From Clostridia bacterium (GTDB lineage Bacteria > Bacillota_A > Clostridia > Oscillospirales > CAG-272), in NCBI GenBank assembly GCA_017501345.1, contig JAFVXC010000027.1:52153-116152 (forward strand): a stretch of DNA of 64,000 nucleotides, in the 5' to 3' direction. Shown in pieces: positions 1 through 64,000 of the stretch. The translations under genes were made by a program, and so were the position numbers. The notes beneath the pieces were generated by a model. That model worked only from the letters and a program-made list of their open reading frames with translations, was not told where the DNA came from and searched no databases. Every line of letters begins with the position of its first letter. Position 1 is the stretch's first letter.

Positions 1-2012
1 AATACGCCGAGGACGTTACCGTTCTTGTCGAGCACCTCGGCACAGCGACCGGGGTGGAAGGTCGGATTCTCCATATTCGCGCGGAAGGTGTAGCCCTTAA
101 CGCCTGCGAGCTTCAGCACTGCCTCGCAAAGTCCCTTCATCGAGTAGAAATCGCTGTCGCCGTACGCGCCGAGCGTGAGCATCGGCTTTTCGTCGGGCAG
201 GGTGCTCGGGGTTGTCGGATGGTAGACCGTTGCAAGCTCGAAGAAGCGTGCGTTTTCGTTTGAGAAGTTGTAGTTTCTCGTCAGCACCTCAAGCATCGAG
301 GGAAGTGCGGTCGTGCGCATTACGCTCGTGTCTTCACCGAGCGGGTTCGAGATCACGACCGAATTCCGCATCGCGCTGTCCGCAGGCATACGGATCTTGT
401 CGTAGTATTTCGGGCTGATGAAGGAGTAGGTCTGGATCTCGGAAAGACCCGCGCCGCACAGCATACGGACCGTGTCAAGCACGAACTGCTGCTCCTTCGT
501 TCTGCCGCCCTGGCAGGTCTCTGCGTTGATGCAGGTCGATGCGATCTCGTTGTAGCCGTAGATGCGGAGGACCTCCTCGGCGATATCGTTCATACAGCCG
601 AGATCGGCGCGGAACGTGGGGATCTCGAGGGAGATACAGCCACAGGGCTTTTTCGTTACGGTGCAGCCTAGCTTTTCCATCACCGAGACCATAAATTCTT
701 CGGTCATAGACGTGCCGAGGAAGCGGTTGATGCGGTCAACATCAAGGGGCAGAACGGTCTTTTCCTTCTTCACGGGGTAAACGTCGATGATACCGTCGAC
801 GACGTCACCTGCGCCGAGAAGCTCGACGAGCTCACAAGCGCGCTCGAGTGCGGGGAGGCAATTTTCGGCATCGAGGCCCTTCTCGAAGCGAGCCGAGGAC
901 TCGGTACGCATACCGTTCTTCTTCGCGGTGACGCGGACGGACGAGCCGAGGAACATTGCGCTTTCAAATACGACGGTCGCGGTCGATTCGGTGATCTCAC
1001 TGTTTTCACCGCCCATAACGCCTGCGAGTGCGACCGCCTTGTCGCGGTCGGAAATGACCATCATCGAGCTGTCGAGGGTGTGATCCTGACTGTCGAGCGA
1101 GCGGAAGATCTCATTGTCTCTTGCACGGCGAACGACGATCTCCGAGCCCGAGAGGCACTTGTAGTCGAACGCGTGCATCGGCTGACCGTATTCGAGCATC
1201 ACGTAGTTCGTGATGTCAACGATGTTGTTGATCGGACGGACGCCCGATGCTCTGAGACGGCGACGCATCCAGAGGGGTGAGGGGCCGATCTTCACATTTT
1301 TGACGACGCGTGCGGAGTAGCGCGAGCAGAGGTCGGGGCAGTCAATCTTCACCGAGAGGTGATTTTCGATCCTGTCGCCGTCCTGCGCGCCCTTGACGAC
1401 GGGGGCCTTCAGCGTCCAAGGACGGTCGAAGGAAACGGCGGTCTCACGTGCGAGGCCGATGACCGACATACAGTCGGGACGGTTCGAGGTGATCTCAAAT
1501 TCGACCGACACGTCAGAGAGTGCGAGCACGTCGACGATGCTTTTGCCGATCGAGCTGTCGTCGACGCCGTCAGACTCGTCGAGGATCAGGATGCCGTCGG
1601 CGTACTTCCCGGGGCAGTCGTGCTCGGTGAGCGAAAGCTCCGAGAAGGAGCAGAGCATACCGTTCGACTCAACGCCGCGGAGCTTGCCTGCCTTGATCAC
1701 GACGCCGCCGGGGAGAGAGGCGGGAGCGAGTGCCGCAGGGACATACGCGCCCTCAAATACGTTCTGCGCGCCCGTGACGATCTGCACGAGGTCGCTCTTG
1801 CCGACGTCGATCATACAGATCTGCAGATGGTCGCTGTTTTCGTGGGGGGTGATCCTTACGATCTTACCGACCACGACGTCATCGATATCCTGTCCGAGTG
1901 CCTCGTAGCCCTCGACCTTCGAGCCCGTATCGGTCATACGGTCGCAGTATTCGCGCGACGTGATGCCCTCGGTCGAAACGAAATCGGACAGCCAATTCAT
2001 AGAAAGATTCAT
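1..2012 (-). CDS. pheT: Phenylalanyl-tRNA synthetase beta subunit, 3' end outside window
   Basis: Beta chain of the cytoplasmic (alpha-beta)2 enzyme that charges tRNA-Phe. About 670 codons are present and the C-terminal end, including the anticodon-binding domain, lies beyond position 1. Translation starts MNLSMNWLSDFV with an AGGAGTG ribosome site, 23 bp after the pheS stop. An N-terminal tRNA-binding (EMAP-like) domain is visible (ENSDHLQICMIDVG, then IVTGAQNV), followed by B3/B4 editing-domain sequence (EITSNRPDCMSVIGLARE) and the B5 region. pheS and pheT form one operon behind a T-box. Identity is clear from length, order and motifs. Confidence 0.96.
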   Translation of the reverse strand, partial: MNLSMNWLSDFVSTEGITSREYCDRMTDTGSKVEGYEALGQDIDDVVVGKIVRITPHENSDHLQICMIDVGKSDLVQIVTGAQNVFEGAYVPAALAPASLPGGVVIKAGKLRGVESNGMLCSFSELSLTEHDCPGKYADGILILDESDGVDDSSIGKSIVDVLALSDVSVEFEITSNRPDCMSVIGLARETAVSFDRPWTLKAPVVKGAQDGDRIENHLSVKIDCPDLCSRYSARVVKNVKIGPSPLWMRRRLRASGVRPINNIVDITNYVMLEYGQPMHAFDYKCLSGSEIVVRRARDNEIFRSLDSQDHTLDSSMMVISDRDKAVALAGVMGGENSEITESTATVVFESAMFLGSSVRVTAKKNGMRTESSARFEKGLDAENCLPALERACELVELLGAGDVVDGIIDVYPVKKEKTVLPLDVDRINRFLGTSMTEEFMVSVMEKLGCTVTKKPCGCISLEIPTFRADLGCMNDIAEEVLRIYGYNEIASTCINAETCQGGRTKEQQFVLDTVRMLCGAGLSEIQTYSFISPKYYDKIRMPADSAMRNSVVISNPLGEDTSVMRTTALPSMLEVLTRNYNFSNENARFFELATVYHPTTPSTLPDEKPMLTLGAYGDSDFYSMKGLCEAVLKLAGVKGYTFRANMENPTFHPGRCAEVLDKNGNVLGV

Positions 2013-2035
2013 TGTAATCTACACTCCTTTCCTGA

Positions 2036-3049
2036 TCAGAACTGCGAGAGGAAGCGCTCGTCGTTCTCGTAGAAGAGGCGGATGTCGTCGATGCCGTAGC
2101 GGGTCATCGCGACGCGCTCAATGCCCATACCGAATGCGAAGCCGCTGTATTCGTTCGGGTCGATGCCGCAGTTTTCAAGGACGAAGGGGTGAACCATTCC
2201 CGCACCGAGAATTTCGATCCAGCCCTCGTTCTTGCAGACGCGGCAGCCCTTGCCGCCACAAACGAAGCAGGAGACGTCGACCTCGGCAGACGGCTCGGTG
2301 AACGGGAAGTGGTGCGGACGGAAGCGGATGCGCGTTTCTTCGCCGAACATCTGCTTTGCGAACGCCTCAAGCACGCCCTTCAGGTCAGCCATCGTGATGC
2401 CCTTGTCGACGACAAGTCCCTCGAACTGATGGAAGAGCGGGGAATGGGTCGCGTCAAGCGCGTCGGAGCGGTAAACGCGTCCGGGGGAGACGATGCGGAG
2501 GGGGGGCTTCTTATTTTCCATCACGCGGACCTGAACGGGCGAGGTCTGCGAGCGAAGCAGGATGTTATCGGTGATGTAGAAGGTGTCCTGCGTGTCGCGT
2601 GCGGGGTGGTTTTCGGGGATGTTGAGTGCCTGGAAGTTGTAGTAGTCGAGCTCGACCTCGGGGCCGTCTACGATCGAGAAGCCGAGACCGATGAAGATAT
2701 CCTCCATCTCACGCTGAACGGCGGAGAGGGGGTGCTGATGGCCGATGCGGGGAAGCGTACCGTCGATCGTGACGTCGAGCTTTTCCTTTTCAAGCGCTTC
2801 GTTCATTGCTTTTTCCGCGAGCTCGGCGGAGCGTGCAGAGATTGCCGTTTCGATCGCGACGCGAACCTCGTTTGCGAGCTGACCGATCACGGGGCGCTCC
2901 TCGGGCGTAAGCTTGCCCATACCGCGGAGAACCGCGGTAAGCTCGCCCTTTTTGCCGAGATAACGGACTTTGAGTTCATCCACGGCGGCGTTCTCCGCAG
3001 AAATTGCGGCAAGCGCCTCCTCGCGGATGCGAAGTAAGGTTTCTTTCAT
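2036..3049 (-). CDS. pheS: Phenylalanyl-tRNA synthetase alpha subunit
   Basis: Catalytic class II subunit of phenylalanyl-tRNA synthetase, 337 aa, close to the usual bacterial length. An N-terminal coiled-coil arm covers roughly residues 1-90. Motif 2 is seen as [20 protein letters not shown] and motif 3 as [13 protein letters not shown] near the C-terminus. The [12 protein letters not shown] and [16 protein letters not shown] stretches are typical of PheS. The start has AAAGGAT about 12 bases upstream. First gene of the operon, with the T-box leader upstream. Confidence 0.97.
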
Positions 3050-3094
3050 TTTTCGGATCTATCCTTTCATTTTTTGTTACTGTTTTTCTTGCGG

Positions 3095-3190
3095 GGGAAG
3101 AACCCTTTTTGAAAAAAGAGCTTCTTCCCCCGTCCCCCCCCATCTCCCAAAAACTTTTGGAAAAGGGGATAAAGAGGTGCGATCGGTGCC
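3095..3190. repeat. Hairpin-rich spacer between T-box terminator and pheS
   Basis: GAAGAACCCTTTTTGAAAA is followed by AAAGAGCTTCTTCCCCC, giving an imperfect hairpin, then CAAAAACTTTTGGAAAAGGG. The second part resembles the AAAACTTTTCGGAAAGGGG segment of the dispersed element found at about 11.9 kb, so this is probably a degenerate member of that family lying in the transcribed leader. Confidence 0.45.
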
Positions 3191-3207
3191 CCTCTGTGAG
3201 AGGGCAT

Positions 3208-3535
3208 AAAAAAAGCCGCCCCGATCCTCTGTACAGATCAGGACGACGCGCAAGAAATTGCACACCGCGGTACCACCCGAATTTTGACACATAGCCAACA
3301 CTTGTGCGACCTGTAACGGGGTCTATGCCGGGGGATGCTACGGGATCCGCGAAGGAGACGCCGTCTCGCTTGTGGATCTTTCACACCGCCTGCTCCGAAG
3401 GGAAATGCCGCCCCGAGGGGCACCCGAGGAATGGGACAATCCAACGTACCGCACCGCTCACAGCCAAGGCGGCGCTCTCTGAAGACACGCAAAACGGAAA
3501 GGGCTGACTTCATCATCGCATTTATAGGGTAAAGG
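3208..3535 (-). promoter_or_regulatory. T-box riboswitch, probably tRNA-Phe sensing
   Basis: The complement of 3266-3278 reads GGGTGGTACCGCG, the T-box that pairs with the uncharged tRNA acceptor end in the antiterminator. Just downstream in transcript direction is an intrinsic terminator (arms around 3215-3247, then a run of T at 3208-3214). Upstream, about 220 nt contain AGAGAGC and paired elements expected of Stem I-III. Location before pheST implies phenylalanine. I could not assign the specifier TTC codon to one position with certainty. Confidence 0.93.
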
Positions 3536-3629
3536 TTTTATAACAACCTATATTATAACATATTTTTCGGAAATTGCAAGGGGTTTTCCCGAAAAAATCA
3601 TTTTTTCATCGGCACTTTTTCGATACGTC

Positions 3630-3658
3630 TTGACTTTATGCGGGGATTGTGGTAAAAT
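3630..3658 (+). promoter_or_regulatory. Sigma-A promoter for the SH3-domain gene
   Basis: TTGACT at 3630-3635 and TAAAAT at 3653-3658 with a 17-bp spacer, 40 bp before the start codon. Confidence 0.75.
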
Positions 3659-3697
3659 TAGAGATACTGTCAGCTTACGTATCCTTGGGAGATTATT

Positions 3698-4363
3698 ATG
3701 TCAAAAGCCGAAAATTTTCTGTCGATCCTGATCATACTTACCGTTCTGATCATTTTCTTTACGAAGCTACCCGAAAGAGAGGAGAAGCCGCAGTCGGGAT
3801 GGACCGAGATGTCTGCAGCTCCCGTAGAGACTCTGACCAAATATCCCGGAAACGAGGATATCAATAACCCCCCCGAGCTTACCGATATTCCGTTCATTGA
3901 CGTTGATGCGACGGGAATGAAATTTACGCAGGTGGATGAGATCGTGTACGTTAACGTGAAGCTGGTAAACGTCAGATTGGAGCCCTCGATGACCACGGAT
4001 TCCGTGGTTTACGTCGCATACAAAGGGGAATCCTTCCGAAGGATTTGGTATAATCCCGAATGGAGCGTTATTCTGTATGACGGACAGCCGCTATACGTTT
4101 CCTCTGATTATCTTTCGACCGAGGATCCGAACGTTGTGAGGATGAACTTCATTGAGCTCAACCAAACGCTTACGGTAATGACCAACGTAGTGAACATTCG
4201 CGATCTGCCGTCCTATGATGCTCAGATCATAGGAGGAGCTACCATGAGACAGCGGCTCAAAGCGACCGGCATCAGCGAGGACGGCGAGTGGTACAGGATC
4301 GACTACGTCACCTCTGACGGAACGGTATGGGAGGCATACGTAGACGCAAGCTGTGTCAAATGA
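3698..4363 (+). CDS. Membrane-anchored protein with two bacterial SH3-type domains
   Basis: 221 aa. One N-terminal membrane segment (residues about 8-23, LSILIILTVLIIFF) is followed by a charged, proline-containing linker and two SH3b-like repeats. The first carries VYVNVKLVNVRLEPS (about 88-102), the second LTVMTNVVNIRDLPS (about 154-168) followed by the typical GEWYRIDY. Such domains usually bind cell-wall peptide stems or act as adhesion modules outside the membrane. No catalytic domain is present. It is monocistronic, with its own promoter and a terminator right after it. Domain assignment is good; the biological role is unknown. Confidence 0.8.
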   Translation: MSKAENFLSILIILTVLIIFFTKLPEREEKPQSGWTEMSAAPVETLTKYPGNEDINNPPELTDIPFIDVDATGMKFTQVDEIVYVNVKLVNVRLEPSMTTDSVVYVAYKGESFRRIWYNPEWSVILYDGQPLYVSSDYLSTEDPNVVRMNFIELNQTLTVMTNVVNIRDLPSYDAQIIGGATMRQRLKATGISEDGEWYRIDYVTSDGTVWEAYVDASCVK

Positions 4364-4395
4364 TGAAGTCTTTTGCAGGAATGCTCTGCTTCATA

Positions 4396-4427
4396 GAAAA
4401 AATCCCCTCATCCGAGGGGATTTTTTT
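4396..4427. terminator. Bidirectional intrinsic terminator
   Basis: Perfect hairpin ATCCCCTCA/TGAGGGGAT flanked by A-run and T-run. It serves the SH3 gene on the plus strand and the sugar isomerase-like gene on the minus strand. Confidence 0.9.
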
Positions 4428-4432
4428 GTGCC

Positions 4433-5311
4433 TTACTCGATCGCCAGAAGATTCCGTCCAAGCTCGACGGTGTACCTCAGCCACGCCTCGCGGCCCTCTG
4501 CGGGGATCCACTGCGAGCCCGATTCGTACGCGAAGTCGCCCTCGTAGCCGATCTCCTTCAGCGCGCGGACGGTGTCCGTCCAGTCGACCGTGCCGAAATA
4601 GGGCATCAGATGCTCATCCTTCTCGGCGTGGTTGTCGTTGATGTGCGTCGCCTTCAGACGCGAGCCGATCTCTCGGATCGCAGGACCGCACTTGATGCCT
4701 GTCAGGTTCGCGTGTCCCGTGTCAAGGCAAATGCCGACTGCGGGATCGTTGATCGTATCGACGAGCTCGATCAGCTCATAAATATCGCCGCCGCAGTAGC
4801 GTCTGCGCGAACCGCGGAAGTCGACCATATTCTCGACCGCGATGCCGATGCCGACCTTCTTCGCCTCCTCGATCAGCGGTGCGAGGTACTCGAGATTCGC
4901 GTCGAGCGCCTTCTTACGGCTGTAAAGCGGATCGTGGGGAAGGTTCTTCGGATGCACGACCATCCACTCGCCGCCGAGCATTTTTGTCGCGCGGATCGCG
5001 CGGAGGTTCGTCAGGAGCTTATGCTCGTGGAGGGGGTAGGCGGGATCGTCCCAATCCATTCCGCCGAGGGTGTTTCCGTGCGTCTGGTAGACGGGGAGGT
5101 CAAATTTTTTTGACGCCTCGGCAATCTCGTTTACGAACTCCTCCCAGTTATCGAGTGCCATCGGCTTGCCCACGCCGCAGTATGACCAAAGGCAGACGTC
5201 GACGCGGTCGTAACCCGCCTTCTTCATCGCCTCGATGCTCTCGGGGAGCGTGAACTGCCTTTTCGATCCGTGGATCGTGCGCATAATGTTGCTGGTACAG
5301 GAAAGCTTCAT
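4433..5311 (-). CDS. Sugar phosphate isomerase/epimerase-like TIM-barrel protein
   Basis: 292 aa, xylose-isomerase-like/AP endonuclease 2 superfamily. Typical metal-ligand strands are visible: EAKKVGIGIAVENM (Glu), VGICLDTGHANLTG (Asp and His), LKATHINDNHAEKDEH (His/Asp) and a C-terminal GDFAYESGSQ (Glu). This family isomerises or epimerises sugars or inositol derivatives with a divalent metal; the substrate cannot be read from sequence. Its promoter is divergent from that of the M18 aminopeptidase gene. It could equally be a hydroxypyruvate isomerase-like or inosose dehydratase-like enzyme. Confidence 0.85.
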   Translation of the reverse strand: MKLSCTSNIMRTIHGSKRQFTLPESIEAMKKAGYDRVDVCLWSYCGVGKPMALDNWEEFVNEIAEASKKFDLPVYQTHGNTLGGMDWDDPAYPLHEHKLLTNLRAIRATKMLGGEWMVVHPKNLPHDPLYSRKKALDANLEYLAPLIEEAKKVGIGIAVENMVDFRGSRRRYCGGDIYELIELVDTINDPAVGICLDTGHANLTGIKCGPAIREIGSRLKATHINDNHAEKDEHLMPYFGTVDWTDTVRALKEIGYEGDFAYESGSQWIPAEGREAWLRYTVELGRNLLAIE

Positions 5312-5347
5312 TGTGGTATCCTTCCTTTGCTATGATTTGTTGGGTCT

Positions 5348-5376
5348 ATCATATCACAACGGAAGGGGTTTGTCAA
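5348..5376 (-). promoter_or_regulatory. Promoter for the TIM-barrel isomerase gene
   Basis: On the minus strand, TTGACA (complement of 5371-5376), 17-bp spacer, TATGAT (complement of 5348-5353), 37 bp before the start codon. Confidence 0.8.
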
Positions 5377-5409
5377 GTCGATTTTTCGCTATAAAAGTGA
5401 AGAAAAGAC

Positions 5410-5438
5410 TTGATTTTGGGCTACAAAAATGGTATACT
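5410..5438 (+). promoter_or_regulatory. Promoter for the first M18 aminopeptidase gene
   Basis: TTGATT at 5410-5415, 17-bp spacer, TATACT at 5433-5438. It lies about 40 bp from the divergent promoter of the isomerase gene. Confidence 0.8.
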
Positions 5439-5480
5439 TACCGTGGTACACTTCAGATTTTACGTGCGGAGGATAGATTT

Positions 5481-6812
5481 ATGAATTCCGAACAGATAAG
5501 AGCAACAGAGGATCTGCTTCGATTTATCGAAAAGAGCCCGACAGCATATCAGTGCGTCGAGACCGTGTCAGAGATGCTTCTCTCGGCGGGCTTTACCCGT
5601 CTCTCGGAGGGAGAAGAATGGACGCTCGAGGCGGGCCGCGGATATTTTGTGACCCGCAATCTTTCTGCGGTCGTTGCGTTTCGTATGCCGAAAGCGCCGC
5701 TCCGCGCCTTCCGCATTGCCGCGAGCCATTCGGATTCTCCGACCTTCGCTCTGAAATACGAATATGAGTCCGAGCTCCAAGGGAAATATATGCGCCTGAA
5801 TACCGAGCGCTACGGCGGAACGATTCTGTCGACCTGGCTTGACCGCCCCTTGTCGGTTGCGGGGCGGATCGTCGTCCGTGACGGCGAGGGCTTTTCGAGT
5901 CGCTCGGTCGTTGTTGACCGCGATCTCGTGCTCATCCCGAGCGTTGCGATCCATCAGAACCGCACGGTCAACGAGGGATATAAGTGGAATCCCGCAGTCG
6001 ATCTGATGCCGCTTTACGGCGCGGGGAACGCGAAGGGGAAGCTCCGCGAGGCCGTCGCAGGGGCGGCAGGGGTATCGCCCGGGGACATCGTTTCCTCCGA
6101 TCTGCTCCTCTACTCGCGCACGCCTGCATCGATCTGGGGGGCTGACGACGCATTCTTTTCGGCACCGCGCATCGATAACCTGATGTGCGCGTACGGTACG
6201 CTGCGCGGCTTTCTTGACGCCGCGCCGAATGCAGACGACGCGATGGCTTCGGTCTACGCGGTGTTCGACAACGAGGAGACGGGAAGTGCCACGAAGCAGG
6301 GCGGCGGCTCGATGCTTCTCAGGGATACACTCTCCCGCATTGCCGACGCGTCGGGGAGCGAGCTTTCCGTGATGCTCGCATCCTCCTTTATGGTCTCTGC
6401 CGATAACGGTCACGCGCGGCATCCGAATCACCCCGAGCTTTCGGACGCGCAGAACGCGCCGTATATGAACGAGGGAGTTGTGATCAAGGTGAACGCCTCC
6501 CAGAAATACGCGACCGACGCGCTGTCTGCGGCGATCTTCGGGGAGATCTGTGCCCGCGCGGGCGTTCCCACGCAACGCTTTGCGAACCGCAGTGATATGC
6601 TCGGCGGCTCGACCCTCGGCAGCATTGCCGACACCTTCACGCCGATGCTGACGGTCGATATTGGTATGGCACAGCTTGCGATGCATTCCTCTTACGAAAC
6701 CGCAGGTACTGCTGATACGGCACACCTCATTCGCGCAATGCGCACCTTCTTTGAAACCGAGCTTTTCGTGTCGAAAGACGGCGCTTGCCGCCTTTCTCCC
6801 GTAGAAAAGTAG
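5481..6812 (+). CDS. M18 family metallo-aminopeptidase
   Basis: 443 aa when started at ATG 5481, which has GCGGAGGA upstream; the frame is open earlier, but that part contains the promoter. M18 dizinc aminopeptidases remove N-terminal residues, usually acidic ones, from peptides in the cytoplasm. Signature elements: IAASHSDSPTFALK (His and Asp metal ligands), FDNEETGSATKQGG (catalytic Glu pair), SADNGHARHPNHPEL and MHSSYETAGTAD (last His ligand). A second, less similar M18 gene lies at 14.8 kb, so the genome carries at least two. Confidence 0.93.
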   Translation: MNSEQIRATEDLLRFIEKSPTAYQCVETVSEMLLSAGFTRLSEGEEWTLEAGRGYFVTRNLSAVVAFRMPKAPLRAFRIAASHSDSPTFALKYEYESELQGKYMRLNTERYGGTILSTWLDRPLSVAGRIVVRDGEGFSSRSVVVDRDLVLIPSVAIHQNRTVNEGYKWNPAVDLMPLYGAGNAKGKLREAVAGAAGVSPGDIVSSDLLLYSRTPASIWGADDAFFSAPRIDNLMCAYGTLRGFLDAAPNADDAMASVYAVFDNEETGSATKQGGGSMLLRDTLSRIADASGSELSVMLASSFMVSADNGHARHPNHPELSDAQNAPYMNEGVVIKVNASQKYATDALSAAIFGEICARAGVPTQRFANRSDMLGGSTLGSIADTFTPMLTVDIGMAQLAMHSSYETAGTADTAHLIRAMRTFFETELFVSKDGACRLSPVEK

Positions 6813-6842
6813 TAAAAATTTCTTCTATGTGAAAGGTCTCTT

Positions 6843-7769
6843 ATGTTTTCCGTTGCGTTTTCCAATGTTCTCCTGACCCTGCTTTACATCGTCCCGGGCT
6901 TCCTTTTGTGTAAGGGAAAAAGGGCGGTCGCGGATCATCTTCCGACCCTCTCCGCCGTGCTCGTTTATCTGTGTAGTCCGTGTATGGTCGTCTCGTCCTT
7001 TCTGAAGCTCGACTACTCCTTGTCGGGGCTGATCGATATGGCGGGCTTTTTCCTCGTGACCCTCGTCCTGCAGGCGCTGTTTATGCTCGTTCTTTTCTTC
7101 ATTTTTTCGAAGAAATACGATGACGCCGCCTACCGCATCGTGACGGTCGGCTCGGTGCTCGGAAACGTCGGCTTTTTCGGTCTGCCCGTCATCAAGGCAT
7201 TGTTTCCCCTGAACCCCGAGGTGATGTGCTACTCTGCGATGTACGGGATCTCGATGAACGTTCTTGCCTTCACGGTCGGCGTTTTCTGCCTCACGCGGAA
7301 AAAGGAATATATGACACCGAAGGCGGCGATCCTCAACCCGACCACTTTTGGATTTGTTGTGGCGCTCGTTTGCTTCATCTTCGGGCTCGGCTCGGTGCTT
7401 CCGCCGATGCTGATCGGCAGCATCGATCTGCTCGGTGCGATGACGACCCCGCTCTGTATGCTGATCCTCGGCATCCGCCTCGCGGTGGTGTCCTTCGGGA
7501 AGCTCTTCACGCGTCCGACGGTCTATCTCACGACCTTCGGAAAGCTCGTCGCGTTTCCGCTGTTCTGCTACGCCGCGGTATATTTTCTCCCGTGGTTTTC
7601 GGATGTATTCAAGGCGAGCGTGATGGTGCTGTCGGCAACGCCGTGCGCCTCGATGATCCTGAACCTCGCCGAGATGCACCGAAGCGAGACCGAGCTTTCG
7701 GCGAATTCGGTGCTCGTCAGCACGCTCCTATGCTTCATTACGATCCCGCTTCTGGTGCTGATTTTGTAA
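6843..7769 (+). CDS. AEC (auxin efflux carrier) family permease
   Basis: 308 aa with about ten hydrophobic segments in the two five-helix repeats typical of AEC/bile-acid-fold carriers. TVGSVLGNVGFFGLPVIKAL (about 100-120) is the family's conserved first-repeat motif, and MSGS-like ATPCASMILNLAEMHRSE is seen near the end. Members export or take up organic anions such as malate; the substrate here is unknown. It starts 30 bp after the aminopeptidase stop and is probably co-transcribed with it. Confidence 0.88.
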   Translation: MFSVAFSNVLLTLLYIVPGFLLCKGKRAVADHLPTLSAVLVYLCSPCMVVSSFLKLDYSLSGLIDMAGFFLVTLVLQALFMLVLFFIFSKKYDDAAYRIVTVGSVLGNVGFFGLPVIKALFPLNPEVMCYSAMYGISMNVLAFTVGVFCLTRKKEYMTPKAAILNPTTFGFVVALVCFIFGLGSVLPPMLIGSIDLLGAMTTPLCMLILGIRLAVVSFGKLFTRPTVYLTTFGKLVAFPLFCYAAVYFLPWFSDVFKASVMVLSATPCASMILNLAEMHRSETELSANSVLVSTLLCFITIPLLVLIL

Positions 7770-7965
7770 GGTTCCGGTTTTGCTGCATAATGGATCGGGA
7801 GATAAAATAGAAAGGGAATTGCCAAGGCGGAAGCATCCGCGTCTTTATAATTATGATTACAGCTCCACCGGCGCATATTTTGTAACGATATGCACCGAGA
7901 ACAGACGGTGTGTGTTATCTCGCATCGTAGGGCGGGGGCTTGTAATACACGTGTGAGATTTTCTC
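7770..7965. other. Intergenic spacer with no recognised feature
   Basis: Spacer between the AEC permease gene and the terminator of the small minus-strand gene. I see no open frame with a ribosome site, repeat or RNA. Confidence 0.5.
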
Positions 7966-8006
7966 ATAAAAACACCCCGACAGATTTCTGTGTCTGTCGG
8001 GGTTGA
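7966..8006. terminator. Intrinsic terminator hairpin between convergent genes
   Basis: CCCCGACAGA/TCTGTCGGGG hairpin with A/T-rich flanks on both sides, just past the stop of the 67-aa minus-strand gene. Confidence 0.8.
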
Positions 8007-8007
8007 T

Positions 8008-8211
8008 TTATACCTTTTTTAAGGCTCGGGAGAGAATAAATGCTTCGAGCGTGCTGAGGAGAACGAAAATCAATCCGTATGTGATTCTTTCTTTTTCAAT
8101 TTGCTCTGCCGTAGGAAACGCTTCGAGCGATCCGGAAACAAACAAAAAGACATCTATCACGATCACGACTAAAACAAGTATTGATGCGGCGATATATAAT
8201 GATTTTTTCAT
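8008..8211 (-). CDS. Small two-helix membrane protein, function unknown
   Basis: 67 aa. Two hydrophobic segments (residues about 5-26 and 45-60) are separated by a charged loop EQIEKERITYG. The start has AAAGGATC about 9 bases upstream and a terminator follows directly, which supports a real gene. It is the last gene of the leftward series behind the aldo/keto reductase (33-bp gap). I do not recognise the family. Confidence 0.65.
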   Translation of the reverse strand: MKKSLYIAASILVLVVIVIDVFLFVSGSLEAFPTAEQIEKERITYGLIFVLLSTLEAFILSRALKKV

Positions 8212-8244
8212 ATGTTCCGATCCTTTTACCGTGATTGCTTGCTT

Positions 8245-9372
8245 TTACGCTTTTCCTGCCTCTGCAAAGCGCTTCATCATTTCACTGATCCGAATGCCCT
8301 GCGGGCAGACCTCCTCGCACGCGCGGCAGGAGAGGCACGCCGACGGGCGCTTATCCGCGGGGGTGGCAAGGAGCACGCGGGGCATACTGAGCGTCTCCTT
8401 TTCGTAGATCTTATCGTTATAAAGCCCGATGATCCACGGGATATTCAGCCCCTGTGGGCAATACTCGACGCAGTAGCGGCAGGAGGTGCAGGGAAGCGTT
8501 CCGACTGCGGTCATTTCCCGCCCGATCTCGAGGAGGGTATTGAATTCCTCCTCGGTCAGCGGCGTACGCGTACCGAAGGTCTCGACGTTTTCCCTCAGCT
8601 GCTCGAAATTTGACATACCCGACAGCACGACCGCGACGCCATCAATGCTCTGCACGAAGCGGAACGCCCATTCTGCGGGGGTTCTCGTGGGATCGAGTGC
8701 CCTGAGGCGCTCGATGTGTCGATCGCTGAGCGAGCAAAGCGCACCGCCGCGGACGGGCTCCATTACGATAACGGGAAGGCCGCGCTCGCGGAGAACCTTC
8801 ACCTTCGATTTTGCGTCCTGGAAATTCCAGTCGAGATAGTTCAACTGAACCTGCCCGAATTCGAGCTCGTCACCGTATGCGTCGAGGAATCGCTCCATTG
8901 TTTCAAGGGAGGCGTGAACCGAGAAGCCGAGGTGACGGATCCTGCCGTTCCTCTTCTGCTCGCAGAGATAGTCAAAGAGACCGTATTTCGGGTCGAGATA
9001 ATTGTCGATATTCGTCTCCGAAACGGTGTGGAAGAGATAAAAGTCAAAGTAATCGGTGCGGCATTTCCGAAGCTGCTCCTCGAAGACCTCCGCGTGTCTT
9101 TCGAGATTCGCGGGATCGTAGCCGGGGAATTTCGACACGAGGCAGTAGCTGTCGCGGGGGTATTCCGAGAGAAGCTCGCCCATCACGGATTCGGACTTCC
9201 CGCCGTGGTAGCCCCACGCGGTGTCGAAGTAATTGATGCCCGACTTCATTGCGTACGCGATCATTTCGCGGGTCGCCGCCTTGTCGATTTCGCCCGTGCT
9301 GTCCGTAGGGAGACGCATCGTGCCCATACCGAGCAAAGAGACCGAGCAGCCTCCGACATTACTGTATATCAT
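8245..9372 (-). CDS. Aldo/keto reductase with C-terminal 2x[4Fe-4S] ferredoxin domain
   Basis: 375 aa from ATG 9372 (MIYSNVGGCSVSLLG, with GGAAAGGA upstream); a longer open frame upstream overlaps another small gene and is rejected. The N-terminal AKR barrel has the Asp/Tyr site YFDTAWGYHGGKSE, the Lys site VSKFP and His in FYLFHTV. The C-terminus carries CTSCRYCVEYCPQGLNIP and CLSCRACEEVCPQGI, two clusters of the 4Fe-4S kind. This architecture is common in anaerobes; the electron partner and substrate are unknown. Cytoplasmic. Confidence 0.92.
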   Translation of the reverse strand: MIYSNVGGCSVSLLGMGTMRLPTDSTGEIDKAATREMIAYAMKSGINYFDTAWGYHGGKSESVMGELLSEYPRDSYCLVSKFPGYDPANLERHAEVFEEQLRKCRTDYFDFYLFHTVSETNIDNYLDPKYGLFDYLCEQKRNGRIRHLGFSVHASLETMERFLDAYGDELEFGQVQLNYLDWNFQDAKSKVKVLRERGLPVIVMEPVRGGALCSLSDRHIERLRALDPTRTPAEWAFRFVQSIDGVAVVLSGMSNFEQLRENVETFGTRTPLTEEEFNTLLEIGREMTAVGTLPCTSCRYCVEYCPQGLNIPWIIGLYNDKIYEKETLSMPRVLLATPADKRPSACLSCRACEEVCPQGIRISEMMKRFAEAGKA

Positions 9373-9398
9373 AGCGTATTTCCTTTCCGTTTTGCTTA

Positions 9399-9524
9399 TT
9401 ATGCGAGGAGCGTCAGGATCCCCGCGACCGTGAGATAAGCTGCGCCGAGCAGCATCAGGACGACGAGGACGATGCAGGTCACACGCACGAGGAGGGATCT
9501 TTTCGAGTTGTTGGTTGATTTCAT
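9399..9524 (-). CDS. 41-aa single-span membrane protein
   Basis: MKSTNNSKRSLLVRVTC, then a hydrophobic span (about residues 12-40) ending LTLLA. A positively charged N-terminus suggests N-in topology. GAAAGGTAAGC lies upstream of the ATG. It sits between the topoisomerase gene (35-bp gap) and the aldo/keto reductase gene (26-bp gap), all in the same direction. It is too short for most annotation pipelines. Function unknown. Confidence 0.6.
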   Translation of the reverse strand: MKSTNNSKRSLLVRVTCIVLVVLMLLGAAYLTVAGILTLLA

Positions 9525-9559
9525 TTTTACGCTTACCTTTCAAGGAGAAAAATAGTTGA

Positions 9560-11803
9560 TTACTGAGGGAAGCGATCCTTCAGCTTCTTCACGTCCGACG
9601 TCGGCAGTGCCACGCCCGTTGCGGGGATCTTCAGCTTACGCGTGCCCTTCGTGTCGTAAATATTTGTGTCAGCCGCGACCGCCTCGAGGAGCTTTTGCCC
9701 CTTCTTAAGGCTCATCAGCGTAACACCGCCTGCCGTACGGGTCGCCGCGATCGGGATCATCGTCGAGGAGATCGTGATCGCTCTTCCCGCATCCGAAACA
9801 AGGGTGATGTCAAAGGGCTTCGTTTCGTAAAGCACCGATGCGATCGGAGACGAGCCCGAATATGCGCCCGTCAGCTTACTGCGGTTGCCCTGCGTCTGGT
9901 ACGCCGACGCCGCGATGCGGACGCCCTTGCCGTTTTCGAAGATGAAAACGAAATATTCGTTGTCCTTATAGGTCGGATTGACCTGCATAAAGACGGGCTT
10001 TTCTCCGTTCGGGATGTCCATCTCGAGCTTTGCGGGGAGGTAATCGCCGAGGAGCGACGCCTTGACACAGTCAAAATTCCTCGTTTGCGTGCGGTAGATG
10101 CGCCGCCCGTCGGTGACGAAGAGGAGGCTTGAGAGATTATCGGTCTCGCACTCGGAGAGGAGGTAGTCGCCGTCCTTGTATTTCTGCTCGTCACTGCCCT
10201 GCAGGGAGCGGAGGGTGATCTTCTTGAAGTAGCCCTCTTTCGTGAGGTAGAGGTGGACGTTGTAGTTTTCAACCTCCGAAATTGCGGGGGCAGACACGAC
10301 GTCGGCGGCGTCGAGAAGCTGGGTCTTTCGCGGAACGCCGTACTTCTTCTTGATCTCAAGGAGCTGCTTTGCGATCAGTCCCTTGAGCTTGAGCTCGTCG
10401 CCGAGGATCTCCTTGATCTGCTTGATCTCTGCCTCGAGGTCCTCGCTTTCCATAATACGGTTGAGGATATACTGACGGTTGAGATTGCGGAGCTTGATGT
10501 CGGCGATGTAGTCGGCTTGAATTTCGTCAATACCGAAGCCTTCCATCAGATTCGGGACGACGTCCGATTCCTTCTCGGTGCCGCGGATGATCGCGATCGC
10601 CTTGTCGATGTCGAGCAGGATGAGTGCGAGCGCGTTCAGCAGGTGGAGCTTATCCTCCTTCTTTTTGAGGTCGTAGGAAAGCTCGCGGCGGAGACAGGTC
10701 ATACGGAAGAGGATCCATTCGGAGAGGATCTCGATGAGCCCCATCTGGCGCGGGGAGTAGTTGATGAGGATATTGAAGTTACACTTGAAGCTGTCCTCAA
10801 GGCTTGTAAGCTTAAAGAGCTTTTGCATCAGTGCGTCGGGATCGACGCCGCGGCGGAGGTCGAGCGTGAGCTTGAAGCCCGAAAGGTCTATCTCATCGCG
10901 GAAGTCGGAGATCTCCTTGAGCTTGCCCTCCTTTACGAGCTCGGAGATCTTGTTCAGGATGATCTCGATCGTCGTGGAGTAGGGGATCTGCAGGATGTCG
11001 ATGCAGTTCTGCTCCTTGTCGTAGACGTAGCGCGAGCGGAGACGGAACGAGCCGCTGCCCGTTTCGTAGATCTGCTTCATCTGCTCGCGGTCGTAGATCA
11101 GGATGCCGCCGCCCGAAAAATCGGGTGCCTTGATATAGTTCATCAGCTCCTCGGTGGTGAGGCGAGGCTTCTTCAGAAGGGCGACCGTGCCGTCGCAGAT
11201 CTCCGCGAGGTTGAAGGAGCAGATGTTCGACGCCATACCGACCGCGATGCCCGTATTCGGCGTGACGAGGATATTCGGGAAGGTCGTCGGAAGGAGCAGG
11301 GGTTCCTCTGTCGTTCCGTCGTAGTTCGGGACGAAGTCGACGGCGTTTTTATCGATGCCGCGAAAGAGCTCCGCGCAGAAGGGATCGAGCTTCGCCTCGG
11401 TGTAACGCGAGGCGGCGTATTTCATTTCCGAGGAATACTGCTTGCCAAAGCTACCCTTCGAGTCAACGAGCGGATGGAGCAGGGAGGCGTTGCCGCGCGT
11501 GAGACGAACCATCGTTTCGTAGATCGACGCGTCGCCGTGTGGGTTCAGACGCATCGTCTGACCGACGATGTTCGCGCTTTTCGTGCGGGGGCCCGTGAGA
11601 AGTCCCATCTTGAACATCGTATAAAGGAGCTTCCTGTGCGCGGGCTTCAGGCCGTCGATCTCGGGGATCGCGCGCGAAACGATGACGCTCATCGCGTAGG
11701 GCATATAGTTCTTCTCGATGGTTTCGGTGATGAGCTGGGGTTCAACGGGGGCGTAGGTAATGACCTCGTCTCTTTTGATCTCGTCTCTCTTCTTCTTCGC
11801 CAT
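9560..11803 (-). CDS. parC: Type IIA topoisomerase subunit A, ParC-type
   Basis: 747 aa DNA breakage-reunion subunit. Catalytic Tyr134 lies in AASRYTEAKL. The winged-helix/QRDR stretch is GQTMRLNPHGDASIYETMVR (residues 81-100), the coiled-coil tower follows (about 370-470), and a shortened C-terminal beta-pinwheel comes last. No GyrA box (QRRGGKG) is visible in that domain, so topoisomerase IV A (decatenation) is preferred over gyrase A. The ATPase partner (parE) is not in this window. The position equivalent to E. coli GyrA Ser83 is Ala92. Followed by the 41-aa gene and the aldo/keto reductase. Confidence 0.88.
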   Translation of the reverse strand: MAKKKRDEIKRDEVITYAPVEPQLITETIEKNYMPYAMSVIVSRAIPEIDGLKPAHRKLLYTMFKMGLLTGPRTKSANIVGQTMRLNPHGDASIYETMVRLTRGNASLLHPLVDSKGSFGKQYSSEMKYAASRYTEAKLDPFCAELFRGIDKNAVDFVPNYDGTTEEPLLLPTTFPNILVTPNTGIAVGMASNICSFNLAEICDGTVALLKKPRLTTEELMNYIKAPDFSGGGILIYDREQMKQIYETGSGSFRLRSRYVYDKEQNCIDILQIPYSTTIEIILNKISELVKEGKLKEISDFRDEIDLSGFKLTLDLRRGVDPDALMQKLFKLTSLEDSFKCNFNILINYSPRQMGLIEILSEWILFRMTCLRRELSYDLKKKEDKLHLLNALALILLDIDKAIAIIRGTEKESDVVPNLMEGFGIDEIQADYIADIKLRNLNRQYILNRIMESEDLEAEIKQIKEILGDELKLKGLIAKQLLEIKKKYGVPRKTQLLDAADVVSAPAISEVENYNVHLYLTKEGYFKKITLRSLQGSDEQKYKDGDYLLSECETDNLSSLLFVTDGRRIYRTQTRNFDCVKASLLGDYLPAKLEMDIPNGEKPVFMQVNPTYKDNEYFVFIFENGKGVRIAASAYQTQGNRSKLTGAYSGSSPIASVLYETKPFDITLVSDAGRAITISSTMIPIAATRTAGGVTLMSLKKGQKLLEAVAADTNIYDTKGTRKLKIPATGVALPTSDVKKLKDRFPQ

Positions 11804-11856
11804 TCTTCGTAATTCCTCTTTCTTATCGTCGTAATCTTATCTGTATCTGTGTTTAT

Positions 11857-12180
11857 TTGCAGGGCTCTGCCCTGCACCCGCTTAAGAACCTTCTTGAAAG
11901 AAGGTTCTTAAGAATCTCCAAGAACTTTTCGGGGAGGGGGAAAGGAGGGGGCGAGGCGCTGCCTCGGGCTCCGCAAGGGAACTTTTTGAAAAAAGTCCCC
12001 TTGACCCTCAAAAACTTTTCGGAAAGGGGAGGGATCATCCGCCTTCTCGGTCGTAAATTCGAGCCACTCTACGCATTCCGTGCGGGTCCGACCGTGGACC
12101 CCCGAGAATCGGGAACCCCTCGGACGAGCCTCGGGAACCTCCGATTCCCACCCCCTATTCGGACGTAGGGGATACGGTGT
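11857..12180 (+). repeat. Dispersed intergenic repeat R1, long copy
   Basis: Fills the 400-bp gap between parC and the Sua5 gene. It starts GCAGGGCTCTGCCCTGC, then a perfect hairpin TTAAGAACCTTCTTGAAAG/GAAGGTTCTTAA (about 11882-11911), then ATCTCCAAGAACTTTTCGGG, a second AAAACTTTTCGGAAAGGGG motif, CATCCGCCTTCTCGGTCG and the CTACGCATTCCGTG segment. Related copies lie at 13.3-13.6, 20.6-20.9, 33.75-33.83 and 42.77-43.0 kb. No protein is encoded. Confidence 0.8.
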
Positions 12181-12207
12181 CACCGCAGGTGACGGAGAGG
12201 GTCGTAT

Positions 12208-13248
12208 TCACCCGAGCTCCTTTACCGTGTGCGCCGCCGCGCGGATCATACGGTTATAGAGCGCAAGCCCGAGACCGTTCTTCGGGGGAAGGTGCGCGTA
12301 GACCACGCGCGCGCCGAGGCTGTCCGATTCACGGAGCCGTGAAAAGAGCATATGTGCCTGCATCCCGAGGTCGTTTTTCGGTCCGACCGGTAAAAGACCG
12401 TCGGGCTGAAGGTAGGGGATCTCCTCGTCGTAGCAGAGAATGACGCAGCCGTCCGCCTTTTGCTCCTCTTGGAGGAAGGACAGCACCCGTTCGTCATCGC
12501 CCGAAAGCAGCACGAGCGGTGCATCGGGGGCGTAGTGGCGGTATTTCATCCCGGGGGAGAGCGGTCGCTCGTTTTCCGCGAGCTTTTCCTCGACTGCGTG
12601 GAAGATCTCGACCGATTCACATACACAGCGGAGTGCGTCAGCGGTGATTGCACCGGGGCGGAGGAGGGTCGCCTTGTCTCCGTTCAGCGACACGATCGTC
12701 GATTCAAGTCCGATCTCGCAGTCGCCGCCGTCGACGATCATATCAACGCGCCCCGAAAGGTCGGCGATAACGTGAGAAGCGGACGTCGGACTGGGCTTGC
12801 CCGACAGATTTGCCGACGGTGCGGCGATCGCAACGCCCGAGGCGTCAATGATCGCACGCGCGACGGGATGCGACGGACAACGCACCGCGACCGAATCGAG
12901 CCCGCCCGTCACCGACGGGGGAACCGTGTCCTTTTTCGGCAGGATGACCGTGAGGGGACCCGGCATAAACGCCTTCGCGAGCCTGTAATAGGTCTCACTC
13001 GTTACAGCGTAGCGCTCGGCGTCCTCGGGACGCGCGACGTGGATGATGAGGGGATTGTCCGACGGACGTCCCTTTGCCGTGTATATTTTCTTCGCGGCGT
13101 CCGAATTGGTGGCGTTGCCGCCGAGTCCGTAGACCGTCTCGGTCGGGAAAACCACGAGCGCGCCGTCCCGTAGGAGTTGTCCCGCGCGGCGGATCGCCTC
13201 GGGGTTCTCCTCGGGGCTATTTATGGAAACGACTTCGGTCTTTAACAT
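12208..13248 (-). CDS. tsaC: L-threonylcarbamoyladenylate synthase, two-domain Sua5 type
   Basis: 346 aa. It makes threonylcarbamoyl-AMP from threonine, bicarbonate and ATP for the t6A37 modification of ANN-decoding tRNAs. The YrdC domain (about 1-200) shows VVFPTETVYGLGGNATN, YTAKGRPSDNPLIIHVA and PSANLSGKPSPTSA. A C-terminal Sua5 domain follows a linker (SPGMKYRHYAPDAPLVLL). Start ATG 13248 (MLKTEVVSIN) has AAAGGAA 8 bases upstream; the longer open frame lacks a ribosome site. The Sua5 form, not the short TsaC form. Confidence 0.94.
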   Translation of the reverse strand: MLKTEVVSINSPEENPEAIRRAGQLLRDGALVVFPTETVYGLGGNATNSDAAKKIYTAKGRPSDNPLIIHVARPEDAERYAVTSETYYRLAKAFMPGPLTVILPKKDTVPPSVTGGLDSVAVRCPSHPVARAIIDASGVAIAAPSANLSGKPSPTSASHVIADLSGRVDMIVDGGDCEIGLESTIVSLNGDKATLLRPGAITADALRCVCESVEIFHAVEEKLAENERPLSPGMKYRHYAPDAPLVLLSGDDERVLSFLQEEQKADGCVILCYDEEIPYLQPDGLLPVGPKNDLGMQAHMLFSRLRESDSLGARVVYAHLPPKNGLGLALYNRMIRAAAHTVKELG

Positions 13249-13284
13249 AGAAGTTCCTTTCGGGTTAACGATACAGTGGGCATA

Positions 13285-13600
13285 TCTCTTCACGTCCGCG
13301 AGTGAGGTGTATCGGAGATCTGCCGAGGCTCGTCCGAGACAATAGGTGCGAACCAAAGTTTCCTCTTTCCGTTTCTGTTCTTGTTCGCACCGCCAAGAAT
13401 TTGCGTTGCAAATTCTTGCTAAGAGGCTCGAAATTTAATTGGACAGAGCCCTCGGGAGCGGACACGAACGGAATTCGGGGGAAGGCGTAGAGCAGTATGA
13501 GCTTCTGAGAGAGAAAGCGGATGCTCCCCTTTCCTTTTCAAAGGTTTTTGAAGATTCCTAAGAAACTTTTTTCAAAAAGTTTCTTAGGTGGGGGCGCGGG
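13285..13600 (-). repeat. Dispersed intergenic repeat R1, inverted copy
   Basis: On the minus strand it reads in the same order as other copies: TTTCTTAGGAATCTTC, CATCCGCTTTCTC, GCTCTACGCC, CGTTCGTGTCCGCTCC, then GTGAGGTG/GCGGACGTG-like ends near 13290-13310. It includes a small palindrome CAAGAATTTGCGTTGCAAATTCTTG (about 13393-13417). No gene is supported. Confidence 0.7.
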
Positions 13601-13612
13601 GGCAACGCCCCT

Positions 13613-13690
13613 GCCAATTAGAGCCCTGCCAATTAGAGCCCTGCCAATTAGAGCCCTGCCAATAAACGCCCTTGCCAATTAGACCCCTGC
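13613..13690. repeat. 15-bp tandem repeat
   Basis: GCCAATTAGAGCCCT is repeated three times perfectly from 13613 (13613, 13628, 13643), followed by two degenerate units with CGCCCTT and ACCCCT. It sits just past the prfA stop and is non-coding. A slippage-prone tract; unlike a CRISPR array, it has no spacers. Confidence 0.9.
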
Positions 13691-13695
13691 GTTCG

Positions 13696-14766
13696 TCACC
13701 CCTCTTCCGCCATTCGTGCGGCGGTATCGGCAGAGATGAGTGCGTCGATCAGCGGCGAGAGTGCGCCGTTGACGAGGCTGTCGAGCGAATAGAGCGAGAG
13801 CCCGATGCGGTGATCGGTCACGCGGTTTTCGTGGTAATTGTAGGTGCGGATGCGCTCGCTTCGATCGCCCGTTCCGACCTGACTTTTCCGATCGGCGGCG
13901 ATCCTTTCGTTCCGCTCGCGCTGTGCCGTATCGTAGAGCTTGGCACGGAGCATCTGCAGGGCACGGTTTTTGTTCTGAAGTTGACTGCGCTCGCCGTCGC
14001 ATTCGATCACGATTCCCGACGGCTTGTGGTAGAGACGGATCGCGGATTCGGTCTTGTTGATGTGCTGACCGCCCGCGCCCGAGGACTTGCAGGATTCAAA
14101 GACGCAGTCGGAGAGGTTCACCTCGACGTCGACCTCCTCGACCTCGGGAAGCACCGCCACGGTGGCGGTCGAGGTCTGGATGCGGCCACTTGATTCGGTC
14201 ACGGGAACGCGCTGAACGCGGTGCACGCCCGATTCGAACTTGAAGCGCGAATATGCGCCGTCTCCCTCGATCATAAAGGTGATCTCGCGGAAGCCGCCGA
14301 GCTCGGTCTCATTTGCGCTGATACGCGTTGTTCGGAAGCCCGCCGCGTCTGCGTACATCGTGTACATACGGTAGAGGACAGCCGAGAAGAGTGCCGCCTC
14401 CTCGCCGCCCGCGCCCGCACGGATCTCGACGATGACGTTCTTTTCGTCATTCGGGTCGCGCGGAAGCAGGAGTAGTGTGAGATCGCTTTCACACCGCGCG
14501 AGGGCGTCCTTCAGCTCCTTCACCTCTTCAGAGGCAAGGGCGCGCAGGTCGGGATCCTCGTCGGTGAGGAGAAGCGTGGCGTCGTCAAGCGCCGCCGAGA
14601 GCGACTCGTATTCGCGGTATTTTTCGATGATCGGCGTGAGCGATTTCAGCTCGCGGAGAAGGCTCGTGAAGCGCTTGCTGTCCGCAGCGACCGAGGGACT
14701 CGAGAGGAGCGCCTCGATCTCGGAATATTTCAGCGAAACGGCTGAGAGCTTTTCAAGTACGGACAT
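13696..14766 (-). CDS. prfA: Peptide chain release factor 1
   Basis: 356 aa class I release factor reading UAA and UAG. The peptidyl-hydrolysis GGQ is in SSGAGGQHINKTESAIR and the codon-recognition PxT is in RVPVTESSGRIQTS (PVT). The PVT tripeptide marks RF1 rather than RF2 (SPF). Ten bp after the stop of the M18 aminopeptidase gene, in the same direction, so probably the same transcript. Housekeeping, normal length. Confidence 0.97.
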   Translation of the reverse strand: MSVLEKLSAVSLKYSEIEALLSSPSVAADSKRFTSLLRELKSLTPIIEKYREYESLSAALDDATLLLTDEDPDLRALASEEVKELKDALARCESDLTLLLLPRDPNDEKNVIVEIRAGAGGEEAALFSAVLYRMYTMYADAAGFRTTRISANETELGGFREITFMIEGDGAYSRFKFESGVHRVQRVPVTESSGRIQTSTATVAVLPEVEEVDVEVNLSDCVFESCKSSGAGGQHINKTESAIRLYHKPSGIVIECDGERSQLQNKNRALQMLRAKLYDTAQRERNERIAADRKSQVGTGDRSERIRTYNYHENRVTDHRIGLSLYSLDSLVNGALSPLIDALISADTAARMAEEG

Positions 14767-14775
14767 CGGCAGAGA

Positions 14776-16173
14776 TCAGAGCACGGAGAATGCGAGGAAT
14801 GCCTTGTACGCCTCGTACAGATCGACCTTTGAGATTACCTCATAGGGCGAGTGCATCGCAATGACGGGCACACCGAGGTCGATCGTCTCGATGTTGTGCT
14901 TCGCGATATACTTCGCGACCGTTCCGCCGCCGCCGCAGTCGACCTTTCCAAGCTCGCCCGATTGCCAGACGACGTCTGCGTCGCGCATCACGCGGCGGAG
15001 CCAGGCGATGAATTCTGCCGATGCGTCGTTTGAGCCCGACTTGCCACGCGCGCCCGTGAACTTCATCAGGGCAACGCCGCGTCCGAGGTAGCAGGTGTTG
15101 CGCTTTTCAAAGACCTCGGGGAAGTTCGGGTCGTATGCCGCCGTAACGTCGGCAGAGAGACACTTCGAATTTGCGCGGACCTTGGCGGGATCTGCGCCCT
15201 CTGCTCTTGCCATCGCGTCGATGATATCGAGGAGCAGATCGCACTGCATACCGCTCACGCCCTCGCTGCCGATCTCCTCCTTATCCGCGAGCACGCAGAT
15301 CAGTGAATGGACGCTGTCCTTTGCATCGAGAATCGCACGGAGAGAGGGGTACGCGCAGACGCGGTCGTCGTGTCCGTATGCGCCGACGAGAGCGCGGTCA
15401 AATCCGACGTCACGCGCCTTTGCCGCAGGAACGACCGACAGCTCGGCGGAGAGGAAATCCTCCTCGGTGATGCCGTACTTTTCGTTCAGCAGCTTCAATA
15501 CAGCGAGCTTGATCGAATCCTTTTCGTCCTCCTCGCCCTCGAGCGGGAGCGAGCCGACGAGCACGTTCAGCTTCTCTGCGGGGATCGCCTCCGCCATCGG
15601 CTTACGCGCAACGTCGTGGCCGAGGTGGGGCAGGAGATCGTTGATATAGAATACGGGATCGCTGTCGTCTTCACCCACGACCACGTTCAGGACCTCCCCC
15701 GAGGGGAGTGCGACCACGCCGTGCAGGGCGAGAGGGGTAGCGACCCACTGATATTTCAGGATGCCGCCGTAATAGTGCGTCTTGAAGAACGCCATTCCGC
15801 TGTCCTCGTAGAGAGGGTTCTGCTTCAGGTCGATGCGGGGCGAGTCGATGTGCGACGCCGAGATGCGGATGCCGTTTTCGATCGGTTCCTTGCCGACCGT
15901 GAAGAGAAAGAGATTCTTCCCGCGGTTGTCGTAGTAGTATCTGCCGCCCTTTTCGAGCTTGTCACCGAAATTGTAGGGAACGAAGCCCTCCCGCTCGGCG
16001 ATCCTGATCGAAGCCGAGACGGCTTCTCTCTCGGTCTTTCCCTCGTCGAGGAATTTCTTGTAGGGCTCAGCGAAATCGAACGCTGCTGCGACGACGTCGC
16101 GGGAGAGCGATTCGTAAACGGTCTTGTTTTTGTAGGTGAGCTTTTCGGAAAGCTCCTTCGTGTAGTCGGACAT
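14776..16173 (-). CDS. M18 family aminopeptidase (second copy)
   Basis: 465 aa cytoplasmic dizinc aminopeptidase. Motifs: RISASHIDSPRIDLK (His/Asp ligands), ADKEEIGSEGVSGMQ (catalytic Glu), ADVTAAYDPNFPE and VIAMHSPYEVISK (His ligand). It is longer and clearly different from the copy at 5.5 kb, with a typical N-terminal helix (MSDYTKELSEKLTYKNKTVYE) of the clostridial subgroup. AGGAGCA precedes the ATG. Followed by prfA. The 130-bp region upstream contains a palindromic repeat. Confidence 0.93.
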   Translation of the reverse strand: MSDYTKELSEKLTYKNKTVYESLSRDVVAAAFDFAEPYKKFLDEGKTEREAVSASIRIAEREGFVPYNFGDKLEKGGRYYYDNRGKNLFLFTVGKEPIENGIRISASHIDSPRIDLKQNPLYEDSGMAFFKTHYYGGILKYQWVATPLALHGVVALPSGEVLNVVVGEDDSDPVFYINDLLPHLGHDVARKPMAEAIPAEKLNVLVGSLPLEGEEDEKDSIKLAVLKLLNEKYGITEEDFLSAELSVVPAAKARDVGFDRALVGAYGHDDRVCAYPSLRAILDAKDSVHSLICVLADKEEIGSEGVSGMQCDLLLDIIDAMARAEGADPAKVRANSKCLSADVTAAYDPNFPEVFEKRNTCYLGRGVALMKFTGARGKSGSNDASAEFIAWLRRVMRDADVVWQSGELGKVDCGGGGTVAKYIAKHNIETIDLGVPVIAMHSPYEVISKVDLYEAYKAFLAFSVL

Positions 16174-16218
16174 AGTAGTGCTCCTTTATATTCAGTAATT
16201 GTTTTCGTTATGTATGTT

Positions 16219-16303
16219 TAGCCTCTCTCTATGGGACGCGAAGCGGCGCCACGGTAGTGAATGACACCACAGTGTGGTGTCAGAGCCGTAGCGAGACGGT
16301 GTC
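16219..16303 (-). repeat. Palindromic intergenic repeat R2, short copy
   Basis: GGGACGCGAAGCGGCGCCACGG, then TGACACCACAGTGTGGTGTCA (16262-16282, a perfect palindrome around AG/TG) and GAGCCGTAGCGAGACGGTG. It lies between the transglycosylase gene, whose stop codon falls at its edge, and the aminopeptidase gene. The other two copies are in lipoprotein leaders at 20.2 and 29.8 kb, in the same orientation relative to the downstream gene. Confidence 0.88.
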
Positions 16304-16871
16304 ACCCGTACAGCCTCTCGTACACCGTGCGCGCCCTTGCGACGCGCTTCACGTATTTTCGCGTTTCTTTATAGGGAATATCCGTGAGGTTTCCGTTCCC
16401 GTCCGAATGCGCGGGATCGTCGAGCCATCCGTCGACTGCGGGCTCGCCTGCGTTGTACGCGGCGTATGCCGTCTCCCAGTTGCCGTATTTCAGATAGAGG
16501 ATCGAGAGCAGATAGGTGCCGTAGCGGATGCTCGTTTCGGGCTCGTACAGCAGTCCCTCGTCGTAATGCTCGCCTGTGAGAGCGCAGAGATCCTCGAAGG
16601 TCTGCGGCATCATTTGCATTAGACCGATCGCGCCCGCGTGTGAAACTGCGGTCGGGTCAAAGTCGCTCTCGCATTTGATGACGGCGTATACGACCGATTC
16701 GGGCACGGCGTAGAGGTCTGCGTATTCCTCGACGATCTCGCGGTAGTCGCGCGGATGCGTGATGCGCTCGAAAAGCGTGATCGCACCGCTGTAGAGAAGC
16801 CCGATGCAGACGGAAAGCACGAGGATCAGAAGAAGTGCGAGGAGATGGCGGTGAAACGGTTGCTTTTTCAA
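16302..16871 (-). CDS. Lytic transglycosylase, Slt/MltE-like, membrane anchored
   Basis: 189 aa from a TTG start (LKKQPFHRHLL) with GAAGGGAG seven bases upstream; the open frame extends further but runs into coaE. One N-terminal membrane segment (about 10-32), then a goose-lysozyme-like SLT domain: YAVIKCESDFDPTAVSHAGA with catalytic Glu, AIGLMQMMPQTFEDL, and AYAAYNAGEPAVDGWL. It cleaves peptidoglycan glycan strands at the outer face of the membrane. 43 bp downstream of coaE and probably co-transcribed. Confidence 0.9.
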   Translation of the reverse strand: MKKQPFHRHLLALLLILVLSVCIGLLYSGAITLFERITHPRDYREIVEEYADLYAVPESVVYAVIKCESDFDPTAVSHAGAIGLMQMMPQTFEDLCALTGEHYDEGLLYEPETSIRYGTYLLSILYLKYGNWETAYAAYNAGEPAVDGWLDDPAHSDGNGNLTDIPYKETRKYVKRVARARTVYERLYG

Positions 16872-16914
16872 TGAAAAACTCCCTTCGTATGCTCTCTGTG
16901 ATGGATGGCGCGTC

Positions 16915-17541
16915 TTATCCGAGCCTCGGCAGGACGTGCGCGCCGTAAAACGCCGTAACGGCGGCTTCGAATTCGCGCGGGGAACCGTCGTTATGGAGTA
17001 TCGCGGTCGCTCTTCTCTCGTAGAATGCGTCGGGGTGCTGTCCCCTGACGCGGAGGGATGCGGCATCCCGTGTGATGTGGTCACGCTCGGTGATGCGGTC
17101 GACGCGCGTATCCCTGTCTGCGGTCACCGCGACGATGAGATCGCACCAGGCGTCGGCACCCGATTCATATAGGGCGGGCGCATCGAGGATCATCGCGCTT
17201 GCACCACCCTCTTCGGCGGCGCGGAGAAGCTCTCTCGTGCGCTCGAGCACGAAGCGATGCGTGACCGAGTTCAGGAGTGAGATGCGGCGTTCGCGCTCTG
17301 CTCCGTCCTCGGGGGAAAAAACGATCCCTGCGAGGGCTTTTCGGTCGAGCGCACCGCTTTCCGAGAGGATCTCCCGCCCGAATGCCTCGGTCAGTGCATC
17401 AAGGCACGGGGAGGGGGGCGTGATCAGCGTGTGGTAGACCTCGTCGGCGTCGATCGAGCGAATGCCGTATCGCTCGCGCATTACGTGACAGAACAGACCC
17501 TTTCCGGCGCCGCTCGGGCCGGTAAGACCGATCAAAAGCAT
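16915..17541 (-). CDS. coaE: Dephospho-CoA kinase
   Basis: 208 aa. Last step of coenzyme A synthesis: ATP-dependent 3'-phosphorylation of dephospho-CoA. P-loop GLTGPSGAGKGLFC near the N-terminus; IDADEVYHTLI and VDRITERDHITRDAASLRVR (lid region) match the family. Start ATG 17541 with GAAAGGAG. It follows the oxidoreductase gene by 13 bp. Confidence 0.95.
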   Translation of the reverse strand: MLLIGLTGPSGAGKGLFCHVMRERYGIRSIDADEVYHTLITPPSPCLDALTEAFGREILSESGALDRKALAGIVFSPEDGAERERRISLLNSVTHRFVLERTRELLRAAEEGGASAMILDAPALYESGADAWCDLIVAVTADRDTRVDRITERDHITRDAASLRVRGQHPDAFYERRATAILHNDGSPREFEAAVTAFYGAHVLPRLG

Positions 17542-17554
17542 AGGCACTCCTTTC

Positions 17555-18748
17555 TCACAGCGCTTCGGGGACAAACACCCGTGTGCCGCTCTCGGCGCTC
17601 TGCATTGCCGCTTCCATTACGAGCTGGATATACGCGGCGTCCGAGATCGAGGGAGAGAAGAGTCCTTCGGCGGATGCGTTCGGGCTCGCGCTTGCGCGAT
17701 TCACCGCGTCAAGGTAACGGTACATTCCGTGGATGTGACCGCGCAGCCAGCCGTTTGCCGCCTTCGGGGAGGGGAAGATACCGCCCGGCGCGGGATAGCG
17801 TCCGACGCATTTGATCGCGGTGTATCCCGCCGTTCCGCCGTAGGGGAATGACGGCTGCGTGCCGTCGTAAAAGTAAAGATAATTCGGGTTCATCAGTGAG
17901 AAGCGGAGCGAGCCCCTCGTGCCGAACACCTCGACTGCGAGGTCGTCGTTCGTGCCCATAGCGAGCTTGCTTGCGGTGACCGTTCCCACAGCGCCGTTTT
18001 CGAGCTCTGCGAGGAGATAGAAGGCTTCAGACGCGTCGGTCTGCCAGACACCGCCGTCCATACCGCGTCGGGTGGGGAATGCGATCTGCGACTGCGCGGA
18101 GACGCTTTTGTATTTGCCGCAGAGGTAGTAGACGAGATCGAGCACGTGACTGCCGAGATCGAATAGCACGCCGCCCTTACCGCAGACCGTCGCATCCTGC
18201 TTCCAGCCCGCCGATTTTTCGGGATCGAGACAGCTGTCGTGCAGGTAGTCGGCGCGGAAGGAGAGGATCTCCCCGAGTGCGCCCTCCGCGATCAGCTCCT
18301 TTGCGCGGAGTATTGCTGCGTGGTTGCGGTTGTTGAACACAACGCCGCAGACCTTGCCGCTCCTTTCGTGCGCCCGTATCGCCTCGCTGATCTCTCGTGC
18401 CTCCTCGCAGCTTGCCGCGAGGGGCTTTTCGCAGAGGATATGCTTTCCTGCCTTGATCGCCTTTAAGATCGTGTCTTTGTGGCAGATATTCGGCGTACAG
18501 ATGTCGATCACGTCGACCGTTGGGTCGAAAATAAGATCGTCCTCCGAAACGGCGGCAACGTCAAACCCGAAATCGCGGCAGACAGCACGGGACTTCCCCT
18601 GCGAGCGCGTCGTCACGCCCGCGATCTCTGCCCGAAAATTTGCCGCGTAGTAATAGGGAAGGGACTCGACCGCATAGGCGTGGGTCTTGCCCATACTGCC
18701 GAATCCGATGATGCCGATGCGGATCACGCTCTGTCTTTCGTTCTGCAT
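17555..18748 (-). CDS. Gfo/Idh/MocA family oxidoreductase
   Basis: 397 aa from ATG 18748 (MQNERQSVIR; GGAGGA about 10 bases upstream). N-terminal Rossmann fold RIGIIGFGSMGKTHAYAV, and the family's ILCEKPLAASCEEAREI with catalytic Lys. The C-terminal alpha/beta sheet domain has VLFDLGSHVLDLVYYLCG. These enzymes oxidise, reduce or epimerise sugars or cyclitols with NAD(P). Substrate unknown. It leads the coaE-transglycosylase-aminopeptidase-prfA series. Confidence 0.9.
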   Translation of the reverse strand: MQNERQSVIRIGIIGFGSMGKTHAYAVESLPYYYAANFRAEIAGVTTRSQGKSRAVCRDFGFDVAAVSEDDLIFDPTVDVIDICTPNICHKDTILKAIKAGKHILCEKPLAASCEEAREISEAIRAHERSGKVCGVVFNNRNHAAILRAKELIAEGALGEILSFRADYLHDSCLDPEKSAGWKQDATVCGKGGVLFDLGSHVLDLVYYLCGKYKSVSAQSQIAFPTRRGMDGGVWQTDASEAFYLLAELENGAVGTVTASKLAMGTNDDLAVEVFGTRGSLRFSLMNPNYLYFYDGTQPSFPYGGTAGYTAIKCVGRYPAPGGIFPSPKAANGWLRGHIHGMYRYLDAVNRASASPNASAEGLFSPSISDAAYIQLVMEAAMQSAESGTRVFVPEAL

Positions 18749-18798
18749 AAAAACCATTCCTCCGCCCGTGTGGGGGTGCGCAAAATTATACATAATAT

Positions 18799-18827
18799 AT
18801 TATAGCGCAAATTCCCCTCGATTGCAA
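18799..18827 (-). promoter_or_regulatory. Promoter for the oxidoreductase-coaE series
   Basis: Minus strand TTGCAA (18822-18827), 17-bp spacer, TATAAT (18799-18804). Confidence 0.8.
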
Positions 18828-18880
18828 GAGCCTTTTCGTATTTTTCAAAAAAGTTTCGGGGAAATTGCCCTCCCGCTCGG

Positions 18881-18909
18881 TTGACAATTCCCGCTTTCCG
18901 TGTTATACT
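18881..18909 (+). promoter_or_regulatory. greA promoter
   Basis: TTGACA at 18881-18886, 17-bp spacer, TATACT at 18904-18909, 44 bp before the ATG. It is divergent from the oxidoreductase promoter. Confidence 0.88.
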
Positions 18910-18952
18910 ATATCCCGATATGTAAAACCGATAGAAAACGGAGAAGAAAACG

Positions 18953-19456
18953 ATGCACGACGAATTGACACAGGTCGATATCGACAAAATGAAGGAGGAG
19001 ATCCGCTACCGCAAATCGGAGCTCGATCCCCAGCTGAAGGAAATGCTGAAGACTGCGAGGGAGCTTGGCGACCTCAGCGAGAACGACGAATATAAGCAGG
19101 CAAAGAGGGAGCTCGGAAGGAATCGCGGCCGCATCCGCTATCTTGAGAATATGATCGCCACGGCGAAGGTCATCACCGACACGTCGGGAGAAAACGAGGT
19201 CGGGCTGTTCGACTTCGTTGAGATCTACTACGAGGAGGACGACGAAACGCGCACGGTGCGCATCGTGACGACGCTTCGGAACGACGTCCTGAACGACTGC
19301 ATCTCAAAGGAGTCGCCCGTCGGACGCGCACTACTTGGACGGAAGGTCGGCGACCGCGTGACGGTGAAGGTCAACGATCGCGTGAGCTATCCCGTCGTCA
19401 TCAAGTCGCTCCGTAAGGGCGAGGACGACGCGTCCCTGCCGATCTCGGAGTATTGA
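18953..19456 (+). CDS. greA: Transcription elongation factor GreA/GreB family
   Basis: 167 aa. N-terminal coiled coil with the acidic tip seen as TARELGDLSENDEYKQAKRE (about 37-56), which reaches into the RNA polymerase secondary channel and stimulates transcript cleavage. The C-terminal FKBP-like domain carries SPVGRALLGRKVGDRVTV. Single-gene unit with its own promoter and terminator. Confidence 0.94.
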   Translation: MHDELTQVDIDKMKEEIRYRKSELDPQLKEMLKTARELGDLSENDEYKQAKRELGRNRGRIRYLENMIATAKVITDTSGENEVGLFDFVEIYYEEDDETRTVRIVTTLRNDVLNDCISKESPVGRALLGRKVGDRVTVKVNDRVSYPVVIKSLRKGEDDASLPISEY

Positions 19457-19471
19457 GCATATAGAAAAATC

Positions 19472-19509
19472 GGGTGAGCCTCACGCCTTGCGGCACGGGC
19501 TCACCCTTT
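19472..19509. terminator. Intrinsic terminator, GTGAGCC type
   Basis: GGGTGAGCC and GGGCTCACCC arms around a CACGCCTTGCGGCAC loop, then TTTT. It ends greA and probably also the convergent lipoprotein gene. Near-identical hairpins lie at 25373-25405 and 31411-31445. Confidence 0.9.
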
Positions 19510-19525
19510 TCTGTTTCTTGTACGG

Positions 19526-20149
19526 TTATTGCGCCTTCTGTTCGTTTCGGTTTACGACCTCAAGAGGAATTTTGACGGTATCGTATCCCTCTCCGAAAAC
19601 AGGAAAACCGTAAACGTACTCACCCTTGATGAAGAACTCGGGTGTCACACGGAGGGCTCTCTCGAATACGATCGTCCCCCCTACGGGAAGCGTTCGCTCG
19701 ATCCCTTCCCCTATATAGACCACGCTATAGTCAATTTCTTGACCCTCCGGCTCGTGTACGGGGAAAAATTTCACCGATCTGCCAACCTCATAGTCCCCCC
19801 ACTGATAGATCAAGCCAAGCATATTCGTAGCATCGTATACAAATTCATTATCCGAGTCATTCGTCATCGTGATCCTGACCTGCATCAAGGAGCCAATCGG
19901 GTAAAACTCTTCGAAAAACTCGACTCGATAAAAAATGTCGTTGATCGTCTTTTCATACACAAGCGGAGTCACAACGCCGATGTCGTATTCGATCATCAAT
20001 TCGTCCTCGACCGTCTCCGAAAGATGCCACTGCGGCGTATGTTCCCCTCCGCTCGCATCAGCAGACGTTTCGTCTCCGCCCTGCGTGTTCGTGCATCCGA
20101 CACAGAATAGGACGCACAGCACGAGAAGCAGGCATAGTAATTTTTTCAT
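19526..20149 (-). CDS. Lipoprotein, family LP member 1
   Basis: 207 aa. Signal peptide MKKLLCLLLVLCVLFCVGC with the lipid-modified Cys at 19 (the -3 residue is Cys, a slightly unusual lipobox), then TNTQGG and a Thr/Ser/Gly/Glu linker. The mature domain, probably a beta-sandwich, shows WHLSETVEDEL, YEKTINDIFYRVEFFEEFYP and GSLMQVRITMTNDSDNEFVY. Paralogs: 29987-30679, 30702-31379 and, more distantly, 25476-26156. The asparagine-rich strand motif is like extracellular Ig-like or BsuPI-type domains, but I cannot assign a function. It is transcribed from the conserved attenuated leader at 20345-20560. Confidence 0.85.
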   Translation of the reverse strand: MKKLLCLLLVLCVLFCVGCTNTQGGDETSADASGGEHTPQWHLSETVEDELMIEYDIGVVTPLVYEKTINDIFYRVEFFEEFYPIGSLMQVRITMTNDSDNEFVYDATNMLGLIYQWGDYEVGRSVKFFPVHEPEGQEIDYSVVYIGEGIERTLPVGGTIVFERALRVTPEFFIKGEYVYGFPVFGEGYDTVKIPLEVVNRNEQKAQ

Positions 20150-20198
20150 TGTCAGGTTCCTCCTTTCGAAAATGTAAAAATGTTGTGTTCATCGAATG

Positions 20199-20335
20199 GG
20201 GGGCGTAAAGCCTCCCCCTTTGGGACGCGAAGCGGCGCCACGGTAGTGAATGACACCACGGTGTGGTGTCAGAGCCGTGGCGAGACCGAGCCCGCAGGCG
20301 AGACGGTGGCGGCGTAGCCGACGGAGAGGGCTCTC
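20199..20335 (-). repeat. Palindromic repeat R2, leader copy
   Basis: GGGGGCGTAAAGCCTCCCCC hairpin, GGGACGCGAAGCGGCGCC, TGACACCACGGTGTGGTGTCA palindrome and GAGCCGTGGCGAGACCGAGC, ending with GTAGCCGACGGAGAGGG. It lies in the 5' leader of lipoprotein LP1, between the leader terminator and the ribosome site. The copy at 29788-29943 is nearly identical. Confidence 0.88.
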
Positions 20336-20344
20336 CTATGGACA

Positions 20345-20560
20345 ACCCAAAAAGCGCACGGATACCCTATCTCTACGGAATCCGTGCACCTGACTTCTGA
20401 TTGTTTCGTTCTGTTTGCCGTTTGGCTGAAAGTCGTGCGCGGAACCTTCCGTTCAGGCGAGGCTTTCTGTTTACGACTCTATTTTACCATATTTTTCCGC
20501 GGTTGTCAAGAGATATACGCGAATTTCGCAGAGACGTTCGTTCGACAAAATCCGACGCGG
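20345..20560 (-). promoter_or_regulatory. Conserved promoter-leader-terminator cassette, copy A
   Basis: Minus strand: upstream GTCGGATTTTGTC, then TTGACA (complement of 20504-20509), 17-bp spacer GCGGAAAAATATGG, TAAAAT (20481-20486), AGAGTCGTAAACAGAAAGCC, hairpin CGGAAGGTTCCG, GCGCACGACTTTC, and about 60 nt later an intrinsic terminator (GCACGGAT arms, 20354-20388, then TTTTT). The lipoprotein gene begins about 200 nt further on, so transcription must pass this terminator. Same cassette as at 27986 and 29585. Confidence 0.82.
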
Positions 20561-20639
20561 GAGCACCGAGGCGCTCCCCTACGGGGTGGCTTGCGTTCCT
20601 ATGTAGAGATCGGCCTCCTGCACGGTCTGCTTTGCAGGT

Positions 20640-20880
20640 CTCTTTCCCCGAGGCTCTGCCTCGGACTCCGCTTAAGAACCTTCTTGAAGGAAGGTTCTTA
20701 AGAATCTCCAAGAACTTTCCGGGGAAAGGAAGAAAGAACATCCGCTTTCTCGACCGGAGGGCGAGCAGGCTACGCATTCTTTCCGTGTTCGCTCCTGAGG
20801 CCTCTGTCTCGGAGACTATCTCGGACGAGCCTCGATAGATCCCTCGACACCTCACTCGCGGACGTGACGTGGAGTGTGTC
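20640..20880 (+). repeat. Dispersed intergenic repeat R1
   Basis: CGCTTAAGAACCTTCTTGAA hairpin with GGAAGGTTCTTAAG (about 20674-20702), ATCTCCAAGAACTTTCCGGGG, CATCCGCTTTCTCGACCG, CTACGCATTC, TGTTCGCTCCTGAGGC, TCTCGGAGAC and CGACACCTCACTCGCGGACGT. The order matches the copies at 11.9 and 42.8 kb. Confidence 0.85.
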
Positions 20881-20883
20881 GCT

Positions 20884-20945
20884 CTACTCTCAAGCCTCCC
20901 CCCGCAGGGGAGGTGCCGAGCAAAGCGAGGCGGAGAGGGTTCTCC
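20884..20945. repeat. Double-hairpin element next to R1
   Basis: GCCTCCCCCCGCAGGGGAGG hairpin followed by GCCGAGCAAAGCGAGGC and GGAGAGGG. Half of the MITE-like pattern seen at 31.7 and 54.2 kb. Ends just downstream of the membrane-protein stop codon. Confidence 0.6.
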
Positions 20946-20952
20946 TGCGGAC

Positions 20953-22695
20953 TCAGTATATCCGATCCTCCGCCTCTGCGCCCCAGATGTTCTCCGAGAA
21001 GACAAAGACGTAGTAGCCCTCTGCCATAAAGTCGCGGACGTAGGCACGCTTATTCAGATCGACCCAATAATCGCTCAGTGCGATCGTCTGATACTCAGAG
21101 CCCGAGAGCAGGACGAAGTATTCGTCGACGCCCTCCTGGTCCTCGTACCACTTGAGGCTTGACTGATAATGGTCGGTCGTGATGCCCCAGAGGTCATCCT
21201 TGTCGTTCTTCACGAGGATCTCGCGGCACTTGACAGCGGAATCCGACAGAAGCGTGATCGACTGTGAGCGCCAGAAGGTCGCGTAGCCGTAGGAAAGGCC
21301 CTCCGATTCGAGCCGCTCTGCAAGGCGGTGAAGCTCATTGTCTCTGCCGTAGTCAAAGGGCATATCCGCGATCAGCTTCGCGTTGTAGGACGAGAGGAGA
21401 GCCAGCACGACGAGCACGAGCACACCGCCGCGCACGGTGCAGATCGCCGTTTGGCGGTGTGTCCACGCCTCACGGACGAGCGCGACCGTCGTAAGGATCG
21501 CCGAGCCGACGAGGGGAACGAGCCTCCAGTTTGCGGCGGCAAGCCGTCCGCAGACGCATCCGAAGAAGAGGAAGGCGAAGAGGAAGGTGTGTCCGATCAG
21601 AAGCACGCGCGTGTAGCGGCTGTCGATCCGCTTGTAGCAGCAGAGTCCGACGAGCGGAACGATGAGGAGCAGGAGAGAGACGCCGATGCGCAGGATGTTT
21701 ACGATTGAGTCAAGCGTAAAGAGCTCGTCGGTCTTTGCAACGTCCATTCCGAGGAGGGTAAGCCAGTTCATAAAGAATTTGTCGAGATTCGACGCCCATT
21801 CCGAGGTGCTTGAGTAGCGCGAGTAGGCGGTCGCGTATCCCGAGGAGATTCCGCCGAGGAGAGATTTCAGGATGACCGTGCCGATCAAAACACCTGCGAC
21901 CGAGACGACGAGGACGAGGAGCGGAGGGATATTCTTCCGCGAGGCGAGCGGGGTCTCACGGTCGAAAAGCCGCTCGAGAAAGACGCCCGCACAGACGGGA
22001 ACGACGGTGAGAACGAGCATCTGGAAGCCGTTCGTTGCGGAGAGCGCGACGAAAACGAAGAGTCCTGCGAGGGGGAGAAAACGGAGGACGGGCTTTTTAT
22101 CGGCTCTCTCAAGCGCCTCCCACGCGAAAAACGTGAGGGCAAGCGCAAAAAAGTAGAGCAGCAGCCCGAGGCTGTAATAAATGACGTGATTCCACATGAT
22201 CTCGCGGAGCTTTTCCGACGACGAGAGGATGAGGAGGAGGAGCGCCGACGTGCCGAACGCCGCGGCGTACGACCACTTCATCTTGCGGCAGAGCACGATG
22301 ATCGACGCGAGGAAAAGGAGCGCGAAGATCACCATACCGATGACGTGCGTCGTCATCGTAACGCCGAAAACCGCAATCAGCGGCACGAGCCAGAGCGACG
22401 CGCCGAAGGGGAGAAGGGCGGCGTAATTGAAGTCGGGATTAAAAATCCTTCCCGCGTCGTAGGTCGCCTCTGCCCAGAGGAGCGAGTCGGTGCAGTCTGC
22501 GTGGAAGTATCCCTCCGCAGGGCCTACGATAAAGTAGATGCAAAGGGAGAGGGCGAGGAGCGCGGCGAGTGCGCACAGAATGAGCGGCAGATGCTTCCGC
22601 GCTTTACGGAGGATCGCTCCGAGGTCGGGCTTTCCGGGCTTCGCGGAGGACTCGCTCGGAGCACCGCTCGGGATATCATTCGGGAGACTGTTCAT
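20953..22695 (-). CDS. Multi-pass membrane protein, GT-C glycosyltransferase-like
   Basis: 580 aa. About eleven hydrophobic segments between residues 35 and 440, then a 140-aa soluble extracytoplasmic tail. A large loop after the first helix carries GYFHADCTDSLLWAEATYDA, reminiscent of the acidic first-loop site of GT-C polyprenyl-phosphate-sugar transferases, and a final WITTDHYQSSLKWY-type region. No named family recognised, so transferase activity is an inference. 23 bp downstream of the GH78-like gene in the same direction, likely one operon. Confidence 0.7.
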   Translation of the reverse strand: MNSLPNDIPSGAPSESSAKPGKPDLGAILRKARKHLPLILCALAALLALSLCIYFIVGPAEGYFHADCTDSLLWAEATYDAGRIFNPDFNYAALLPFGASLWLVPLIAVFGVTMTTHVIGMVIFALLFLASIIVLCRKMKWSYAAAFGTSALLLLILSSSEKLREIMWNHVIYYSLGLLLYFFALALTFFAWEALERADKKPVLRFLPLAGLFVFVALSATNGFQMLVLTVVPVCAGVFLERLFDRETPLASRKNIPPLLVLVVSVAGVLIGTVILKSLLGGISSGYATAYSRYSSTSEWASNLDKFFMNWLTLLGMDVAKTDELFTLDSIVNILRIGVSLLLLIVPLVGLCCYKRIDSRYTRVLLIGHTFLFAFLFFGCVCGRLAAANWRLVPLVGSAILTTVALVREAWTHRQTAICTVRGGVLVLVVLALLSSYNAKLIADMPFDYGRDNELHRLAERLESEGLSYGYATFWRSQSITLLSDSAVKCREILVKNDKDDLWGITTDHYQSSLKWYEDQEGVDEYFVLLSGSEYQTIALSDYWVDLNKRAYVRDFMAEGYYVFVFSENIWGAEAEDRIY

Positions 22696-22718
22696 ACGTA
22701 CATCCTTTCTTTATTCTG

Positions 22719-24824
22719 TCAATCGGTCGTATTTCCAAAGAAGAGATCCTTATATTTTGCGTAAAGCACGATCGGGAACGCCGACCAGCCGTGGCAGAGG
22801 GAGCCCGCATTGCGGAAGGCGGATTCTCCCGCCTCGACCTCCCAGAAGGAGGTCGCACCCGCGTCGAGCATTGCACCGAAGCGCTCCCCGATCTCGTCGA
22901 GCACAAGCGTCGCGTAACGCTCGGGACGCCTGAGAAGTGCCTCGTAGCGGAAGATCCCCATTGCAAGCGTCGAGGGCACGAGCCCGTCTTTTTTGTAAAT
23001 GCGGTCGAGCAGTGCGTCGAGCCTTTCCTCGGGAACGGCGCCGCAAAGGACGCAAAGGATCTGCGTCAGCTCGCCGTAGTGCGGTTCTCCCTTTCTGTAA
23101 GGCGAGCCGTCCGAGAGCGAAACGCCGAGCGACGTGCGGTAGAGCCCGACCTCCTCGTCAAAGAAGCAGTCGTTCAGCCGCTCGCACAGCTCCTCGGAGC
23201 AGTGCAGTGCCGCGTCGCCCTCGTCGTACATCTTGTCGTCCCCGATCTCCTGGCCGAGCTTCATCAGAAGCTCCGCGTACGCGGTGAACGCCATCGCGAC
23301 GAATGCGAAAAGGGGGGCGTCGTAGGTCATCTCCTCGGGGCTCTGCTCCTTGCCGATCGCACCCGAAAGACCGTCCGACCACTCATAGAAATTCCAGTAT
23401 TCCTTCTGCCTGTATGCGGGGAGCATCCAGTCATTGTGCTTCATTCTGCCGTAGAAGCCCGAGAGGATCTCGTACGCCGCAGGGAGCAGCTCGAGCGTTG
23501 TTTCGCGGTCGCCCGAGTTGTCGAAGTATTCCCGAAGCGCGATCACGAATGCCGCAGAGAACGCGGGGATCGTGACGGATACCCTTGCGGGTGCGCACAG
23601 CTCGACGAGGGCGTCGGGACGGAGGGTATCGGCAAAGAGGCGGAGGGAGGACGCCGTCATCGCGGTCTCGCAGAAGGCGTAGTATGCCGCGAGCATCTCG
23701 CTCCGTGCGTCCATTGCGTACAGAGCCTGCTCTCGCCACGGACAGTCCTCGTAGTGGTCGTGCATACAGAGGCGGAGCGTGTGGCGCGCAACGCGCTCGA
23801 TCTCTCCGTGTATCGAATCCTCGGGGGCGTACAGGGGCTTTTCCTTTACGGGATATTCGGCTGAGTAGAGCGTCGGCGTTACATCGATCGGCGCTGTTCC
23901 GACCGTAAACACCTGCAAATAGCGCAGCCCGAGACGGAGGAAGGGAAGAAGGACCTCATAGGGTCCCTTCGGCACCTTGACGCGGAAGGCGAAATTGCGC
24001 CGTCCGATCGCCGTGCGGCATCTGCCGTCCGAAAGATGCTCGCCGTAGCCGATGAGAAGCTCGGTCGGCTCGCTCGATTCGGTCGCGAGCGAGAGATACG
24101 CGGTCTCCTCGCGCCCGACGTCGTAGATCGCGTAGTGTCCGATCGGAGCATCGCTGTCAAGAAGTGCCTTTTGCATCCGCACGGCGTGACGGTCTTTTTC
24201 GCCCTCCGAAAGGTCACCGTCCCGCCATTTGCCCGCCGAAACGAGCGATAGGGGTAGCGCTCTGTCGGTACGAAAGCGCGGGATCGGTCGGGGAAAGACC
24301 TCGTCGGGCATATCCGTAAGCTCGACCGCGCTGTGCGTCGGTGTTTCCTCGGCGCATCCGTCGAAGTCGAGGGAGAAGCCGAGCTGTGACGAGACCATAG
24401 GGACGTCGCCGCTCGTGTAATTCGGATTTCTGCGGCACTGCGTCGCCTTCGAGCTTATGGCGACGGGCTCACCGTTTTCAGACAGTACAAAGCGGAGCGC
24501 GGGGCGGTTCTTCCGATAGGTCGAAAGCTCCTTGTTCGGGCAGTAGACCGTGATTTTCAGGGTGTGCGCACCGACGGGAAGCGCGTCCGTGACGTCTGCC
24601 TCCTCGTACGTCTTGCGCGCGGGAATATCGGGGTAGGCGTGGAAGAGGATCGGGACGTGTGCGCCGTCGAGAAAAACGGCGAAGTCCGCATCGGCGGAGA
24701 CCGCGAGACGGTAGCGCGCGCCGCTGTGCACCGTGATCGGTACGAAGAAATCGGCATAGAGATTGACGCGGTCCGTGTCACCGTCGCAAAAGATCCATTT
24801 CGCTGCCGAAGGACTGTTGTTCAT
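22719..24824 (-). CDS. Alpha-L-rhamnosidase-like glycoside hydrolase (GH78-related)
   Basis: 701 aa without a signal peptide, so probably cytoplasmic. An N-terminal beta-sandwich (about 1-330, including FFVPITVHSGARYRLAVSAD) precedes an (alpha/alpha)6 barrel. DCPWREQALYAMD at about residue 357 reproduces the Asp+0, Glu+5, Asp+12 spacing of the GH78 acid site, and ATSFWEVEAGES near 655 gives the second acidic residue. It would release terminal rhamnose or a related sugar from oligosaccharides. The overall fold is shared with other alpha/alpha barrels, so the substrate is tentative. Upstream promoter at 24886-24914. Confidence 0.82.
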   Translation of the reverse strand: MNNSPSAAKWIFCDGDTDRVNLYADFFVPITVHSGARYRLAVSADADFAVFLDGAHVPILFHAYPDIPARKTYEEADVTDALPVGAHTLKITVYCPNKELSTYRKNRPALRFVLSENGEPVAISSKATQCRRNPNYTSGDVPMVSSQLGFSLDFDGCAEETPTHSAVELTDMPDEVFPRPIPRFRTDRALPLSLVSAGKWRDGDLSEGEKDRHAVRMQKALLDSDAPIGHYAIYDVGREETAYLSLATESSEPTELLIGYGEHLSDGRCRTAIGRRNFAFRVKVPKGPYEVLLPFLRLGLRYLQVFTVGTAPIDVTPTLYSAEYPVKEKPLYAPEDSIHGEIERVARHTLRLCMHDHYEDCPWREQALYAMDARSEMLAAYYAFCETAMTASSLRLFADTLRPDALVELCAPARVSVTIPAFSAAFVIALREYFDNSGDRETTLELLPAAYEILSGFYGRMKHNDWMLPAYRQKEYWNFYEWSDGLSGAIGKEQSPEEMTYDAPLFAFVAMAFTAYAELLMKLGQEIGDDKMYDEGDAALHCSEELCERLNDCFFDEEVGLYRTSLGVSLSDGSPYRKGEPHYGELTQILCVLCGAVPEERLDALLDRIYKKDGLVPSTLAMGIFRYEALLRRPERYATLVLDEIGERFGAMLDAGATSFWEVEAGESAFRNAGSLCHGWSAFPIVLYAKYKDLFFGNTTD

Positions 24825-24885
24825 AGAGGATTCCTTTCCCGCGGCAGAGAAGGGAGCCGCGCAAGGTGCTTTTCGTGATACCTAT

Positions 24886-24914
24886 ATCATACCGCATTTT
24901 CTTTGGTTTGTAAA
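24886..24914 (-). promoter_or_regulatory. Promoter for the GH78-like/membrane protein operon
   Basis: Minus strand TTTACA (24909-24914), 17-bp spacer, TATGAT (24886-24891). Confidence 0.72.
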
Positions 24915-24964
24915 GGGGATTTTCGACGGCTTTTTATTTTTCTGAAAAAAATTTCAAAAAGGGC

Positions 24965-24993
24965 TTGCTTTTTTTGTTTTGTTGTGGTATAAT
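24965..24993 (+). promoter_or_regulatory. secG promoter
   Basis: TTGCTT at 24965-24970, 17-bp spacer, TATAAT at 24988-24993, 55 bp before the start codon. Confidence 0.8.
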
Positions 24994-25048
24994 GACACGT
25001 ACGTGAATTTTTGGATTTATGATATTTTTTCTTGGAGGTCCCATTATT

Positions 25049-25288
25049 ATGGAAATCGCGCTCGGTATTGTTATGCTGGTGCTTGCACTCACCCTCGTCG
25101 TCTGCGTTCTGATGCAGTCGGGCAAGGACAAGAGCCTCTCGGGCTCGATCGCAGGTATGTCGGAGTCCTTCCTCGGTAAGGACAGAGCAAAGAAGGCGGA
25201 CAAGATCTGGAACAGACTGACGATCATCTGCGGTATTCTGTTTGTCATTCTTGACGTCGTGATGTACATTTTCGTCATCAACAACTGA
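25049..25288 (+). CDS. secG: Preprotein translocase subunit SecG
   Basis: 79 aa from ATG 25049 (MEIALGIVMLVLALTL; TTGGAGG nine bases upstream). Two transmembrane helices (about 3-22 and 55-75) flank the conserved loop LMQSGKDKSLSGSIAG. SecG assists SecYE/SecA protein export. A single-gene unit followed by an intrinsic terminator. The first in-frame ATG at 25019 is rejected because it has no ribosome site. Confidence 0.94.
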   Translation: MEIALGIVMLVLALTLVVCVLMQSGKDKSLSGSIAGMSESFLGKDRAKKADKIWNRLTIICGILFVILDVVMYIFVINN

Positions 25289-25297
25289 TCTCTGAAC

Positions 25298-25359
25298 ACC
25301 GACAACGTAAAAGCATCGATCTCTCCTCGCGGAGACGGCGGTGCTTTTTTGTTTTGCAC
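25298..25359 (+). terminator. secG terminator, duplicated element
   Basis: GCATCGATCTCTCC/GGAGACGGCGGTGC hairpin followed by TTTTTTGTTTT. The 62-bp block ACCGACAACGTAAAAGC...TTTTGCAC is repeated without change at 28201-28262, where no gene ends. Confidence 0.88.
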
Positions 25360-25372
25360 GCCGAAAAAACGA

Positions 25373-25412
25373 GGTGAGCCTCACGCCTTGCGGCACGGGC
25401 TCACCCGTTTTG
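25373..25412. terminator. GTGAGCC-type hairpin, second copy
   Basis: GGTGAGCC/GGGCTCACC arms with the loop CACGCCTTGCGGCAC, then GTTTTGATTT. It lies between secG and the end of the LP4 lipoprotein gene. Confidence 0.8.
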
Positions 25413-25475
25413 ATTTATGCGTGTGATTTTCTGTTTTCAAAAGTTCTCTTTTTCAGCGCATTCCCCATAAAAAGC

Positions 25476-26156
25476 TCAAGAAACACGGAAGTAGAAATCA
25501 CAGAATGCCTCGTTGTAATTGAAGACCTCGTTTTCGGACAACGCGAAGGTCAAGTAATGAAAGGCCTCAGGCAAGAGGGGCGAAATCTCAATAGAAAGGT
25601 TCAGCGTGACCGACTCACCCGGGGCAAGCGTCATATGAAAAGGCTCTTCCTCACTTATCTTTTCATACTCCTCGCGTTGCTCGATCTCCGGTACGGCAAA
25701 ATACGGGAGCTCACTCTGATAAGCGTGACGATTATTAACCAGAGTATGCAGATAGCACGAAAGATCCGCACCCGTGTTGTTCGTGTAAGTCACCGTTCCC
25801 TCGATCCATCCCGGGTCAGCCGGCTCCGGAACCTCCCAAAAATCAACACGGAACAGAATGCCGTTCCGTTCCTGCTCGTAGTATCCGACGGATGGAATGG
25901 TGTACACTTGTGTCAAATAATTCAATTCGGTTTCCGAGGAATCAGTGGTATGATCTTCTTCATTCGACGATTCGTCGGGAATCGTGTTCTCGTCAGAACC
26001 CGGTTCTGATGAAGACTCGTTCGGAATCTCGGCAGAACTCGGTTCCGATGAAGACTCGTTCGGAGTTTCGGATGTTTCCGTTCCCTCCGTCGTATCGCAA
26101 GACAATAACGTGAGGATAAGACAACTCAAAAGTAACATAACTATGACTTTTTTCAT
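25476..26156 (-). CDS. Lipoprotein, family LP member 4, in subtilase operon
   Basis: 226 aa from ATG 26156 (MKKVIVMLLLSCLILTLLSC; CAGGAGG upstream), lipid Cys at residue 20. The linker (about 21-75) is Ser/Glu/Thr/Asp-rich with repeated PNESSSEP-type units, an acidic surface stalk. The mature domain keeps the LP core: YEQERNGILFRVDFWE and GTVTYTNNTGADLSCYLHTL, but it lacks the PxGSxxQ segment of LP1-3. It starts 24 bp after the subtilase stop and must share its transcript. A role as partner, anchor or inhibitor of the protease is possible but unproven. Confidence 0.85.
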   Translation of the reverse strand: MKKVIVMLLLSCLILTLLSCDTTEGTETSETPNESSSEPSSAEIPNESSSEPGSDENTIPDESSNEEDHTTDSSETELNYLTQVYTIPSVGYYEQERNGILFRVDFWEVPEPADPGWIEGTVTYTNNTGADLSCYLHTLVNNRHAYQSELPYFAVPEIEQREEYEKISEEEPFHMTLAPGESVTLNLSIEISPLLPEAFHYLTFALSENEVFNYNEAFCDFYFRVS

Positions 26157-26180
26157 AAAACCTCCTGACACGGATTAAAC

Positions 26181-27950
26181 CTATTGATACCATACGATCG
26201 CGTAATCCGACTCGGTAGCGATCGAAGGGCGGGTGGTATTGATATTATCCGCATATCTCGTTATGTGGATCTCGAAGGAAGTTTCATCAAAAGGCTCGAA
26301 TTCCAATATCTTGACGTTTTGGTATGCGTACAGTAAACCATGAATAAGCCCGCCGTAATCGTTGTAGACGTCAATTCCAAGAGTGGGCGTAGGAAAATCT
26401 TGCGTAAAGGTAACTGGTCGAATATATACAAAAGCAACTCTGACAGGATCCATCTCACTGCAATTCAAGCTGTGGCAGTTATAAGCCCCTAACGATTGTC
26501 CGATCGTCCCTTCGATCGTTCTCGTTTGACGGTGAACAATCGCTTGTCTGACCTTTTCTCCATCGATCACTCCTGCACCGAAGGTTTGATATTCGTCGTC
26601 TCCCGTTTCGTAGGAATGTTCGTCCATTGTGGAACAGACGATTGTTGCTTTGTTCAGCGCAGGATTGTTGAGATAAGCCGTGTCGCGAGACATCATAATT
26701 GCGATAATGGCTGTAATTATAGGTGCGGCAAAACTAGTACCTGGTTCAATCTCAGCAGAACCGTTAAATTTGGAACATCCCGGTGCTGAAATATCCGGTT
26801 TGGAGGGAAGCTGTGAGGATCCGCTGTAATAGCTCGATTGTTCATGCATGCAGTTGTTCCCGGCATCGAAGTTGCCAACAGATATAATGTTATAAGCCAT
26901 ACCACCACTGGTAATACCGTCTGCTCCTTCATTTCCGGCACTCTTCACAACGGTCAGATTATACGTGCATATAATTTGGTCTAAGTAATATGCGACCGCA
27001 CCGTATGTGTTGTCGGGATCGTATACACCGGTAGTCGGCGAGGAAATCGTAGCGCTAATGTTAACGACCGTAACACCGTTTTCCAGAAACCAATCAAATT
27101 CCTGTTGACAGACTACCGCTAATATTCCGCAATAGAAAGTCGCGTGAGGTGCAAGGGATGCAAGTATTTCCAAAACATCCGAAGCATGGTTGCTTTCACC
27201 AGCATTTGAATAATGACATATAATCTTTCCAGTAGCATTCAGCGAAGCATAGGCACTACGAGCCTCCGGATTTCCTCCGTCTATCATTCCAACCTTGACA
27301 GTAGTGTTTGTGGGCATAGAGCTTCGTAAAGCTCCTGCATTGATGTATTGAATATTATCTTCAATGGTATAACCAAAGGATCTTGAATTGTCTCCATTGG
27401 TGGTCGAAAGTGCAGGGGTGAGCTCGGTTTCCATCGTCCCTTCGTCATAGTAGTCTATGAATTCCACGACAGCAAGGTTCGAAATCGCTTTGATTCGCGC
27501 GGGGGTCAGCTCTGCAATAATAGTGGGGAGATAGACACTGGCGTAGACGATCTCGTCATCGGTCAAAAAATTCGATTCGAAGTGTGCGGTATAGGGCTCG
27601 TAGCAAAGGCGCAACGCGGCACGCTTGACTTCGATGGAGCGCGTCGTTTCATTCGGAGCGGTCGATGTTCGCTCTACTTCTTGAATGGTTTCGAGTCGCG
27701 TTTGAAAATCGGGTAGCGATTTGGTCGCGAGCGCTTCCTCGGTGTCGTAGTCCTTCAGCCAGATCGCAACGCGTATTTTTTCTTCACTGCGTGATTCCAT
27801 TATACTTTGTAAGGTCGTGGTGACGATCTGCGGTGCGGGGATTTTTGTCGTATCCAGCGCGCTTGCCGACATCAGAAAAGCAGGGTAGGCAAGCAGTACG
27901 CACAAAACGACTGCCAAGACTTTCAGGACGTTTTTGTTAGAATTTCTCAT
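26181..27950 (-). CDS. Secreted subtilisin-like serine protease (S8)
   Basis: 589 aa. Signal peptide about 1-32 (cleavage near SASALD), then an inhibitor-I9-like prodomain (about 58-170, with VAIWLKDYD and VVEFIDYYDEG). The catalytic domain has Asp224 (VGMIDGG), His255 (SNHASDVLEI), oxyanion Asn340 (KSAGNEG) and Ser406 (GTSFAAP). The His motif is NHASD instead of the usual HGTHV. About 150 residues follow the catalytic core, without a sortase motif or SLH repeats. The transcript starts from leader cassette B and continues into lipoprotein LP4. Probably cleaves proteins or peptides outside the cell. Confidence 0.92.
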   Translation of the reverse strand: MRNSNKNVLKVLAVVLCVLLAYPAFLMSASALDTTKIPAPQIVTTTLQSIMESRSEEKIRVAIWLKDYDTEEALATKSLPDFQTRLETIQEVERTSTAPNETTRSIEVKRAALRLCYEPYTAHFESNFLTDDEIVYASVYLPTIIAELTPARIKAISNLAVVEFIDYYDEGTMETELTPALSTTNGDNSRSFGYTIEDNIQYINAGALRSSMPTNTTVKVGMIDGGNPEARSAYASLNATGKIICHYSNAGESNHASDVLEILASLAPHATFYCGILAVVCQQEFDWFLENGVTVVNISATISSPTTGVYDPDNTYGAVAYYLDQIICTYNLTVVKSAGNEGADGITSGGMAYNIISVGNFDAGNNCMHEQSSYYSGSSQLPSKPDISAPGCSKFNGSAEIEPGTSFAAPIITAIIAIMMSRDTAYLNNPALNKATIVCSTMDEHSYETGDDEYQTFGAGVIDGEKVRQAIVHRQTRTIEGTIGQSLGAYNCHSLNCSEMDPVRVAFVYIRPVTFTQDFPTPTLGIDVYNDYGGLIHGLLYAYQNVKILEFEPFDETSFEIHITRYADNINTTRPSIATESDYAIVWYQ

Positions 27951-27985
27951 AATGACGTCTCCTTTCGAAAAATATTTGTAAAATC

Positions 27986-28195
27986 AAAAAGCGCACGGAT
28001 ACCCCTTACGAAGGATCCGTACGCCGCTTGCACATTTGATGTCAATATACCGTAGAAAGTCGTGCGCGGAACCTTCCGTTCGGGCGAGGCTTTCTGTTTA
28101 CGACTCTATTTTACCATATTTTTCCGCGTCTGTCAAGGAGCGCACGCGAATTTTGTGCGGGCTTTCTTTTGACAAAATTCGACAGCGGGGTGGCA
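27986..28195 (-). promoter_or_regulatory. Conserved promoter-leader-terminator cassette, copy B
   Basis: Minus strand: GTCGAATTTTGTC, TTGACA (28131-28136), 17-bp spacer, TAAAAT (28108-28113), GAGTCGTAAACAGAAAGCC, CGGAAGGTTCCG hairpin, GCGCACGACTTTC, TACGGTATATTGACATCAAA, then terminator arms GCGTACGGATCC/GGTATCCGTGCGC and TTTTTG (27986-28023). The subtilase ATG is about 35 nt beyond the terminator. From the promoter to the terminator it is nearly identical to copy C at 29.6 kb, which points the other way. Confidence 0.85.
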
Positions 28196-28200
28196 AGCCA

Positions 28201-28262
28201 ACCGACAACGTAAAAGCATCGATCTCTCCTCGCGGAGACGGCGGTGCTTTTTTGTTTTGCAC
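28201..28262 (+). repeat. Exact second copy of the secG terminator block
   Basis: All 62 bases match 25298-25359. Here it lies upstream of the oxidoreductase promoter and behind the divergent leader B. It can still form the terminator hairpin and may insulate the two units. Confidence 0.92.
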
Positions 28263-28335
28263 ACCGAGGACGTAGGATGAGATGCCGTGTGAGATCGAAA
28301 CAGCAATATTTGTCCGAAAAAACCCGATTGATGTC

Positions 28336-28364
28336 TTGAAAAGTGGCAGGCGTTGTCTTATACT
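28336..28364 (+). promoter_or_regulatory. Promoter for the Gfo/Idh oxidoreductase gene
   Basis: TTGAAA at 28336-28341, 17-bp spacer, TATACT at 28359-28364. Confidence 0.78.
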
Positions 28365-28431
28365 AAAAACACGAACAGACCCGCTCACGCATCGGGCGGG
28401 GAAGCAAAAACCGAAAGGAGCTGTGACGGAT

Positions 28432-29520
28432 ATGGAACAGAAGAAGGTAAACGGTGCCGTAATTGGCTACGGCGGTATGGGAGGCTGGCACGTTCGCTAC
28501 CTCAGAGAAAGCGACCGCGTGCATCTGTGCGGCATCTATGACATCAAGGAGGCGAGAAGAGCGGCTGCCGAGGAGGCGGGTGTCTACGCATATCCCTCGT
28601 GGGAGGCGGTGCTGAAGGACGAAAAGGTCGATTTCGTGACCCTTGCCGTTCCGAACGAGCTGCATAAGCCCCTTGCGATCGAGGCGCTCCGTGCGGGCAA
28701 GCACGTGATCTCCGAGAAGCCCGTGACCCTTGACTGCGTCGAGCTCGACGAGATCTGCAAGGTCGCCGAGGAGACGGGCAAGCTCTTCACGGCGCATCAG
28801 AACCGCCGTTGGGACTGCGACTACCTGATGACGCGCGAGGCGTACCGCTCGGGTAAGCTCGGCAAGATTACCTCGGTCGAATCCCGCTACCAGGGCTCGC
28901 GCGGCATCCCCGGCGACTGGAGAGGCAAGAAGGAGCACGGCGGCGGTATGATCTACGACTGGGGCGTGCACCTGATCGACCAGATGCTCGGCATCATCGA
29001 CGACAAGAGGATTGAGAGCGTCTATTGCCGCTGTGACCATATCACGAACGACGAGGTGGACGACGGCTTCAAGCTCGATCTCCACTTCGAGGGCGGTCTC
29101 CTCGGACACATCGAGGTCGGAACGACCAACTTTATCTCGCTCCCGCGCTTCTATATCACGGGTGTGAACGGCACGGGCGTTGTAAACGACTGGAGAGACG
29201 AGTGCCGCGTCGTGCTTTGTAAGACGTGGGAGGATAAGGACGTCGCACCTGTCGTCACCTCTGCGGGCTTCACGAAGACGATGGCACCGAGAGACGAAAA
29301 GACGACAACCGAGTACACGATCCCGCGTCCCGCATCCGACGTGCACGAGTTCTACCGCAATTTTGCGGATGCGATCCTCGCAAATGATCCCGCGCTCCTG
29401 CTCGTCACCCACGCGCAGCTGAAGAGATCGATGAAGCTGATGCTCGCGGCGTTCGAGTCGGACGCCCTCGGCGCACCCGTTAAGATCGAGGACGAGGCGA
29501 TCGCAAGACCGATCCGATAA
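28432..29520 (+). CDS. Gfo/Idh/MocA family oxidoreductase
   Basis: 362 aa from ATG 28432 (MEQKKVNGAVIGYGGMGGWH; GAAAGGAG upstream). Rossmann motif GAVIGYGGMGGWHVRYL and HVISEKPVTLDCVELDEI with catalytic Lys. The substrate domain has GGGMIYDWGVHLIDQMLG, where Asp/His in DWGVHLID is the usual active-site pair. NAD-dependent sugar or cyclitol dehydrogenase; substrate not assignable. Own promoter and terminator. The gene is enclosed by inverted copies B and C of the leader cassette. Confidence 0.9.
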   Translation: MEQKKVNGAVIGYGGMGGWHVRYLRESDRVHLCGIYDIKEARRAAAEEAGVYAYPSWEAVLKDEKVDFVTLAVPNELHKPLAIEALRAGKHVISEKPVTLDCVELDEICKVAEETGKLFTAHQNRRWDCDYLMTREAYRSGKLGKITSVESRYQGSRGIPGDWRGKKEHGGGMIYDWGVHLIDQMLGIIDDKRIESVYCRCDHITNDEVDDGFKLDLHFEGGLLGHIEVGTTNFISLPRFYITGVNGTGVVNDWRDECRVVLCKTWEDKDVAPVVTSAGFTKTMAPRDEKTTTEYTIPRPASDVHEFYRNFADAILANDPALLLVTHAQLKRSMKLMLAAFESDALGAPVKIEDEAIARPIR

Positions 29521-29544
29521 GCGAAAGAGAATCACGCACCCGAA

Positions 29545-29570
29545 GGGGCGAACGCAGTTCGCCCCTTTTT
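29545..29570 (+). terminator. Terminator of the oxidoreductase gene
   Basis: Perfect GGGGCGAAC/GTTCGCCCC hairpin with a GCA loop and five T. Confidence 0.92.
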
Positions 29571-29584
29571 GCCTCCCCGAATTC

Positions 29585-29787
29585 CGTCGGATTTTGTCAA
29601 AAAGAAAGCATCCGCAAAAATTGCGCGCGCCCTCTTGACAGTCGCGGAAAAATTTGGTAAAATAGAGTCGTAAACAGAAAGCCTCGTAGGGGTGCTACGC
29701 TTCCGCGCACGACTTTCTACGGTATATTGACATCAAATGTGCAAGCGGCGTACGGATCCTTCGTAAGGGGTATCCGTGCGCTTTTTG
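29585..29787 (+). promoter_or_regulatory. Conserved promoter-leader-terminator cassette, copy C
   Basis: GTCGGATTTTGTCAAAAAG, TTGACA (29635-29640), 17-bp spacer, TAAAAT (29658-29663), AGTCGT (29666-29671), apical hairpin CGTAGGGGTGCTACG in place of CGGAAGGTTCCG in copies A and B, ACGACT (29709-29714), TATATTGACATCAAATGTGC, terminator arms GCGTACGGATCC (29748-29759) and GGTATCCGTGCGC (29769-29781), then TTTTTG. The replaced apical loop still pairs, which favours a functional RNA structure. The gene it serves, LP2, begins 200 nt downstream. Confidence 0.85.
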
Positions 29788-29943
29788 ATTTGTCCGCAGG
29801 GGGGAGACCTCTCCGTCGGCTACGCCGCCACCGTCTCGCCTGTGGGCTCGGTCTCGCCACGGCTCTGACACCACACCGTGGTGTCATTCACTGCCGTGGC
29901 GCCGCTTCGCGTCCCAAAGGGGGAGGCTTTACGCCCCCCATTC
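29788..29943 (+). repeat. Palindromic repeat R2, second leader copy
   Basis: Reverse-complement match of 20199-20335: CCTCTCCGTCGGCTACGCC, GGCTCTGACACCACACCGTG palindrome, GGCGCCGCTTCGCGTCCC, then the GGGGGAGGCTTTACGCCCCC hairpin. It lies between the leader terminator and the LP2 ribosome site, in the same orientation to the gene as in LP1. Confidence 0.9.
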
Positions 29944-29986
29944 AATGGACACAACATTTCGCATTTTTGAAAGGAGGAACCTGACA

Positions 29987-30679
29987 ATGAAAAAATTACT
30001 ATGCCTGCTCCTCGTGCTATGTGTCCTATTCTGTGTCGGATGCACGAACACGCAGGGCGGGGACGAGCCCTCGGATACGCCGCAGGACAGCGGCTCAGGC
30101 GAGCAGAATCCTCCGGGCGAATCATCGGGCGAATGGATGCCGACCGAGGAATACACCCCTGCGTGGCACCTTTCGGAGACGCTTCAAAATGAGATCACAC
30201 TCCCCGAGGTGCCCAAGGAGCTGTCGGGATATGTCGTAAGGGTTCCGAAGGTGTACGAGGAAATATGCGACGGCGTTCTGTTCCGGGTCGAATTTTTCCA
30301 CGAATACTACCCCCTCGGCTCACTGATACAGGTCAGGGTCCAAATGCAAAACAACACGGGGAAGGAGATCGTTTACGGCAGCAATTCTTCTGCGTTAGGG
30401 GATTTCTGCCTTAAAGGGCAGAGCAAAAGCCTTTATTGGAGAGAATCTATCCTTGACCCCGGGAATGTAAACGGAGAAGATTTCTATTTTACGTGTGTTA
30501 GCCGGGAGACAGAATTTCCTGCGGGTGAAACGTTTACGTACGAGCGCGTCTATACCGCAGAGCCCTCGTTCTTTACGAGCGACGGAGCCTTCGTATTCCG
30601 TTTCTCACTATTTGAAGTCAAAACCGGGATAAACCGATCCATCGAGGTTCCAATCTCCGTTGTGATGCTTCCGGAATGA
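29987..30679 (+). CDS. Lipoprotein, family LP member 2
   Basis: 230 aa from ATG 29987 (AAAGGAGGAAC upstream). The signal peptide MKKLLCLLLVLCVLFCVGC is identical to that of LP1, followed by a Gly/Ser/Glu/Pro-rich linker to about residue 60. The mature domain has WHLSETLQNEITLPE, YEEICDGVLFRVEFFHEYYP and GSLIQVRVQMQNNTGKEIVY. The 5' part and leader are nearly identical to LP1 while the 3' part has diverged, the pattern of a recent duplication. Followed 22 bp later by LP3. Confidence 0.86.
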   Translation: MKKLLCLLLVLCVLFCVGCTNTQGGDEPSDTPQDSGSGEQNPPGESSGEWMPTEEYTPAWHLSETLQNEITLPEVPKELSGYVVRVPKVYEEICDGVLFRVEFFHEYYPLGSLIQVRVQMQNNTGKEIVYGSNSSALGDFCLKGQSKSLYWRESILDPGNVNGEDFYFTCVSRETEFPAGETFTYERVYTAEPSFFTSDGAFVFRFSLFEVKTGINRSIEVPISVVMLPE

Positions 30680-30701
30680 AGAAAAAAGGAGGAAACTGAC
30701 A

Positions 30702-31379
30702 ATGAAAAAGCTATTTTGTCTGCTTCTCGTGTTGTGCGTCCTGCTCTCGGTCGGATGTACAAACACGCAGGGCGGCGGCGAGACTACTACTGGTCCGAAT
30801 GGCGACGAAACGACCGCCGACCCGAACGGCGGGGAGACGACGGGCGCGCAGAATCCACCCATCGAATACACCCCACAGTGGCATCTTTCGGGAACGTTCA
30901 ACGGCGACCTGCTCGTTTCGTATGATGAAAATGACGGCTATATGATCAAGATCCCGCAGACTCAATATGAGGAGAATATTAACGGCTTCCTTTTCCATAT
31001 CGACTTTTTTGAGGACTACTATCCCGCAGGCACAATGATGCAATATAGAGTCTCGATCACGAACAATACGAGCGAGGACATTCGGTATGACGCAAAATCC
31101 ACGATCGGCAGGATCACGAACGGAAGCGGTCGGTCAGAGCTTTTTTCCGTGGTATATCCAACGAATTTGGATTATTTTACGGACGACGTTGACGAGCGCA
31201 CGCTTCCTATGGGTAAAACGGTCGTGTTTGAGTGTGCAACCCGTGTGGATAACTCCTTTTTTGCAGAAGGGGACTACACGTTACACATCAATTTGAGGAG
31301 GCTTTCCTCCTCGGCCTCCCCACCGCGTGAATACGCCGCATTCTCTTACCCGGTAGAGGTTAAAAATTTCAATCGGTAA
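30702..31379 (+). CDS. Lipoprotein, family LP member 3
   Basis: 225 aa. Signal peptide MKKLFCLLLVLCVLLSVGC with lipid Cys at 19, then TNTQGGGE and a short repeat of Gly-Asp/Glu-Thr-Thr units (GDETTADPNGGETTG). The mature domain has YTPQWHLSGTFNGDLLVSYD, YEENINGFLFHIDFFEDYYP and GTMMQYRVSITNNTSEDIRY. AAGGAGG is placed just before the start. It is second in the LP2-LP3 unit; no separate promoter is evident in the 22-bp gap. Confidence 0.85.
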   Translation: MKKLFCLLLVLCVLLSVGCTNTQGGGETTTGPNGDETTADPNGGETTGAQNPPIEYTPQWHLSGTFNGDLLVSYDENDGYMIKIPQTQYEENINGFLFHIDFFEDYYPAGTMMQYRVSITNNTSEDIRYDAKSTIGRITNGSGRSELFSVVYPTNLDYFTDDVDERTLPMGKTVVFECATRVDNSFFAEGDYTLHINLRRLSSSASPPREYAAFSYPVEVKNFNR

Positions 31380-31410
31380 CAGACCTTTCACGGTAGGTCT
31401 GAAACAAAAA

Positions 31411-31445
31411 GGGTGAGCCCGTGCCGCAAGGCGCGAGGCTCACCC
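31411..31445. repeat. GTGAGCC-type hairpin, inverted third copy
   Basis: GGGTGAGCCC/GAGGCTCACCC arms with a CGTGCCGCAAGGCGC loop. The T-rich side is on the minus strand (AACAAAAA before 31411), so as a terminator for LP3 on the plus strand it is weak; a smaller AGACCT/AGGTCT hairpin lies just before. Confidence 0.7.
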
Positions 31446-31514
31446 GCAGCATTTGTTCCCGAAATCCGTCGCACCCTGCCGAAAAGAATTTCGTACGAAA
31501 TTCGCGGTAGCCCC

Positions 31515-31543
31515 TTGACAAACGGGACGGACGGGAGTATAAT
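31515..31543 (+). promoter_or_regulatory. tRNA-Gly promoter
   Basis: TTGACA at 31515-31520, 17-bp spacer, TATAAT at 31538-31543. Confidence 0.9.
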
Positions 31544-31558
31544 AGGGAACGGAAAAAC

Positions 31559-31629
31559 GCAGGTATAGCCCAGTGGTAAGGCAGCAGCTTCCCAAGCTGC
31601 GGAGGCGGGTTCGATTCCCGTTACCTGCT
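31559..31629 (+). tRNA. tRNA-Gly(CCC)
   Basis: Cloverleaf with acceptor GCAGGTA/TACCTGC, D-arm GCCCAGTGGTAAGGC, anticodon stem GCAGC/GCTGC around loop TTCCCAA (anticodon CCC) and T-arm GGTTCGATTCC. 71 nt; CCA is not encoded. Reads GGG. Confidence 0.95.
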
Positions 31630-31669
31630 TCCGGTCGGGGGAATGTCCCCGATCCACCTCTGTGGTGTT

Positions 31670-31712
31670 GGTTAGCGGTTTGCTTGGTCGGCGGTCGCTA
31701 ACCTTTTTTATT
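31670..31712 (+). terminator. tRNA-Gly terminator
   Basis: GGTTAGCG (31670-31677) pairs with CGCTAACC (31696-31703), followed by TTTTTTATTT. Confidence 0.85.
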
Positions 31713-31721
31713 TGCCGTAAA

Positions 31722-31860
31722 GGCTCCCTCCGGGAGGGAGCTCCCGCGAAGCGGGTGAGGGAGAGTGCGTAAAGAATGAAGTTTTGCTACATCCTATCTT
31801 GACGCAGGCTCCTTCCGTCTTTTGCCTTTGGCAAAATCCACCTCCCTCTCGGAGGGAGGC
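31722..31860. mobile_element. MITE-like double-hairpin element
   Basis: Left end GGCTCCCTCCGGGAGGGAGC plus CCCGCGAAGCGGG; right end CCTTTGGCAAAATCCACC plus CTCCCTCTCGGAGGGAGGC. The ends are related in inverse. 139 bp, no coding capacity. The same plan as the element at 54148-54269. Probably non-autonomous; no transposase in the window. Confidence 0.6.
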
Positions 31861-31937
31861 TTATGGTAAGCTGCATTCCCAAGTTCACCTTTCGCCCGCA
31901 AAATCTTCGGAAAGCAAAAGATTTTCTTGCCGAGCCC

Positions 31938-31966
31938 TTGCTTTTTTTGCGCGTTCGGTGTATAAT
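31938..31966 (+). promoter_or_regulatory. Promoter for the EEP-family gene
   Basis: TTGCTT at 31938-31943, 17-bp spacer, TATAAT at 31961-31966. Confidence 0.82.
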
Positions 31967-32023
31967 ACTGTATCGGACTGTGTCCGCATCCCCAAATACA
32001 GGAAAACGAAAGGAGACCGCAAA

Positions 32024-32794
32024 ATGTCTGTAAAGATCAAGGTCTGCACCTTTAATCTTCGTACCCCGGTCGAAAAGGACGGGATCAACTATTTCCCGAA
32101 CCGCAAGGGGCGCATCCTCGACGTGATCGAGCAGGAGAAGCCCGATCTCATCGGCTTTCAGGAGGTCGCGAACGAGGCTCGCCGCTGGCTCCGCACGGCG
32201 CTCGACGGCTACGTTATCGTCGGATGCGGCAGAGGGTCTGATTTCACGGGAGAGGCGATGATCATCGCCTACAAGAGAGACGCCTTCGACCTTGTCTCGA
32301 TGGAGACCTTCTGGCTGTCGACCGCACCGTCCGTTCCCGGAAGCCGCTACGGCGTCGATCAAAGCAGCTGTCCGCGCAGCGTGACTGCCGTCGTTCTCGA
32401 GCACGAGGGAAGTGCCTCGCCCTTCCTCTTCCTTAACACCCATCTCGATCACAAGGGCGCGACGGCGCGTCTGCTCGGCGCGATCCAGATCCTGCAGTAC
32501 GTGTCGGAGAAGGGTCTGCCCTTCGTTCTGACGGGCGACTTCAACGCGACGCCCGACGCCCCCGAGATCACGGCGTTCACGGCGTGCAAGGATCGCGAGA
32601 TCGTCGACGTCACGCGCGAGATCCCGACGACCTTCCACAAGTTCGGCGAGCGGAAGGACCCCCTTAAGATCGACTACATCTTCACCGATATGCCGTCTGA
32701 TCCCGCAGAGTCCTATGCGGTCGAGGATAACCCCGTAGATGGACTTTACATTTCCGACCACCGCCCCGTCATCGGCTTTGTGACGGTCGAATAA
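32024..32794 (+). CDS. Endonuclease/exonuclease/phosphatase (EEP) family protein
   Basis: 256 aa from ATG 32024 (MSVKIKVCTFNLR; GAAAGGAG upstream). Family landmarks: CTFNLR (Asn), LIGFQEV (metal-binding Glu), LFLNTHLDHKG (His), LTGDFNATPDAPEI (Asp and Asn) and ISDHRPVIG (Asp-His). No signal peptide, so intracellular. Relatives include DNases, phospholipases and sugar/inositol phosphatases; size and simplicity do not allow a choice. Confidence 0.88.
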   Translation: MSVKIKVCTFNLRTPVEKDGINYFPNRKGRILDVIEQEKPDLIGFQEVANEARRWLRTALDGYVIVGCGRGSDFTGEAMIIAYKRDAFDLVSMETFWLSTAPSVPGSRYGVDQSSCPRSVTAVVLEHEGSASPFLFLNTHLDHKGATARLLGAIQILQYVSEKGLPFVLTGDFNATPDAPEITAFTACKDREIVDVTREIPTTFHKFGERKDPLKIDYIFTDMPSDPAESYAVEDNPVDGLYISDHRPVIGFVTVE

Positions 32795-32801
32795 GCGCGA
32801 C

Positions 32802-33734
32802 GTGGAGCAGGTTTTTCCAAGCTACTACCGTCGGTTCTCCTGCAAGGCAGGCGCGTGCCGCCATAGCTGCTGCCGCGGGTGGGAGATCGATATTGACGAC
32901 AGGACCCTCGCGCGGTACGAGAGGGAATCGGGAGATCTCGGTGATCGCCTCCGCGCACACATCTCGCGCGACGGCACGCCGCACTTCATCCTCACGCCGG
33001 GCGACAGCTGTCCCTTCCTTCGCACGGACGGACTGTGCGAATTGATCCTTTCCTGCGGCGAGGACATCCTCTGTGAGATCTGCCGCGAGCATCCGCGCTT
33101 CCATAACGAGCTCCCGGACAGGATCGAGAGCGGTCTCGGGCTCTCATGCGAGGCGGCGGCGGAGCTGATCCTCGGAGAACCTGACTGCGTCACCCTCGAG
33201 GGATTTGACGGCGCACCGTCGGACGACCCCATTATAGCACTCCGCGACGCCTGCATCAAGGTCTTGCAGGATCGCACGAGAGAGCTTGACACGCGCGTGT
33301 CGGATATGCTCGCCCTTGTCGGCGCGGAAATGCCCGAGCGCGATCTCGGGGCGTGGTCAGATCTCCTTCTGTCCCTCGAATGCCTCGACCCTACGTGGAC
33401 CACCCTCATAACCGAGCTGAAGCGCGACGGTGGAATGGTCGGGTCCCCTATCCTTACAGCCTACACGAAAGCGCGAGAGAGAGAACACGAGCAACTCCTC
33501 GTCTATCTCGTCTACCGCTATATGGCAAGCGCCTTTGACGAAGCGGAGGCGCGGGAGATCGCGGAGTTTGCCGCCTTTTCGTACGAGCTCGTCCGCTCGC
33601 TCGGCGCCCTGCTCCTTCGAAAGAGGGGCAAATTCGACTTCGAAGACCTCGCAGATCTCGTGCGGCTCTTTTCCTCCGAGATCGAATACTGTGAGGAGAA
33701 CGTCGAAGCGATCAGGGATTTTTTAAGAATGTAA
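32802..33734 (+). CDS. FliB-family Cys-cluster protein (flagellin lysine N-methylase-like)
   Basis: 310 aa from a GTG start seven bp after the EEP stop, probably translationally coupled as no strong ribosome site is seen. N-terminal cysteine motifs CKAGACRHSCCRGWEIDID, SCPFLRTDGLCELI and CEICREHPRF fit a metal (probably Fe-S) cluster site of the FliB/YkgJ type. The C-terminal helical half lacks recognisable motifs. The family's name comes from Salmonella FliB; no flagellar gene is in this window, so the substrate is open. Confidence 0.78.
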   Translation: MEQVFPSYYRRFSCKAGACRHSCCRGWEIDIDDRTLARYERESGDLGDRLRAHISRDGTPHFILTPGDSCPFLRTDGLCELILSCGEDILCEICREHPRFHNELPDRIESGLGLSCEAAAELILGEPDCVTLEGFDGAPSDDPIIALRDACIKVLQDRTRELDTRVSDMLALVGAEMPERDLGAWSDLLLSLECLDPTWTTLITELKRDGGMVGSPILTAYTKAREREHEQLLVYLVYRYMASAFDEAEAREIAEFAAFSYELVRSLGALLLRKRGKFDFEDLADLVRLFSSEIEYCEENVEAIRDFLRM

Positions 33735-33744
33735 CACCCCTAAA

Positions 33745-33830
33745 GATCCTTTCTCGAAAGGTTCTTGAAGATTTTTAAGGAACTTCTTGCAAGAAGTTCC
33801 TTAAACAGAGCGCGAGACAGCGTCTCGCAA
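33745..33830 (+). repeat. Dispersed repeat R1, short copy
   Basis: TTTCTCGAAAGGTTCTTGAAG, then TTTAAGGAACTTCTTG/CAAGAAGTTCCTTAAA hairpin (about 33775-33806) and GCGAGACAGCGTCTCGC. It could also act as the terminator for the FliB-like gene or as part of the prfC leader. Confidence 0.65.
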
Positions 33831-33857
33831 TACTACAAGAAAAAGAGGAATCACAGC

Positions 33858-35450
33858 GTGAGTGAACTTTTTAGAGAAATCAGCAAAAGACGCACCTTTG
33901 CGATCATATCGCACCCCGACGCGGGTAAAACGACGTTGACCGAGAAGCTCCTTCTGTACGGAGGCGCGATTCAATCGGCAGGATCTGTCAAGGGCAAGGC
34001 GAGCGATCGCCACGCGGTCTCCGACTGGATGGAGATCGAGAAGCAGAGAGGTATCTCGATCACGTCGTCGGTGATGCAGTTCCGCTACGAGGGCTACTGC
34101 ATCAATATTCTCGACACCCCCGGTCACCAGGACTTCTCCGAGGACACCTACAGAACTCTGATGGCTGCGGACAGCGCGGTGATGGTCATAGACGCCGCGA
34201 AGGGCATCGAGCCGCAGACGAGAAAGCTCTTCCACGTCTGCTCGATGCGCGACATCCCGATCTTCACCTTCATCAACAAGCTCGACCGTGAGGCGCAGGA
34301 TCCCTTCGACCTCCTCGACGAGCTCGAGCGGGAATTCGGCATCGGTACCTATCCGATGAACTGGCCGATCGGATGCGGCGTGAATTTCCGCGGCGTGTAC
34401 GACAGAGAAAAGCGGAGCATCCTCGCGTTTGACGACTTCCACGCAGGCAGACGCCGCCTTGAAGCGATCAAGTGCGACATCGATGACACCGAGACGCTCG
34501 ACAGCCTGATCGGCGCTGATGCAAGAGCACAGCTCGTCGACGAGATCGAGCTGCTTGACGGCGCGAGCTACGATTTTGACCTCGAGAAGGTTCGCCACGG
34601 CAAGCTCTCGCCCGTATTCTTCGGCTCTGCGCTCAATAACTTCGGCGTTGAGCCCTTCCTTGAGAGCTTCCTCAAGATGACCACCGCCCCGCTCGCACGC
34701 GAGACCGAGGAGGGAACGGTCGATCCCGTCGAGGACGGCTTCTCGGCGTTCGTCTTTAAGATCCAGGCGAATATGAATAAGGCGCACCGCGACAGGATCG
34801 CATTCCTGCGTATCTGCTCGGGCAAATTCGAGCGCGGAACCGAATACTTCCACGTGCAGGGCGGCAAAAAGCTCCGTCTCTCCCAGCCGCAGCAGATGAT
34901 GGCGCAGGAGAGAGAGGTCATCGACGAGGCGTATGCGGGGGATATCATCGGCATCTTTGACCCCGGCATCTTCTCGATCGGCGACACGGTCTGCGATCCC
35001 TCGATGAAGGTGAGATTCGCGGGCATCCCGACCTTCGCACCCGAGCACTTCGCCGTGATCGAGCAGGTCGATTCGATGAAGCGTAAGCAGTTCGCGAAGG
35101 GTATGATGCAGATCGCTCAGGAGGGCGCGATCCAGATCTTCACGCTCCCCGGAGCGGGTATGGAGCGCGTGGTCGTCGGCGTTGTCGGCGTCCTGCAGTT
35201 CGAGGTGCTTGAGCATCGGATGAAGACCGAGTACGGCGTCGATTATATCAAGCGCGACCTGCCGCACGAGGAGATCAAGCGCGTCAAAGCAAGCGAGACG
35301 CCGCTCGAAAAATTGACCCTGACCACCGACACGATGTGGGTGAAGGACTTCCGTGATCGCGATCTGTTGATCTTCCCCGGAACCTGGGCGATCAACTGGG
35401 CGTACGATAAGAACCCGGGTCTTGACCTCGGCGGCTTTGACGCGGATTGA
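33858..35450 (+). CDS. prfC: Peptide chain release factor 3
   Basis: 530 aa from GTG 33858 (SELFREISKRRTFAIISH; AGAGGAA eight bases upstream); the longer open frame to 33765 runs through the R1 repeat. A translational GTPase that recycles RF1/RF2. G1 SHPDAGKTTLTEKLL, switch region EKQRGISITSSVMQF, G3 DTPGHQDFSEDTY, G4 FINKLDRE. Domain II and III sequences (ERGTEYFHVQGGKKLRLSQP) match RF3 rather than EF-G. Length is the same as E. coli RF3. Confidence 0.96.
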   Translation: MSELFREISKRRTFAIISHPDAGKTTLTEKLLLYGGAIQSAGSVKGKASDRHAVSDWMEIEKQRGISITSSVMQFRYEGYCINILDTPGHQDFSEDTYRTLMAADSAVMVIDAAKGIEPQTRKLFHVCSMRDIPIFTFINKLDREAQDPFDLLDELEREFGIGTYPMNWPIGCGVNFRGVYDREKRSILAFDDFHAGRRRLEAIKCDIDDTETLDSLIGADARAQLVDEIELLDGASYDFDLEKVRHGKLSPVFFGSALNNFGVEPFLESFLKMTTAPLARETEEGTVDPVEDGFSAFVFKIQANMNKAHRDRIAFLRICSGKFERGTEYFHVQGGKKLRLSQPQQMMAQEREVIDEAYAGDIIGIFDPGIFSIGDTVCDPSMKVRFAGIPTFAPEHFAVIEQVDSMKRKQFAKGMMQIAQEGAIQIFTLPGAGMERVVVGVVGVLQFEVLEHRMKTEYGVDYIKRDLPHEEIKRVKASETPLEKLTLTTDTMWVKDFRDRDLLIFPGTWAINWAYDKNPGLDLGGFDAD

Positions 35451-35669
35451 CCGCGGATCCTGTGATAGACACAAAATTATTCGTGCGAGCTCTCTCTCTC
35501 TGTGTATATCTCACACGCCGCGCGAAGCGCATATCAGCCCCCCGCATTTTGCGCGGGGGCGTTCTCTCTCCCCCCTTCGGGTGGAGAGAGGGGGGAGAGA
35601 GATAGCTTATCTCTGCTTTTCTTTTCTTTGCTTTTCTTATATGGCTTCGGAGGTGTGCTTGATGCTACC
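35451..35669. repeat. Hairpin-rich spacer after prfC
   Basis: CCCCCGCATTTTGCGCGGGGG (35538-35558) and a larger purine/pyrimidine-strand hairpin of CTCTCTCCCCCC against GGGGGGAGAGAG (about 35564-35604). These are likely transcription stops between prfC and the convergent DUF6291 gene. No gene seen. Confidence 0.65.
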
Positions 35670-35957
35670 TTACGAAGCACCCTTGTCGGAATCTCTTGAA
35701 GCGCTCGATTTTCGAGCGTTTTTTTGCGTCTTGAGTCCCCCCTTCCGCCCGTTGAGCCTGCGCTGTATGGTTGGTTCGATCATTGCGGCGATCGCGTTCA
35801 TAAGCGCGCTCTCAAAGTGCGGGATCGGTACGCCGTCCTTTTGCCGAAAGAGGAGAGCCTTGAAGAGAATCGCGAATTCCTCACCGCTGAGCAGATCGAA
35901 CATTGGGAGCCAGTCGTAGGAAAAGAGGAAGCCGATGTGGTTTGGTGAATTGCTCAT
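35670..35957 (-). CDS. DUF6291-like small protein
   Basis: 95 aa. MSNSPNHIGFLFSYDWLPMF and LLSGEEFAILFKALLFRQK, then GVPIPHFESALMNAIAAMIE, are the hallmark of DUF6291, a short domain mostly found in phage- or plasmid-related proteins of gut Clostridia, often at the start of replication proteins. AAAGGAG lies well placed upstream. The basic tail (GRKGGLKTQKNARKSSAS) overlaps a CGCTCGA hairpin and may be a truncated end. Four 10-bp phased repeats sit over its promoter. Function unknown. Confidence 0.72.
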   Translation of the reverse strand: MSNSPNHIGFLFSYDWLPMFDLLSGEEFAILFKALLFRQKDGVPIPHFESALMNAIAAMIEPTIQRRLNGRKGGLKTQKNARKSSASRDSDKGAS

Positions 35958-35996
35958 TTTTTGTTTCTCCTTTATGAGTTATTTTTCTACACCTTT

Positions 35997-36050
35997 ATTC
36001 TAACACAAAAGGTCGTCTCATACTGTCTCGCTTTGTCTCACTGTGTCTCA
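35997..36050 (-). promoter_or_regulatory. Promoter with four 10-bp phased TGAGAC repeats
   Basis: GTCTCA, GTCTCG, GTCTCA, GTCTCA begin at 36015, 36025, 36035 and 36045, exactly one helical turn apart. On the minus strand these are TGAGAC boxes covering and preceding a poor -35 (CAGTAT), with TAGAAT (35997-36002) as -10. Looks like a cooperative activator or repressor site for the DUF6291 gene. Confidence 0.7.
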
Positions 36051-36096
36051 ATTTACGCAATAAAAGTGGAGGAAATTTCTTGTGAAGCCGAACACG

Positions 36097-36135
36097 AAAA
36101 AGGGTATCCCGACTGTGTCTCGAGATACCCTTTTA
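36097..36135. terminator. Terminator of the cysteine desulfurase operon
   Basis: AAAAGGGTATC/GATACCCTTTT hairpin with A and T runs on both sides, 30 bp past the nifS-like stop. Its loop contains another TGTCTCG. Confidence 0.88.
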
Positions 36136-36162
36136 TGATATGGATACGGAGTATGATCTGCT

Positions 36163-37335
36163 TCACCGATGCACGCGCACAAGGCTTCGGATACCCTCGT
36201 CGAGGGCTTCTGTAAACGCGTCGATCTCGCTTCTCGTGTTCGTCCTCGCGAAGCTCACGCGGATCGAATGTCCCGCCTCCTCTATAGAGATGCCGAAGGC
36301 AAGCAGAGCGGACGACGGATGCGCGTCGTGCGACGAGCAGGCAGAGCCCGCCGAAACGTAGATGCCCTTCGACGAGAGAAAATGCAGCATCGTCTCGCTG
36401 CGGATGTCGGGAAGGGTCAGATTCACGATGTGCGGCGCGGTCTCTCCGGTCGGGAGATTCAGCCTGACGTCAAGAGAGGAAAGACGCTCGACTGCGTAGT
36501 CGCGGAGCGAGCGGAGGTGCGCCGTATCCGCGTCGAGCGTTTTAAGGCCTGTCCTTGCCGCCTCTCCGAAGCCCGCAATGCAGGTGACGTTTTCGGTGCC
36601 CGAGCGGAGTCCGTTCTCCTGTCCGCCACCCGTCACGGTCGGGACGATCGCGCGGCGCGAGAGGATCCTTTTGTCAATATAAAGCGCCCCGACGCCCTTC
36701 GGGCCGTGGATCTTGTGTGCCGAGACGGTGATGAGATCGGCACCGAGCGACTGCGCCGAAAAGCGGCATTTGAGAAACCCTTGCACGGCGTCGCAGTGCG
36801 TGATTGCCTCGGGATTCCGCATCTTCGCGAGCCGAAAGGCTCTCTCGACGTCGTACCGCGCGCCCGTCTCGTTGTTGACCATCATCAAAGAGACGAGAAA
36901 GACGCTTCTGTCAAGCGCCTTGTCGAGTGCTTCCTCGTCGAGCACACCGCCCCTCGTCGGAATGCGCACGATCTCAAAGCCCTCCTTTTCGAGGACGCGC
37001 GCGGTGTTTTCGACCGACGGATGCTCGGAGTCGCTGATCACGATTTTATGCGCCGTCCTGCGGCTTTTCGCGTGTGCCGTGCCGAGGAGGGCGAGATTCG
37101 TCGCCTCGGTTCCCGAGGCGGTGAACACCAAAGCAGCGCCCGACGCAGGTCGAACGCCGAGTGCAGAGAGAACGCTTTCACGCGCCTCTCTGAGGAGTCT
37201 GTCCGCAGATACGCCGCGTGTATGGAGAGACGACGGATTGCCGTAGCAGTCCATCGCCTCGATCATTTTTGCTTTCACGGTGCATGAAAGAGCGGTCGTC
37301 GCGCTGTTGTCAAAATAAATTTCGCGGTCGGTCAT
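36163..37335 (-). CDS. Cysteine desulfurase, NifS/IscS class
   Basis: 390 aa PLP enzyme that takes sulfur from cysteine for Fe-S clusters or thio-modified tRNA. N-terminal REIYFDNSATT, TASGTEATNLALLG for PLP contacts, the PLP lysine in ITVSAHKIHGPKGVGALY, and the catalytic cysteine loop in VSAGSACSSHDAHPSSAL. No iscU, thiI or mnmA next to it. Last gene of a leftward series (plsY, methyltransferase, FolC-like, lipoprotein, desulfurase). Confidence 0.94.
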   Translation of the reverse strand: MTDREIYFDNSATTALSCTVKAKMIEAMDCYGNPSSLHTRGVSADRLLREARESVLSALGVRPASGAALVFTASGTEATNLALLGTAHAKSRRTAHKIVISDSEHPSVENTARVLEKEGFEIVRIPTRGGVLDEEALDKALDRSVFLVSLMMVNNETGARYDVERAFRLAKMRNPEAITHCDAVQGFLKCRFSAQSLGADLITVSAHKIHGPKGVGALYIDKRILSRRAIVPTVTGGGQENGLRSGTENVTCIAGFGEAARTGLKTLDADTAHLRSLRDYAVERLSSLDVRLNLPTGETAPHIVNLTLPDIRSETMLHFLSSKGIYVSAGSACSSHDAHPSSALLAFGISIEEAGHSIRVSFARTNTRSEIDAFTEALDEGIRSLVRVHR

Positions 37336-37355
37336 TTTACTGCCTCATCGCCCGA

Positions 37356-37895
37356 TCAGCGGAAGGTGAAATTCGCCTTCATCGCGGCGAGGTCGGGAAG
37401 GAATCTGTCGTAGCTATTGGGAGTCGCTGTGTAGGTGATCGTGTAAAATCTACCTTCCTTTACGAAGATCGTCTGGTTGTACTTGAAGGGCTTGCCCGCA
37501 AGAGAGGCGGTGTAGACGAACTCGGTCGCGTTCATATCGGAGACCGTCGTCTCGGTTCCGTCGGCGGGGGAGATGAGCGTGTAGTTCTCGAACACCTTCG
37601 CGTACTCCTCCTCGCAGATATCCCAGTAGCCCGCAACGTCGAGCGTCTCGTCGGGGAGGTAGGAGGTCACGCTGACGCTGACGCTCTCGCCGTCCTTCGT
37701 GTAATACGCGCTCGTCGAGCCGCTGACGGTATTGTCCACCCAGCTCGTCGGGACGAAGAAATAGTATTCGAGATGATCTAAGGAGCAGAGCTGCATTCCG
37801 TCGGGCACGTCGACCTTGTTTTTACAGGAGACCGCCGAGAGACAGACAGTGGTGAGGAGAAGGAGTAAAGTCAAGCGAAGAAGGCTTTTTTTCAT
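37356..37895 (-). CDS. Small lipoprotein, PsbP/DcrB-like size, unknown
   Basis: 179 aa from ATG 37895 (AGAGG upstream). Lipoprotein signal MKKSLLRLTLLLLLTTVCLS then AVSC, lipid Cys at 24. The mature part has DHLEYYFFVPTSWVDNTVSG, SVSVTSYLPDETLDVAGYWD and GRFYTITYTATPNSYDRF, the layout of PsbP/DcrB-like surface domains. Function unknown; not related to the LP family. 54 bp from the FolC-like gene. Confidence 0.8.
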   Translation of the reverse strand: MKKSLLRLTLLLLLTTVCLSAVSCKNKVDVPDGMQLCSLDHLEYYFFVPTSWVDNTVSGSTSAYYTKDGESVSVSVTSYLPDETLDVAGYWDICEEEYAKVFENYTLISPADGTETTVSDMNATEFVYTASLAGKPFKYNQTIFVKEGRFYTITYTATPNSYDRFLPDLAAMKANFTFR

Positions 37896-37948
37896 GGTGA
37901 ACCTCTTTTTGTTTGTTTTTTTGTGTTTATTTTTGTATATTTCTTGCA

Positions 37949-39169
37949 TTACATCGAGCAAAGCACCTTCGAGAACTCGGTCCGCATTGCAAAAACGAAG
38001 GGAAGAGAGCCGACCGTGAGGATGAGATCGTCGTGCCTCGCTCCCTTCAGAAGCAGATCTGCGGTGCGGTTCTCCTTGCCCGCAGGAACGGAGACCGTTT
38101 CCTCGACGGAAAAGCCCGCATCCGAAAGGCGCGGAAGGATCGGGGGCGGGGGAGAGCCCTCCTCAACGCAGAGGGTGATGCGTTCCCCGATCGCCGAGCC
38201 CTTGCTCCTGAGCAGCCCGAGAAGCGCCTCTGTGGAAAATTCGTCGCACGCGGCGTCGCAGAGAAGGGTCGGGAAGACCGAAAGGATCTCCGCACGGGCG
38301 GGAAGCGTTGCCGTGCTGAGTCCCGAAAGAATGCCCGCATCGGTGATCGGGCATCCGAGACGGCGAAGCGCCGCCGCCGCCTCAAGGGCGCAAAGGGCGT
38401 TCGATACCGCGAAGCTGCCGTACAGCGGAACGCGATAGCTCCGACCGCGGTAGGTAAAGACCGTGCGCTTCAGCGAGGATTCCTGCACGGAGACCGCCGA
38501 AAAGACGGGGATCGTAAGACGGCATCCCGCATGCGCGCAAGCGCTCGAGATCGCTGTGTAGGCGGAATTATGGGGGATCCACGCCGAGACGACCTCGGTC
38601 AGTCCCCGGTAGATCATCGAGGTTATGTCCGATGGAATGCGCGGTCCGCACGAGGTGATGACCGTCATCTTGGACGAGTCACACACGAGGGAGCGCGGGG
38701 AGAAGGGCGCACGGGGGATCTCGAGGACCAACCATTTTGCCCCCGCCCCGACTGCAGAGAGGAGTGCGAGACAGAAGAGCAGCTCGTCCCTCGTGTAGTC
38801 ATCGCTCGGCTTATCGCTTCCGTACAGCGCGGGATGCTCGGCTCTTGCACGGCGCATAGCCGCGGAGAGCGTCGCAGAGTGCGTGATGAATTCGCTGTTT
38901 GTGAGCGTCCTTTGTCCGACGAAAACGTTGTCCGTCGGTGTATGAAGGCAGGGATAGATCACCGAGGCGACGGCGACGCCCGACGCCGCCATCATCGACG
39001 AAAGCATCCGCACGATCGAGCTCTTGCCCTTTTCGCCGACGACGGGCAGGAGCCGAAGTCGTCTTTCGGGGCTGCCAAGGCAGGACAAAAGGATCCGCAG
39101 GCGTTCGTCGGATCGGTCGCTCCGCCTTTCTGCGGAGGCATATAGCTTGAGCGCGTTACAGTAGGTCAT
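37949..39169 (-). CDS. Divergent folylpolyglutamate synthase-like Mur ligase family protein
   Basis: 406 aa. The P-loop region reads LPVVGEKGKSSIVRMLSSM where FolC normally has GTNGKGS, and FolC's later landmarks are weak: KWLVLEIPRAPFS in place of EVGLGG, and GSFAVSNALCALEAAAALRR. The overall order (N-terminal ATPase, central domain, C-terminal Rossmann domain) still fits FolC, which adds glutamate to folates. Possibly a non-folate Mur-like ligase. Start has an upstream GGAGGAC. Confidence 0.7.
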   Translation of the reverse strand: MTYCNALKLYASAERRSDRSDERLRILLSCLGSPERRLRLLPVVGEKGKSSIVRMLSSMMAASGVAVASVIYPCLHTPTDNVFVGQRTLTNSEFITHSATLSAAMRRARAEHPALYGSDKPSDDYTRDELLFCLALLSAVGAGAKWLVLEIPRAPFSPRSLVCDSSKMTVITSCGPRIPSDITSMIYRGLTEVVSAWIPHNSAYTAISSACAHAGCRLTIPVFSAVSVQESSLKRTVFTYRGRSYRVPLYGSFAVSNALCALEAAAALRRLGCPITDAGILSGLSTATLPARAEILSVFPTLLCDAACDEFSTEALLGLLRSKGSAIGERITLCVEEGSPPPPILPRLSDAGFSVEETVSVPAGKENRTADLLLKGARHDDLILTVGSLPFVFAMRTEFSKVLCSM

Positions 39170-39177
39170 TCGTCCTC

Positions 39178-39280
39178 CGTGGTGAGTTATGAGCTATGAG
39201 TATGAGCTATGAGCTTGCTTTGCAAGCGTTATAAGCTACCCGAAGGGCATCATAGCGCGCCGCAGGCGGTCATAGCTTCA
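39178..39280. repeat. Imperfect short repeats with inverted trinucleotide runs
   Basis: GAGTTATGAGCTATGAGTAT and GAGCTATGAGCTTGC, followed by small hairpins GCTTGCTTTGCAAGC and GCGCGCCGCAGGCGGTC. Low-complexity intergenic DNA between two co-directional genes. Confidence 0.6.
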
Positions 39281-39292
39281 CAGCAATCTATG

Positions 39293-40477
39293 TTAGATCA
39301 GTGAGATTTTCTTGCCGAGCAGGAACTCGCGCGCGACGCGGTATTCCTCCGAAAGCCGCCGTGCCTCGGGGGAATCGGTCCTGAAATCCTTACGCCGTAC
39401 GGCGCGCAGAAGGATGTTCTTCGGCGTCTCCTCGGGATCAATGAGCTCAAGCGCTTCGGTACGGTAGCCCGCCGCTTCGAGCCTCTTCAGACGAAGCGCG
39501 TCGGTCGCGGCGTCGCAGAGCTTCTGGCGCAGCATCGAGTGCTCGGTGATGAAGGAGAGGGGGGGACAGACGATCGAGTGGTTCAGCTCGTGGTGACAGC
39601 AGGGGGTCGAAAGGATCACGTCAGCCCCCCACTCGGTCGCCTTGTCGAGGACAATGTCGGTGGCGGTGTCGCAGGCGTGAAGCGAAATCACGAGATGCGG
39701 CTTCTCGGGCGGCGTATATGCGCGGATGTCGGTGCAGAGGAAGGAGAGCCCGTCAAAGCCGAGCGTGCGCGCCGTATCGGAGCAGTATGCAATGACGTCG
39801 GGCTTCAGATCGGCACCGAACATTTTTACATTCAGACCGAGGATCTCGGAGAGATAGTAATACGCCGCAAAGGTGAGGTAGCTCTTGCCGCAGCAGAGGT
39901 CGGCGACTGTGATCTCCTCGGTCGGGAGATAGGCGCGAACGTCGCGGATCTGCTCAAGGAAGCGGTTGATCTGCCTATACTTCGACTGCTTCTTGTCGTG
40001 GATGCGGCCGCTCTTGTCGCTGATGCCGAGCAGGCGGAGAAATTCCTCCTGCCCCGAAAGAATGTACTGCTTCTCACGGTTGTTGCCGGGGAGCTCGCGA
40101 TCCTCCTCCTCGGCGCTTCCGAGCGCGGATGCGAGCCTTCCTCCGCCGAGAAGGACCGATTTGCCGTTCTTTGACGAGCGAAATTCACATTCACCGACCG
40201 TCGTGAGGAGATTGACCTGCCCGCATTCATTTGCGAGCGCGGAGAGACGCTCTGCACTCTCAGCGTCGTCGAGCGGAAGATTTTCGTGCGTTACCTTGTT
40301 GTCCTTGTGGAAGGTCTCGAGCTGGATGCAGTCGCGCTTCGCAATATGGCGCAGCGTCGCGACCGTGCGGACCGTTGACGGGATGCGGGACTTCGAGAAG
40401 ACTGCCTTCCGCAGTACCCTGCGACGGGCGGCGGTGAGCAGAAGATTGATCAGCTCTTCGGAGGGGGTTAAAGACAT
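39293..40477 (-). CDS. Class I SAM-dependent methyltransferase (Methyltransf_32-like)
   Basis: 394 aa. The SAM site is TVADLCCGKSYLTFAAYYYL (motif I, about residue 190), with VKMFGADLKPDVIAYC (motif II) and LHACDTATDIVLDKA; CCHHELN near 275 resembles the catalytic region of GSTCD/METTL-type RNA methyltransferases. DKKQSKYRQINRFLE just before the domain is typical of this group. Target unknown, possibly tRNA or rRNA. The first ~150 residues are a separate, unassigned domain. Confidence 0.8.
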   Translation of the reverse strand: MSLTPSEELINLLLTAARRRVLRKAVFSKSRIPSTVRTVATLRHIAKRDCIQLETFHKDNKVTHENLPLDDAESAERLSALANECGQVNLLTTVGECEFRSSKNGKSVLLGGGRLASALGSAEEEDRELPGNNREKQYILSGQEEFLRLLGISDKSGRIHDKKQSKYRQINRFLEQIRDVRAYLPTEEITVADLCCGKSYLTFAAYYYLSEILGLNVKMFGADLKPDVIAYCSDTARTLGFDGLSFLCTDIRAYTPPEKPHLVISLHACDTATDIVLDKATEWGADVILSTPCCHHELNHSIVCPPLSFITEHSMLRQKLCDAATDALRLKRLEAAGYRTEALELIDPEETPKNILLRAVRRKDFRTDSPEARRLSEEYRVAREFLLGKKISLI

Positions 40478-40492
40478 ATCGGATCCTTTCGT

Positions 40493-41281
40493 TTATCGGT
40501 GCTCGCCGTTGCCGTCGAGCTTTTTTTTGTCGGTTTTTCGGAAGGAGATCTTCGACTCCTTGCCTTCGTGGATGCGCTTCAGATTCGGGATGTGCTTGAC
40601 CGCGATCACCACCGCCGTCAGGATCGCCAGAAAAACGAGATACGGACGGGGATGCCACTCGATGGCGCCGCTCGCGATCTGCACGGGATAGGCGATATTC
40701 AGCTTTGCCTGAAGGAGCGGGTAAAGGAGGAAGGTGATGACCGAGCCGAGCGAAACGTATTTCGTTCCGACGACGATGATGACGAAGAAGAGGAGCAGGA
40801 TCCCGATGAGGAGAAGCCCCTCGGGGGAATAGAAATTCATTAAGATCGCGACCGCCGCGGCAGAGGCAACGCCCTTTCCTCCGCGGAAATGCGAGAAGAT
40901 CGGGAAGATGTGACCGATCACCGCGAAAAAGCCCGCGATGCAGGCACCGCCGTGAAAGTATCCGAGCGTAAGACTGCCGAAGAGCACGGCGAGGACGGTC
41001 TTTGAGATGTCTCCGAGGAAGGTCGCGGCGGCGGCACCCTTGCCGTAGGTGCGGAGCATATTCGTCGCGCCCGCATTTCCGCTGCCGTACGAGCGGATGT
41101 CCTCCTTGTAGACGAGCTTTGAGATGATGATCGCAAAATTCAGACTGCCGAGCAGATAGGGAATGACGATGCACAGTACGGCGCCGACCGCGTAAAGCGC
41201 GTAAAACGCAGAGCCCGTAAGCTCGAGCTCCTTTGCGAGATAGGCAACGAGAAAGCTGCTGAAAAGTTCGTTCAGAGTCAT
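40493..41281 (-). CDS. plsY: Glycerol-3-phosphate acyltransferase PlsY
   Basis: 262 aa, somewhat longer than usual (about 200) because of N- and C-terminal extensions. Motifs DIRSYGSGNAGATNMLR, GDISKTVLAVL and GHIFPIFSHFRGGKGVAS mark PlsY, which transfers acyl from acyl-phosphate to glycerol-3-phosphate in the membrane. Six or seven hydrophobic helices. The tail KRIHEGKESKISFRKTDKKK is basic. First gene of the leftward cluster, 15 bp before the methyltransferase gene. Confidence 0.94.
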   Translation of the reverse strand: MTLNELFSSFLVAYLAKELELTGSAFYALYAVGAVLCIVIPYLLGSLNFAIIISKLVYKEDIRSYGSGNAGATNMLRTYGKGAAAATFLGDISKTVLAVLFGSLTLGYFHGGACIAGFFAVIGHIFPIFSHFRGGKGVASAAAVAILMNFYSPEGLLLIGILLLFFVIIVVGTKYVSLGSVITFLLYPLLQAKLNIAYPVQIASGAIEWHPRPYLVFLAILTAVVIAVKHIPNLKRIHEGKESKISFRKTDKKKLDGNGEHR

Positions 41282-41348
41282 AAATGCTCCTTTCGGAAAA
41301 GCGGTATCGGGGGACCCTTGCCGCCATATCGATTTCTACATAAATTAA

Positions 41349-41377
41349 ATTATATCATAAAAAGCCGTTTTTCGCAA
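41349..41377 (-). promoter_or_regulatory. plsY operon promoter
   Basis: Minus strand TTGCGA (41372-41377), 17-bp spacer, TATAAT (41349-41354). Confidence 0.75.
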
Positions 41378-41488
41378 GGGCTTTTTCGGATTTTTGCAAA
41401 TTTTTCACGATTTCGCCCCTGTATTCGGATCTTTTTTCGTAAATTTTGAAAGAATATTCAAAAAACGCAAAAAAAATGCGAATATATC

Positions 41489-41517
41489 TTGATTTTCTCT
41501 CAGAAATTTGCTATAAT
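41489..41517 (+). promoter_or_regulatory. asd promoter
   Basis: TTGATT at 41489-41494, 17-bp spacer, TATAAT at 41512-41517, 70 bp before the ATG. Confidence 0.82.
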
Positions 41518-41587
41518 ACTGAAATCCCGCATACGAACGGAAAAGAGTCCGCAGCGCGGGAATATACACGAAACGGAGACCACTAAG

Positions 41588-42676
41588 ATGGCAGAACAGA
41601 ACAAGAAGATGAAGGTCGGTATCGTCGGCGCGACCGGTATGGTCGGTCAGAGACTGATCACCCTTCTCCACGACCACCCCTATTTTGAGATTTCGGTACT
41701 CGCGGCATCCGCGCGTTCGGCAGGTAAGAGCTACGAGGAAGCCCTCGGCGGACGCTGGAAGATGACTACGCCCTGTCCCGAGCAGTATCTCACGATGCCT
41801 GTCATCGATGCGGAGAACGTAGAGGAGATCGGTAAGTCCTGCTCCTTTGTTTTCTGCGCGGTCAATATGGATAAGGCTGCGATCAAGGCACTTGAGGAGA
41901 AGTACGCAAGAGCCGAGATCCCCGTGGTGTCGAACAACTCGGCACACCGCTGGACGCCCGACGTCCCGATGGTGATCCCGGAGATCAACCCCGAGCATCT
42001 TGAGGTCATCAATGCACAGAAGAAGCGTCTTGGCACGAAGAGAGGCTTCATCGCAGTTAAGCCGAACTGCTCGATCCAGGCGTACGTTGCGGCGCTCACG
42101 CCCCTTCGTAAGTACGGCATCGAGGAGGTCGTCGTAACGACCTATCAGGCGATCTCGGGTGCAGGTAAGACCTTTAACGAATGGCCTGAAATGATCGACA
42201 ACGTCATCCCCTTCATCGGCGGCGAGGAGGAGAAGAGCGAGCAGGAGCCCCTGCGCGTTTGGGGTACGGTCGAGAACGGTGAGGTCGTTAAGGCAACGGC
42301 TCCCGTCATCACCACGCAGTGCATCCGCGTTCCCGTGACCGACGGTCATATGGCGGCTGTGTTCGTGAGATTCAAGAATAAGCCCACGAAGGAGGAAATC
42401 CTCGACGCGTGGAAGAGCTTCAGCGGCAAGCCGCAGGAGCTCGGACTTCCGCACGCACCCGAGCAGTTCGTCACCTATATGGAGGAGGAGAACCGTCCTC
42501 AGACGAAGCTCGACCGCGACATCTACGGCGGTATGGGTGTGACGATCGGTCGACTCCGTGAGGATACCGTGTACGACTACAAGTTCGTCGGTCTCGCACA
42601 CAATACCCTCCGCGGTGCGGCAGGCGGCGGCGTTCTCACCGCAGAGCTTTTGTACAGAGAGGGTTGGTTCGATTAA
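41588..42676 (+). CDS. asd: Aspartate-semialdehyde dehydrogenase, archaeal/fungal-type
   Basis: 362 aa. Reduces aspartyl phosphate to aspartate semialdehyde for lysine, threonine, methionine and DAP synthesis. NADP fold KVGIVGATGMVGQRLITLL; active-site cysteine in FIAVKPNCSIQAYV; base His in RVPVTDGHMAAVFV; SNNSAHRWTPDVPMVIPEIN belongs to the archaeal/fungal branch rather than the E. coli type. Monocistronic with its own terminator. ATG at 41588 chosen (ACGGAGACC upstream). Confidence 0.95.
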   Translation: MAEQNKKMKVGIVGATGMVGQRLITLLHDHPYFEISVLAASARSAGKSYEEALGGRWKMTTPCPEQYLTMPVIDAENVEEIGKSCSFVFCAVNMDKAAIKALEEKYARAEIPVVSNNSAHRWTPDVPMVIPEINPEHLEVINAQKKRLGTKRGFIAVKPNCSIQAYVAALTPLRKYGIEEVVVTTYQAISGAGKTFNEWPEMIDNVIPFIGGEEEKSEQEPLRVWGTVENGEVVKATAPVITTQCIRVPVTDGHMAAVFVRFKNKPTKEEILDAWKSFSGKPQELGLPHAPEQFVTYMEEENRPQTKLDRDIYGGMGVTIGRLREDTVYDYKFVGLAHNTLRGAAGGGVLTAELLYREGWFD

Positions 42677-42704
42677 GCCGTCGGCTCGATCGGAAAACAG
42701 AACG

Positions 42705-42735
42705 GGCGCGTCTCGCAAGGAGGCGCGCTCTTTTT
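42705..42735 (+). terminator. asd terminator
   Basis: GGCGCG/CGCGC(T)C stem with a TCTCGCAAGGAG loop, then TTTTT. Confidence 0.8.
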
Positions 42736-42764
42736 GATGTCTTTAACACTCCCTCGGGGTGTTT

Positions 42765-43010
42765 TTCTTCCGAGGCGCCGCCTCGGGCTCCGCTTAAGAA
42801 CCTTCCTTTGGGAAGGTTCTTAAGAATCTCCAAGAGCTTTTCGGGAAGGGAAGAAAGAACATCTACGTTGTTGGTCAGAATTTGGGGCAGCTCTACGCCA
42901 TCCACCCGTGTCCGCTCCTGAGGTTCTCCGTCTCGGAGACCGCTTCAGATAGCTTCAGCGGATCTCTCGACACCTCACTCGCGGACGTGAGGATCAATCC
43001 CCGCCCCGAT
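42765..43010 (+). repeat. Dispersed intergenic repeat R1
   Basis: CGGGCTCCGCTTAAGAACC, hairpin TTAAGAACCTTCC/GGAAGGTTCTTAA, ATCTCCAAGAGCTTTTCGGG, CATCTACG, CTCTACGCCATCC, GTCCGCTCCTGAGG, TCTCGGAGACC and CGACACCTCACTCGCGGACG. Same order as at 20.6 kb. Confidence 0.85.
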
Positions 43011-43052
43011 TGTAAATTTTTTCGCGCATCGACAGAAAAATCCCGCCCGTGC

Positions 43053-43081
43053 TTGACTTTTTCTCCGTGAGATGATACAAT
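43053..43081 (+). promoter_or_regulatory. Promoter for the acidic-tailed membrane protein gene
   Basis: TTGACT at 43053-43058, 17-bp spacer, TACAAT at 43076-43081. Confidence 0.78.
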
Positions 43082-43151
43082 AATGCTATAAAAAACAAAC
43101 CGACGTGCCGTAGAGCGGAAAGCGATCACGGTGCGGAAAGGATACCTGAAT

Positions 43152-44024
43152 ATGATCGACATTCAATCCCTTGCGGAGCTGATCGACGCTTATCTGGAAA
43201 TGGGCAGCCCTGAAATGCTGAAATATGCCTTTTTCTTTTCTCTCCTCGGCGGTCTTGCCGTCAGCGCGGTCTTTTTCTTCCTCCGTGCAATCGGGCTTTA
43301 CAGACTCAACAAGCGGCTCGGAAACAAAGGAGCCCTCCTTGCCTTCGTCCCCGGACTCTCGGGCTACGCGCTCGGTGCGGCGGCGGACGGGCTGAAGAAG
43401 CGCAAGCCCTCGAATTACTGCATCCATATGCTGATGCTCGGACTCTTCCGATTCATCCTGAACGCAGTCTCGTGGATCTACCTCGGCGGAAGGTTTATTT
43501 TCCTCTATGAAAAGCTCCTCGCGGGCGGAGAGATCGACACCGTCGCGCTTCTGACACGCGTCTTTACGGTAGACAGAGGCGATCAGCCCCTCTACCTCGC
43601 GACGCTCGCGCTTTCGATCGTTGACTACGTCGTGGTGTTCGTCAGCCTTTTGTGCTATCTGCGGATCCTGCAGCTTTACCGCCGCGGCGGCTTCCTCGTC
43701 ATCCTCGGTACGATCCTGATGCCGCAGGTGATCGACGTTTATCTCTTCGCGGTCAGGAACAGCCCGATCTACGTGAATCCCCCCGTTTTCCATATGCCGA
43801 GCGACGACCTCTCCTACGGTCCGCACTTTGACGACAGAGACGATGACCGCGATGACGATACGCGCGGTGACTCGCATCGTGACGACGCGGAGGATGACCG
43901 CTTCGGTGACGGCAGCGCGTACGGCAGCGGTGACAGCCCGAGCGAGACCGATCGCACGGACACCAACGAAAACGATAACGATAGCGACAGCACGGACGGC
44001 GGAGACGGTGAGAGCCGCCTGTGA
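43152..44024 (+). CDS. Membrane protein with long acidic C-terminal tail
   Basis: 290 aa from ATG 43152 (GGAAAGGAT upstream). Five or so hydrophobic segments between residues 22 and 205, including FFFSLLGGLAVSAVFFFLRA and LALSIVDYVVVFVSLLCYL. The last 60 residues are almost only Asp, Glu, Arg, Ser, Gly and Thr, with DDRDDDRDDD and NENDNDSDSTDGGDG. No family recognised. Thirty-three bp before the LRR gene and probably co-transcribed. Confidence 0.75.
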   Translation: MIDIQSLAELIDAYLEMGSPEMLKYAFFFSLLGGLAVSAVFFFLRAIGLYRLNKRLGNKGALLAFVPGLSGYALGAAADGLKKRKPSNYCIHMLMLGLFRFILNAVSWIYLGGRFIFLYEKLLAGGEIDTVALLTRVFTVDRGDQPLYLATLALSIVDYVVVFVSLLCYLRILQLYRRGGFLVILGTILMPQVIDVYLFAVRNSPIYVNPPVFHMPSDDLSYGPHFDDRDDDRDDDTRGDSHRDDAEDDRFGDGSAYGSGDSPSETDRTDTNENDNDSDSTDGGDGESRL

Positions 44025-44057
44025 GTCTGACGTAAGGGAAAGGACTTTTCAGTTACG

Positions 44058-45047
44058 ATGAAGGAAAAGACGTTTGATATTTTGTCCACCGTATTCGTTG
44101 TGGGCTTCATTCTGCTCGTGATACTTTCGAATTTCCCGGGCGGAGGCAGTGCGTCGGGGGATATCTCCGAGGTGACTCGGAATGATAATTTCTCGCCGAG
44201 CTATACAGTGCCCCCTGCCGACGCTTGGGATACTTTGGATCCCGGCGCTGATCCTTGGGATACAACGGTGCCTGCTGTGGAGGGTAGCCTTGGGCTCGAC
44301 TACGCGCTGAACGATGACGGCGCATCCTATGCGGTCGTCGGGGCCGGAGGCTGCACCGATAGCCACATCATGATCCCGAGCACCTATGACGGCCTGCCGG
44401 TTACTGCGATCGGTGCGAAGGCGTTTGCATACTGCGATCACATTACGGATGTTACGATCTTCGGGAACATTACGAGCATCGGGGAATATGCATTCGGAGA
44501 CTCCGGGCTCACGAGCATTACGATCCCGGGGAGCGTTACGAGTATCGGGAGAGAAGCGTTTTCACGCTGTGAGAGCCTCGAGAGCGTGACGCTCGGGTAT
44601 GGCGTTACCTGTATTGAGGAATATGCATTTGACAGCTGCAGTAATCTTTCGAGCGTAACGATCCCGGGAAGCGTCTCGGCGATTCTGGACGGTGCGTTCT
44701 GGAACTGCACAAGGCTCGAGAAAGTGACGCTTGAGCACGGCGTCGAGACCATTGGCGGTCAGGCGTTTTCCTACTGCGGAGGCCTCGTGAGCGTAAATAT
44801 CCCGAGTAGTGTCACGAGCATCGGGGAATATGCATTCTATACCTGTGTTACGCTCGAGCGCGTGTGGATCGGGGATGGACTGAAGCGTATGGGCTACTGT
44901 GCCTTTTCGGACTGCTATAATCTCTCGGTCGTGAACTTCGACGGCACAACCGCGCAATGGAAACGGATCACCGAAGGGACCGATTGGAGCAGAAACACCT
45001 CGCTTGCCGCCGTCTACTGCACAGACGGCAATGCGTACGTCTCGTGA
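44058..45047 (+). CDS. BspA-type leucine-rich repeat protein, membrane anchored
   Basis: 329 aa. One N-terminal membrane segment (about 10-24), a Pro/Asp/Trp-rich linker, then 6-7 LRR_5 repeats of about 23 residues: TSIGEYAFGDSGLTSITIPG, TSIGREAFSRCESLESVTLG, TCIEEYAFDSCSNLSSVTIP, ETIGGQAFSYCGGLVSVNIP, TSIGEYAFYTCVTLERVWIG. Such proteins are surface adhesins or binding proteins in gut bacteria. No sortase or SLH anchor. Followed by a terminator. Confidence 0.9.
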   Translation: MKEKTFDILSTVFVVGFILLVILSNFPGGGSASGDISEVTRNDNFSPSYTVPPADAWDTLDPGADPWDTTVPAVEGSLGLDYALNDDGASYAVVGAGGCTDSHIMIPSTYDGLPVTAIGAKAFAYCDHITDVTIFGNITSIGEYAFGDSGLTSITIPGSVTSIGREAFSRCESLESVTLGYGVTCIEEYAFDSCSNLSSVTIPGSVSAILDGAFWNCTRLEKVTLEHGVETIGGQAFSYCGGLVSVNIPSSVTSIGEYAFYTCVTLERVWIGDGLKRMGYCAFSDCYNLSVVNFDGTTAQWKRITEGTDWSRNTSLAAVYCTDGNAYVS

Positions 45048-45078
45048 TCCGTTCTTTACAAAGATAAATCATCAAATC

Positions 45079-45108
45079 ACCCGCTCGCGCTTTGCGCGGG
45101 CGGGTTTT
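45079..45108 (+). terminator. Terminator of the LRR gene
   Basis: CCCGCTCGCGC/GCGCGGGCGGG arms with a TTT loop, then TTTTCG. Confidence 0.85.
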
Positions 45109-45161
45109 CGTTTTCCGAACGGTTATGCGTCCGCGCGTGAGGTGCTGAAGAAGTCCCCCCC

Positions 45162-45190
45162 TTGACAACGCAGGTCTTTTCTGCTATAAT
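45162..45190 (+). promoter_or_regulatory. Promoter upstream of dgt-dnaG-rpoD
   Basis: TTGACA at 45162-45167, 17-bp spacer, TATAAT at 45185-45190. It is 212 bp before the dgt start; the leader in between is AT-rich and carries short A/T tracts. Confidence 0.82.
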
Positions 45191-45402
45191 TAAAATGGTA
45201 TGATATGCGACTTGTGAAAAAAGTTGTCCGTGCAGCGCGATTTCGGGCGTTCTTTTTCACTTTTTTCGGAAAATTACGAAAAATCCGAAAATAAAAAAAG
45301 GTTTTTTGCGATTTCCTGCGTATATTATATGTTGATCGAGATTTTTGCGATGCTTTGCATAAGCCTCGACACGATTATTTTGAATTTTTTCGGAGGTGCG
45401 CG

Positions 45403-46413
45403 ATGTCGGACGTTCTTTCTCAGGTCTATGAAATTGAAAAGATCACGCTCTCTCCGTACGCCTGCCGCTCGGATATGACGCGCGGGCGGGACGTCCCGCT
45501 CACGCCCTGCGATCTCCGCACCGAATTTCAGCGCGACAGGGATCGCATCATCCATTCGCAGTCCTTCCGCCGCCTGATGTATAAAACGCAGGTCTTTCTT
45601 GCCCCTGCGGGCGATCATTACAGGACCCGTCTCACCCACACTTTGGAGGTCACGCAGATCGCGCGTGCGATCGCAAGAGCGCTCAGACTGAACGAGGATC
45701 TCACCGAGGCGATCGCGCTCGGGCACGATCTCGGACATACCCCCTTCGGACACGCGGGCGAGGATGCGATGCGCGTTTGCTTCGATCCCGACTTTGCGCA
45801 CTATAAGCAGAGTCTTCGCGTGGTCGAGCGGCTCGAAAAGAACGGCGCGGGACTGAACCTCACGTGGGAGGTGCGCGACGGGATCGTCAGCCACACGGGA
45901 AAGACGATGGCGTCGACCCTTGAGGGCGTGATTGTCAAATACGCCGACCGCATCGCGTACATCAATCACGACATCGACGACGCCTGCCGTGCGGGCATCC
46001 TGACCCTTTCGGATATCCCCAAGGAGCTCCGCGACGTCCTCGGCGAGACGCACAGCGGACGCATCAACTGTATGGTGCGCTCGATCGTCGAGTGCAGTCG
46101 GGATATGCCGACGCTTCGGATGCGCGACGACGTGAAGGAGGCGAGCGACGCGCTCCGTTCCTTCCTCTTTGAGCGCGTCTATCTGAATCCCATCGCAAAA
46201 AGTCAGGAGAATAAATCGAAGGAGCTGCTGGTAAGGCTGTTTGAATACTACGTGAAAAAGCCCGACGAAATGCCGAAGCTCTATCAAAGCAATATTGAAA
46301 ACGAGGGCGTCGAGCGCTGCGTTTGTGATTTCATTTCGGGAATGACCGACCGCTATGCCATCGAGCTTTATGAGACCCTGTTCGTCCCGAAGGTCTGGAG
46401 GGGTATCCAGTGA
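45403..46413 (+). CDS. dgt: Deoxyguanosine triphosphate triphosphohydrolase-like HD protein
   Basis: 336 aa from ATG 45403 (CGGAGG upstream). HD-domain dNTPase: RDRDRIIHSQSFRRLMYKTQ, TRLTHTLEVTQIARAIARAL (first His) and GHDLGHTPFGHAGEDAM (HD pair), VKYADRIAYINHDIDDA (last Asp). It hydrolyses dNTPs to deoxynucleosides plus triphosphate. It belongs to the shorter, dgt-like class common before dnaG in Clostridia, and overlaps dnaG by four bases (GTGA). Confidence 0.94.
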   Translation: MSDVLSQVYEIEKITLSPYACRSDMTRGRDVPLTPCDLRTEFQRDRDRIIHSQSFRRLMYKTQVFLAPAGDHYRTRLTHTLEVTQIARAIARALRLNEDLTEAIALGHDLGHTPFGHAGEDAMRVCFDPDFAHYKQSLRVVERLEKNGAGLNLTWEVRDGIVSHTGKTMASTLEGVIVKYADRIAYINHDIDDACRAGILTLSDIPKELRDVLGETHSGRINCMVRSIVECSRDMPTLRMRDDVKEASDALRSFLFERVYLNPIAKSQENKSKELLVRLFEYYVKKPDEMPKLYQSNIENEGVERCVCDFISGMTDRYAIELYETLFVPKVWRGIQ

Positions 46414-48197
46414 TTCCGAGAGAGATTATTGACGAGGTCGTTTCCAGGAACGACATCGTGGACTATATCGGCTCCTACGTGTCACTGAAGCGTGCGGGCT
46501 CGAACTACACGGGATGCTGTCCCTTCCACAGCGAGAAAACGCCGTCCTTCGTGGTCTACCCGAGCAATCAGAGCTTCTACTGCTTTGGGTGCAGCGTGGG
46601 CGGAAGCCTCATCACCTACGTGATGAAGGCGGAAAACCTTACCTACGTCGAGGCGATCGAATTTCTCGCAAAGCGCGCGGGTATCACGATCCCGCAGAAT
46701 GAGAAATATGAAAGGGAGGGCGTGTCGCGTAAACGGATCTACGAGATGAATCTCGAGGCGGCAAAGTTCTTCCGTGCCTGCCTTCTTGACCCGAATTACG
46801 GTAAGGAGGGGCTTGACTATCTGATGGAGAAGCGCAAGCTCACGCGTGCGACGATCACGCATTTCGGGCTCGGATTCGCACCGCAGAGCTTTTCAATGCT
46901 CGGCGATCATCTGAGACGGAAGGGCTTTTCCGAGGACGAGCTGATCGCGGGCTTCCTCCGTAAGCGGAACGACAAGGGGAGAGCGTTTGATCTCTTCCGC
47001 AACCGCGTCATCTTTCCCGTTATCGATACGACGGGCAACGTCATCGCCTTCGGTGGACGTGTGATGGATGATTCAAAGCCGAAATATCTGAATTCCTCGG
47101 ATACCCCCGGCTTCAAAAAGAGCCGCAATCTGTATGCCCTGAATTTCGCGAAGCGCGTATGTGCGGAGGAGATGATCCTCTGCGAGGGGTATATGGACGT
47201 CATCGCCCTGCACGCCGCAGGCTTTGAAAATGCCGTCGCCACGCTCGGCACCGCGCTCACCGAGGAGCAGGCGCGCGTGATGGCAAAATATACGAAACGA
47301 GTGATCATTTCCTACGACAGCGACGAGGCAGGTCAAAGAGCGGCAAACCGCGCAATGGTGATCCTCGGTGCCGTAGGGCTTGAAGTCAGGGTGCTCGTCC
47401 TCGAGGGGGCGAAGGATCCCGACGAATATATCAAAAAATACGGTGCGGACGCCTTCCGCCGTGCGCTTATGGGCAGTGCGACGGGATTTGAATATAAATT
47501 CCGCAACGTGATGGCAAAATACGACGTTTCTGTCTCGGAGCAGAAGATACGGGCATCGCAGGAGTTATCTGAAATCGTTGCCTCGTATTACACGCCGACC
47601 GAGCGGGAAGTCTATCTTTCGAGGGTCGCGGATGCGCTCTCGCTTCCGATCGACGTCCTTCGGAATAACGTGGAGATCCTTCTACGGAAAAAGCGCAAGG
47701 AGATCAAGGCGCAGGACAGCCGTCAGGCGCAGGAAACGATACGCAACTTCGGCGACCGCGTCAATCCCGATGCCGCACGCTTCGTGCAGGCGAACGCCGC
47801 GGAGGAGCTGATCATCGGAATGATGGCTTTGTATGAGGAATTCCGCTCGCAGAAGGTGCTCGACTCGGTCGGGCTCACCTCGGGTGACTTCCAAACCGCC
47901 TTCCATAAGCGCGTTTTTGATGAGATCGTCGCGCTTCGGGATACGCCGGGCGGCTTCTCTCTTGCCGTGCTCGGCGAGAGCTTCTCTCCCGAGGAGCTCG
48001 GCAGGATCACGCTTCTGATGGAAAAGCGCCGTGCGCTTACCGTGAACGACATTTCGGTATTTCGCGAGGGCGTCGCGGCTCTGAAAAGAGAAAAGGGACG
48101 GATCGAGGACAACGCGAGTGAGGACTTCGCCGCCGCGATCTTGCGGCGCCGCCGTGAGGCAAAGGCAAAGCACAAGGGAGACGCGGACGGAGGCTGA
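46410..48197 (+). CDS. dnaG: DNA primase
   Basis: 595 aa, GTG start overlapping the dgt stop. Zinc finger CHC2: Cys-Pro-Phe-His in GCCPFHSEKTPSF and the Cys pair in FYCFGCSVGG. TOPRIM core EEMILCEGYMDVIALHAAGF and ISYDSDEAGQRAANRA. The C-terminal region binds the replicative helicase. Synthesises RNA primers at replication forks. Middle gene of the macromolecular synthesis operon. Confidence 0.97.
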   Translation: MIPREIIDEVVSRNDIVDYIGSYVSLKRAGSNYTGCCPFHSEKTPSFVVYPSNQSFYCFGCSVGGSLITYVMKAENLTYVEAIEFLAKRAGITIPQNEKYEREGVSRKRIYEMNLEAAKFFRACLLDPNYGKEGLDYLMEKRKLTRATITHFGLGFAPQSFSMLGDHLRRKGFSEDELIAGFLRKRNDKGRAFDLFRNRVIFPVIDTTGNVIAFGGRVMDDSKPKYLNSSDTPGFKKSRNLYALNFAKRVCAEEMILCEGYMDVIALHAAGFENAVATLGTALTEEQARVMAKYTKRVIISYDSDEAGQRAANRAMVILGAVGLEVRVLVLEGAKDPDEYIKKYGADAFRRALMGSATGFEYKFRNVMAKYDVSVSEQKIRASQELSEIVASYYTPTEREVYLSRVADALSLPIDVLRNNVEILLRKKRKEIKAQDSRQAQETIRNFGDRVNPDAARFVQANAAEELIIGMMALYEEFRSQKVLDSVGLTSGDFQTAFHKRVFDEIVALRDTPGGFSLAVLGESFSPEELGRITLLMEKRRALTVNDISVFREGVAALKREKGRIEDNASEDFAAAILRRRREAKAKHKGDADGG

Positions 48198-48330
48198 GCC
48201 GCATATCGATATTTTGACCCGCTCGGGTGCTTTTATACACGCGAGGGGGAAGGACGTATCAGGAAAACCACCCGCCGTGAGGCGGTGCTATGAAAATAAT
48301 TATCGTTCAAAATAGAAAGCAGGAAAAGTT

Positions 48331-49464
48331 ATGACAGAGAAGGAATTGCAGGAAAAAGAATGCGACAGTGCTGATATCACAAAGAAGCCCGACGTACACG
48401 AGCTGATCGAAAAGGGCAAGCGCGACGGACTCTCGGGACAGGACATCGAGGCCATTGAAAGCATGGGCTACGATCTTGACAAGATCTACGACGCAATGGA
48501 GGATCAGGGGATCGCGCTTCAGGGCGACATTTCGAACGCCGAAATGGACGAGATCGAGCACGAGGTCGAATCCTTCGGCGCGGGCGAGAATATGGAGCGC
48601 ATCCTTGAATCGGAGGGACTTTCGATCGACGACCCCGTACGTATGTACTTAAAGGAGATCGGTCGCGTGCCGCTGCTTTCGACCGAGAGAGAGCGCGAGC
48701 TTGCCGATATTATGACGCATTCCGAGGACCCCGATGCGCGTCAGGCGGCAAAGGACGAGCTGGTGGAGGCAAACCTCCGTCTCGTTGTTTCGATCGCAAA
48801 GCGCTACGTCGGAAAGGGAATGTTTTTCCTTGACCTCATCCAGGAGGGCAACCTCGGTCTGATGAAGGCGGTCGAGAAGTTCGACTATACGAAGGGCTAT
48901 AAGTTCTCGACCTATGCGACGTGGTGGATCCGTCAGGCGGTCACCCGCGCGATCGCAGATCAGGCAAGAACCATCCGTATTCCCGTTCATATGGTCGAGA
49001 CCATCCATAAGGTCTCGCGCTATTCGCGTCAGATGCTTCAGGAGCTCGGACGTGAGGCGACTGCCGATGAGATCGGCGAGAAGATGGGAATGAACGCCGA
49101 AAAGGTGCGTGAGATTATGAAGATCGCGCAGGATCCCGTTTCGCTCGAAACGCCGATCGGCGAGGAGGAGGACAGCCACCTCGGTGATTTCATCGCCGAC
49201 GACGAAACGCCCACGCCCGTCGACGCCGCCGCACAGAATATCCTCAGAGAGGTCATCGAGCGCGAGCTCCACACCCTCACCCCTCGTGAGGAATACGTCA
49301 TCAAGCTCCGCTTCGGACTTTACGACGGAAGAACGAGGACCCTTGAGGAGGTCGGACAGAAGTTCAACATCACGAGAGAACGTATCCGTCAGATCGAGGC
49401 GAAGGCGCTGCGTAAGCTCCGCCATCCCAGCCGTGCAAGAAGAATGCGCGGATTCCTTGATTGA
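48331..49464 (+). CDS. rpoD: Primary sigma factor SigA/RpoD
   Basis: 377 aa. Region 1.1 is short and acidic, region 1.2 reads [20 protein letters not shown], region 2 ([39 protein letters not shown]), region 3 ([20 protein letters not shown]) and region 4.2 ([20 protein letters not shown]). It recognises the TTGACA/TATAAT promoters seen throughout the window. AGGAAAAGT is upstream; a 133-bp gap after dnaG may hold an extra promoter (TTGACC at about 48213). Confidence 0.98.
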
Positions 49465-49769
49465 TATTCCGTCGGTTTTTGAGAAAAACTCTCGAAACAC
49501 GAGAATTTCACTCGTAAGCTGCGGGATACGGTAGGAAAAAACGGCGCGTTTGCTAATGCCACCGAGCCCCGTACGAGGCATATGAAAAAGTTTACACTTT
49601 GTTCGGCTTCAACAAAAAGCGGATGCTTCAAATGTTGAAAACAACCAAACGTGAGGTCAAGGTGTAAAAAAAGAACGATCTCCGCTTGTGCAAGATGCTG
49701 TCCGTCAGCTTGCTTTTGAACCGAGAACGTGCAGAAATGCACCGCATATGGGAGAGATCTCTCAAAATT
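49465..49769. other. Spacer after rpoD, no recognised feature
   Basis: 300 bp with no supported gene. It includes AAAAAGTTTACACTTTG and TTCAAATGTTGAA palindromes and a GGAGAGATCTCTCAAAATT stretch. I cannot match it to a known RNA. Confidence 0.4.
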
Positions 49770-49803
49770 GGGACTTGACAGAGTCCCTTTTTTGAGGTAA
49801 AAT
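49770..49803 (+). promoter_or_regulatory. Terminator and promoter superimposed between rpoD and the lipoprotein gene
   Basis: GGGACT (49770-49775) pairs with AGTCCC (49782-49787), followed by TTTTTT, an intrinsic terminator. Its loop TTGACA (49775-49780) is the -35 of a promoter with a 17-bp spacer and TAAAAT at 49798-49803, 120 bp before the next gene. Confidence 0.8.
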
Positions 49804-49923
49804 ATATCAGGTATAGATGGGTGTGGGCAAAGTGCGCCTCTTTTGCGGCACGTTGCTCTTGCCGCAGTTATTTGACTGCTTTTTTGGCAAAAACCGCACC
49901 AAAAGTTCAAGGAGGATTCAAGA

Positions 49924-51948
49924 ATGAAGAAGAAGCTCGTATCCTTGCTTCTGTGTATCGTTCTGCTCTTGTCGTTTACGATGGCAAGCTGCTCGACGGT
50001 TCCGGCTGAGGAAGAGGAAGAGGGAGAGGAAGAAGCAGTCCGCTATCCGATGACGCTCGTATGGGCGATGATCTGCGACGAGGTCCCCTCTGAGGAAACG
50101 CAGGCTTCCGTTGAGAAGGCTGTCAATAAGATCACCGAGTCTAAATTTATGACCCACATCGAGCTCGAGTATTACGAGACGAGTGAATATAGCACGAAGG
50201 TAGAAGAAAAGCTTGTACAGTGCGAGGCAGAGCACAAGAGGATGGAGGCTGCAAACCGTGCGTGGAAGAAGTTCGTCAAGGCGAACCGTATTGTCAAGAA
50301 CGAGGACGGCAGCACCTACCGCGTAGAGACCGAGCGCCTTTACGAGATGTTCTGGGAGTCCTATCCCGACTACGAAAAGTACGTACAGCCCGAGGAAACG
50401 ACCGATGAAAATTACGTCGAGACCGAGGCTGAGACCGTGCTGAACGACTGGGGCATCGGTGTCCTTGCATATCCCGAGGCAACCGAGTATCAGATCGATA
50501 TCGTCTACGTTTCGGGCTACGATAACTACATCCGCTACATCGACAACGAATGGCTTGCGTCGCTTGACGAAAACCTGAACGAGAAGTCGAAGGTCCTTTC
50601 CGATAAGATCTTCTCCGCATTCCTGACCGCGGCAGAGACGATGTCGGGAACCTATGCGATCCCGAATAACAACGTCGTCGGAGATTACACCTATCTCCTT
50701 CTCCACAAGGGCCTGATCGAGAAGTATTTCTACATTGCAGATAATATCACCGGTCTTACCACCAGCCTTTGCCAGGACTTCCTGTACGACGTAGCAAACT
50801 CCGAGTCTGAGAATTTCGTTCCGCTGCTTGATAACGAGGCAACGAAGAAGCCTCAGAACATCAAGTTCTGGAACCTCAACTACACCGAGGACGAGAGCGG
50901 AAGCATCACGTCGCAGTCCCATTCGAACGCTTATTCGGTTCTCGGCGCGACCTATTCGAAGGTCGTTACGCAGAAGCGCGGCACGAACTGCGTCTATCAG
51001 TGTATGCTGCTGCTCGATGACGACGGCTATGCATCCCAGCTCAAGACGCTCAAGAAATATGAGTGCGAGGGCTACTACGGTGCAGGCGCCAACGAGACCA
51101 GACCCTTCGCTGCGGGCGTCGTGGTCGGTGACGCGGGCGATCTCGTTCCGAAGTACGGAGAGGATTATCATATGATCGTTCTCGACTATCCGAGAGGAAC
51201 CGAGAATGACCTCTTCGACCATATGTGGGGTGTCGCATCCTACTGTGAGGACCTCAACAGAGCGATGGAGATCGTCACCTATCTGAATTCCAATGCGGAC
51301 TTCAGAAACCTGATCCAGTACGGTGAAAAGGGTGTGAACTATACCATCGATGCGGAGACCGGTATGCTGAAGCGCCTGAACCGCGACTATATGATGGACA
51401 TCAATAAGACGGGTAACGTCTTCCTTGCATATCCCGAGGAGGGTATGAGCCCCAACGCTTGGGAATACGGTAAGCTCCAGAACCAGAACGCACTTGTCGA
51501 TCTTCTTGTCGGCTTCTCGCTCTCGGATCTCGAGATGTATCAGCTGAACGAGCAGGGCCTTAAGGCGGTCAAGAAGTGGACTGAGATCACCGAGGCTGAC
51601 CTGAAGCTTTGCGCGACGGTCGCGGATCTCGAGTGCTATCTGTCGGGCTTCGTGCTTGAGAAGGGCACCGATCTTTCCACCCTCACCGTGATCCAGAAGA
51701 GACTGCTTGAGTTGAACGGCATCACCGAATCGCCGACCGTAGCTAAGCAGGTCAAGGGCGTGCTCGGCGTAATGAAGGCGGACGAGAGCCTGATGCTGAT
51801 GACCGACTCGACGTACGACCCGAAGGATCCTTATGCGGGCGATACGACCGGCGGTACCAAGAATCAGGAGCATTACGGACCCGGCGGAAGCCTCCATTCG
51901 GTTTACCGCGAGTGGGCTGAGCTGATGAAGTTCCTGATCGTGGAATAA
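49924..51948 (+). CDS. Extracellular solute-binding-like lipoprotein, large
   Basis: 674 aa. Lipoprotein signal MKKKLVSLLLCIVLLLSFTM then ASC, lipid Cys at 23, followed by an acidic EEEEEGEEE stretch. The body has the alternating layout of type 2/family 1 binding proteins (VWAMICDEVPSEETQASVEK, GIGVLAYPEATEYQIDIVYV, GDYTYLLLHKGLIEKYFY, FDHMWGVASYCEDLNRAMEI). AGGAGGA ribosome site. No ABC permease or ATPase next to it, unlike typical sugar-binding genes, so the transporter must be elsewhere or absent. Oligosaccharide binding is only a guess. Confidence 0.82.
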   Translation: MKKKLVSLLLCIVLLLSFTMASCSTVPAEEEEEGEEEAVRYPMTLVWAMICDEVPSEETQASVEKAVNKITESKFMTHIELEYYETSEYSTKVEEKLVQCEAEHKRMEAANRAWKKFVKANRIVKNEDGSTYRVETERLYEMFWESYPDYEKYVQPEETTDENYVETEAETVLNDWGIGVLAYPEATEYQIDIVYVSGYDNYIRYIDNEWLASLDENLNEKSKVLSDKIFSAFLTAAETMSGTYAIPNNNVVGDYTYLLLHKGLIEKYFYIADNITGLTTSLCQDFLYDVANSESENFVPLLDNEATKKPQNIKFWNLNYTEDESGSITSQSHSNAYSVLGATYSKVVTQKRGTNCVYQCMLLLDDDGYASQLKTLKKYECEGYYGAGANETRPFAAGVVVGDAGDLVPKYGEDYHMIVLDYPRGTENDLFDHMWGVASYCEDLNRAMEIVTYLNSNADFRNLIQYGEKGVNYTIDAETGMLKRLNRDYMMDINKTGNVFLAYPEEGMSPNAWEYGKLQNQNALVDLLVGFSLSDLEMYQLNEQGLKAVKKWTEITEADLKLCATVADLECYLSGFVLEKGTDLSTLTVIQKRLLELNGITESPTVAKQVKGVLGVMKADESLMLMTDSTYDPKDPYAGDTTGGTKNQEHYGPGGSLHSVYREWAELMKFLIVE

Positions 51949-51986
51949 TCGATCTATCGATCAAAACGAATAGCGTGTATCTTAGA

Positions 51987-52021
51987 GCCGTCCATTCTCG
52001 TCAGAGAATGGACGGCTTTTT
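51987..52021 (+). terminator. Terminator of the solute-binding lipoprotein gene
   Basis: 13-bp perfect hairpin GCCGTCCATTCTC/GAGAATGGACGGC with GTCA loop and TTTTT. Confidence 0.93.
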
Positions 52022-52075
52022 ATGAACCGCGATCAGAGATTCTGTGTGAGAATGAAATTTTTTTACAAAAAGCTC

Positions 52076-52104
52076 TTGCAATTTTCCGCGAAAGGTGCTA
52101 TACT
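52076..52104 (+). promoter_or_regulatory. tRNA-Val promoter
   Basis: TTGCAA at 52076-52081, 17-bp spacer, TATACT at 52099-52104. Confidence 0.85.
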
Positions 52105-52120
52105 ATACGTGTTCAGTTTC

Positions 52121-52194
52121 GGAGGCATAGCTCAGTTGGTCAGAGCGTTCGGTTCACATCCGAGAGGTCTAGGGTTCGAGCCCCCATGTCTCCA
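52121..52194 (+). tRNA. tRNA-Val(CAC)
   Basis: Acceptor GGAGGCA/TGTCTCC, D-arm GCTCAGTTGGTCAGAGC, anticodon loop TTCACAT (anticodon CAC, reads GUG) and T-arm GGGTTCGAGCCC. 74 nt; no encoded CCA. Confidence 0.95.
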
Positions 52195-52203
52195 TCAGAA
52201 AAA

Positions 52204-52241
52204 AGCACACATTTGTCTACCAAGACAATGTGTGCTTTTTT
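52204..52241 (+). terminator. tRNA-Val terminator
   Basis: GCACACATTTGTCT/AGACAATGTGTGC hairpin followed by TTTTTT. Confidence 0.92.
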
Positions 52242-52246
52242 CAACT

Positions 52247-52410
52247 AAATCCGCCGATGGCGGAGGAAATCCACCTTTGGTGGAAGAAATCGCTTCGCGA
52301 TGAAATCTGCCTTGCGACAGGAGATGAAGGCGGATTTAATTTCATCTGAGGCGGTACGCCGAAGATTTCATCCGAGCTTGCTCGGATTTCATCGTGCTAC
52401 GCACGATTTC
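52247..52410. repeat. Array of short hairpins joined by GAAAT/ATTTCAT
   Basis: Consecutive small hairpins CCGCCGATGGCGG, CCACCTTTGGTGG, CGCTTCGCG, CTGCCTTGCGACAG, GGCGGTACGCC, CCGAGCTTGCTCGG and CGTGCTACGCACG are separated by AGGAAAT, AAGAAAT, ATGAAAT and then ATTTCAT linkers. Modular and symmetrical; non-coding. Confidence 0.85.
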
Positions 52411-52411
52411 A

Positions 52412-52440
52412 TTGACTTTTCCTTTGATTTGTGCTATAAT
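52412..52440 (+). promoter_or_regulatory. Promoter for the DUF6560-like gene
   Basis: TTGACT at 52412-52417, 17-bp spacer, TATAAT at 52435-52440. Confidence 0.82.
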
Positions 52441-52486
52441 AAAGCAAAGCCAACAAAAAATATCGTTGAAAAGGAGACTTCATCGC

Positions 52487-53029
52487 ATGGGACATTTTGT
52501 TGAATTAGTCTTGGAATTCCTGTTCGGTCTTGCAAAGGATTCTCCCGATAAAATGCCCTCTGTAAATTATATAGACAGCTTTGTTATAAGACATCCTCGC
52601 AAAAAAACACTTGTAAGAATTTGTGCCACCTTGGTTTTGATTGTTGTGTTCTCGGTGCTTTGGTTTTTGGTTAAACACGAAACACGTTTTTTATTCGTAA
52701 TATTTGCCGTTTTGGGTTTTATACTGTTAGTGTTATCTGTATTTTCTTTTTCTTTTGAATGTTATGTCAATGATATAATAATATCACGAAATATTTTATG
52801 GATATCTAAGAAGAAAATTCTATGGAAAGATATTCAGTGTGTGCGAATAGTTGAGCAAACAAATGAAAAAGCTGTAATTATTGCTTTGTACGATCAAATA
52901 GGCAAATGCGTTATTGATTTTAATACGGATATGGAAAATGTGTGGTATATTGTTAAAATGGCAGAACATAAGTCAATCAACATAAAATACGAAAAAGATT
53001 TATCAATAAAACAACTTTCACATTTGTAA
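52487..53029 (+). CDS. DUF6560-like membrane protein, AT-rich
   Basis: 180 aa from ATG 52487 (AAAGGAG upstream). Two hydrophobic segments (about 45-62 and 68-88), then a PH-like soluble domain: CYVNDIIISRNILWISKKKI and WKDIQCVRIVEQTNEKAVII. This fits small DUF6560-type proteins with a bPH-like fold. GC content is far below the neighbours (visibly AT-rich codons such as AAA, ATA, TTT), which points to acquisition by transfer. Function unknown. Confidence 0.7.
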   Translation: MGHFVELVLEFLFGLAKDSPDKMPSVNYIDSFVIRHPRKKTLVRICATLVLIVVFSVLWFLVKHETRFLFVIFAVLGFILLVLSVFSFSFECYVNDIIISRNILWISKKKILWKDIQCVRIVEQTNEKAVIIALYDQIGKCVIDFNTDMENVWYIVKMAEHKSINIKYEKDLSIKQLSHL

Positions 53030-53101
53030 TTTGCAAATTTTTCAGACACCTTTTGTTTGTTTTTACCCCTGTTTACGCACCGTTTGCACGATTCTTCGCA
53101 G

Positions 53102-53144
53102 AAAAAAGCACTTGCAATAGGGTTGCACCCTAAAGGACAGTTTT
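53102..53144 (+). repeat. Left inverted repeat of the XRE island
   Basis: AAAAAAGCACTTGCAATAGG through GGACAGTTTT matches the complement of 54372-54414 with only about two mismatches. A GGACAGAGATG/CATCTCTGTCC hairpin terminator follows at 53157-53194. Confidence 0.9.
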
Positions 53145-53267
53145 ACTTGCCGACAGAAAAAAGGACAGAGATGTTTCCATCTCTGTCCTTTTTCACACGC
53201 CTTGCCCCGCAAGGTGTAATGTGTTACAGCTTGTATGTGTACTGTCGGGTTGCAAAACAATGCAAAT

Positions 53268-53879
53268 TCACAGTGCTTGCGGGGTAAAAAGCTTAAACGC
53301 GGATTCTGACATAACGTAAATATCGGACTTGTTTTTTCGCACGCCTCTACTCGAAACAAAACCGTTTTCATCCAAGCCGGCTATTACGCAAGGTTTCCCT
53401 TTGATCAAAACGATGGCAATTTCGTTATCCTTTGGATAGGGTTTTACCAAAACCTTTTTTACAGGCATCCCCGCAATATATCCAACGGGATAAAATTGAA
53501 CCCAGTATACTGTTTTATCTTCCTCGCAATGAATTTGTGTAGCCTTTGTTGCCAGCTCATTAGATTGATAAACCGTGTATTTTTGACCTGCCACAGTAAA
53601 CTGAACCGTCTTAAATAACTCGTTTTCCTCAACACATACACCATATTTTTTGTAGGCAGCATACACTGTGAGATTTTCTTCGCTAATACATTCCATAATA
53701 TCGCTGACGCTGCAGTTAAGCGCTGAACATATTCTGGCAATTGTGTCGGTTGTAATCGTTTCGTTTTTAGACATTTTTGCTATAACTCTGGAACTGATTC
53801 CGGTGAGTGCGATCAAATCGCTTTTGTTCATATTCTTGTCAACCAATAATTTCCATAGCTTACTGTAATCAATATACAT
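53268..53879 (-). CDS. XRE/Cro-CI-type regulator with C-terminal sensor-like domain
   Basis: 203 aa. The N-terminal HTH (HTH_26 type) is MNKSDLIALTGISSRVIAKM, then ITTDTIARICSALNCSVSDI (residues about 17-60). A 130-residue C-terminal domain (FKTVQFTVAGQKYTVYQSNE, KTVYWVQFYPVGYIAGMPVK) is unassigned and could bind a ligand or protein. Low GC, transfer likely. Own promoter and a TTTACT/AGTAAA palindrome just upstream of the -35, typical of autoregulation. Enclosed by 43-bp inverted repeats. Confidence 0.85.
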   Translation of the reverse strand: MYIDYSKLWKLLVDKNMNKSDLIALTGISSRVIAKMSKNETITTDTIARICSALNCSVSDIMECISEENLTVYAAYKKYGVCVEENELFKTVQFTVAGQKYTVYQSNELATKATQIHCEEDKTVYWVQFYPVGYIAGMPVKKVLVKPYPKDNEIAIVLIKGKPCVIAGLDENGFVSSRGVRKNKSDIYVMSESAFKLFTPQAL

Positions 53880-53902
53880 ACGTGCATCTCCTTTCTATAA
53901 AC

Positions 53903-53951
53903 AGTATAACACAAATCGCAAGAATTGTCAATATAAATTTACTAAAGTAAA
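53903..53951 (-). promoter_or_regulatory. Promoter and candidate operator of the XRE gene
   Basis: Minus strand TTGACA (53926-53931), 17-bp spacer, TATACT (53903-53908). The perfect palindrome TTTACTAAAGTAAA-type site (53938-53951) lies seven bp upstream of the -35. Confidence 0.78.
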
Positions 53952-54147
53952 TATTTTTTGTCTTTAAAATAAAAACATTGCGAAAAGTAAAAATGAGTAG
54001 CGCATCTGCATTAAGGTAAGTTCAGATAACGAAGTGAAACAAAAATATACGGATCTTATTTTAAACGGACTGTCAAAAGCAATGCAAAGGCACTTTTGAC
54101 ACTATCTTTTCAAAAGTTATTTGCTTACCTTTCGGGAGGTAAAAAAT
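53952..54147. other. AT-rich spacer, no recognised feature
   Basis: Contains CTGTCAAAAGC and GCTTTTGACA-like inverted words (GTCAAAAGCAATGCAAAGGC then CACTTTTGACAC) but no gene with a ribosome site. Confidence 0.4.
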
Positions 54148-54269
54148 GCCTCCCCTGTGTAAGGGGAGGTGGCTTGCGTGGCAAGACGGAGGGGTTGTAA
54201 AAGTAATATTTTTCTACAAAACAATCCCTCACCCGACTCCGTCGGGAGCTCCCTTTACACAAGGGAGCC
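54148..54269. mobile_element. MITE-like element, 122 bp
   Basis: Left end GCCTCCCCTGTGTAAGGGGA and right end complement GGCTCCCTTGTGTAAAGGGA form imperfect terminal inverted repeats; inner CACCCGACTCCGTCGGGAG is a second hairpin. The inside is AT-rich, with no coding. Widespread pattern in gut Clostridia; non-autonomous. Confidence 0.75.
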
Positions 54270-54333
54270 TTTTTTGTTCGCCTATGACTTATCAATTTTC
54301 CTGACAAGCACTGCATTTGTGGACACAAATGCA

Positions 54334-54414
54334 AAATACGGCACACCTCTTCGAGATATGCCGTATTTTTGAAAACTGTCCTTTAGGGTACAACCCAATT
54401 GCAAGTGCTTTTTT
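54334..54414. repeat. Hairpin and right inverted repeat of the XRE island
   Basis: AAATACGGCA/TGCCGTATTT terminator-type hairpin (54334-54370), then the 43-bp inverse partner (54372-54414) of 53102-53144. Confidence 0.88.
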
Positions 54415-54479
54415 CAACGAAATTTGCCCTGCGGGTGCTTTATTTTTATGTGGGCGAGAACCCTTATGCCGTCCGTTTT

Positions 54480-55544
54480 TTAACTGTTTTCCCCGACAAA
54501 CCGCCTTAGCGCATTCGCAAAGCTCCTGCCGAAGACGCGTAGTCGCTCCTGCGAGACCTTGTTTTCTTCGAGTCCCGCGTAGGTGCATTCCATCGTGAAT
54601 GCAAGCACGTTTTCGGGGCGGTGGTTCATGTAAGAGTTAAAGGTCGCTCCGATTACCTCACGCGGCTTCGCGGGCTGATTCCACTGCGGGCTGTAATGCA
54701 TCCCGCCCTCGATGTATTCCTCGACAAGGATCTCAGAGAAACGGTCCATTTTCTCGGCTTTATAGCTCCGCATCACGTAAATGTGGTCGTGCTCCTTCGT
54801 CCAGTGGCTCGGAGAATGGAAGTCAAAGCCGTAGTGACAGCCGTACTTGTCGGCATATGCGATGATCGCCTGCGTTTCGGGGTAGATCGCACCCGTATCG
54901 GGGTGGTATTCGCCGTTGTAGCCCAGTCGTGGTCCGCGATGCTTGCCGTGGTCGCCGTCCACGACGCCGTCGAGGTCGACGAAGGGAACGACGAGTACGC
55001 GCGTGTTCTCGAGGGGATTCGAGGTGAGCTCGTCGGCAATGCCCTCAAGCACATAAGATCCCGTGGATTCACAGGAATGGTGGCGCGAGGTCAGGATGAT
55101 GCTTGTCTCGCCCTCACCGAAGCGGAGGCAGGGAACCGAGTTCCCCTTGCGGCTCTTGCAGAACTCTTCGACGGTGAGATTTTTCCGCCGTGCGAATTCG
55201 AAGAAATGCTGCGGATGATAGAGGGGATGGTGCGCGAAATAGACACGGTCCTCGTTGTCTCCGAAGCGATAGATGAAGGTGTTTTCCTCTTGTTGGTCGT
55301 GCCAATGCCAATCCTTGAGATCGTGGCTGACGGCAGGTCCCCAGAAGCCGAGACGCGCGTAGTGCCCTTTTTCTGCACGCTCAAGGTGGAAGGTCAATTC
55401 ACGACCCGCGGCACCTTCAACGCAAAACGCAAAGTAGAACCAATTTTTTGTGGAATCGCGCTGCTCGTTTCTGAGATAAACGTGATCGCCTTCGATGCGG
55501 TCGACAAAAATGTTGCCGCCGACGAATTTATTGTGGATGATCAT
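54480..55544 (-). CDS. M14 metallocarboxypeptidase, cytosolic-carboxypeptidase-like, copy 1
   Basis: 354 aa. N-terminal beta domain (about 1-125: NWFYFAFCVEGAAGRELTFH, VYFAHHPLYHP) like that of cytosolic carboxypeptidases, then the M14 fold. Zinc ligands are His156 and Glu159 (SRHHSCES) and His243 (GFDFHSPSHW), with general base Glu319 (AFTMECTYAG). The substrate-carboxylate Asn-Arg site reads GYNGEY, so the Arg is missing, unlike copy 2. No signal peptide. Third gene of an operon with copy 2 and the alpha/beta hydrolase. Confidence 0.87.
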   Translation of the reverse strand: MIIHNKFVGGNIFVDRIEGDHVYLRNEQRDSTKNWFYFAFCVEGAAGRELTFHLERAEKGHYARLGFWGPAVSHDLKDWHWHDQQEENTFIYRFGDNEDRVYFAHHPLYHPQHFFEFARRKNLTVEEFCKSRKGNSVPCLRFGEGETSIILTSRHHSCESTGSYVLEGIADELTSNPLENTRVLVVPFVDLDGVVDGDHGKHRGPRLGYNGEYHPDTGAIYPETQAIIAYADKYGCHYGFDFHSPSHWTKEHDHIYVMRSYKAEKMDRFSEILVEEYIEGGMHYSPQWNQPAKPREVIGATFNSYMNHRPENVLAFTMECTYAGLEENKVSQERLRVFGRSFANALRRFVGENS

Positions 55545-55600
55545 AGGTTGCAGTTTCTCCTTTCAAGCGGTTTGAAACCAGGCTCGTTATATCACGCAGA

Positions 55601-56644
55601 TCATTCTTTGTCAATGCTTTCCTCGACAAACCGCCGCAGCGCATTCGCAAAGCTCCTGCCGAAGACGCGCAGTCGCTCCTGCGAGACCTTGTTTTCTTCG
55701 AGTCCCGCGTAGGTGCATTCCATCGTGAATGCAAGCACGTTCTCGGGGCGGTAATTCATATGAGCGTTAAAGGTGAGGTGCGGTGAATCGGGGTCGTAGG
55801 GCTTTGCAGGCTTATCCTGCTCGGGCGTATACGACATACCGCTGTCGTCGTGCTCCTCGCACAGCAGTGCGGAGAAGCGGTCGATCTTATCCGATTTGAA
55901 GCAGCGCATCATATAGATGTATTTATCACTATGCCCGGGGCAATGGAAATCGTAACCGTAGTGACAGCCGTACTTGTCGGCGTAGTCGATCAGAGCGCGA
56001 AGCTCGGGATAGATCGGCTCGTCGGTATAGTCGCGGTTATAGTCGTGCGGATAGCGGTTCTTGCCCTGGTCGCCGTCTATGACGCCATCGTAGTCTATGA
56101 AGGGAACGACGAGCACGCGCGTGTTTTTGATCGGATTTCTTGCAAGCTCCGCTGTGAGTCCCTCAAGCACATAGTTGCCTGCTGATTCGCAGGCGTGGTG
56201 TCGCGCTGTGAGGATAATGCTGTACTGCCCCTCGCCCATTTTGATGCAGGGAACGGGATTTCCCTTGCGGCTCTTGCAAAATTCGGTCACGGAAAGTCCG
56301 TTTTGGTCGGCAAAAGCATAGAAGTGTGCGGGGTGATAGAGCATATGATGCGCGAAGTAGACCTTCGTTTCGCTTTCCGAAAATCTGTAAGTAAAGGAAT
56401 TGTCCTCATTTTGGTTGAGCCACTCCCAGGAAACGAGATCGTGACTGACGGCAGGACCGAAGCGGCCGAGCCGTCTCTTCCCGAAGTGGAAGGTCAGCTC
56501 CATACCCTCTGCACCCTCGATGCAGAAGGCCCAATAGAACCAATCCTTAACCGTATCGCGTTGCTCGTTCCTGAGATAAACGTGATCGCCTTCGATGCGG
56601 TCAACAAAAATATTGCCGCCGACGAATTTGTTGTGGATGATCAT
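55601..56644 (-). CDS. M14 metallocarboxypeptidase, cytosolic-carboxypeptidase-like, copy 2
   Basis: 347 aa paralog of the next gene. The first 30 residues (MIIHNKFVGGNIFVDRIEGD...) and about 45 near the end (from RPENVLAFTMEC to ANALRRFV) are identical to copy 1, while the middle has diverged. HxxE is ARHHACESAG, the His ligand DFHCPGHS, base Glu in FTMECTYAG, and the carboxylate-binding DYNRDY is intact. Predicted to trim C-terminal residues, or act as a deacylase, in the cytoplasm. 56 bp upstream of copy 1. Confidence 0.88.
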   Translation of the reverse strand: MIIHNKFVGGNIFVDRIEGDHVYLRNEQRDTVKDWFYWAFCIEGAEGMELTFHFGKRRLGRFGPAVSHDLVSWEWLNQNEDNSFTYRFSESETKVYFAHHMLYHPAHFYAFADQNGLSVTEFCKSRKGNPVPCIKMGEGQYSIILTARHHACESAGNYVLEGLTAELARNPIKNTRVLVVPFIDYDGVIDGDQGKNRYPHDYNRDYTDEPIYPELRALIDYADKYGCHYGYDFHCPGHSDKYIYMMRCFKSDKIDRFSALLCEEHDDSGMSYTPEQDKPAKPYDPDSPHLTFNAHMNYRPENVLAFTMECTYAGLEENKVSQERLRVFGRSFANALRRFVEESIDKE

Positions 56645-56691
56645 AGTTCACGGTCTTCCTTTCGAATTCTGGATTTTGATATCATGCGCTC

Positions 56692-57405
56692 TTATATCAG
56701 CGAGGTGATGAAATTGCAGTATTCCGTCAGCGCGTTCGGATGGCTTTTGACGTCGCAGTGCTTCATGCCCGGCTGTATCATCAGCCGATACGGAAGCCCG
56801 TACTGCTCGAATTTTTCTAAGAGCGGCGGCATATGTATTTCGGTAAAATACGGATCGCTTTCGCCAAAAAGAAGGAAATACGGAATTTTTGGGAGCCGCT
56901 GTGCAAAATGCACCGGAGAATACTGCTTCATAATATCATCAAGCGCAGCGTCCTCCTCGATATGCGCAGAAAGAATTGCCCGACGGAAATCGGGCTTGTC
57001 AATAAAAACCCGGTTCATATCGGTGACGGGACAGTTCAGCGCACACCCGATGGATTTTCTTTTGCCGTAGATCAGATAATTCAGCGCCGTAAGGCCGCCC
57101 ATACTGCTCCCGCTTACGATGAGGGGGACGGCTTCGTCCGCCTGCAGTCGCTCATATACGGCATCGATGACCTGCTCGTTGAAGGCTTGAGAGCTGCGGC
57201 TCATCCACGCCCAAACGCTGTAATACGGAAAGACGAAGGCGATTCCTTGCCTCCCGAGGGCGCTTGCGATCTCATCGCTGCTTTTGTACATCGTCGCGTC
57301 GGTGTATCCGTGAAAGGAAACGCAGATGCCGCGCAGGGGATGGACGAGGGTATCCTCGTTGATAAAAGCGTAATCCAAAAGGTTCTCAGAGCGAATGTAC
57401 TTCAT
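56692..57405 (-). CDS. Alpha/beta hydrolase (esterase or peptidase)
   Basis: 237 aa. Nucleophile elbow VSGSSMGGLTALNYL (Ser in GSSMG), acid in FLLFGESDPYFTEIH, His in PGMKHCDVKSHP. ICVSFHGYTDAT supplies the oxyanion. No signal peptide. First gene of an operon with two M14 peptidase genes (47-bp gap); a dipeptide or acyl-ester substrate would fit but is not shown. Own promoter. Confidence 0.85.
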   Translation of the reverse strand: MKYIRSENLLDYAFINEDTLVHPLRGICVSFHGYTDATMYKSSDEIASALGRQGIAFVFPYYSVWAWMSRSSQAFNEQVIDAVYERLQADEAVPLIVSGSSMGGLTALNYLIYGKRKSIGCALNCPVTDMNRVFIDKPDFRRAILSAHIEEDAALDDIMKQYSPVHFAQRLPKIPYFLLFGESDPYFTEIHMPPLLEKFEQYGLPYRLMIQPGMKHCDVKSHPNALTEYCNFITSLI

Positions 57406-57432
57406 AGTTCCTCCAAAAAGAGTGCTACGCTG

Positions 57433-57461
57433 ATTATATCACACCGCCCGAGCTTTGTCAA
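57433..57461 (-). promoter_or_regulatory. Promoter of the hydrolase-carboxypeptidase operon
   Basis: Minus strand TTGACA (57456-57461), 17-bp spacer, TATAAT (57433-57438). Confidence 0.88.
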
Positions 57462-57479
57462 TAGAGGTGGAGAAAAAAC

Positions 57480-57520
57480 GGGGGTGAGCACCAAATGCGC
57501 TTGGCACTTGACTCACCCCC
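57480..57520 (-). terminator. Terminator after the GH109-like gene
   Basis: GGGGGTGAG/CTCACCCCC arms around a 22-nt loop with its own TGCGC/GCGCA pairs; on the minus strand it is followed by GTTTTTTC. Confidence 0.82.
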
Positions 57521-57559
57521 GCTTCTTTTGTATCTACGGGAAAATTTTAATTCACCGAC

Positions 57560-58804
57560 TTACTTTTTCAGCTCCTCGAAGTACAGCTCCATCTGTCTTT
57601 CGGTCGGTTTGTAATCGGGATTCGAGCAGCAGGGAAGCGTCGGCTCGCTTCCGTCGTCTCCCCAAAAGGGTGTGAGGTAATCGTTCTCGTAAAGCTTTCG
57701 GTCCTCCTCCTTACGGAAATCGGGAATGTCATAGGGCTTTCCGCCTTCAAGCACCGAGCGGTGACCGAGGATCGCAACCGACGACATCACGATCGCCGAA
57801 TAAAGATCGAACGGATGAGGCGGCTGCTTGCCGTCCTTGACGCAATCGACGAACATACGCGCGGTGAGATAATCGCCGCCGCCGTGCCCGGAGGTCTTGA
57901 TGAGCTCTTCGTCCTTATCGTTCCACGAGGGCGTATACAGCTGCGTCGCCTCAGCCCCCTCGGGTTTGTCCCATTCATTGTAGCGGAGCATCACCTGATT
58001 GCCCATACCGCGCAGGTTCTCGATCTGTCCCTTCGTTCCGCAGATGCGGTAGGAATTGCCGTGTGCACCAAAGTGTGCGCATCCGGTCACGCGGAAGACC
58101 GAGCCGTCGTCATTCAGCGTGGTAACGATCGCTGCACTATCCGCATTGTGGGATGCCGTCGGAACCTCTGCCTGTGTGGGCGCGTACGTAGCAAATGCAG
58201 TTACTTTTTTTGGCGTAGCACCCGTAATATGCATCACGGGGCCGAGCGAATGCGTGATATAATAGGTTGCCGGCAGGAAGTGACGCCAATGATTCGGATA
58301 AAATTTAAACTTTTTGGTAAATGCTGTATCCCACGCGCTGACAGGGTGATTGTATTCTCCCTCCGCAAAGAGGATCTTTCCGAGGGTCCCCGTGTCGGCT
58401 ACGCGCTTCATCTCGCGGTTAAAGAGCATCTGCGGATAATTTTCCGCAAGCATATAGATGCTCTTGCTTCTCTCAAAGGCGCGCACAAGCTCGACACCCT
58501 CGCCCATCGTTCCGTTCGCCGTGCATTCGCAGAAAACGTGAAGATCGCGCTTAAAGCACTCGATCGCGTAGGGTACGTGCTGATAAAAATTGTTTGCAAG
58601 AATGACGGCGTCCATCGGGTGCTCGATAAAATCGTCGAAGCTTTCATAAGCTGTAACACCGTTACCGAGCTTCTTAAGTCCTGCCTCAAGGCGCTCCTTG
58701 TGATTGTCGCAAAGCGCTACGATCTCGGCGTCGAGAAGCATAAAGCCCTTTGCAAGCGATACGCCGCGTCCTGCGCCGAATACGCCAACTCTGATTTTTT
58801 TCAT
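57560..58804 (-). CDS. Gfo/Idh/MocA family protein, GH109-like, lacking EKP lysine
   Basis: 414 aa from ATG 58804 (AAAGGAGG upstream). Rossmann motif RVGVFGAGRGVSLAKGFM. Where typical dehydrogenases have EKP, this reads VFCECTANGTMGEG, so the catalytic Lys is absent. YYITHSLGPVMHITG resembles the THGLGP motif of GH109 alpha-N-acetylgalactosaminidases, which use NAD for a redox-assisted glycosidase mechanism. Cytoplasmic. Follows the EamA transporter gene by 35 bp. Confidence 0.82.
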   Translation of the reverse strand: MKKIRVGVFGAGRGVSLAKGFMLLDAEIVALCDNHKERLEAGLKKLGNGVTAYESFDDFIEHPMDAVILANNFYQHVPYAIECFKRDLHVFCECTANGTMGEGVELVRAFERSKSIYMLAENYPQMLFNREMKRVADTGTLGKILFAEGEYNHPVSAWDTAFTKKFKFYPNHWRHFLPATYYITHSLGPVMHITGATPKKVTAFATYAPTQAEVPTASHNADSAAIVTTLNDDGSVFRVTGCAHFGAHGNSYRICGTKGQIENLRGMGNQVMLRYNEWDKPEGAEATQLYTPSWNDKDEELIKTSGHGGGDYLTARMFVDCVKDGKQPPHPFDLYSAIVMSSVAILGHRSVLEGGKPYDIPDFRKEEDRKLYENDYLTPFWGDDGSEPTLPCCSNPDYKPTERQMELYFEELKK

Positions 58805-58839
58805 ACTATAAGCCTCCTTTTTATGTTCGGAATTTGTTT

Positions 58840-59745
58840 TCAAATGGGGATTATGAAAAGCGCAAGCATCCCGATGAATGCGAGAGCAACGCTTAAAACC
58901 TCTTTTTTGCTCGGCTTTTTGTCACCGAAAAGGCAGAAGAGGGTGGATACGATCATCGTTCCGCCCGTGACCATAGGATACTGCACGGAGGCGTCCACGT
59001 ACACAAGGGCAAAAACGAGGAGAAAATTCGCCACCTTGTTGATCGCGCCATTGAGCGCGCCGATTCCGTAGGACAGAAGGCGTGCCTTCCGTTCCGCTTT
59101 AGGCTGTTCCTTGCCTTGGGGTGAGGATCTGCGCCTTTCTGTGGCGGTGAGCAGAAGCCAAAGGATACCCGACAGAAGTGCCGCCGAGAGGGCGGACCAT
59201 ATGCTGTAATCCGCCGCGCTTGCTTTCGGGAGCGGCGTCTCGGTAAAGATCTTGGAGAGAACGCCCGACATACCGTTCAAAACGAAAATACCCACGTAGA
59301 ATACAGTACCCCTTTTCCTCTCACCGCGCTCGACCGTGAGGGCAAGCGCCGCACAGATAAAGATCACGCAAATGCCCTTTGCAAGCGTGAACCCCTCACC
59401 GTAGAACAGGATGCCCTGCAAGAAGGGAAGCGCCATACCGCCCAGCATTGCGAAGAGTGAAAAGAGCGACAGGTTGATATAGTCGAGAGCCTTGAAGGCG
59501 AAAACGGTAAACGCGATGCCGTTGAGTGCCGACCATCCTGCCATCAAAAGCGTGAACCATGTAAATTCAAAAGCGAAGCTGTTTATGATCAGCAGGACGA
59601 TAAGACCTGCAAGAGAGCCGATGAACGCCGCCTCCATACTGATCATAAGACCGCTGCCGCGCTTTTTTCGGAACACATCCTGGAGCGCAAAGCCTCCGCC
59701 GAACATCATGACCGAGATCAGGATCAAAACGTAATAAAGCCACAC
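58840..59745 (-). CDS. EamA/DMT superfamily transporter
   Basis: 301 aa with ten hydrophobic helices in two homologous halves (second repeat from about residue 155; LSYGIGALNGAINKVANFLL). The long loop at 205-225 is basic (ERRRSSPQGKEQPKAERKAR). The family moves amino acids, sugars or metabolites; here the pairing with a GH109-like enzyme suggests a carbohydrate. First gene of its operon, divergent from the AraC gene. Confidence 0.85.
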   Translation of the reverse strand: MWLYYVLILISVMMFGGGFALQDVFRKKRGSGLMISMEAAFIGSLAGLIVLLIINSFAFEFTWFTLLMAGWSALNGIAFTVFAFKALDYINLSLFSLFAMLGGMALPFLQGILFYGEGFTLAKGICVIFICAALALTVERGERKRGTVFYVGIFVLNGMSGVLSKIFTETPLPKASAADYSIWSALSAALLSGILWLLLTATERRRSSPQGKEQPKAERKARLLSYGIGALNGAINKVANFLLVFALVYVDASVQYPMVTGGTMIVSTLFCLFGDKKPSKKEVLSVALAFIGMLALFIIPI

Positions 59746-59768
59746 GGTGTCTCACCTCCTACAACATC

Positions 59769-59797
59769 ATTGTATCATACATCATCGGTCTTATCAA
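59769..59797 (-). promoter_or_regulatory. Promoter of the EamA-GH109-like operon
   Basis: Minus strand TTGATA (59792-59797), 17-bp spacer, TACAAT (59769-59774). About 43 bp from the divergent AraC promoter. Confidence 0.78.
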
Positions 59798-59839
59798 TGA
59801 ATATATTCCATAAAAAGATATAAAAAAGTTATTTTCTTC

Positions 59840-59868
59840 TTGATTTTGGGGGCATTGTATGCTATACT
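59840..59868 (+). promoter_or_regulatory. AraC-type regulator promoter
   Basis: TTGATT at 59840-59845, 17-bp spacer, TATACT at 59863-59868. Confidence 0.8.
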
Positions 59869-59903
59869 GAAGTAAACAGATATGCGTGAGGAGAAATAAG
59901 AAT

Positions 59904-60725
59904 ATGAAAACAGGCAACATCTGCAAATTCCCTGAAACCGCCTTGTCAAACGAGCTTTCGATCTTCTCGTTTGTTTTTGAGACCGATGAAAGCATCATGA
60001 AGAAGGAAACCAGGCTAAATAAAAACCGAATGATCCTGATCGAGCAAGGAACGGGGGAGCTGTTATTCGATGGCGTTCCGTATTCCGTAGCCACGGGTAC
60101 GCTGATCTTTGGGTTTGAGGGGGAAACCTACGTGCTTCGGAACGGGGAGGGCGTGCGATATCTTTACATTGATTTCGGCGGAGCACGCGCATCCGGTCTC
60201 TTTTGCCGCTTTGGGATCTTCCTAGGCACCCGTAAAAAGGACAATCTCAACGCCCTGATCCCCCTATGCAAGGAGAGCCTTTTCAGCACACAGCAGGAGA
60301 ATATCGATATTACGGCAGAAAGCATCGTGCTTTATGCGTTTTCGCGGATATCCACGGAGCATACTGCAAAACAAAGTGATATCATGCAAAAAATCATAGA
60401 ATACACGGAGGAGAATTTCCGTGATCCCGAGCTTTCGATCTCCTCGGTTGCGGATGAGATCGGGTACAATCCGAAATACCTCTCCCATCTTTTCAAAAAG
60501 AAAATGAACGTAAGCTACTGTGAATATCTTCGTTCACTTCGCTTCAAACATGCAATCTCGCTTTTCGAGCTTGGACTCAGCTCGGTGAAAAACGTCGCCT
60601 TCATGTCGGGCTTTTCCGATCCGCTCTATTTTTCAAATGCCTTCAAAAAGGCGATCGGGATTTCGCCGAAGGATTTTATAACAGGGCTCTCTGTCGACAA
60701 AGGGGAAGAAAAGCAGACCACGTAA
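59904..60725 (+). CDS. AraC/XylS family transcription activator
   Basis: 273 aa from ATG 59904 (GAGGAG upstream; a GTG 18 bp earlier is less likely). An N-terminal cupin-like ligand domain (about 30-110, MILIEQGTGELLFDGVPYSV) and two C-terminal HTH units: LSISSVADEIGYNPKYLSHL (first) and SSVKNVAFMSGFSDPLYFSN (second), then AFKKAIGISPKDF. Divergent from the EamA/GH109-like operon, which it probably controls. Confidence 0.93.
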   Translation: MKTGNICKFPETALSNELSIFSFVFETDESIMKKETRLNKNRMILIEQGTGELLFDGVPYSVATGTLIFGFEGETYVLRNGEGVRYLYIDFGGARASGLFCRFGIFLGTRKKDNLNALIPLCKESLFSTQQENIDITAESIVLYAFSRISTEHTAKQSDIMQKIIEYTEENFRDPELSISSVADEIGYNPKYLSHLFKKKMNVSYCEYLRSLRFKHAISLFELGLSSVKNVAFMSGFSDPLYFSNAFKKAIGISPKDFITGLSVDKGEEKQTT

Positions 60726-60742
60726 CGCGGTCTGCTTTTTTT
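60711..60742 (+). terminator. Terminator overlapping the AraC stop codon
   Basis: AGCAGACC/GGTCTGCT hairpin with inner CG/CG pairs, then TTTTTT; the stop codon TAA is in the loop. Confidence 0.9.
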
Positions 60743-60799
60743 GGTGGGTCTCGGTTATTTGGCTTTTTCGTTCATAGAACAAGCCTTATGTCTGCTGCT

Positions 60800-62551
60800 T
60801 TAATTGATCTCGAGAAGCTTTTTCAGTTCTATATACGTTTGCTTGTCATAGGGTGTCGTGAGCCCTGCATTTATAATCGTTGAAACAAAATCTCCTTCGT
60901 TTTGGGGCTCTTCCACGATCCTTCTGTATATCTCGGTTGCCGCAGTATAATCATCCTTGCTTTTTGTATATATCTGAAAAGCCGTTATCATTGCCGTAGC
61001 ATAGCAATAATTTGACATCGGATAAGTGATGCCCAGTCTCCTCCAATAGGTCATAAGCTGATTTGTGATATTGCTTGACAGATCTCTCACGTTGTATTCG
61101 TATATCAGATCGCTCATTATGCGCTCGAAATCCTCAAGCGTCAGAGCTGAGGGACTGTGTGTATATATGATCTCGTCAAACTCATCCTTTATCACACTTA
61201 AAATGATTTGATACATCCAATTATAGACCGAGTATAGCTCTGAGCTTTTGAACGCAGGGCTGTCAAGCGTATCCGAAAGGTAACTGTACAGGAGCATCGA
61301 ATTTGCGGTCGATTGTGTCTCACGCAGATCAGTCGAAAAATATGTGCTGTCTCCTACAAACCACGCGTAATAATGACCAAGCTCGTGTGCCATCGTTTCA
61401 AGGTCGGTTTGGTCTTCGTGAAAATAGCATATCGGTGTATTTCCTACGACAGAGACCATTGCACTGTTATATGAGTCATCCTTGTTGCCTATAAGCACTC
61501 TGTCCTTTTCAAAAGCATCTGTCATAGCCTCGCCCGAGGACGCTGTAAGAGAGGAGAAATAATCAAAAAGATAATTTTCGTCGAACGAATCGTACTTATC
61601 GTACAGGTATTTATTCGAAAGATCAAGGTCGGATTGCGAAAGGCTACCGTCAAGATCCCAGCTTTTTTCTCTGAGTGCCCGACAAAGCGGAATCAGATGC
61701 TCTTTTACGTATTTGCGCAGCTCCTCGCGCTGAGCGGCTGTATCGTTTCTGTAATAAATATACCTGCACGCGTATTCATAATAATTCTTGGTGCTTGAAG
61801 CCACCGCTAGACCGTTTGCCGCTGTAAGATACTTTTTATATACTGCAAATATTTCTTCGTCGCTTGCATTGCTGTTCTTCAGCGAATTGTATTGCCCTTC
61901 GAGACGCTCCATATCATATGCATAGGAATCGGTAGAAGAAATTGGCGTAACAAGATTTCCTTTATACTCCTTCTGAACTACCTCTATAAATACGTTCGCG
62001 AGCTTATTCTCCTCGTTTTTGGATTCATTATAGAATTCCCAAAAAAGATCTTTGGCCTCGTCAAGCAGATCGTACGCATAGAGATAATTGTCCCACGCGT
62101 CAGAATCTGACATATCATAGTAATACTGCAGATATGCGATATCGCATTGTGTCTCGATTTCCGCTCTGAGAGACAAGATCTCATACAGCGCGTTCCTGAA
62201 CTTGTCCTCGCTCGTTTTTTCGTTATCAAACAAACGCTTGGCTTCGATGATCTTCTTTTCATATTCCGTAAGCATATTGTCCGTAAGAGTAAACTTGAGA
62301 GAAGATACGGAGACAGGAGGGTAAACGGTTTCAAAAATATAATTTTCCTCTTCTTCGGGAGCCGTCTCCTCAGTGTCCGTCGGGTTATCTGTTATCGAAT
62401 CGGTCGGCTGTGATGTATTTTCGGTAGATTCGCTTGACAAATTTGGATCGTCTGTAGAAGACGATAGAGAATCATTTTTGCACGACGCAAGCGTGGAGAT
62501 AAGCATCACGGTGCTTAGCAATAACGCAACAATTCTAACGGCATGTTTCAT
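60800..62551 (-). CDS. Lipoprotein metallopeptidase, M3 oligoendopeptidase-like
   Basis: 583 aa from ATG 62551 (GGAGG upstream). Lipoprotein signal MKHAVRIVALLLSTVMLIST then LASC, lipid Cys at 24, and a long Ser/Thr/Glu/Asp stalk (about 25-75). The peptidase domain has HELGH in TMAHELGHYYAWFV and a Glu ligand 25 residues later in TDLRETQSTANSML, as in M3 oligoendopeptidases F. Surface location is unusual for the family, which is mostly cytoplasmic. AT-richer codons than neighbours. Probably digests peptides outside the cell. Confidence 0.88.
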   Translation of the reverse strand: MKHAVRIVALLLSTVMLISTLASCKNDSLSSSTDDPNLSSESTENTSQPTDSITDNPTDTEETAPEEEENYIFETVYPPVSVSSLKFTLTDNMLTEYEKKIIEAKRLFDNEKTSEDKFRNALYEILSLRAEIETQCDIAYLQYYYDMSDSDAWDNYLYAYDLLDEAKDLFWEFYNESKNEENKLANVFIEVVQKEYKGNLVTPISSTDSYAYDMERLEGQYNSLKNSNASDEEIFAVYKKYLTAANGLAVASSTKNYYEYACRYIYYRNDTAAQREELRKYVKEHLIPLCRALREKSWDLDGSLSQSDLDLSNKYLYDKYDSFDENYLFDYFSSLTASSGEAMTDAFEKDRVLIGNKDDSYNSAMVSVVGNTPICYFHEDQTDLETMAHELGHYYAWFVGDSTYFSTDLRETQSTANSMLLYSYLSDTLDSPAFKSSELYSVYNWMYQIILSVIKDEFDEIIYTHSPSALTLEDFERIMSDLIYEYNVRDLSSNITNQLMTYWRRLGITYPMSNYCYATAMITAFQIYTKSKDDYTAATEIYRRIVEEPQNEGDFVSTIINAGLTTPYDKQTYIELKKLLEIN

Positions 62552-62582
62552 TGTTTTTCCTCCAAAAGAAAGGGTTGATATA

Positions 62583-62611
62583 ATTTTATCACAAATACAA
62601 AATAAATGCAA
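62583..62611 (-). promoter_or_regulatory. Promoter of the M3-like lipoprotein gene
   Basis: Minus strand TTGCAT (62606-62611), 17-bp spacer, TAAAAT (62583-62588). Confidence 0.75.
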
Positions 62612-62625
62612 GTCCTACGTATGAA

Positions 62626-63126
62626 AAAAAGCCTCTCCCTATGGGAGAGGTGTCGCCGATAGGCGACGGAGAGGGCAACCGCGAGAGGAACACGGGGGAG
62701 GGGGGAACTCGACTCATTTGGCATCTGCGATGCCAAATAGCGAGTTTTCTCGGCGGCTGAACACCGCCGTTTCGGTAAGCCGAAAGCGAAAACGTCGCGC
62801 ACATTTGTCGCCTCGGCGCCAAATAGCGAGTTTTCTCGGCGGCTAAACACCGCCGTTTCGGCAAGCCGAAACCGAAAACGTCGCGACCCGCGCGAAGCGA
62901 GGCTTCGCTACGGCTTCTCGTCCGCCATACAGTCGAAAAAGAAAAGCGAGGACCTTTGGGGAGGGGGCTCGATACATTTGGCATCTGCGATGCCAAATAG
63001 CGAGTTTTCTCGGCGGCTGAACACCGCCGTTTCGACAAGTCGAAACCGAAAACGTCGCGACCCGCGCGAAGTGAGGCTTCGCTACGGCTTCTCGTCCGCC
63101 ATACAGTCGAAAAAGAAAAGCGAGGA
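62626..63126. repeat. Composite intergenic repeat cluster
   Basis: Module X (CCAAATAGCGAGTTTTCTCG, GGCGGCTGAACACCGCC, GTTTCGGTAAGCCGAAA, CGAAAACGTCGC) occurs three times (from about 62739, 62819 and 62994). The first and third are preceded by TTTGGCATCTGCGATGCC. Module Y (GCGAAGCGAGGCTTCGCTAC, TCTCGTCCGCCATACAGTCG, AAAAAGAAAAGCGAGGAC) follows the second and third. Small CTCCC/GGGAG hairpins precede it. The last Y pairs with AAAGTCCTCGCTTTTC just before tRNA-Gly. A long open frame across it is accidental. Confidence 0.88.
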
Positions 63127-63148
63127 CAAAAGTCCTCGCTTTTCTTTT

Positions 63149-63224
63149 TGGAGCGGATTACGGGGCTCGAACCCGCCACCTCGACCTTGGCAAGGTCGCG
63201 CTCTACCAAATGAGCTAAATCCGC
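63149..63224 (-). tRNA. tRNA-Gly(GCC)
   Basis: Acceptor GCGGATT/AATCCGC, D-arm GCTCATTTGGTAGAGC, anticodon loop TTGCCAA (anticodon GCC) and T-arm GGGTTCGAGCCC. Encoded CCA. Reads GGU/GGC. Confidence 0.95.
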
Positions 63225-63248
63225 ATAGGTGGTTTTTCAAAATTTTAC

Positions 63249-63325
63249 TGGCGACTCGGATGGGGCTCGAACCCACGACCTCCAGCGTGACAGGCTGGCG
63301 TTCTAACCAACTGAACTACCGAGAC
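63249..63325 (-). tRNA. tRNA-Asp(GTC)
   Basis: Acceptor GTCTCGG/CCGAGTC with a T-T mismatch at the second pair, D-arm GTTCAGTTGGTTAGAAC, anticodon loop CTGTCAC (anticodon GTC), T-arm GGGTTCGAGCCC, encoded CCA. 24 bp from tRNA-Gly. Confidence 0.92.
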
Positions 63326-63438
63326 ATGGTTAAAACTTTTCGTTTCTCAAGGGAAACATCAGAGCAAATAAAAGATCCGACTTCGGGCTGTATCACATGA
63401 ATTTAATCCGCGATACCCCGAATATCTTTTCTTTTTTG
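63326..63438. other. Short spacer with no recognised feature
   Basis: Spacer between tRNA-Asp and a long A/T hairpin; probably carries the promoter of the tRNA pair on the minus strand, but I could not define it. Confidence 0.4.
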
Positions 63439-63473
63439 CTTACTTTTTTCTTTTTAGCAAAGAAAAAAGTAAG
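63439..63473. terminator. Long A/T-rich hairpin, candidate terminator of the SRP RNA
   Basis: 15-bp perfect stem CTTACTTTTTTCTTT/AAAGAAAAAAGTAAG with a TTAGC loop. Confidence 0.6.
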
Positions 63474-63524
63474 TGCCGTACAAAGCAAGATCACACACCG
63501 TAAAATCGAATGAGCACCAAAGTA

Positions 63525-63815
63525 CGTCCTCTGACATATTTGCTCGGCCCAAGGTTACTTGCGGCACATTACCCTTATCACTTAATGCTGCTCGGTTCCC
63601 CGCCTGACATGGTTCATGAGGGGTAATTGCGCAAGGCCCGAAACCTCAACACAAGTACGTCATGACAGCTACTGCAGTACAGACCCTCAAAAACGGAATC
63701 CATCTCTGCTATAGCGGATTTCAGATATAGGGCGCCGCTACTGCCCCGACTGGTGTGACCTTGCTTCGCACGGCAAGTCCCAACCTATTCAGTTGTTATA
63801 TGAAGTATTATCTCC
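63525..63815 (-). ncRNA. ffs: Signal recognition particle RNA, large (Bacillus) type
   Basis: On the minus strand: GGGGCAGTAGCGGCGCCC, AATCCGCTATAGCAG (the conserved 5' Alu-type segment), then the S-domain ATGTCAGGCGGGGAACCGAG and CAGCATTAAG, the Ffh-binding helix 8. Terminal helix partners GCCGCAAG and CTTGCCGTGC are near both ends. About 270-290 nt; exact ends are estimates. Binds Ffh for co-translational membrane targeting. Confidence 0.93.
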
Positions 63816-63827
63816 ATAGCGATAATG

Positions 63828-63856
63828 AGTATACCATAGAAAACAGAAAAAATCAA
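63828..63856 (-). promoter_or_regulatory. SRP RNA promoter
   Basis: Minus strand TTGATT (63851-63856), 17-bp spacer, TATACT (63828-63833). Confidence 0.85.
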
Positions 63857-63879
63857 GTAGTAATTAATTCTTTTTACAA

Positions 63880-64000
63880 TTATATTTCACAAGGAATATC
63901 AAAAACCATTTTTTCACCGCTTCTCGGATGGGTAAACGAAAGTGCATGGCACATGAGGGCAATACTTTTCTCATTGTCCTTTGCACCGTACTTGCCGTCG
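63880..64000 (-). CDS. RluA-family pseudouridine synthase, C-terminal end only
   Basis: The last 40 codons, ending DIPCEI then TAA. DGKYGAKDNEKSIALMCHAL then SFTHPRSGEKMVFD is the usual RluA/RsuA-class C-terminus (GDxxYG...LHAxxLxFxHPxTG). The start lies outside the window. Modifies uridines in rRNA or tRNA. Confidence 0.8.
   Translation of the reverse strand, partial: DGKYGAKDNEKSIALMCHALSFTHPRSGEKMVFDIPCEI

Follow-up and report, generated by a model that had tools for sequence, protein, structure and literature searches.

A recurrent promoter-leader-terminator cassette before exported-protein genes in Clostridia, a candidate transcription-attenuation leader

The window analysed here, a stretch of 64,000 nucleotides from the genome of a Clostridia bacterium (contig JAFVXC010000027.1), carries three copies of an intergenic cassette composed of a promoter, a leader and a terminator, denoted A, B and C. 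Counted from the -35 element to the end of the terminator U-run, copy A extends over 20349..20509 (-) and precedes the lipoprotein gene P0006 (19526..20149, -), copy B extends over 27986..28136 (-) and precedes a subtilase gene (26181..27950, -) whose product has a signal peptide and a Peptidase_S8 domain (Pfam PF00082, E 5.7e-16), and copy C extends over 29635..29786 (+) and precedes the lipoprotein gene P0012 (29987..30679, +). A second gene, encoding a lipoprotein, follows behind both B and C, P0011 (25476..26156, -) and P0013 (30702..31379, +), respectively. P0013 belongs to the family of P0012, has no leader of its own and is 82% like P0012 in its 5' region. All three cassettes had been located by a first-pass annotation of this DNA and were re-found in the sequence, and the lipoproteins at A and C belong to one family, as had been proposed there. 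The further proposal that the subtilase operon holds another family member stands in a weaker form: P0011 is only a distant relative of the A/C family, with 29% identity to the C lipoprotein over 119 amino acids that partly represent linker. P0011 is 39% identical over 170 amino acids to P0009, which unites a C-type signal peptide with a P0011-type mature part. Signal peptides differ little among these lipoproteins, whereas overall identity to the lipoprotein of C is only 36-43% for seven of nine relatives.

Copies A, B and C each contain the promoter elements TTGACA and TAAAAT, separated by 17 nt, and the start region AGAGTCGTAAACAGAAAGCCTCG, followed by a variable middle and the terminator. 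Among 14 promoter-like sites in a scan of positions 19400-31500, these promoters were the best three, with 11 of 12 consensus bases, the 17-nt spacer and a TG before the -10 element. The 16-mer GGTAAAATAGAGTCGT occurs exactly three times, compared to 0.43 occurrences expected with up to three mismatches. The upstream words pointed out by the first-pass annotation are present as GTCGGATTTTGTC in A (20544..20556, -) and C (29586..29598, +) and as GTCGAATTTTGTC in B (28171..28183, -), but alone none of them goes beyond chance; GTCGGATTTTGTC has four matches with up to two mismatches versus 2.4 expected. Judged from the spacing to the -10 element, transcription should start at about the second G of AGAGTCG, and most of AGTCGT would therefore lie outside the RNA. 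The AGTCGT...ACGACT pair, described earlier as a shared feature of the copies, does overlap the expected start site, but folds closed by AGUCGU/ACGACU hardly differ from shuffled sequences (z 0.12 in B and -0.42 in C), and AGAAAG/CUUUCU would be a likelier outer stem inside the RNA.

The position of AGTCGT over the expected start site would suit a DNA operator, with the upstream words or AGTCGT itself as the binding site of a repressor or activator and with the RNA features being incidental. Conservation of the upstream words in three paralogues and a roughly similar GCAAAAT stretch upstream of the cassettes in genome G011 (see below) point in the same direction. We nevertheless consider such an operator very unlikely, given that the upstream words alone are near chance and that, by eye, neither they nor AGTCGT are evident in three other genomes with the cassette (G057, G343 and G004), where promoter, hairpin core and terminator are.

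The leader of each copy contains a hairpin, referred to as hairpin 1, and ends in an intrinsic terminator. From sequence and alignment, hairpin 1 of copy A was placed at 20428..20467 (-), with a GAAAG/CTTTC outer stem and a CCTGAAC..GTTCCG core, and that of copy B at 28054..28095 (-), with an AGAAAG/CTTTCT outer stem and a CCCGAAC..GTTCCG core. In copy C, sequence and fold place it at 29676..29718 (+), again with the outer stem AGAAAG/CTTTCT and with a replaced apical stretch, CGTAGGGGTGCTACG, which differs from the other copies and yet still pairs, as the first reading of the sequence had it. The terminators lie at 20349..20390 (-) in A, 27986..28024 (-) in B and 29748..29786 (+) in C, the last being identical to that of B by sequence comparison. 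Their stems fold far better than shuffled sequences (z -4.66 in A, -4.10 in B and -4.1 in C); a simple terminator scan omits all three, as it accepts loops of 3-8 only. Hairpin 1 is no more stable than its shuffles in the window (z -0.37 in A, -1.05 in B, -0.67 in C) and deviates from the core common to the wider family by a C.C in place of C.A, by one unpaired position in A and B and by the replaced apex in C. Both properties speak against an attenuator. The distance from terminator to gene is 35 nt in B and about 200 nt in A and C.

In A and C this interval contains a UTR repeat, located at 20178..20336 (-) and 29801..29959 (+), respectively, and 96% identical over 159 nt. Together with 16220-16297, these two stretches represent an intergenic repeat of 78-159 nt with a palindromic core, 92-96% alike. 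Two more repeats were found in the window, a terminator-like one of 67 nt, 99% identical between 25298-25364 (after a secG-like gene) and 28201-28267 (adjoining copy B), and a third intergenic family of 76 nt at 11858-11933, 20648-20723 and 42770-42845, 79-88% alike.

A pairwise comparison of A, B and C in 50-nt blocks, starting at the -35 element, reveals a changing pattern of relatedness. In the first 50 nt, each pair has 94-96% identity. The leaders of A and C match poorly (54-60%); the two copies then resemble each other again across terminator, UTR and signal-peptide codons (88-98% in six blocks, 76% in the next), before identity drops to 36-68% in the remaining coding region. B and C are alike in the leader (82% and 100%) and diverge past the terminator. 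The longest common stretches are 91 nt at 100% between B and C, and 159 nt at 96% plus 110 nt at 94% between A and C. A, B and C are thus mosaic paralogues, and their mosaic identity suggests gene conversion or module exchange. It also favours the first of two serious rivals to a regulatory reading, namely a copied 5' module of promoter, leader, terminator and signal-peptide region, without special control, that spreads by duplication and gene conversion and whose terminator only sets a low constant expression. The same holds for the alike signal peptides on otherwise divergent proteins, for the composition of P0009, and for neighbouring copies in G011 that are near-identical (94% over 247 nt).

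The DnaG encoded in the window reaches a best identity of 60% among the 80 loci listed, and the loci with a related DnaG come from MAGs, most of which bear the title Clostridia or Oscillospiraceae bacterium and many of which originate from ruminant gut. When copy B was compared by BLASTN with 40 of the related genomes, the best match (E 6e-8) was obtained in G011 (Oscillospiraceae bacterium SIG646), with five places spanning the promoter and about 20 nt beyond. These five places are full cassettes, each before a lipoprotein or exported-protein gene. A match in G040 with E 1e-7 stands before a formate acetyltransferase gene and is not a member; likeness of promoter and start region in BLAST is therefore insufficient for membership. 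Overall, the BLASTN matches were for the most part ordinary promoters. The formate acetyltransferase leaders in G040 and G137 resemble the ZTP riboswitch. An RNase J leader, an L21 leader and an IS transposase in G050 were further non-members among the matches inspected. A search of the genome and viral collections for an exact 20-mer from promoter and start region found nothing.

Model R1, built from the three window copies and five G011 copies, was run over 295 genomes and matched in 203 of them at E 0.05. The matches inspected were mostly ordinary promoters; three more G011 copies and one copy each in G004 and G057, with hairpin and terminator, were added by this model. A loose IUPAC pattern was non-discriminating, with matches in 384 of 395 genomes. 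Model R2, whose training set consists of copy A, G004 and five of the G011 copies, comprises hairpin 1 and terminator without the promoter. It was run in the genus of G011 (30 genomes) and the genus of G004 (12 genomes), followed by inspection of the stronger matches. The count beyond the window is 17 copies in four genomes, with eight in G011, at least five in G057 (three weaker R2 matches of 25-29 bits being outside this count), three in G343 and one in G004. Including the genome of the window, the cassette recurs in five genomes. Two G057 copies, scoring 36.9 and 35.1 bits, were counted because promoter and hairpin are present. Rejected R2 matches, which represent terminators or coding sequence, are 13 loci below 35 bits and single matches in G061 (37.1), G034 (36.7) and G020 (39.4).

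In a family sample of 395 genomes, five had a match at E 3e-5: G011, G057, G343, G004 and G020, the last being coding sequence plus terminator and not a member. No carriers beyond the other four were confirmed in this sample, whose scan scored ten candidates per genome and undercounts, as it recovered two of the five G057 copies. The cassette was found in none of 35 genomes in the genus of G001 and neither of two in the genus of G012. It is thus recurrent but rare and patchy, and a distribution of four confirmed carriers among 395 sampled genomes is a further point against an attenuator.

Both R1 and R2 include window sequence. As an independent test, model R3 was derived from only six cassettes, all of them in G011. 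A covariance search across relatives had been suggested by the first-pass annotation, and R3, applied to the window without filters, places A, B and C on top with 51.0, 48.3 and 45.9 bits (E 1e-7 to 1e-6), followed by a next match of 17.7 bits. Among 63 loci, consisting of 54 dnaG neighbourhoods of relatives and nine loci with members, the top eight matches are the five G057 cassettes, the G004 cassette and two of the three G343 cassettes (35.9-44.2 bits; next 25.2); the remaining G343 copy, whose promoter is poor, was missed. Two near-identical promoter-leader-terminator cassettes in G237 (L203:4296-4455 and L204:4366-4526, both on the minus strand), one of them before a lipoprotein gene, score 31.9 and 28.1 bits with R3; they may be a distant member or a look-alike and are not part of the copy count. 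A sequence profile of the whole G011 cassette matches B with 29.1 and A with 27.8 bits at full length, compared to 16.9 for C and 18.5 for the best control in 1.96 Mb of loci. With promoter-only profiles the window copies are not separable from ordinary promoters, and leader-only profiles without window sequence gave no convincing match in the window, the best being the terminator of A at E 0.039, which also counts against an attenuator. Hence, what links the window copies to the others is the combination of promoter, leader and terminator rather than the hairpin alone, and copy C is tied to the wider family mainly via its likeness to B. Very probably, the cassettes form a real family.

The 20 copies share a common anatomy. 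In 18 of them the promoter has 11-12 of 12 consensus bases and a 17-nt spacer, whereas G004 and one G343 copy have 8 of 12; the promoter is also present in six of the seven copies first found by the promoter-free R2. From the end of the -10 element to the end of the U-run, the 18 copies with a good promoter measure 87-132 nt. A terminator lies between promoter and gene in every counted copy, and this order of promoter, leader and terminator before a coding gene fits the general architecture of an intrinsic-terminator attenuation leader. Hairpin 1 has CCGA on each strand in most copies. An alignment of 18 distinct rows, from which copy C was left out, reveals a C.A mismatch in 16 rows (C.C in two window rows), then two G-C pairs, and an A.C mismatch in 16 rows (A-U in two), beyond which the pairs co-vary from C-G to A-U and from A-U to G-C.

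Two-sided changes between standard pairs occur at two of four hairpin-1 pairs and at five of ten terminator pairs, after removal of one false row. With this row included, 97.0% of the cells are paired versus 85.0% in shuffles, two-sided changes are seen at 8 pairs and 37 cells versus 4.9 and 11.2, and the covariation score is 0.442 versus 0.210, none of these values being reached by any of 500 shuffles; further pair types, 15 in number, do not exceed the shuffles (16.1). Structures slid along the alignment pair at most 54.5%. Since the alignment was made to fit the model and paralogues account for many of its rows, the covariation supports the structure but is no proof of it. Likeness of terminators alone is weak evidence, because stems similar to CGCATAGG also occur elsewhere in relatives. 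At L248, L276, L280 and L281, ordinary terminators of several relatives reuse stems similar to CGCATAGG or CACATAGG. Outside the window, the cassettes recur with both compensatory changes and a terminator, features on which the first-pass annotation had made its proposal depend. For a copied 5' module without special control, the preservation of core and architecture across genera with unrelated downstream genes is an obstacle, as are the two-sided changes that keep base pairs, though intrinsic terminators need pairing anyway. We take this rival seriously and regard it as doubtful.

By an automatic rule, 15 of the 20 copies are followed by a gene for an exported or membrane-anchored product (lipoprotein, signal-peptide or anchored protein), whereas the exported fraction amounts to 17% (139 of 804 ORFs) in the background of window and dnaG neighbourhoods, scored with slightly different start-codon rules. 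The binomial value for this excess, 2e-8, ignores kinship among the copies. Judged by eye, 17 of 20 are exported, as two G057 lipoproteins without an SD match failed the automatic rule. The G057 copy C54 is outside the set assigned by eye, the G057 copy C63 has a different gene first, TetR-like by eye, and the G343 copy C21 precedes what looks like a zinc-ribbon-like protein with a membrane stretch. The one G011 lipoprotein compared with the window lipoprotein did not match it, and a ricin-type lectin domain is found in two large exported proteins behind the leader, in G011 and G057. Relatives of the window lipoprotein were matched in 14 of 345 genomes, many via the signal peptide only, and none of the five best loci has the leader (R3 at most 19.1 bits). 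As the products belong to several families and lipoprotein relatives occur without the leader, the leader tracks exported genes and not one protein family. The lack of the leader before these relatives is at the same time an argument against an attenuator. Two observations concern the coding regions in G011. At L114:2763-4034, the cassette is followed by an apparent remnant, out of frame, of the signal peptide found on the large exported protein at L113, and then by lipoprotein genes. The exported proteins behind the leader at L200:1899-3224 and L201:2617-3882 are alike in their ends and membrane anchor and differ in their middles.

The strand and spacing of these genes also bear on the second serious rival, a small-RNA gene. 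Here, the product of the cassette would be an RNA of about 100 nt acting in trans, and the downstream exported gene would have its own promoter or be a target. An own promoter and terminator, several copies per genome and gene starts up to about 350 nt past the terminator in some copies are compatible with this. The presence of an exported gene in the same orientation behind 15-17 of 20 copies and terminator-gene gaps of only 35 nt in B and 25-40 nt in several G011 copies make it unlikely.

Of the explanations considered, we prefer a transcription-attenuation leader that is read through when a candidate trans factor acts, at a probability of about 0.45. A near-consensus sigma-A-type promoter would start a leader of roughly 80-125 nt, which would fold into hairpin 1, whose two G-C pairs are flanked by the C.A and A.C mismatches, and subsequently into the intrinsic terminator, so that most transcripts would stop before the gene. 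Since the terminator separates a near-consensus promoter from the gene, expression would need read-through. The candidate factor, most likely an RNA-binding protein recognising hairpin 1, would let RNA polymerase pass the terminator, and read-through would co-regulate unrelated lipoproteins and exported proteins. Recombination would distribute the cassette itself within a genome, in many cases along with the signal-peptide region. By analogy, the conserved mismatched hairpin within a variable outer stem and loop could be a protein-recognised antitermination site.

Several other routes to read-through were considered. By eye, no competing antiterminator pairing was seen. An ORF starting with MRR, a candidate leader peptide, is present in six of 20 copies, all from G011 and without an SD word, and B and C have a different short ORF. 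A pseudoknot between hairpin 1 and the terminator loop has no support, with mean scores of 10.9 for own pairings and 10.1 for pairings between genomes. LoaP (NF033641) was above the cut-off in none of 20 genomes; 15 of them have one weaker match each to the LoaP profile, as expected of NusG, and G343 and G004, whose genomes may be incomplete, have no match at all. As neither an antiterminator pairing nor a leader peptide, a pseudoknot or LoaP was found, a trans-acting RNA-binding factor is preferred; the negative results for LoaP and for an antiterminator pairing nevertheless also weigh against an attenuator. A riboswitch, with hairpin 1 as the small-molecule binding site and a resulting shift of the terminator, could account for conserved mismatched bases ahead of a terminator. 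We hold it to be highly improbable in view of the small core, of downstream genes without a common pathway, of the unsupported pairing between hairpin 1 and terminator loop, and of the Rfam result: in accordance with the first-pass annotation, which saw no known riboswitch class, Rfam has no match to the leaders (searched up to E 10 for B and C, up to E 5 for the G011 copies and at the gathering threshold only for copy A).

Among described systems, the LoaP leaders of the Bacillus velezensis dfn and mln operons, in which a hairpin-bound protein promotes read-through, resemble the window cassettes in their promoter, small RNA hairpin and intrinsic terminator before the gene; as presented there, however, the hairpin is of the UNCG type, whereas the alignment gives hairpin 1 other loops, and long polyketide operons are controlled instead of exported-protein genes (PMC12691694). 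The Pil1 attenuator of Streptococcus gallolyticus likewise has a premature terminator before a surface-structure gene set, but is described as being opened by a repeat-bearing leader peptide and the ribosome (PMC3894217), and no leader ORF is common to the copies studied here. Structured-RNA candidates from the human microbiome include 508 directly upstream of genes, some with intrinsic terminators, and like the window cassettes are leaders from uncultured gut bacteria; the main text, to which this comparison refers, has 0 occurrences each of lipoprotein, signal peptide and exported, and overlap in the supplementary material is possible (PMC8040213). A literature search outside subscription papers, preprints and supplements met no description of this cassette.

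More tentatively, and with rather low confidence, the cassettes may constitute an RNA-based regulon, in which an RNA-binding antiterminator or a ligand would read the C.A/C-G/G-C/A.C hairpin and jointly switch on sets of surface proteins that are unrelated to each other, while the promoter-leader-signal-peptide module would be shuffled to recruit new surface proteins. The covariance models offer a direct route to a listing of this regulon and, by co-occurrence, to the factor. If true, the cassettes would exemplify a regulatory leader recombining as one unit with signal peptides, and a single leader RNA would co-regulate surface lipoproteins and secreted enzymes of uncultured gut Clostridia at a step after transcription initiation.
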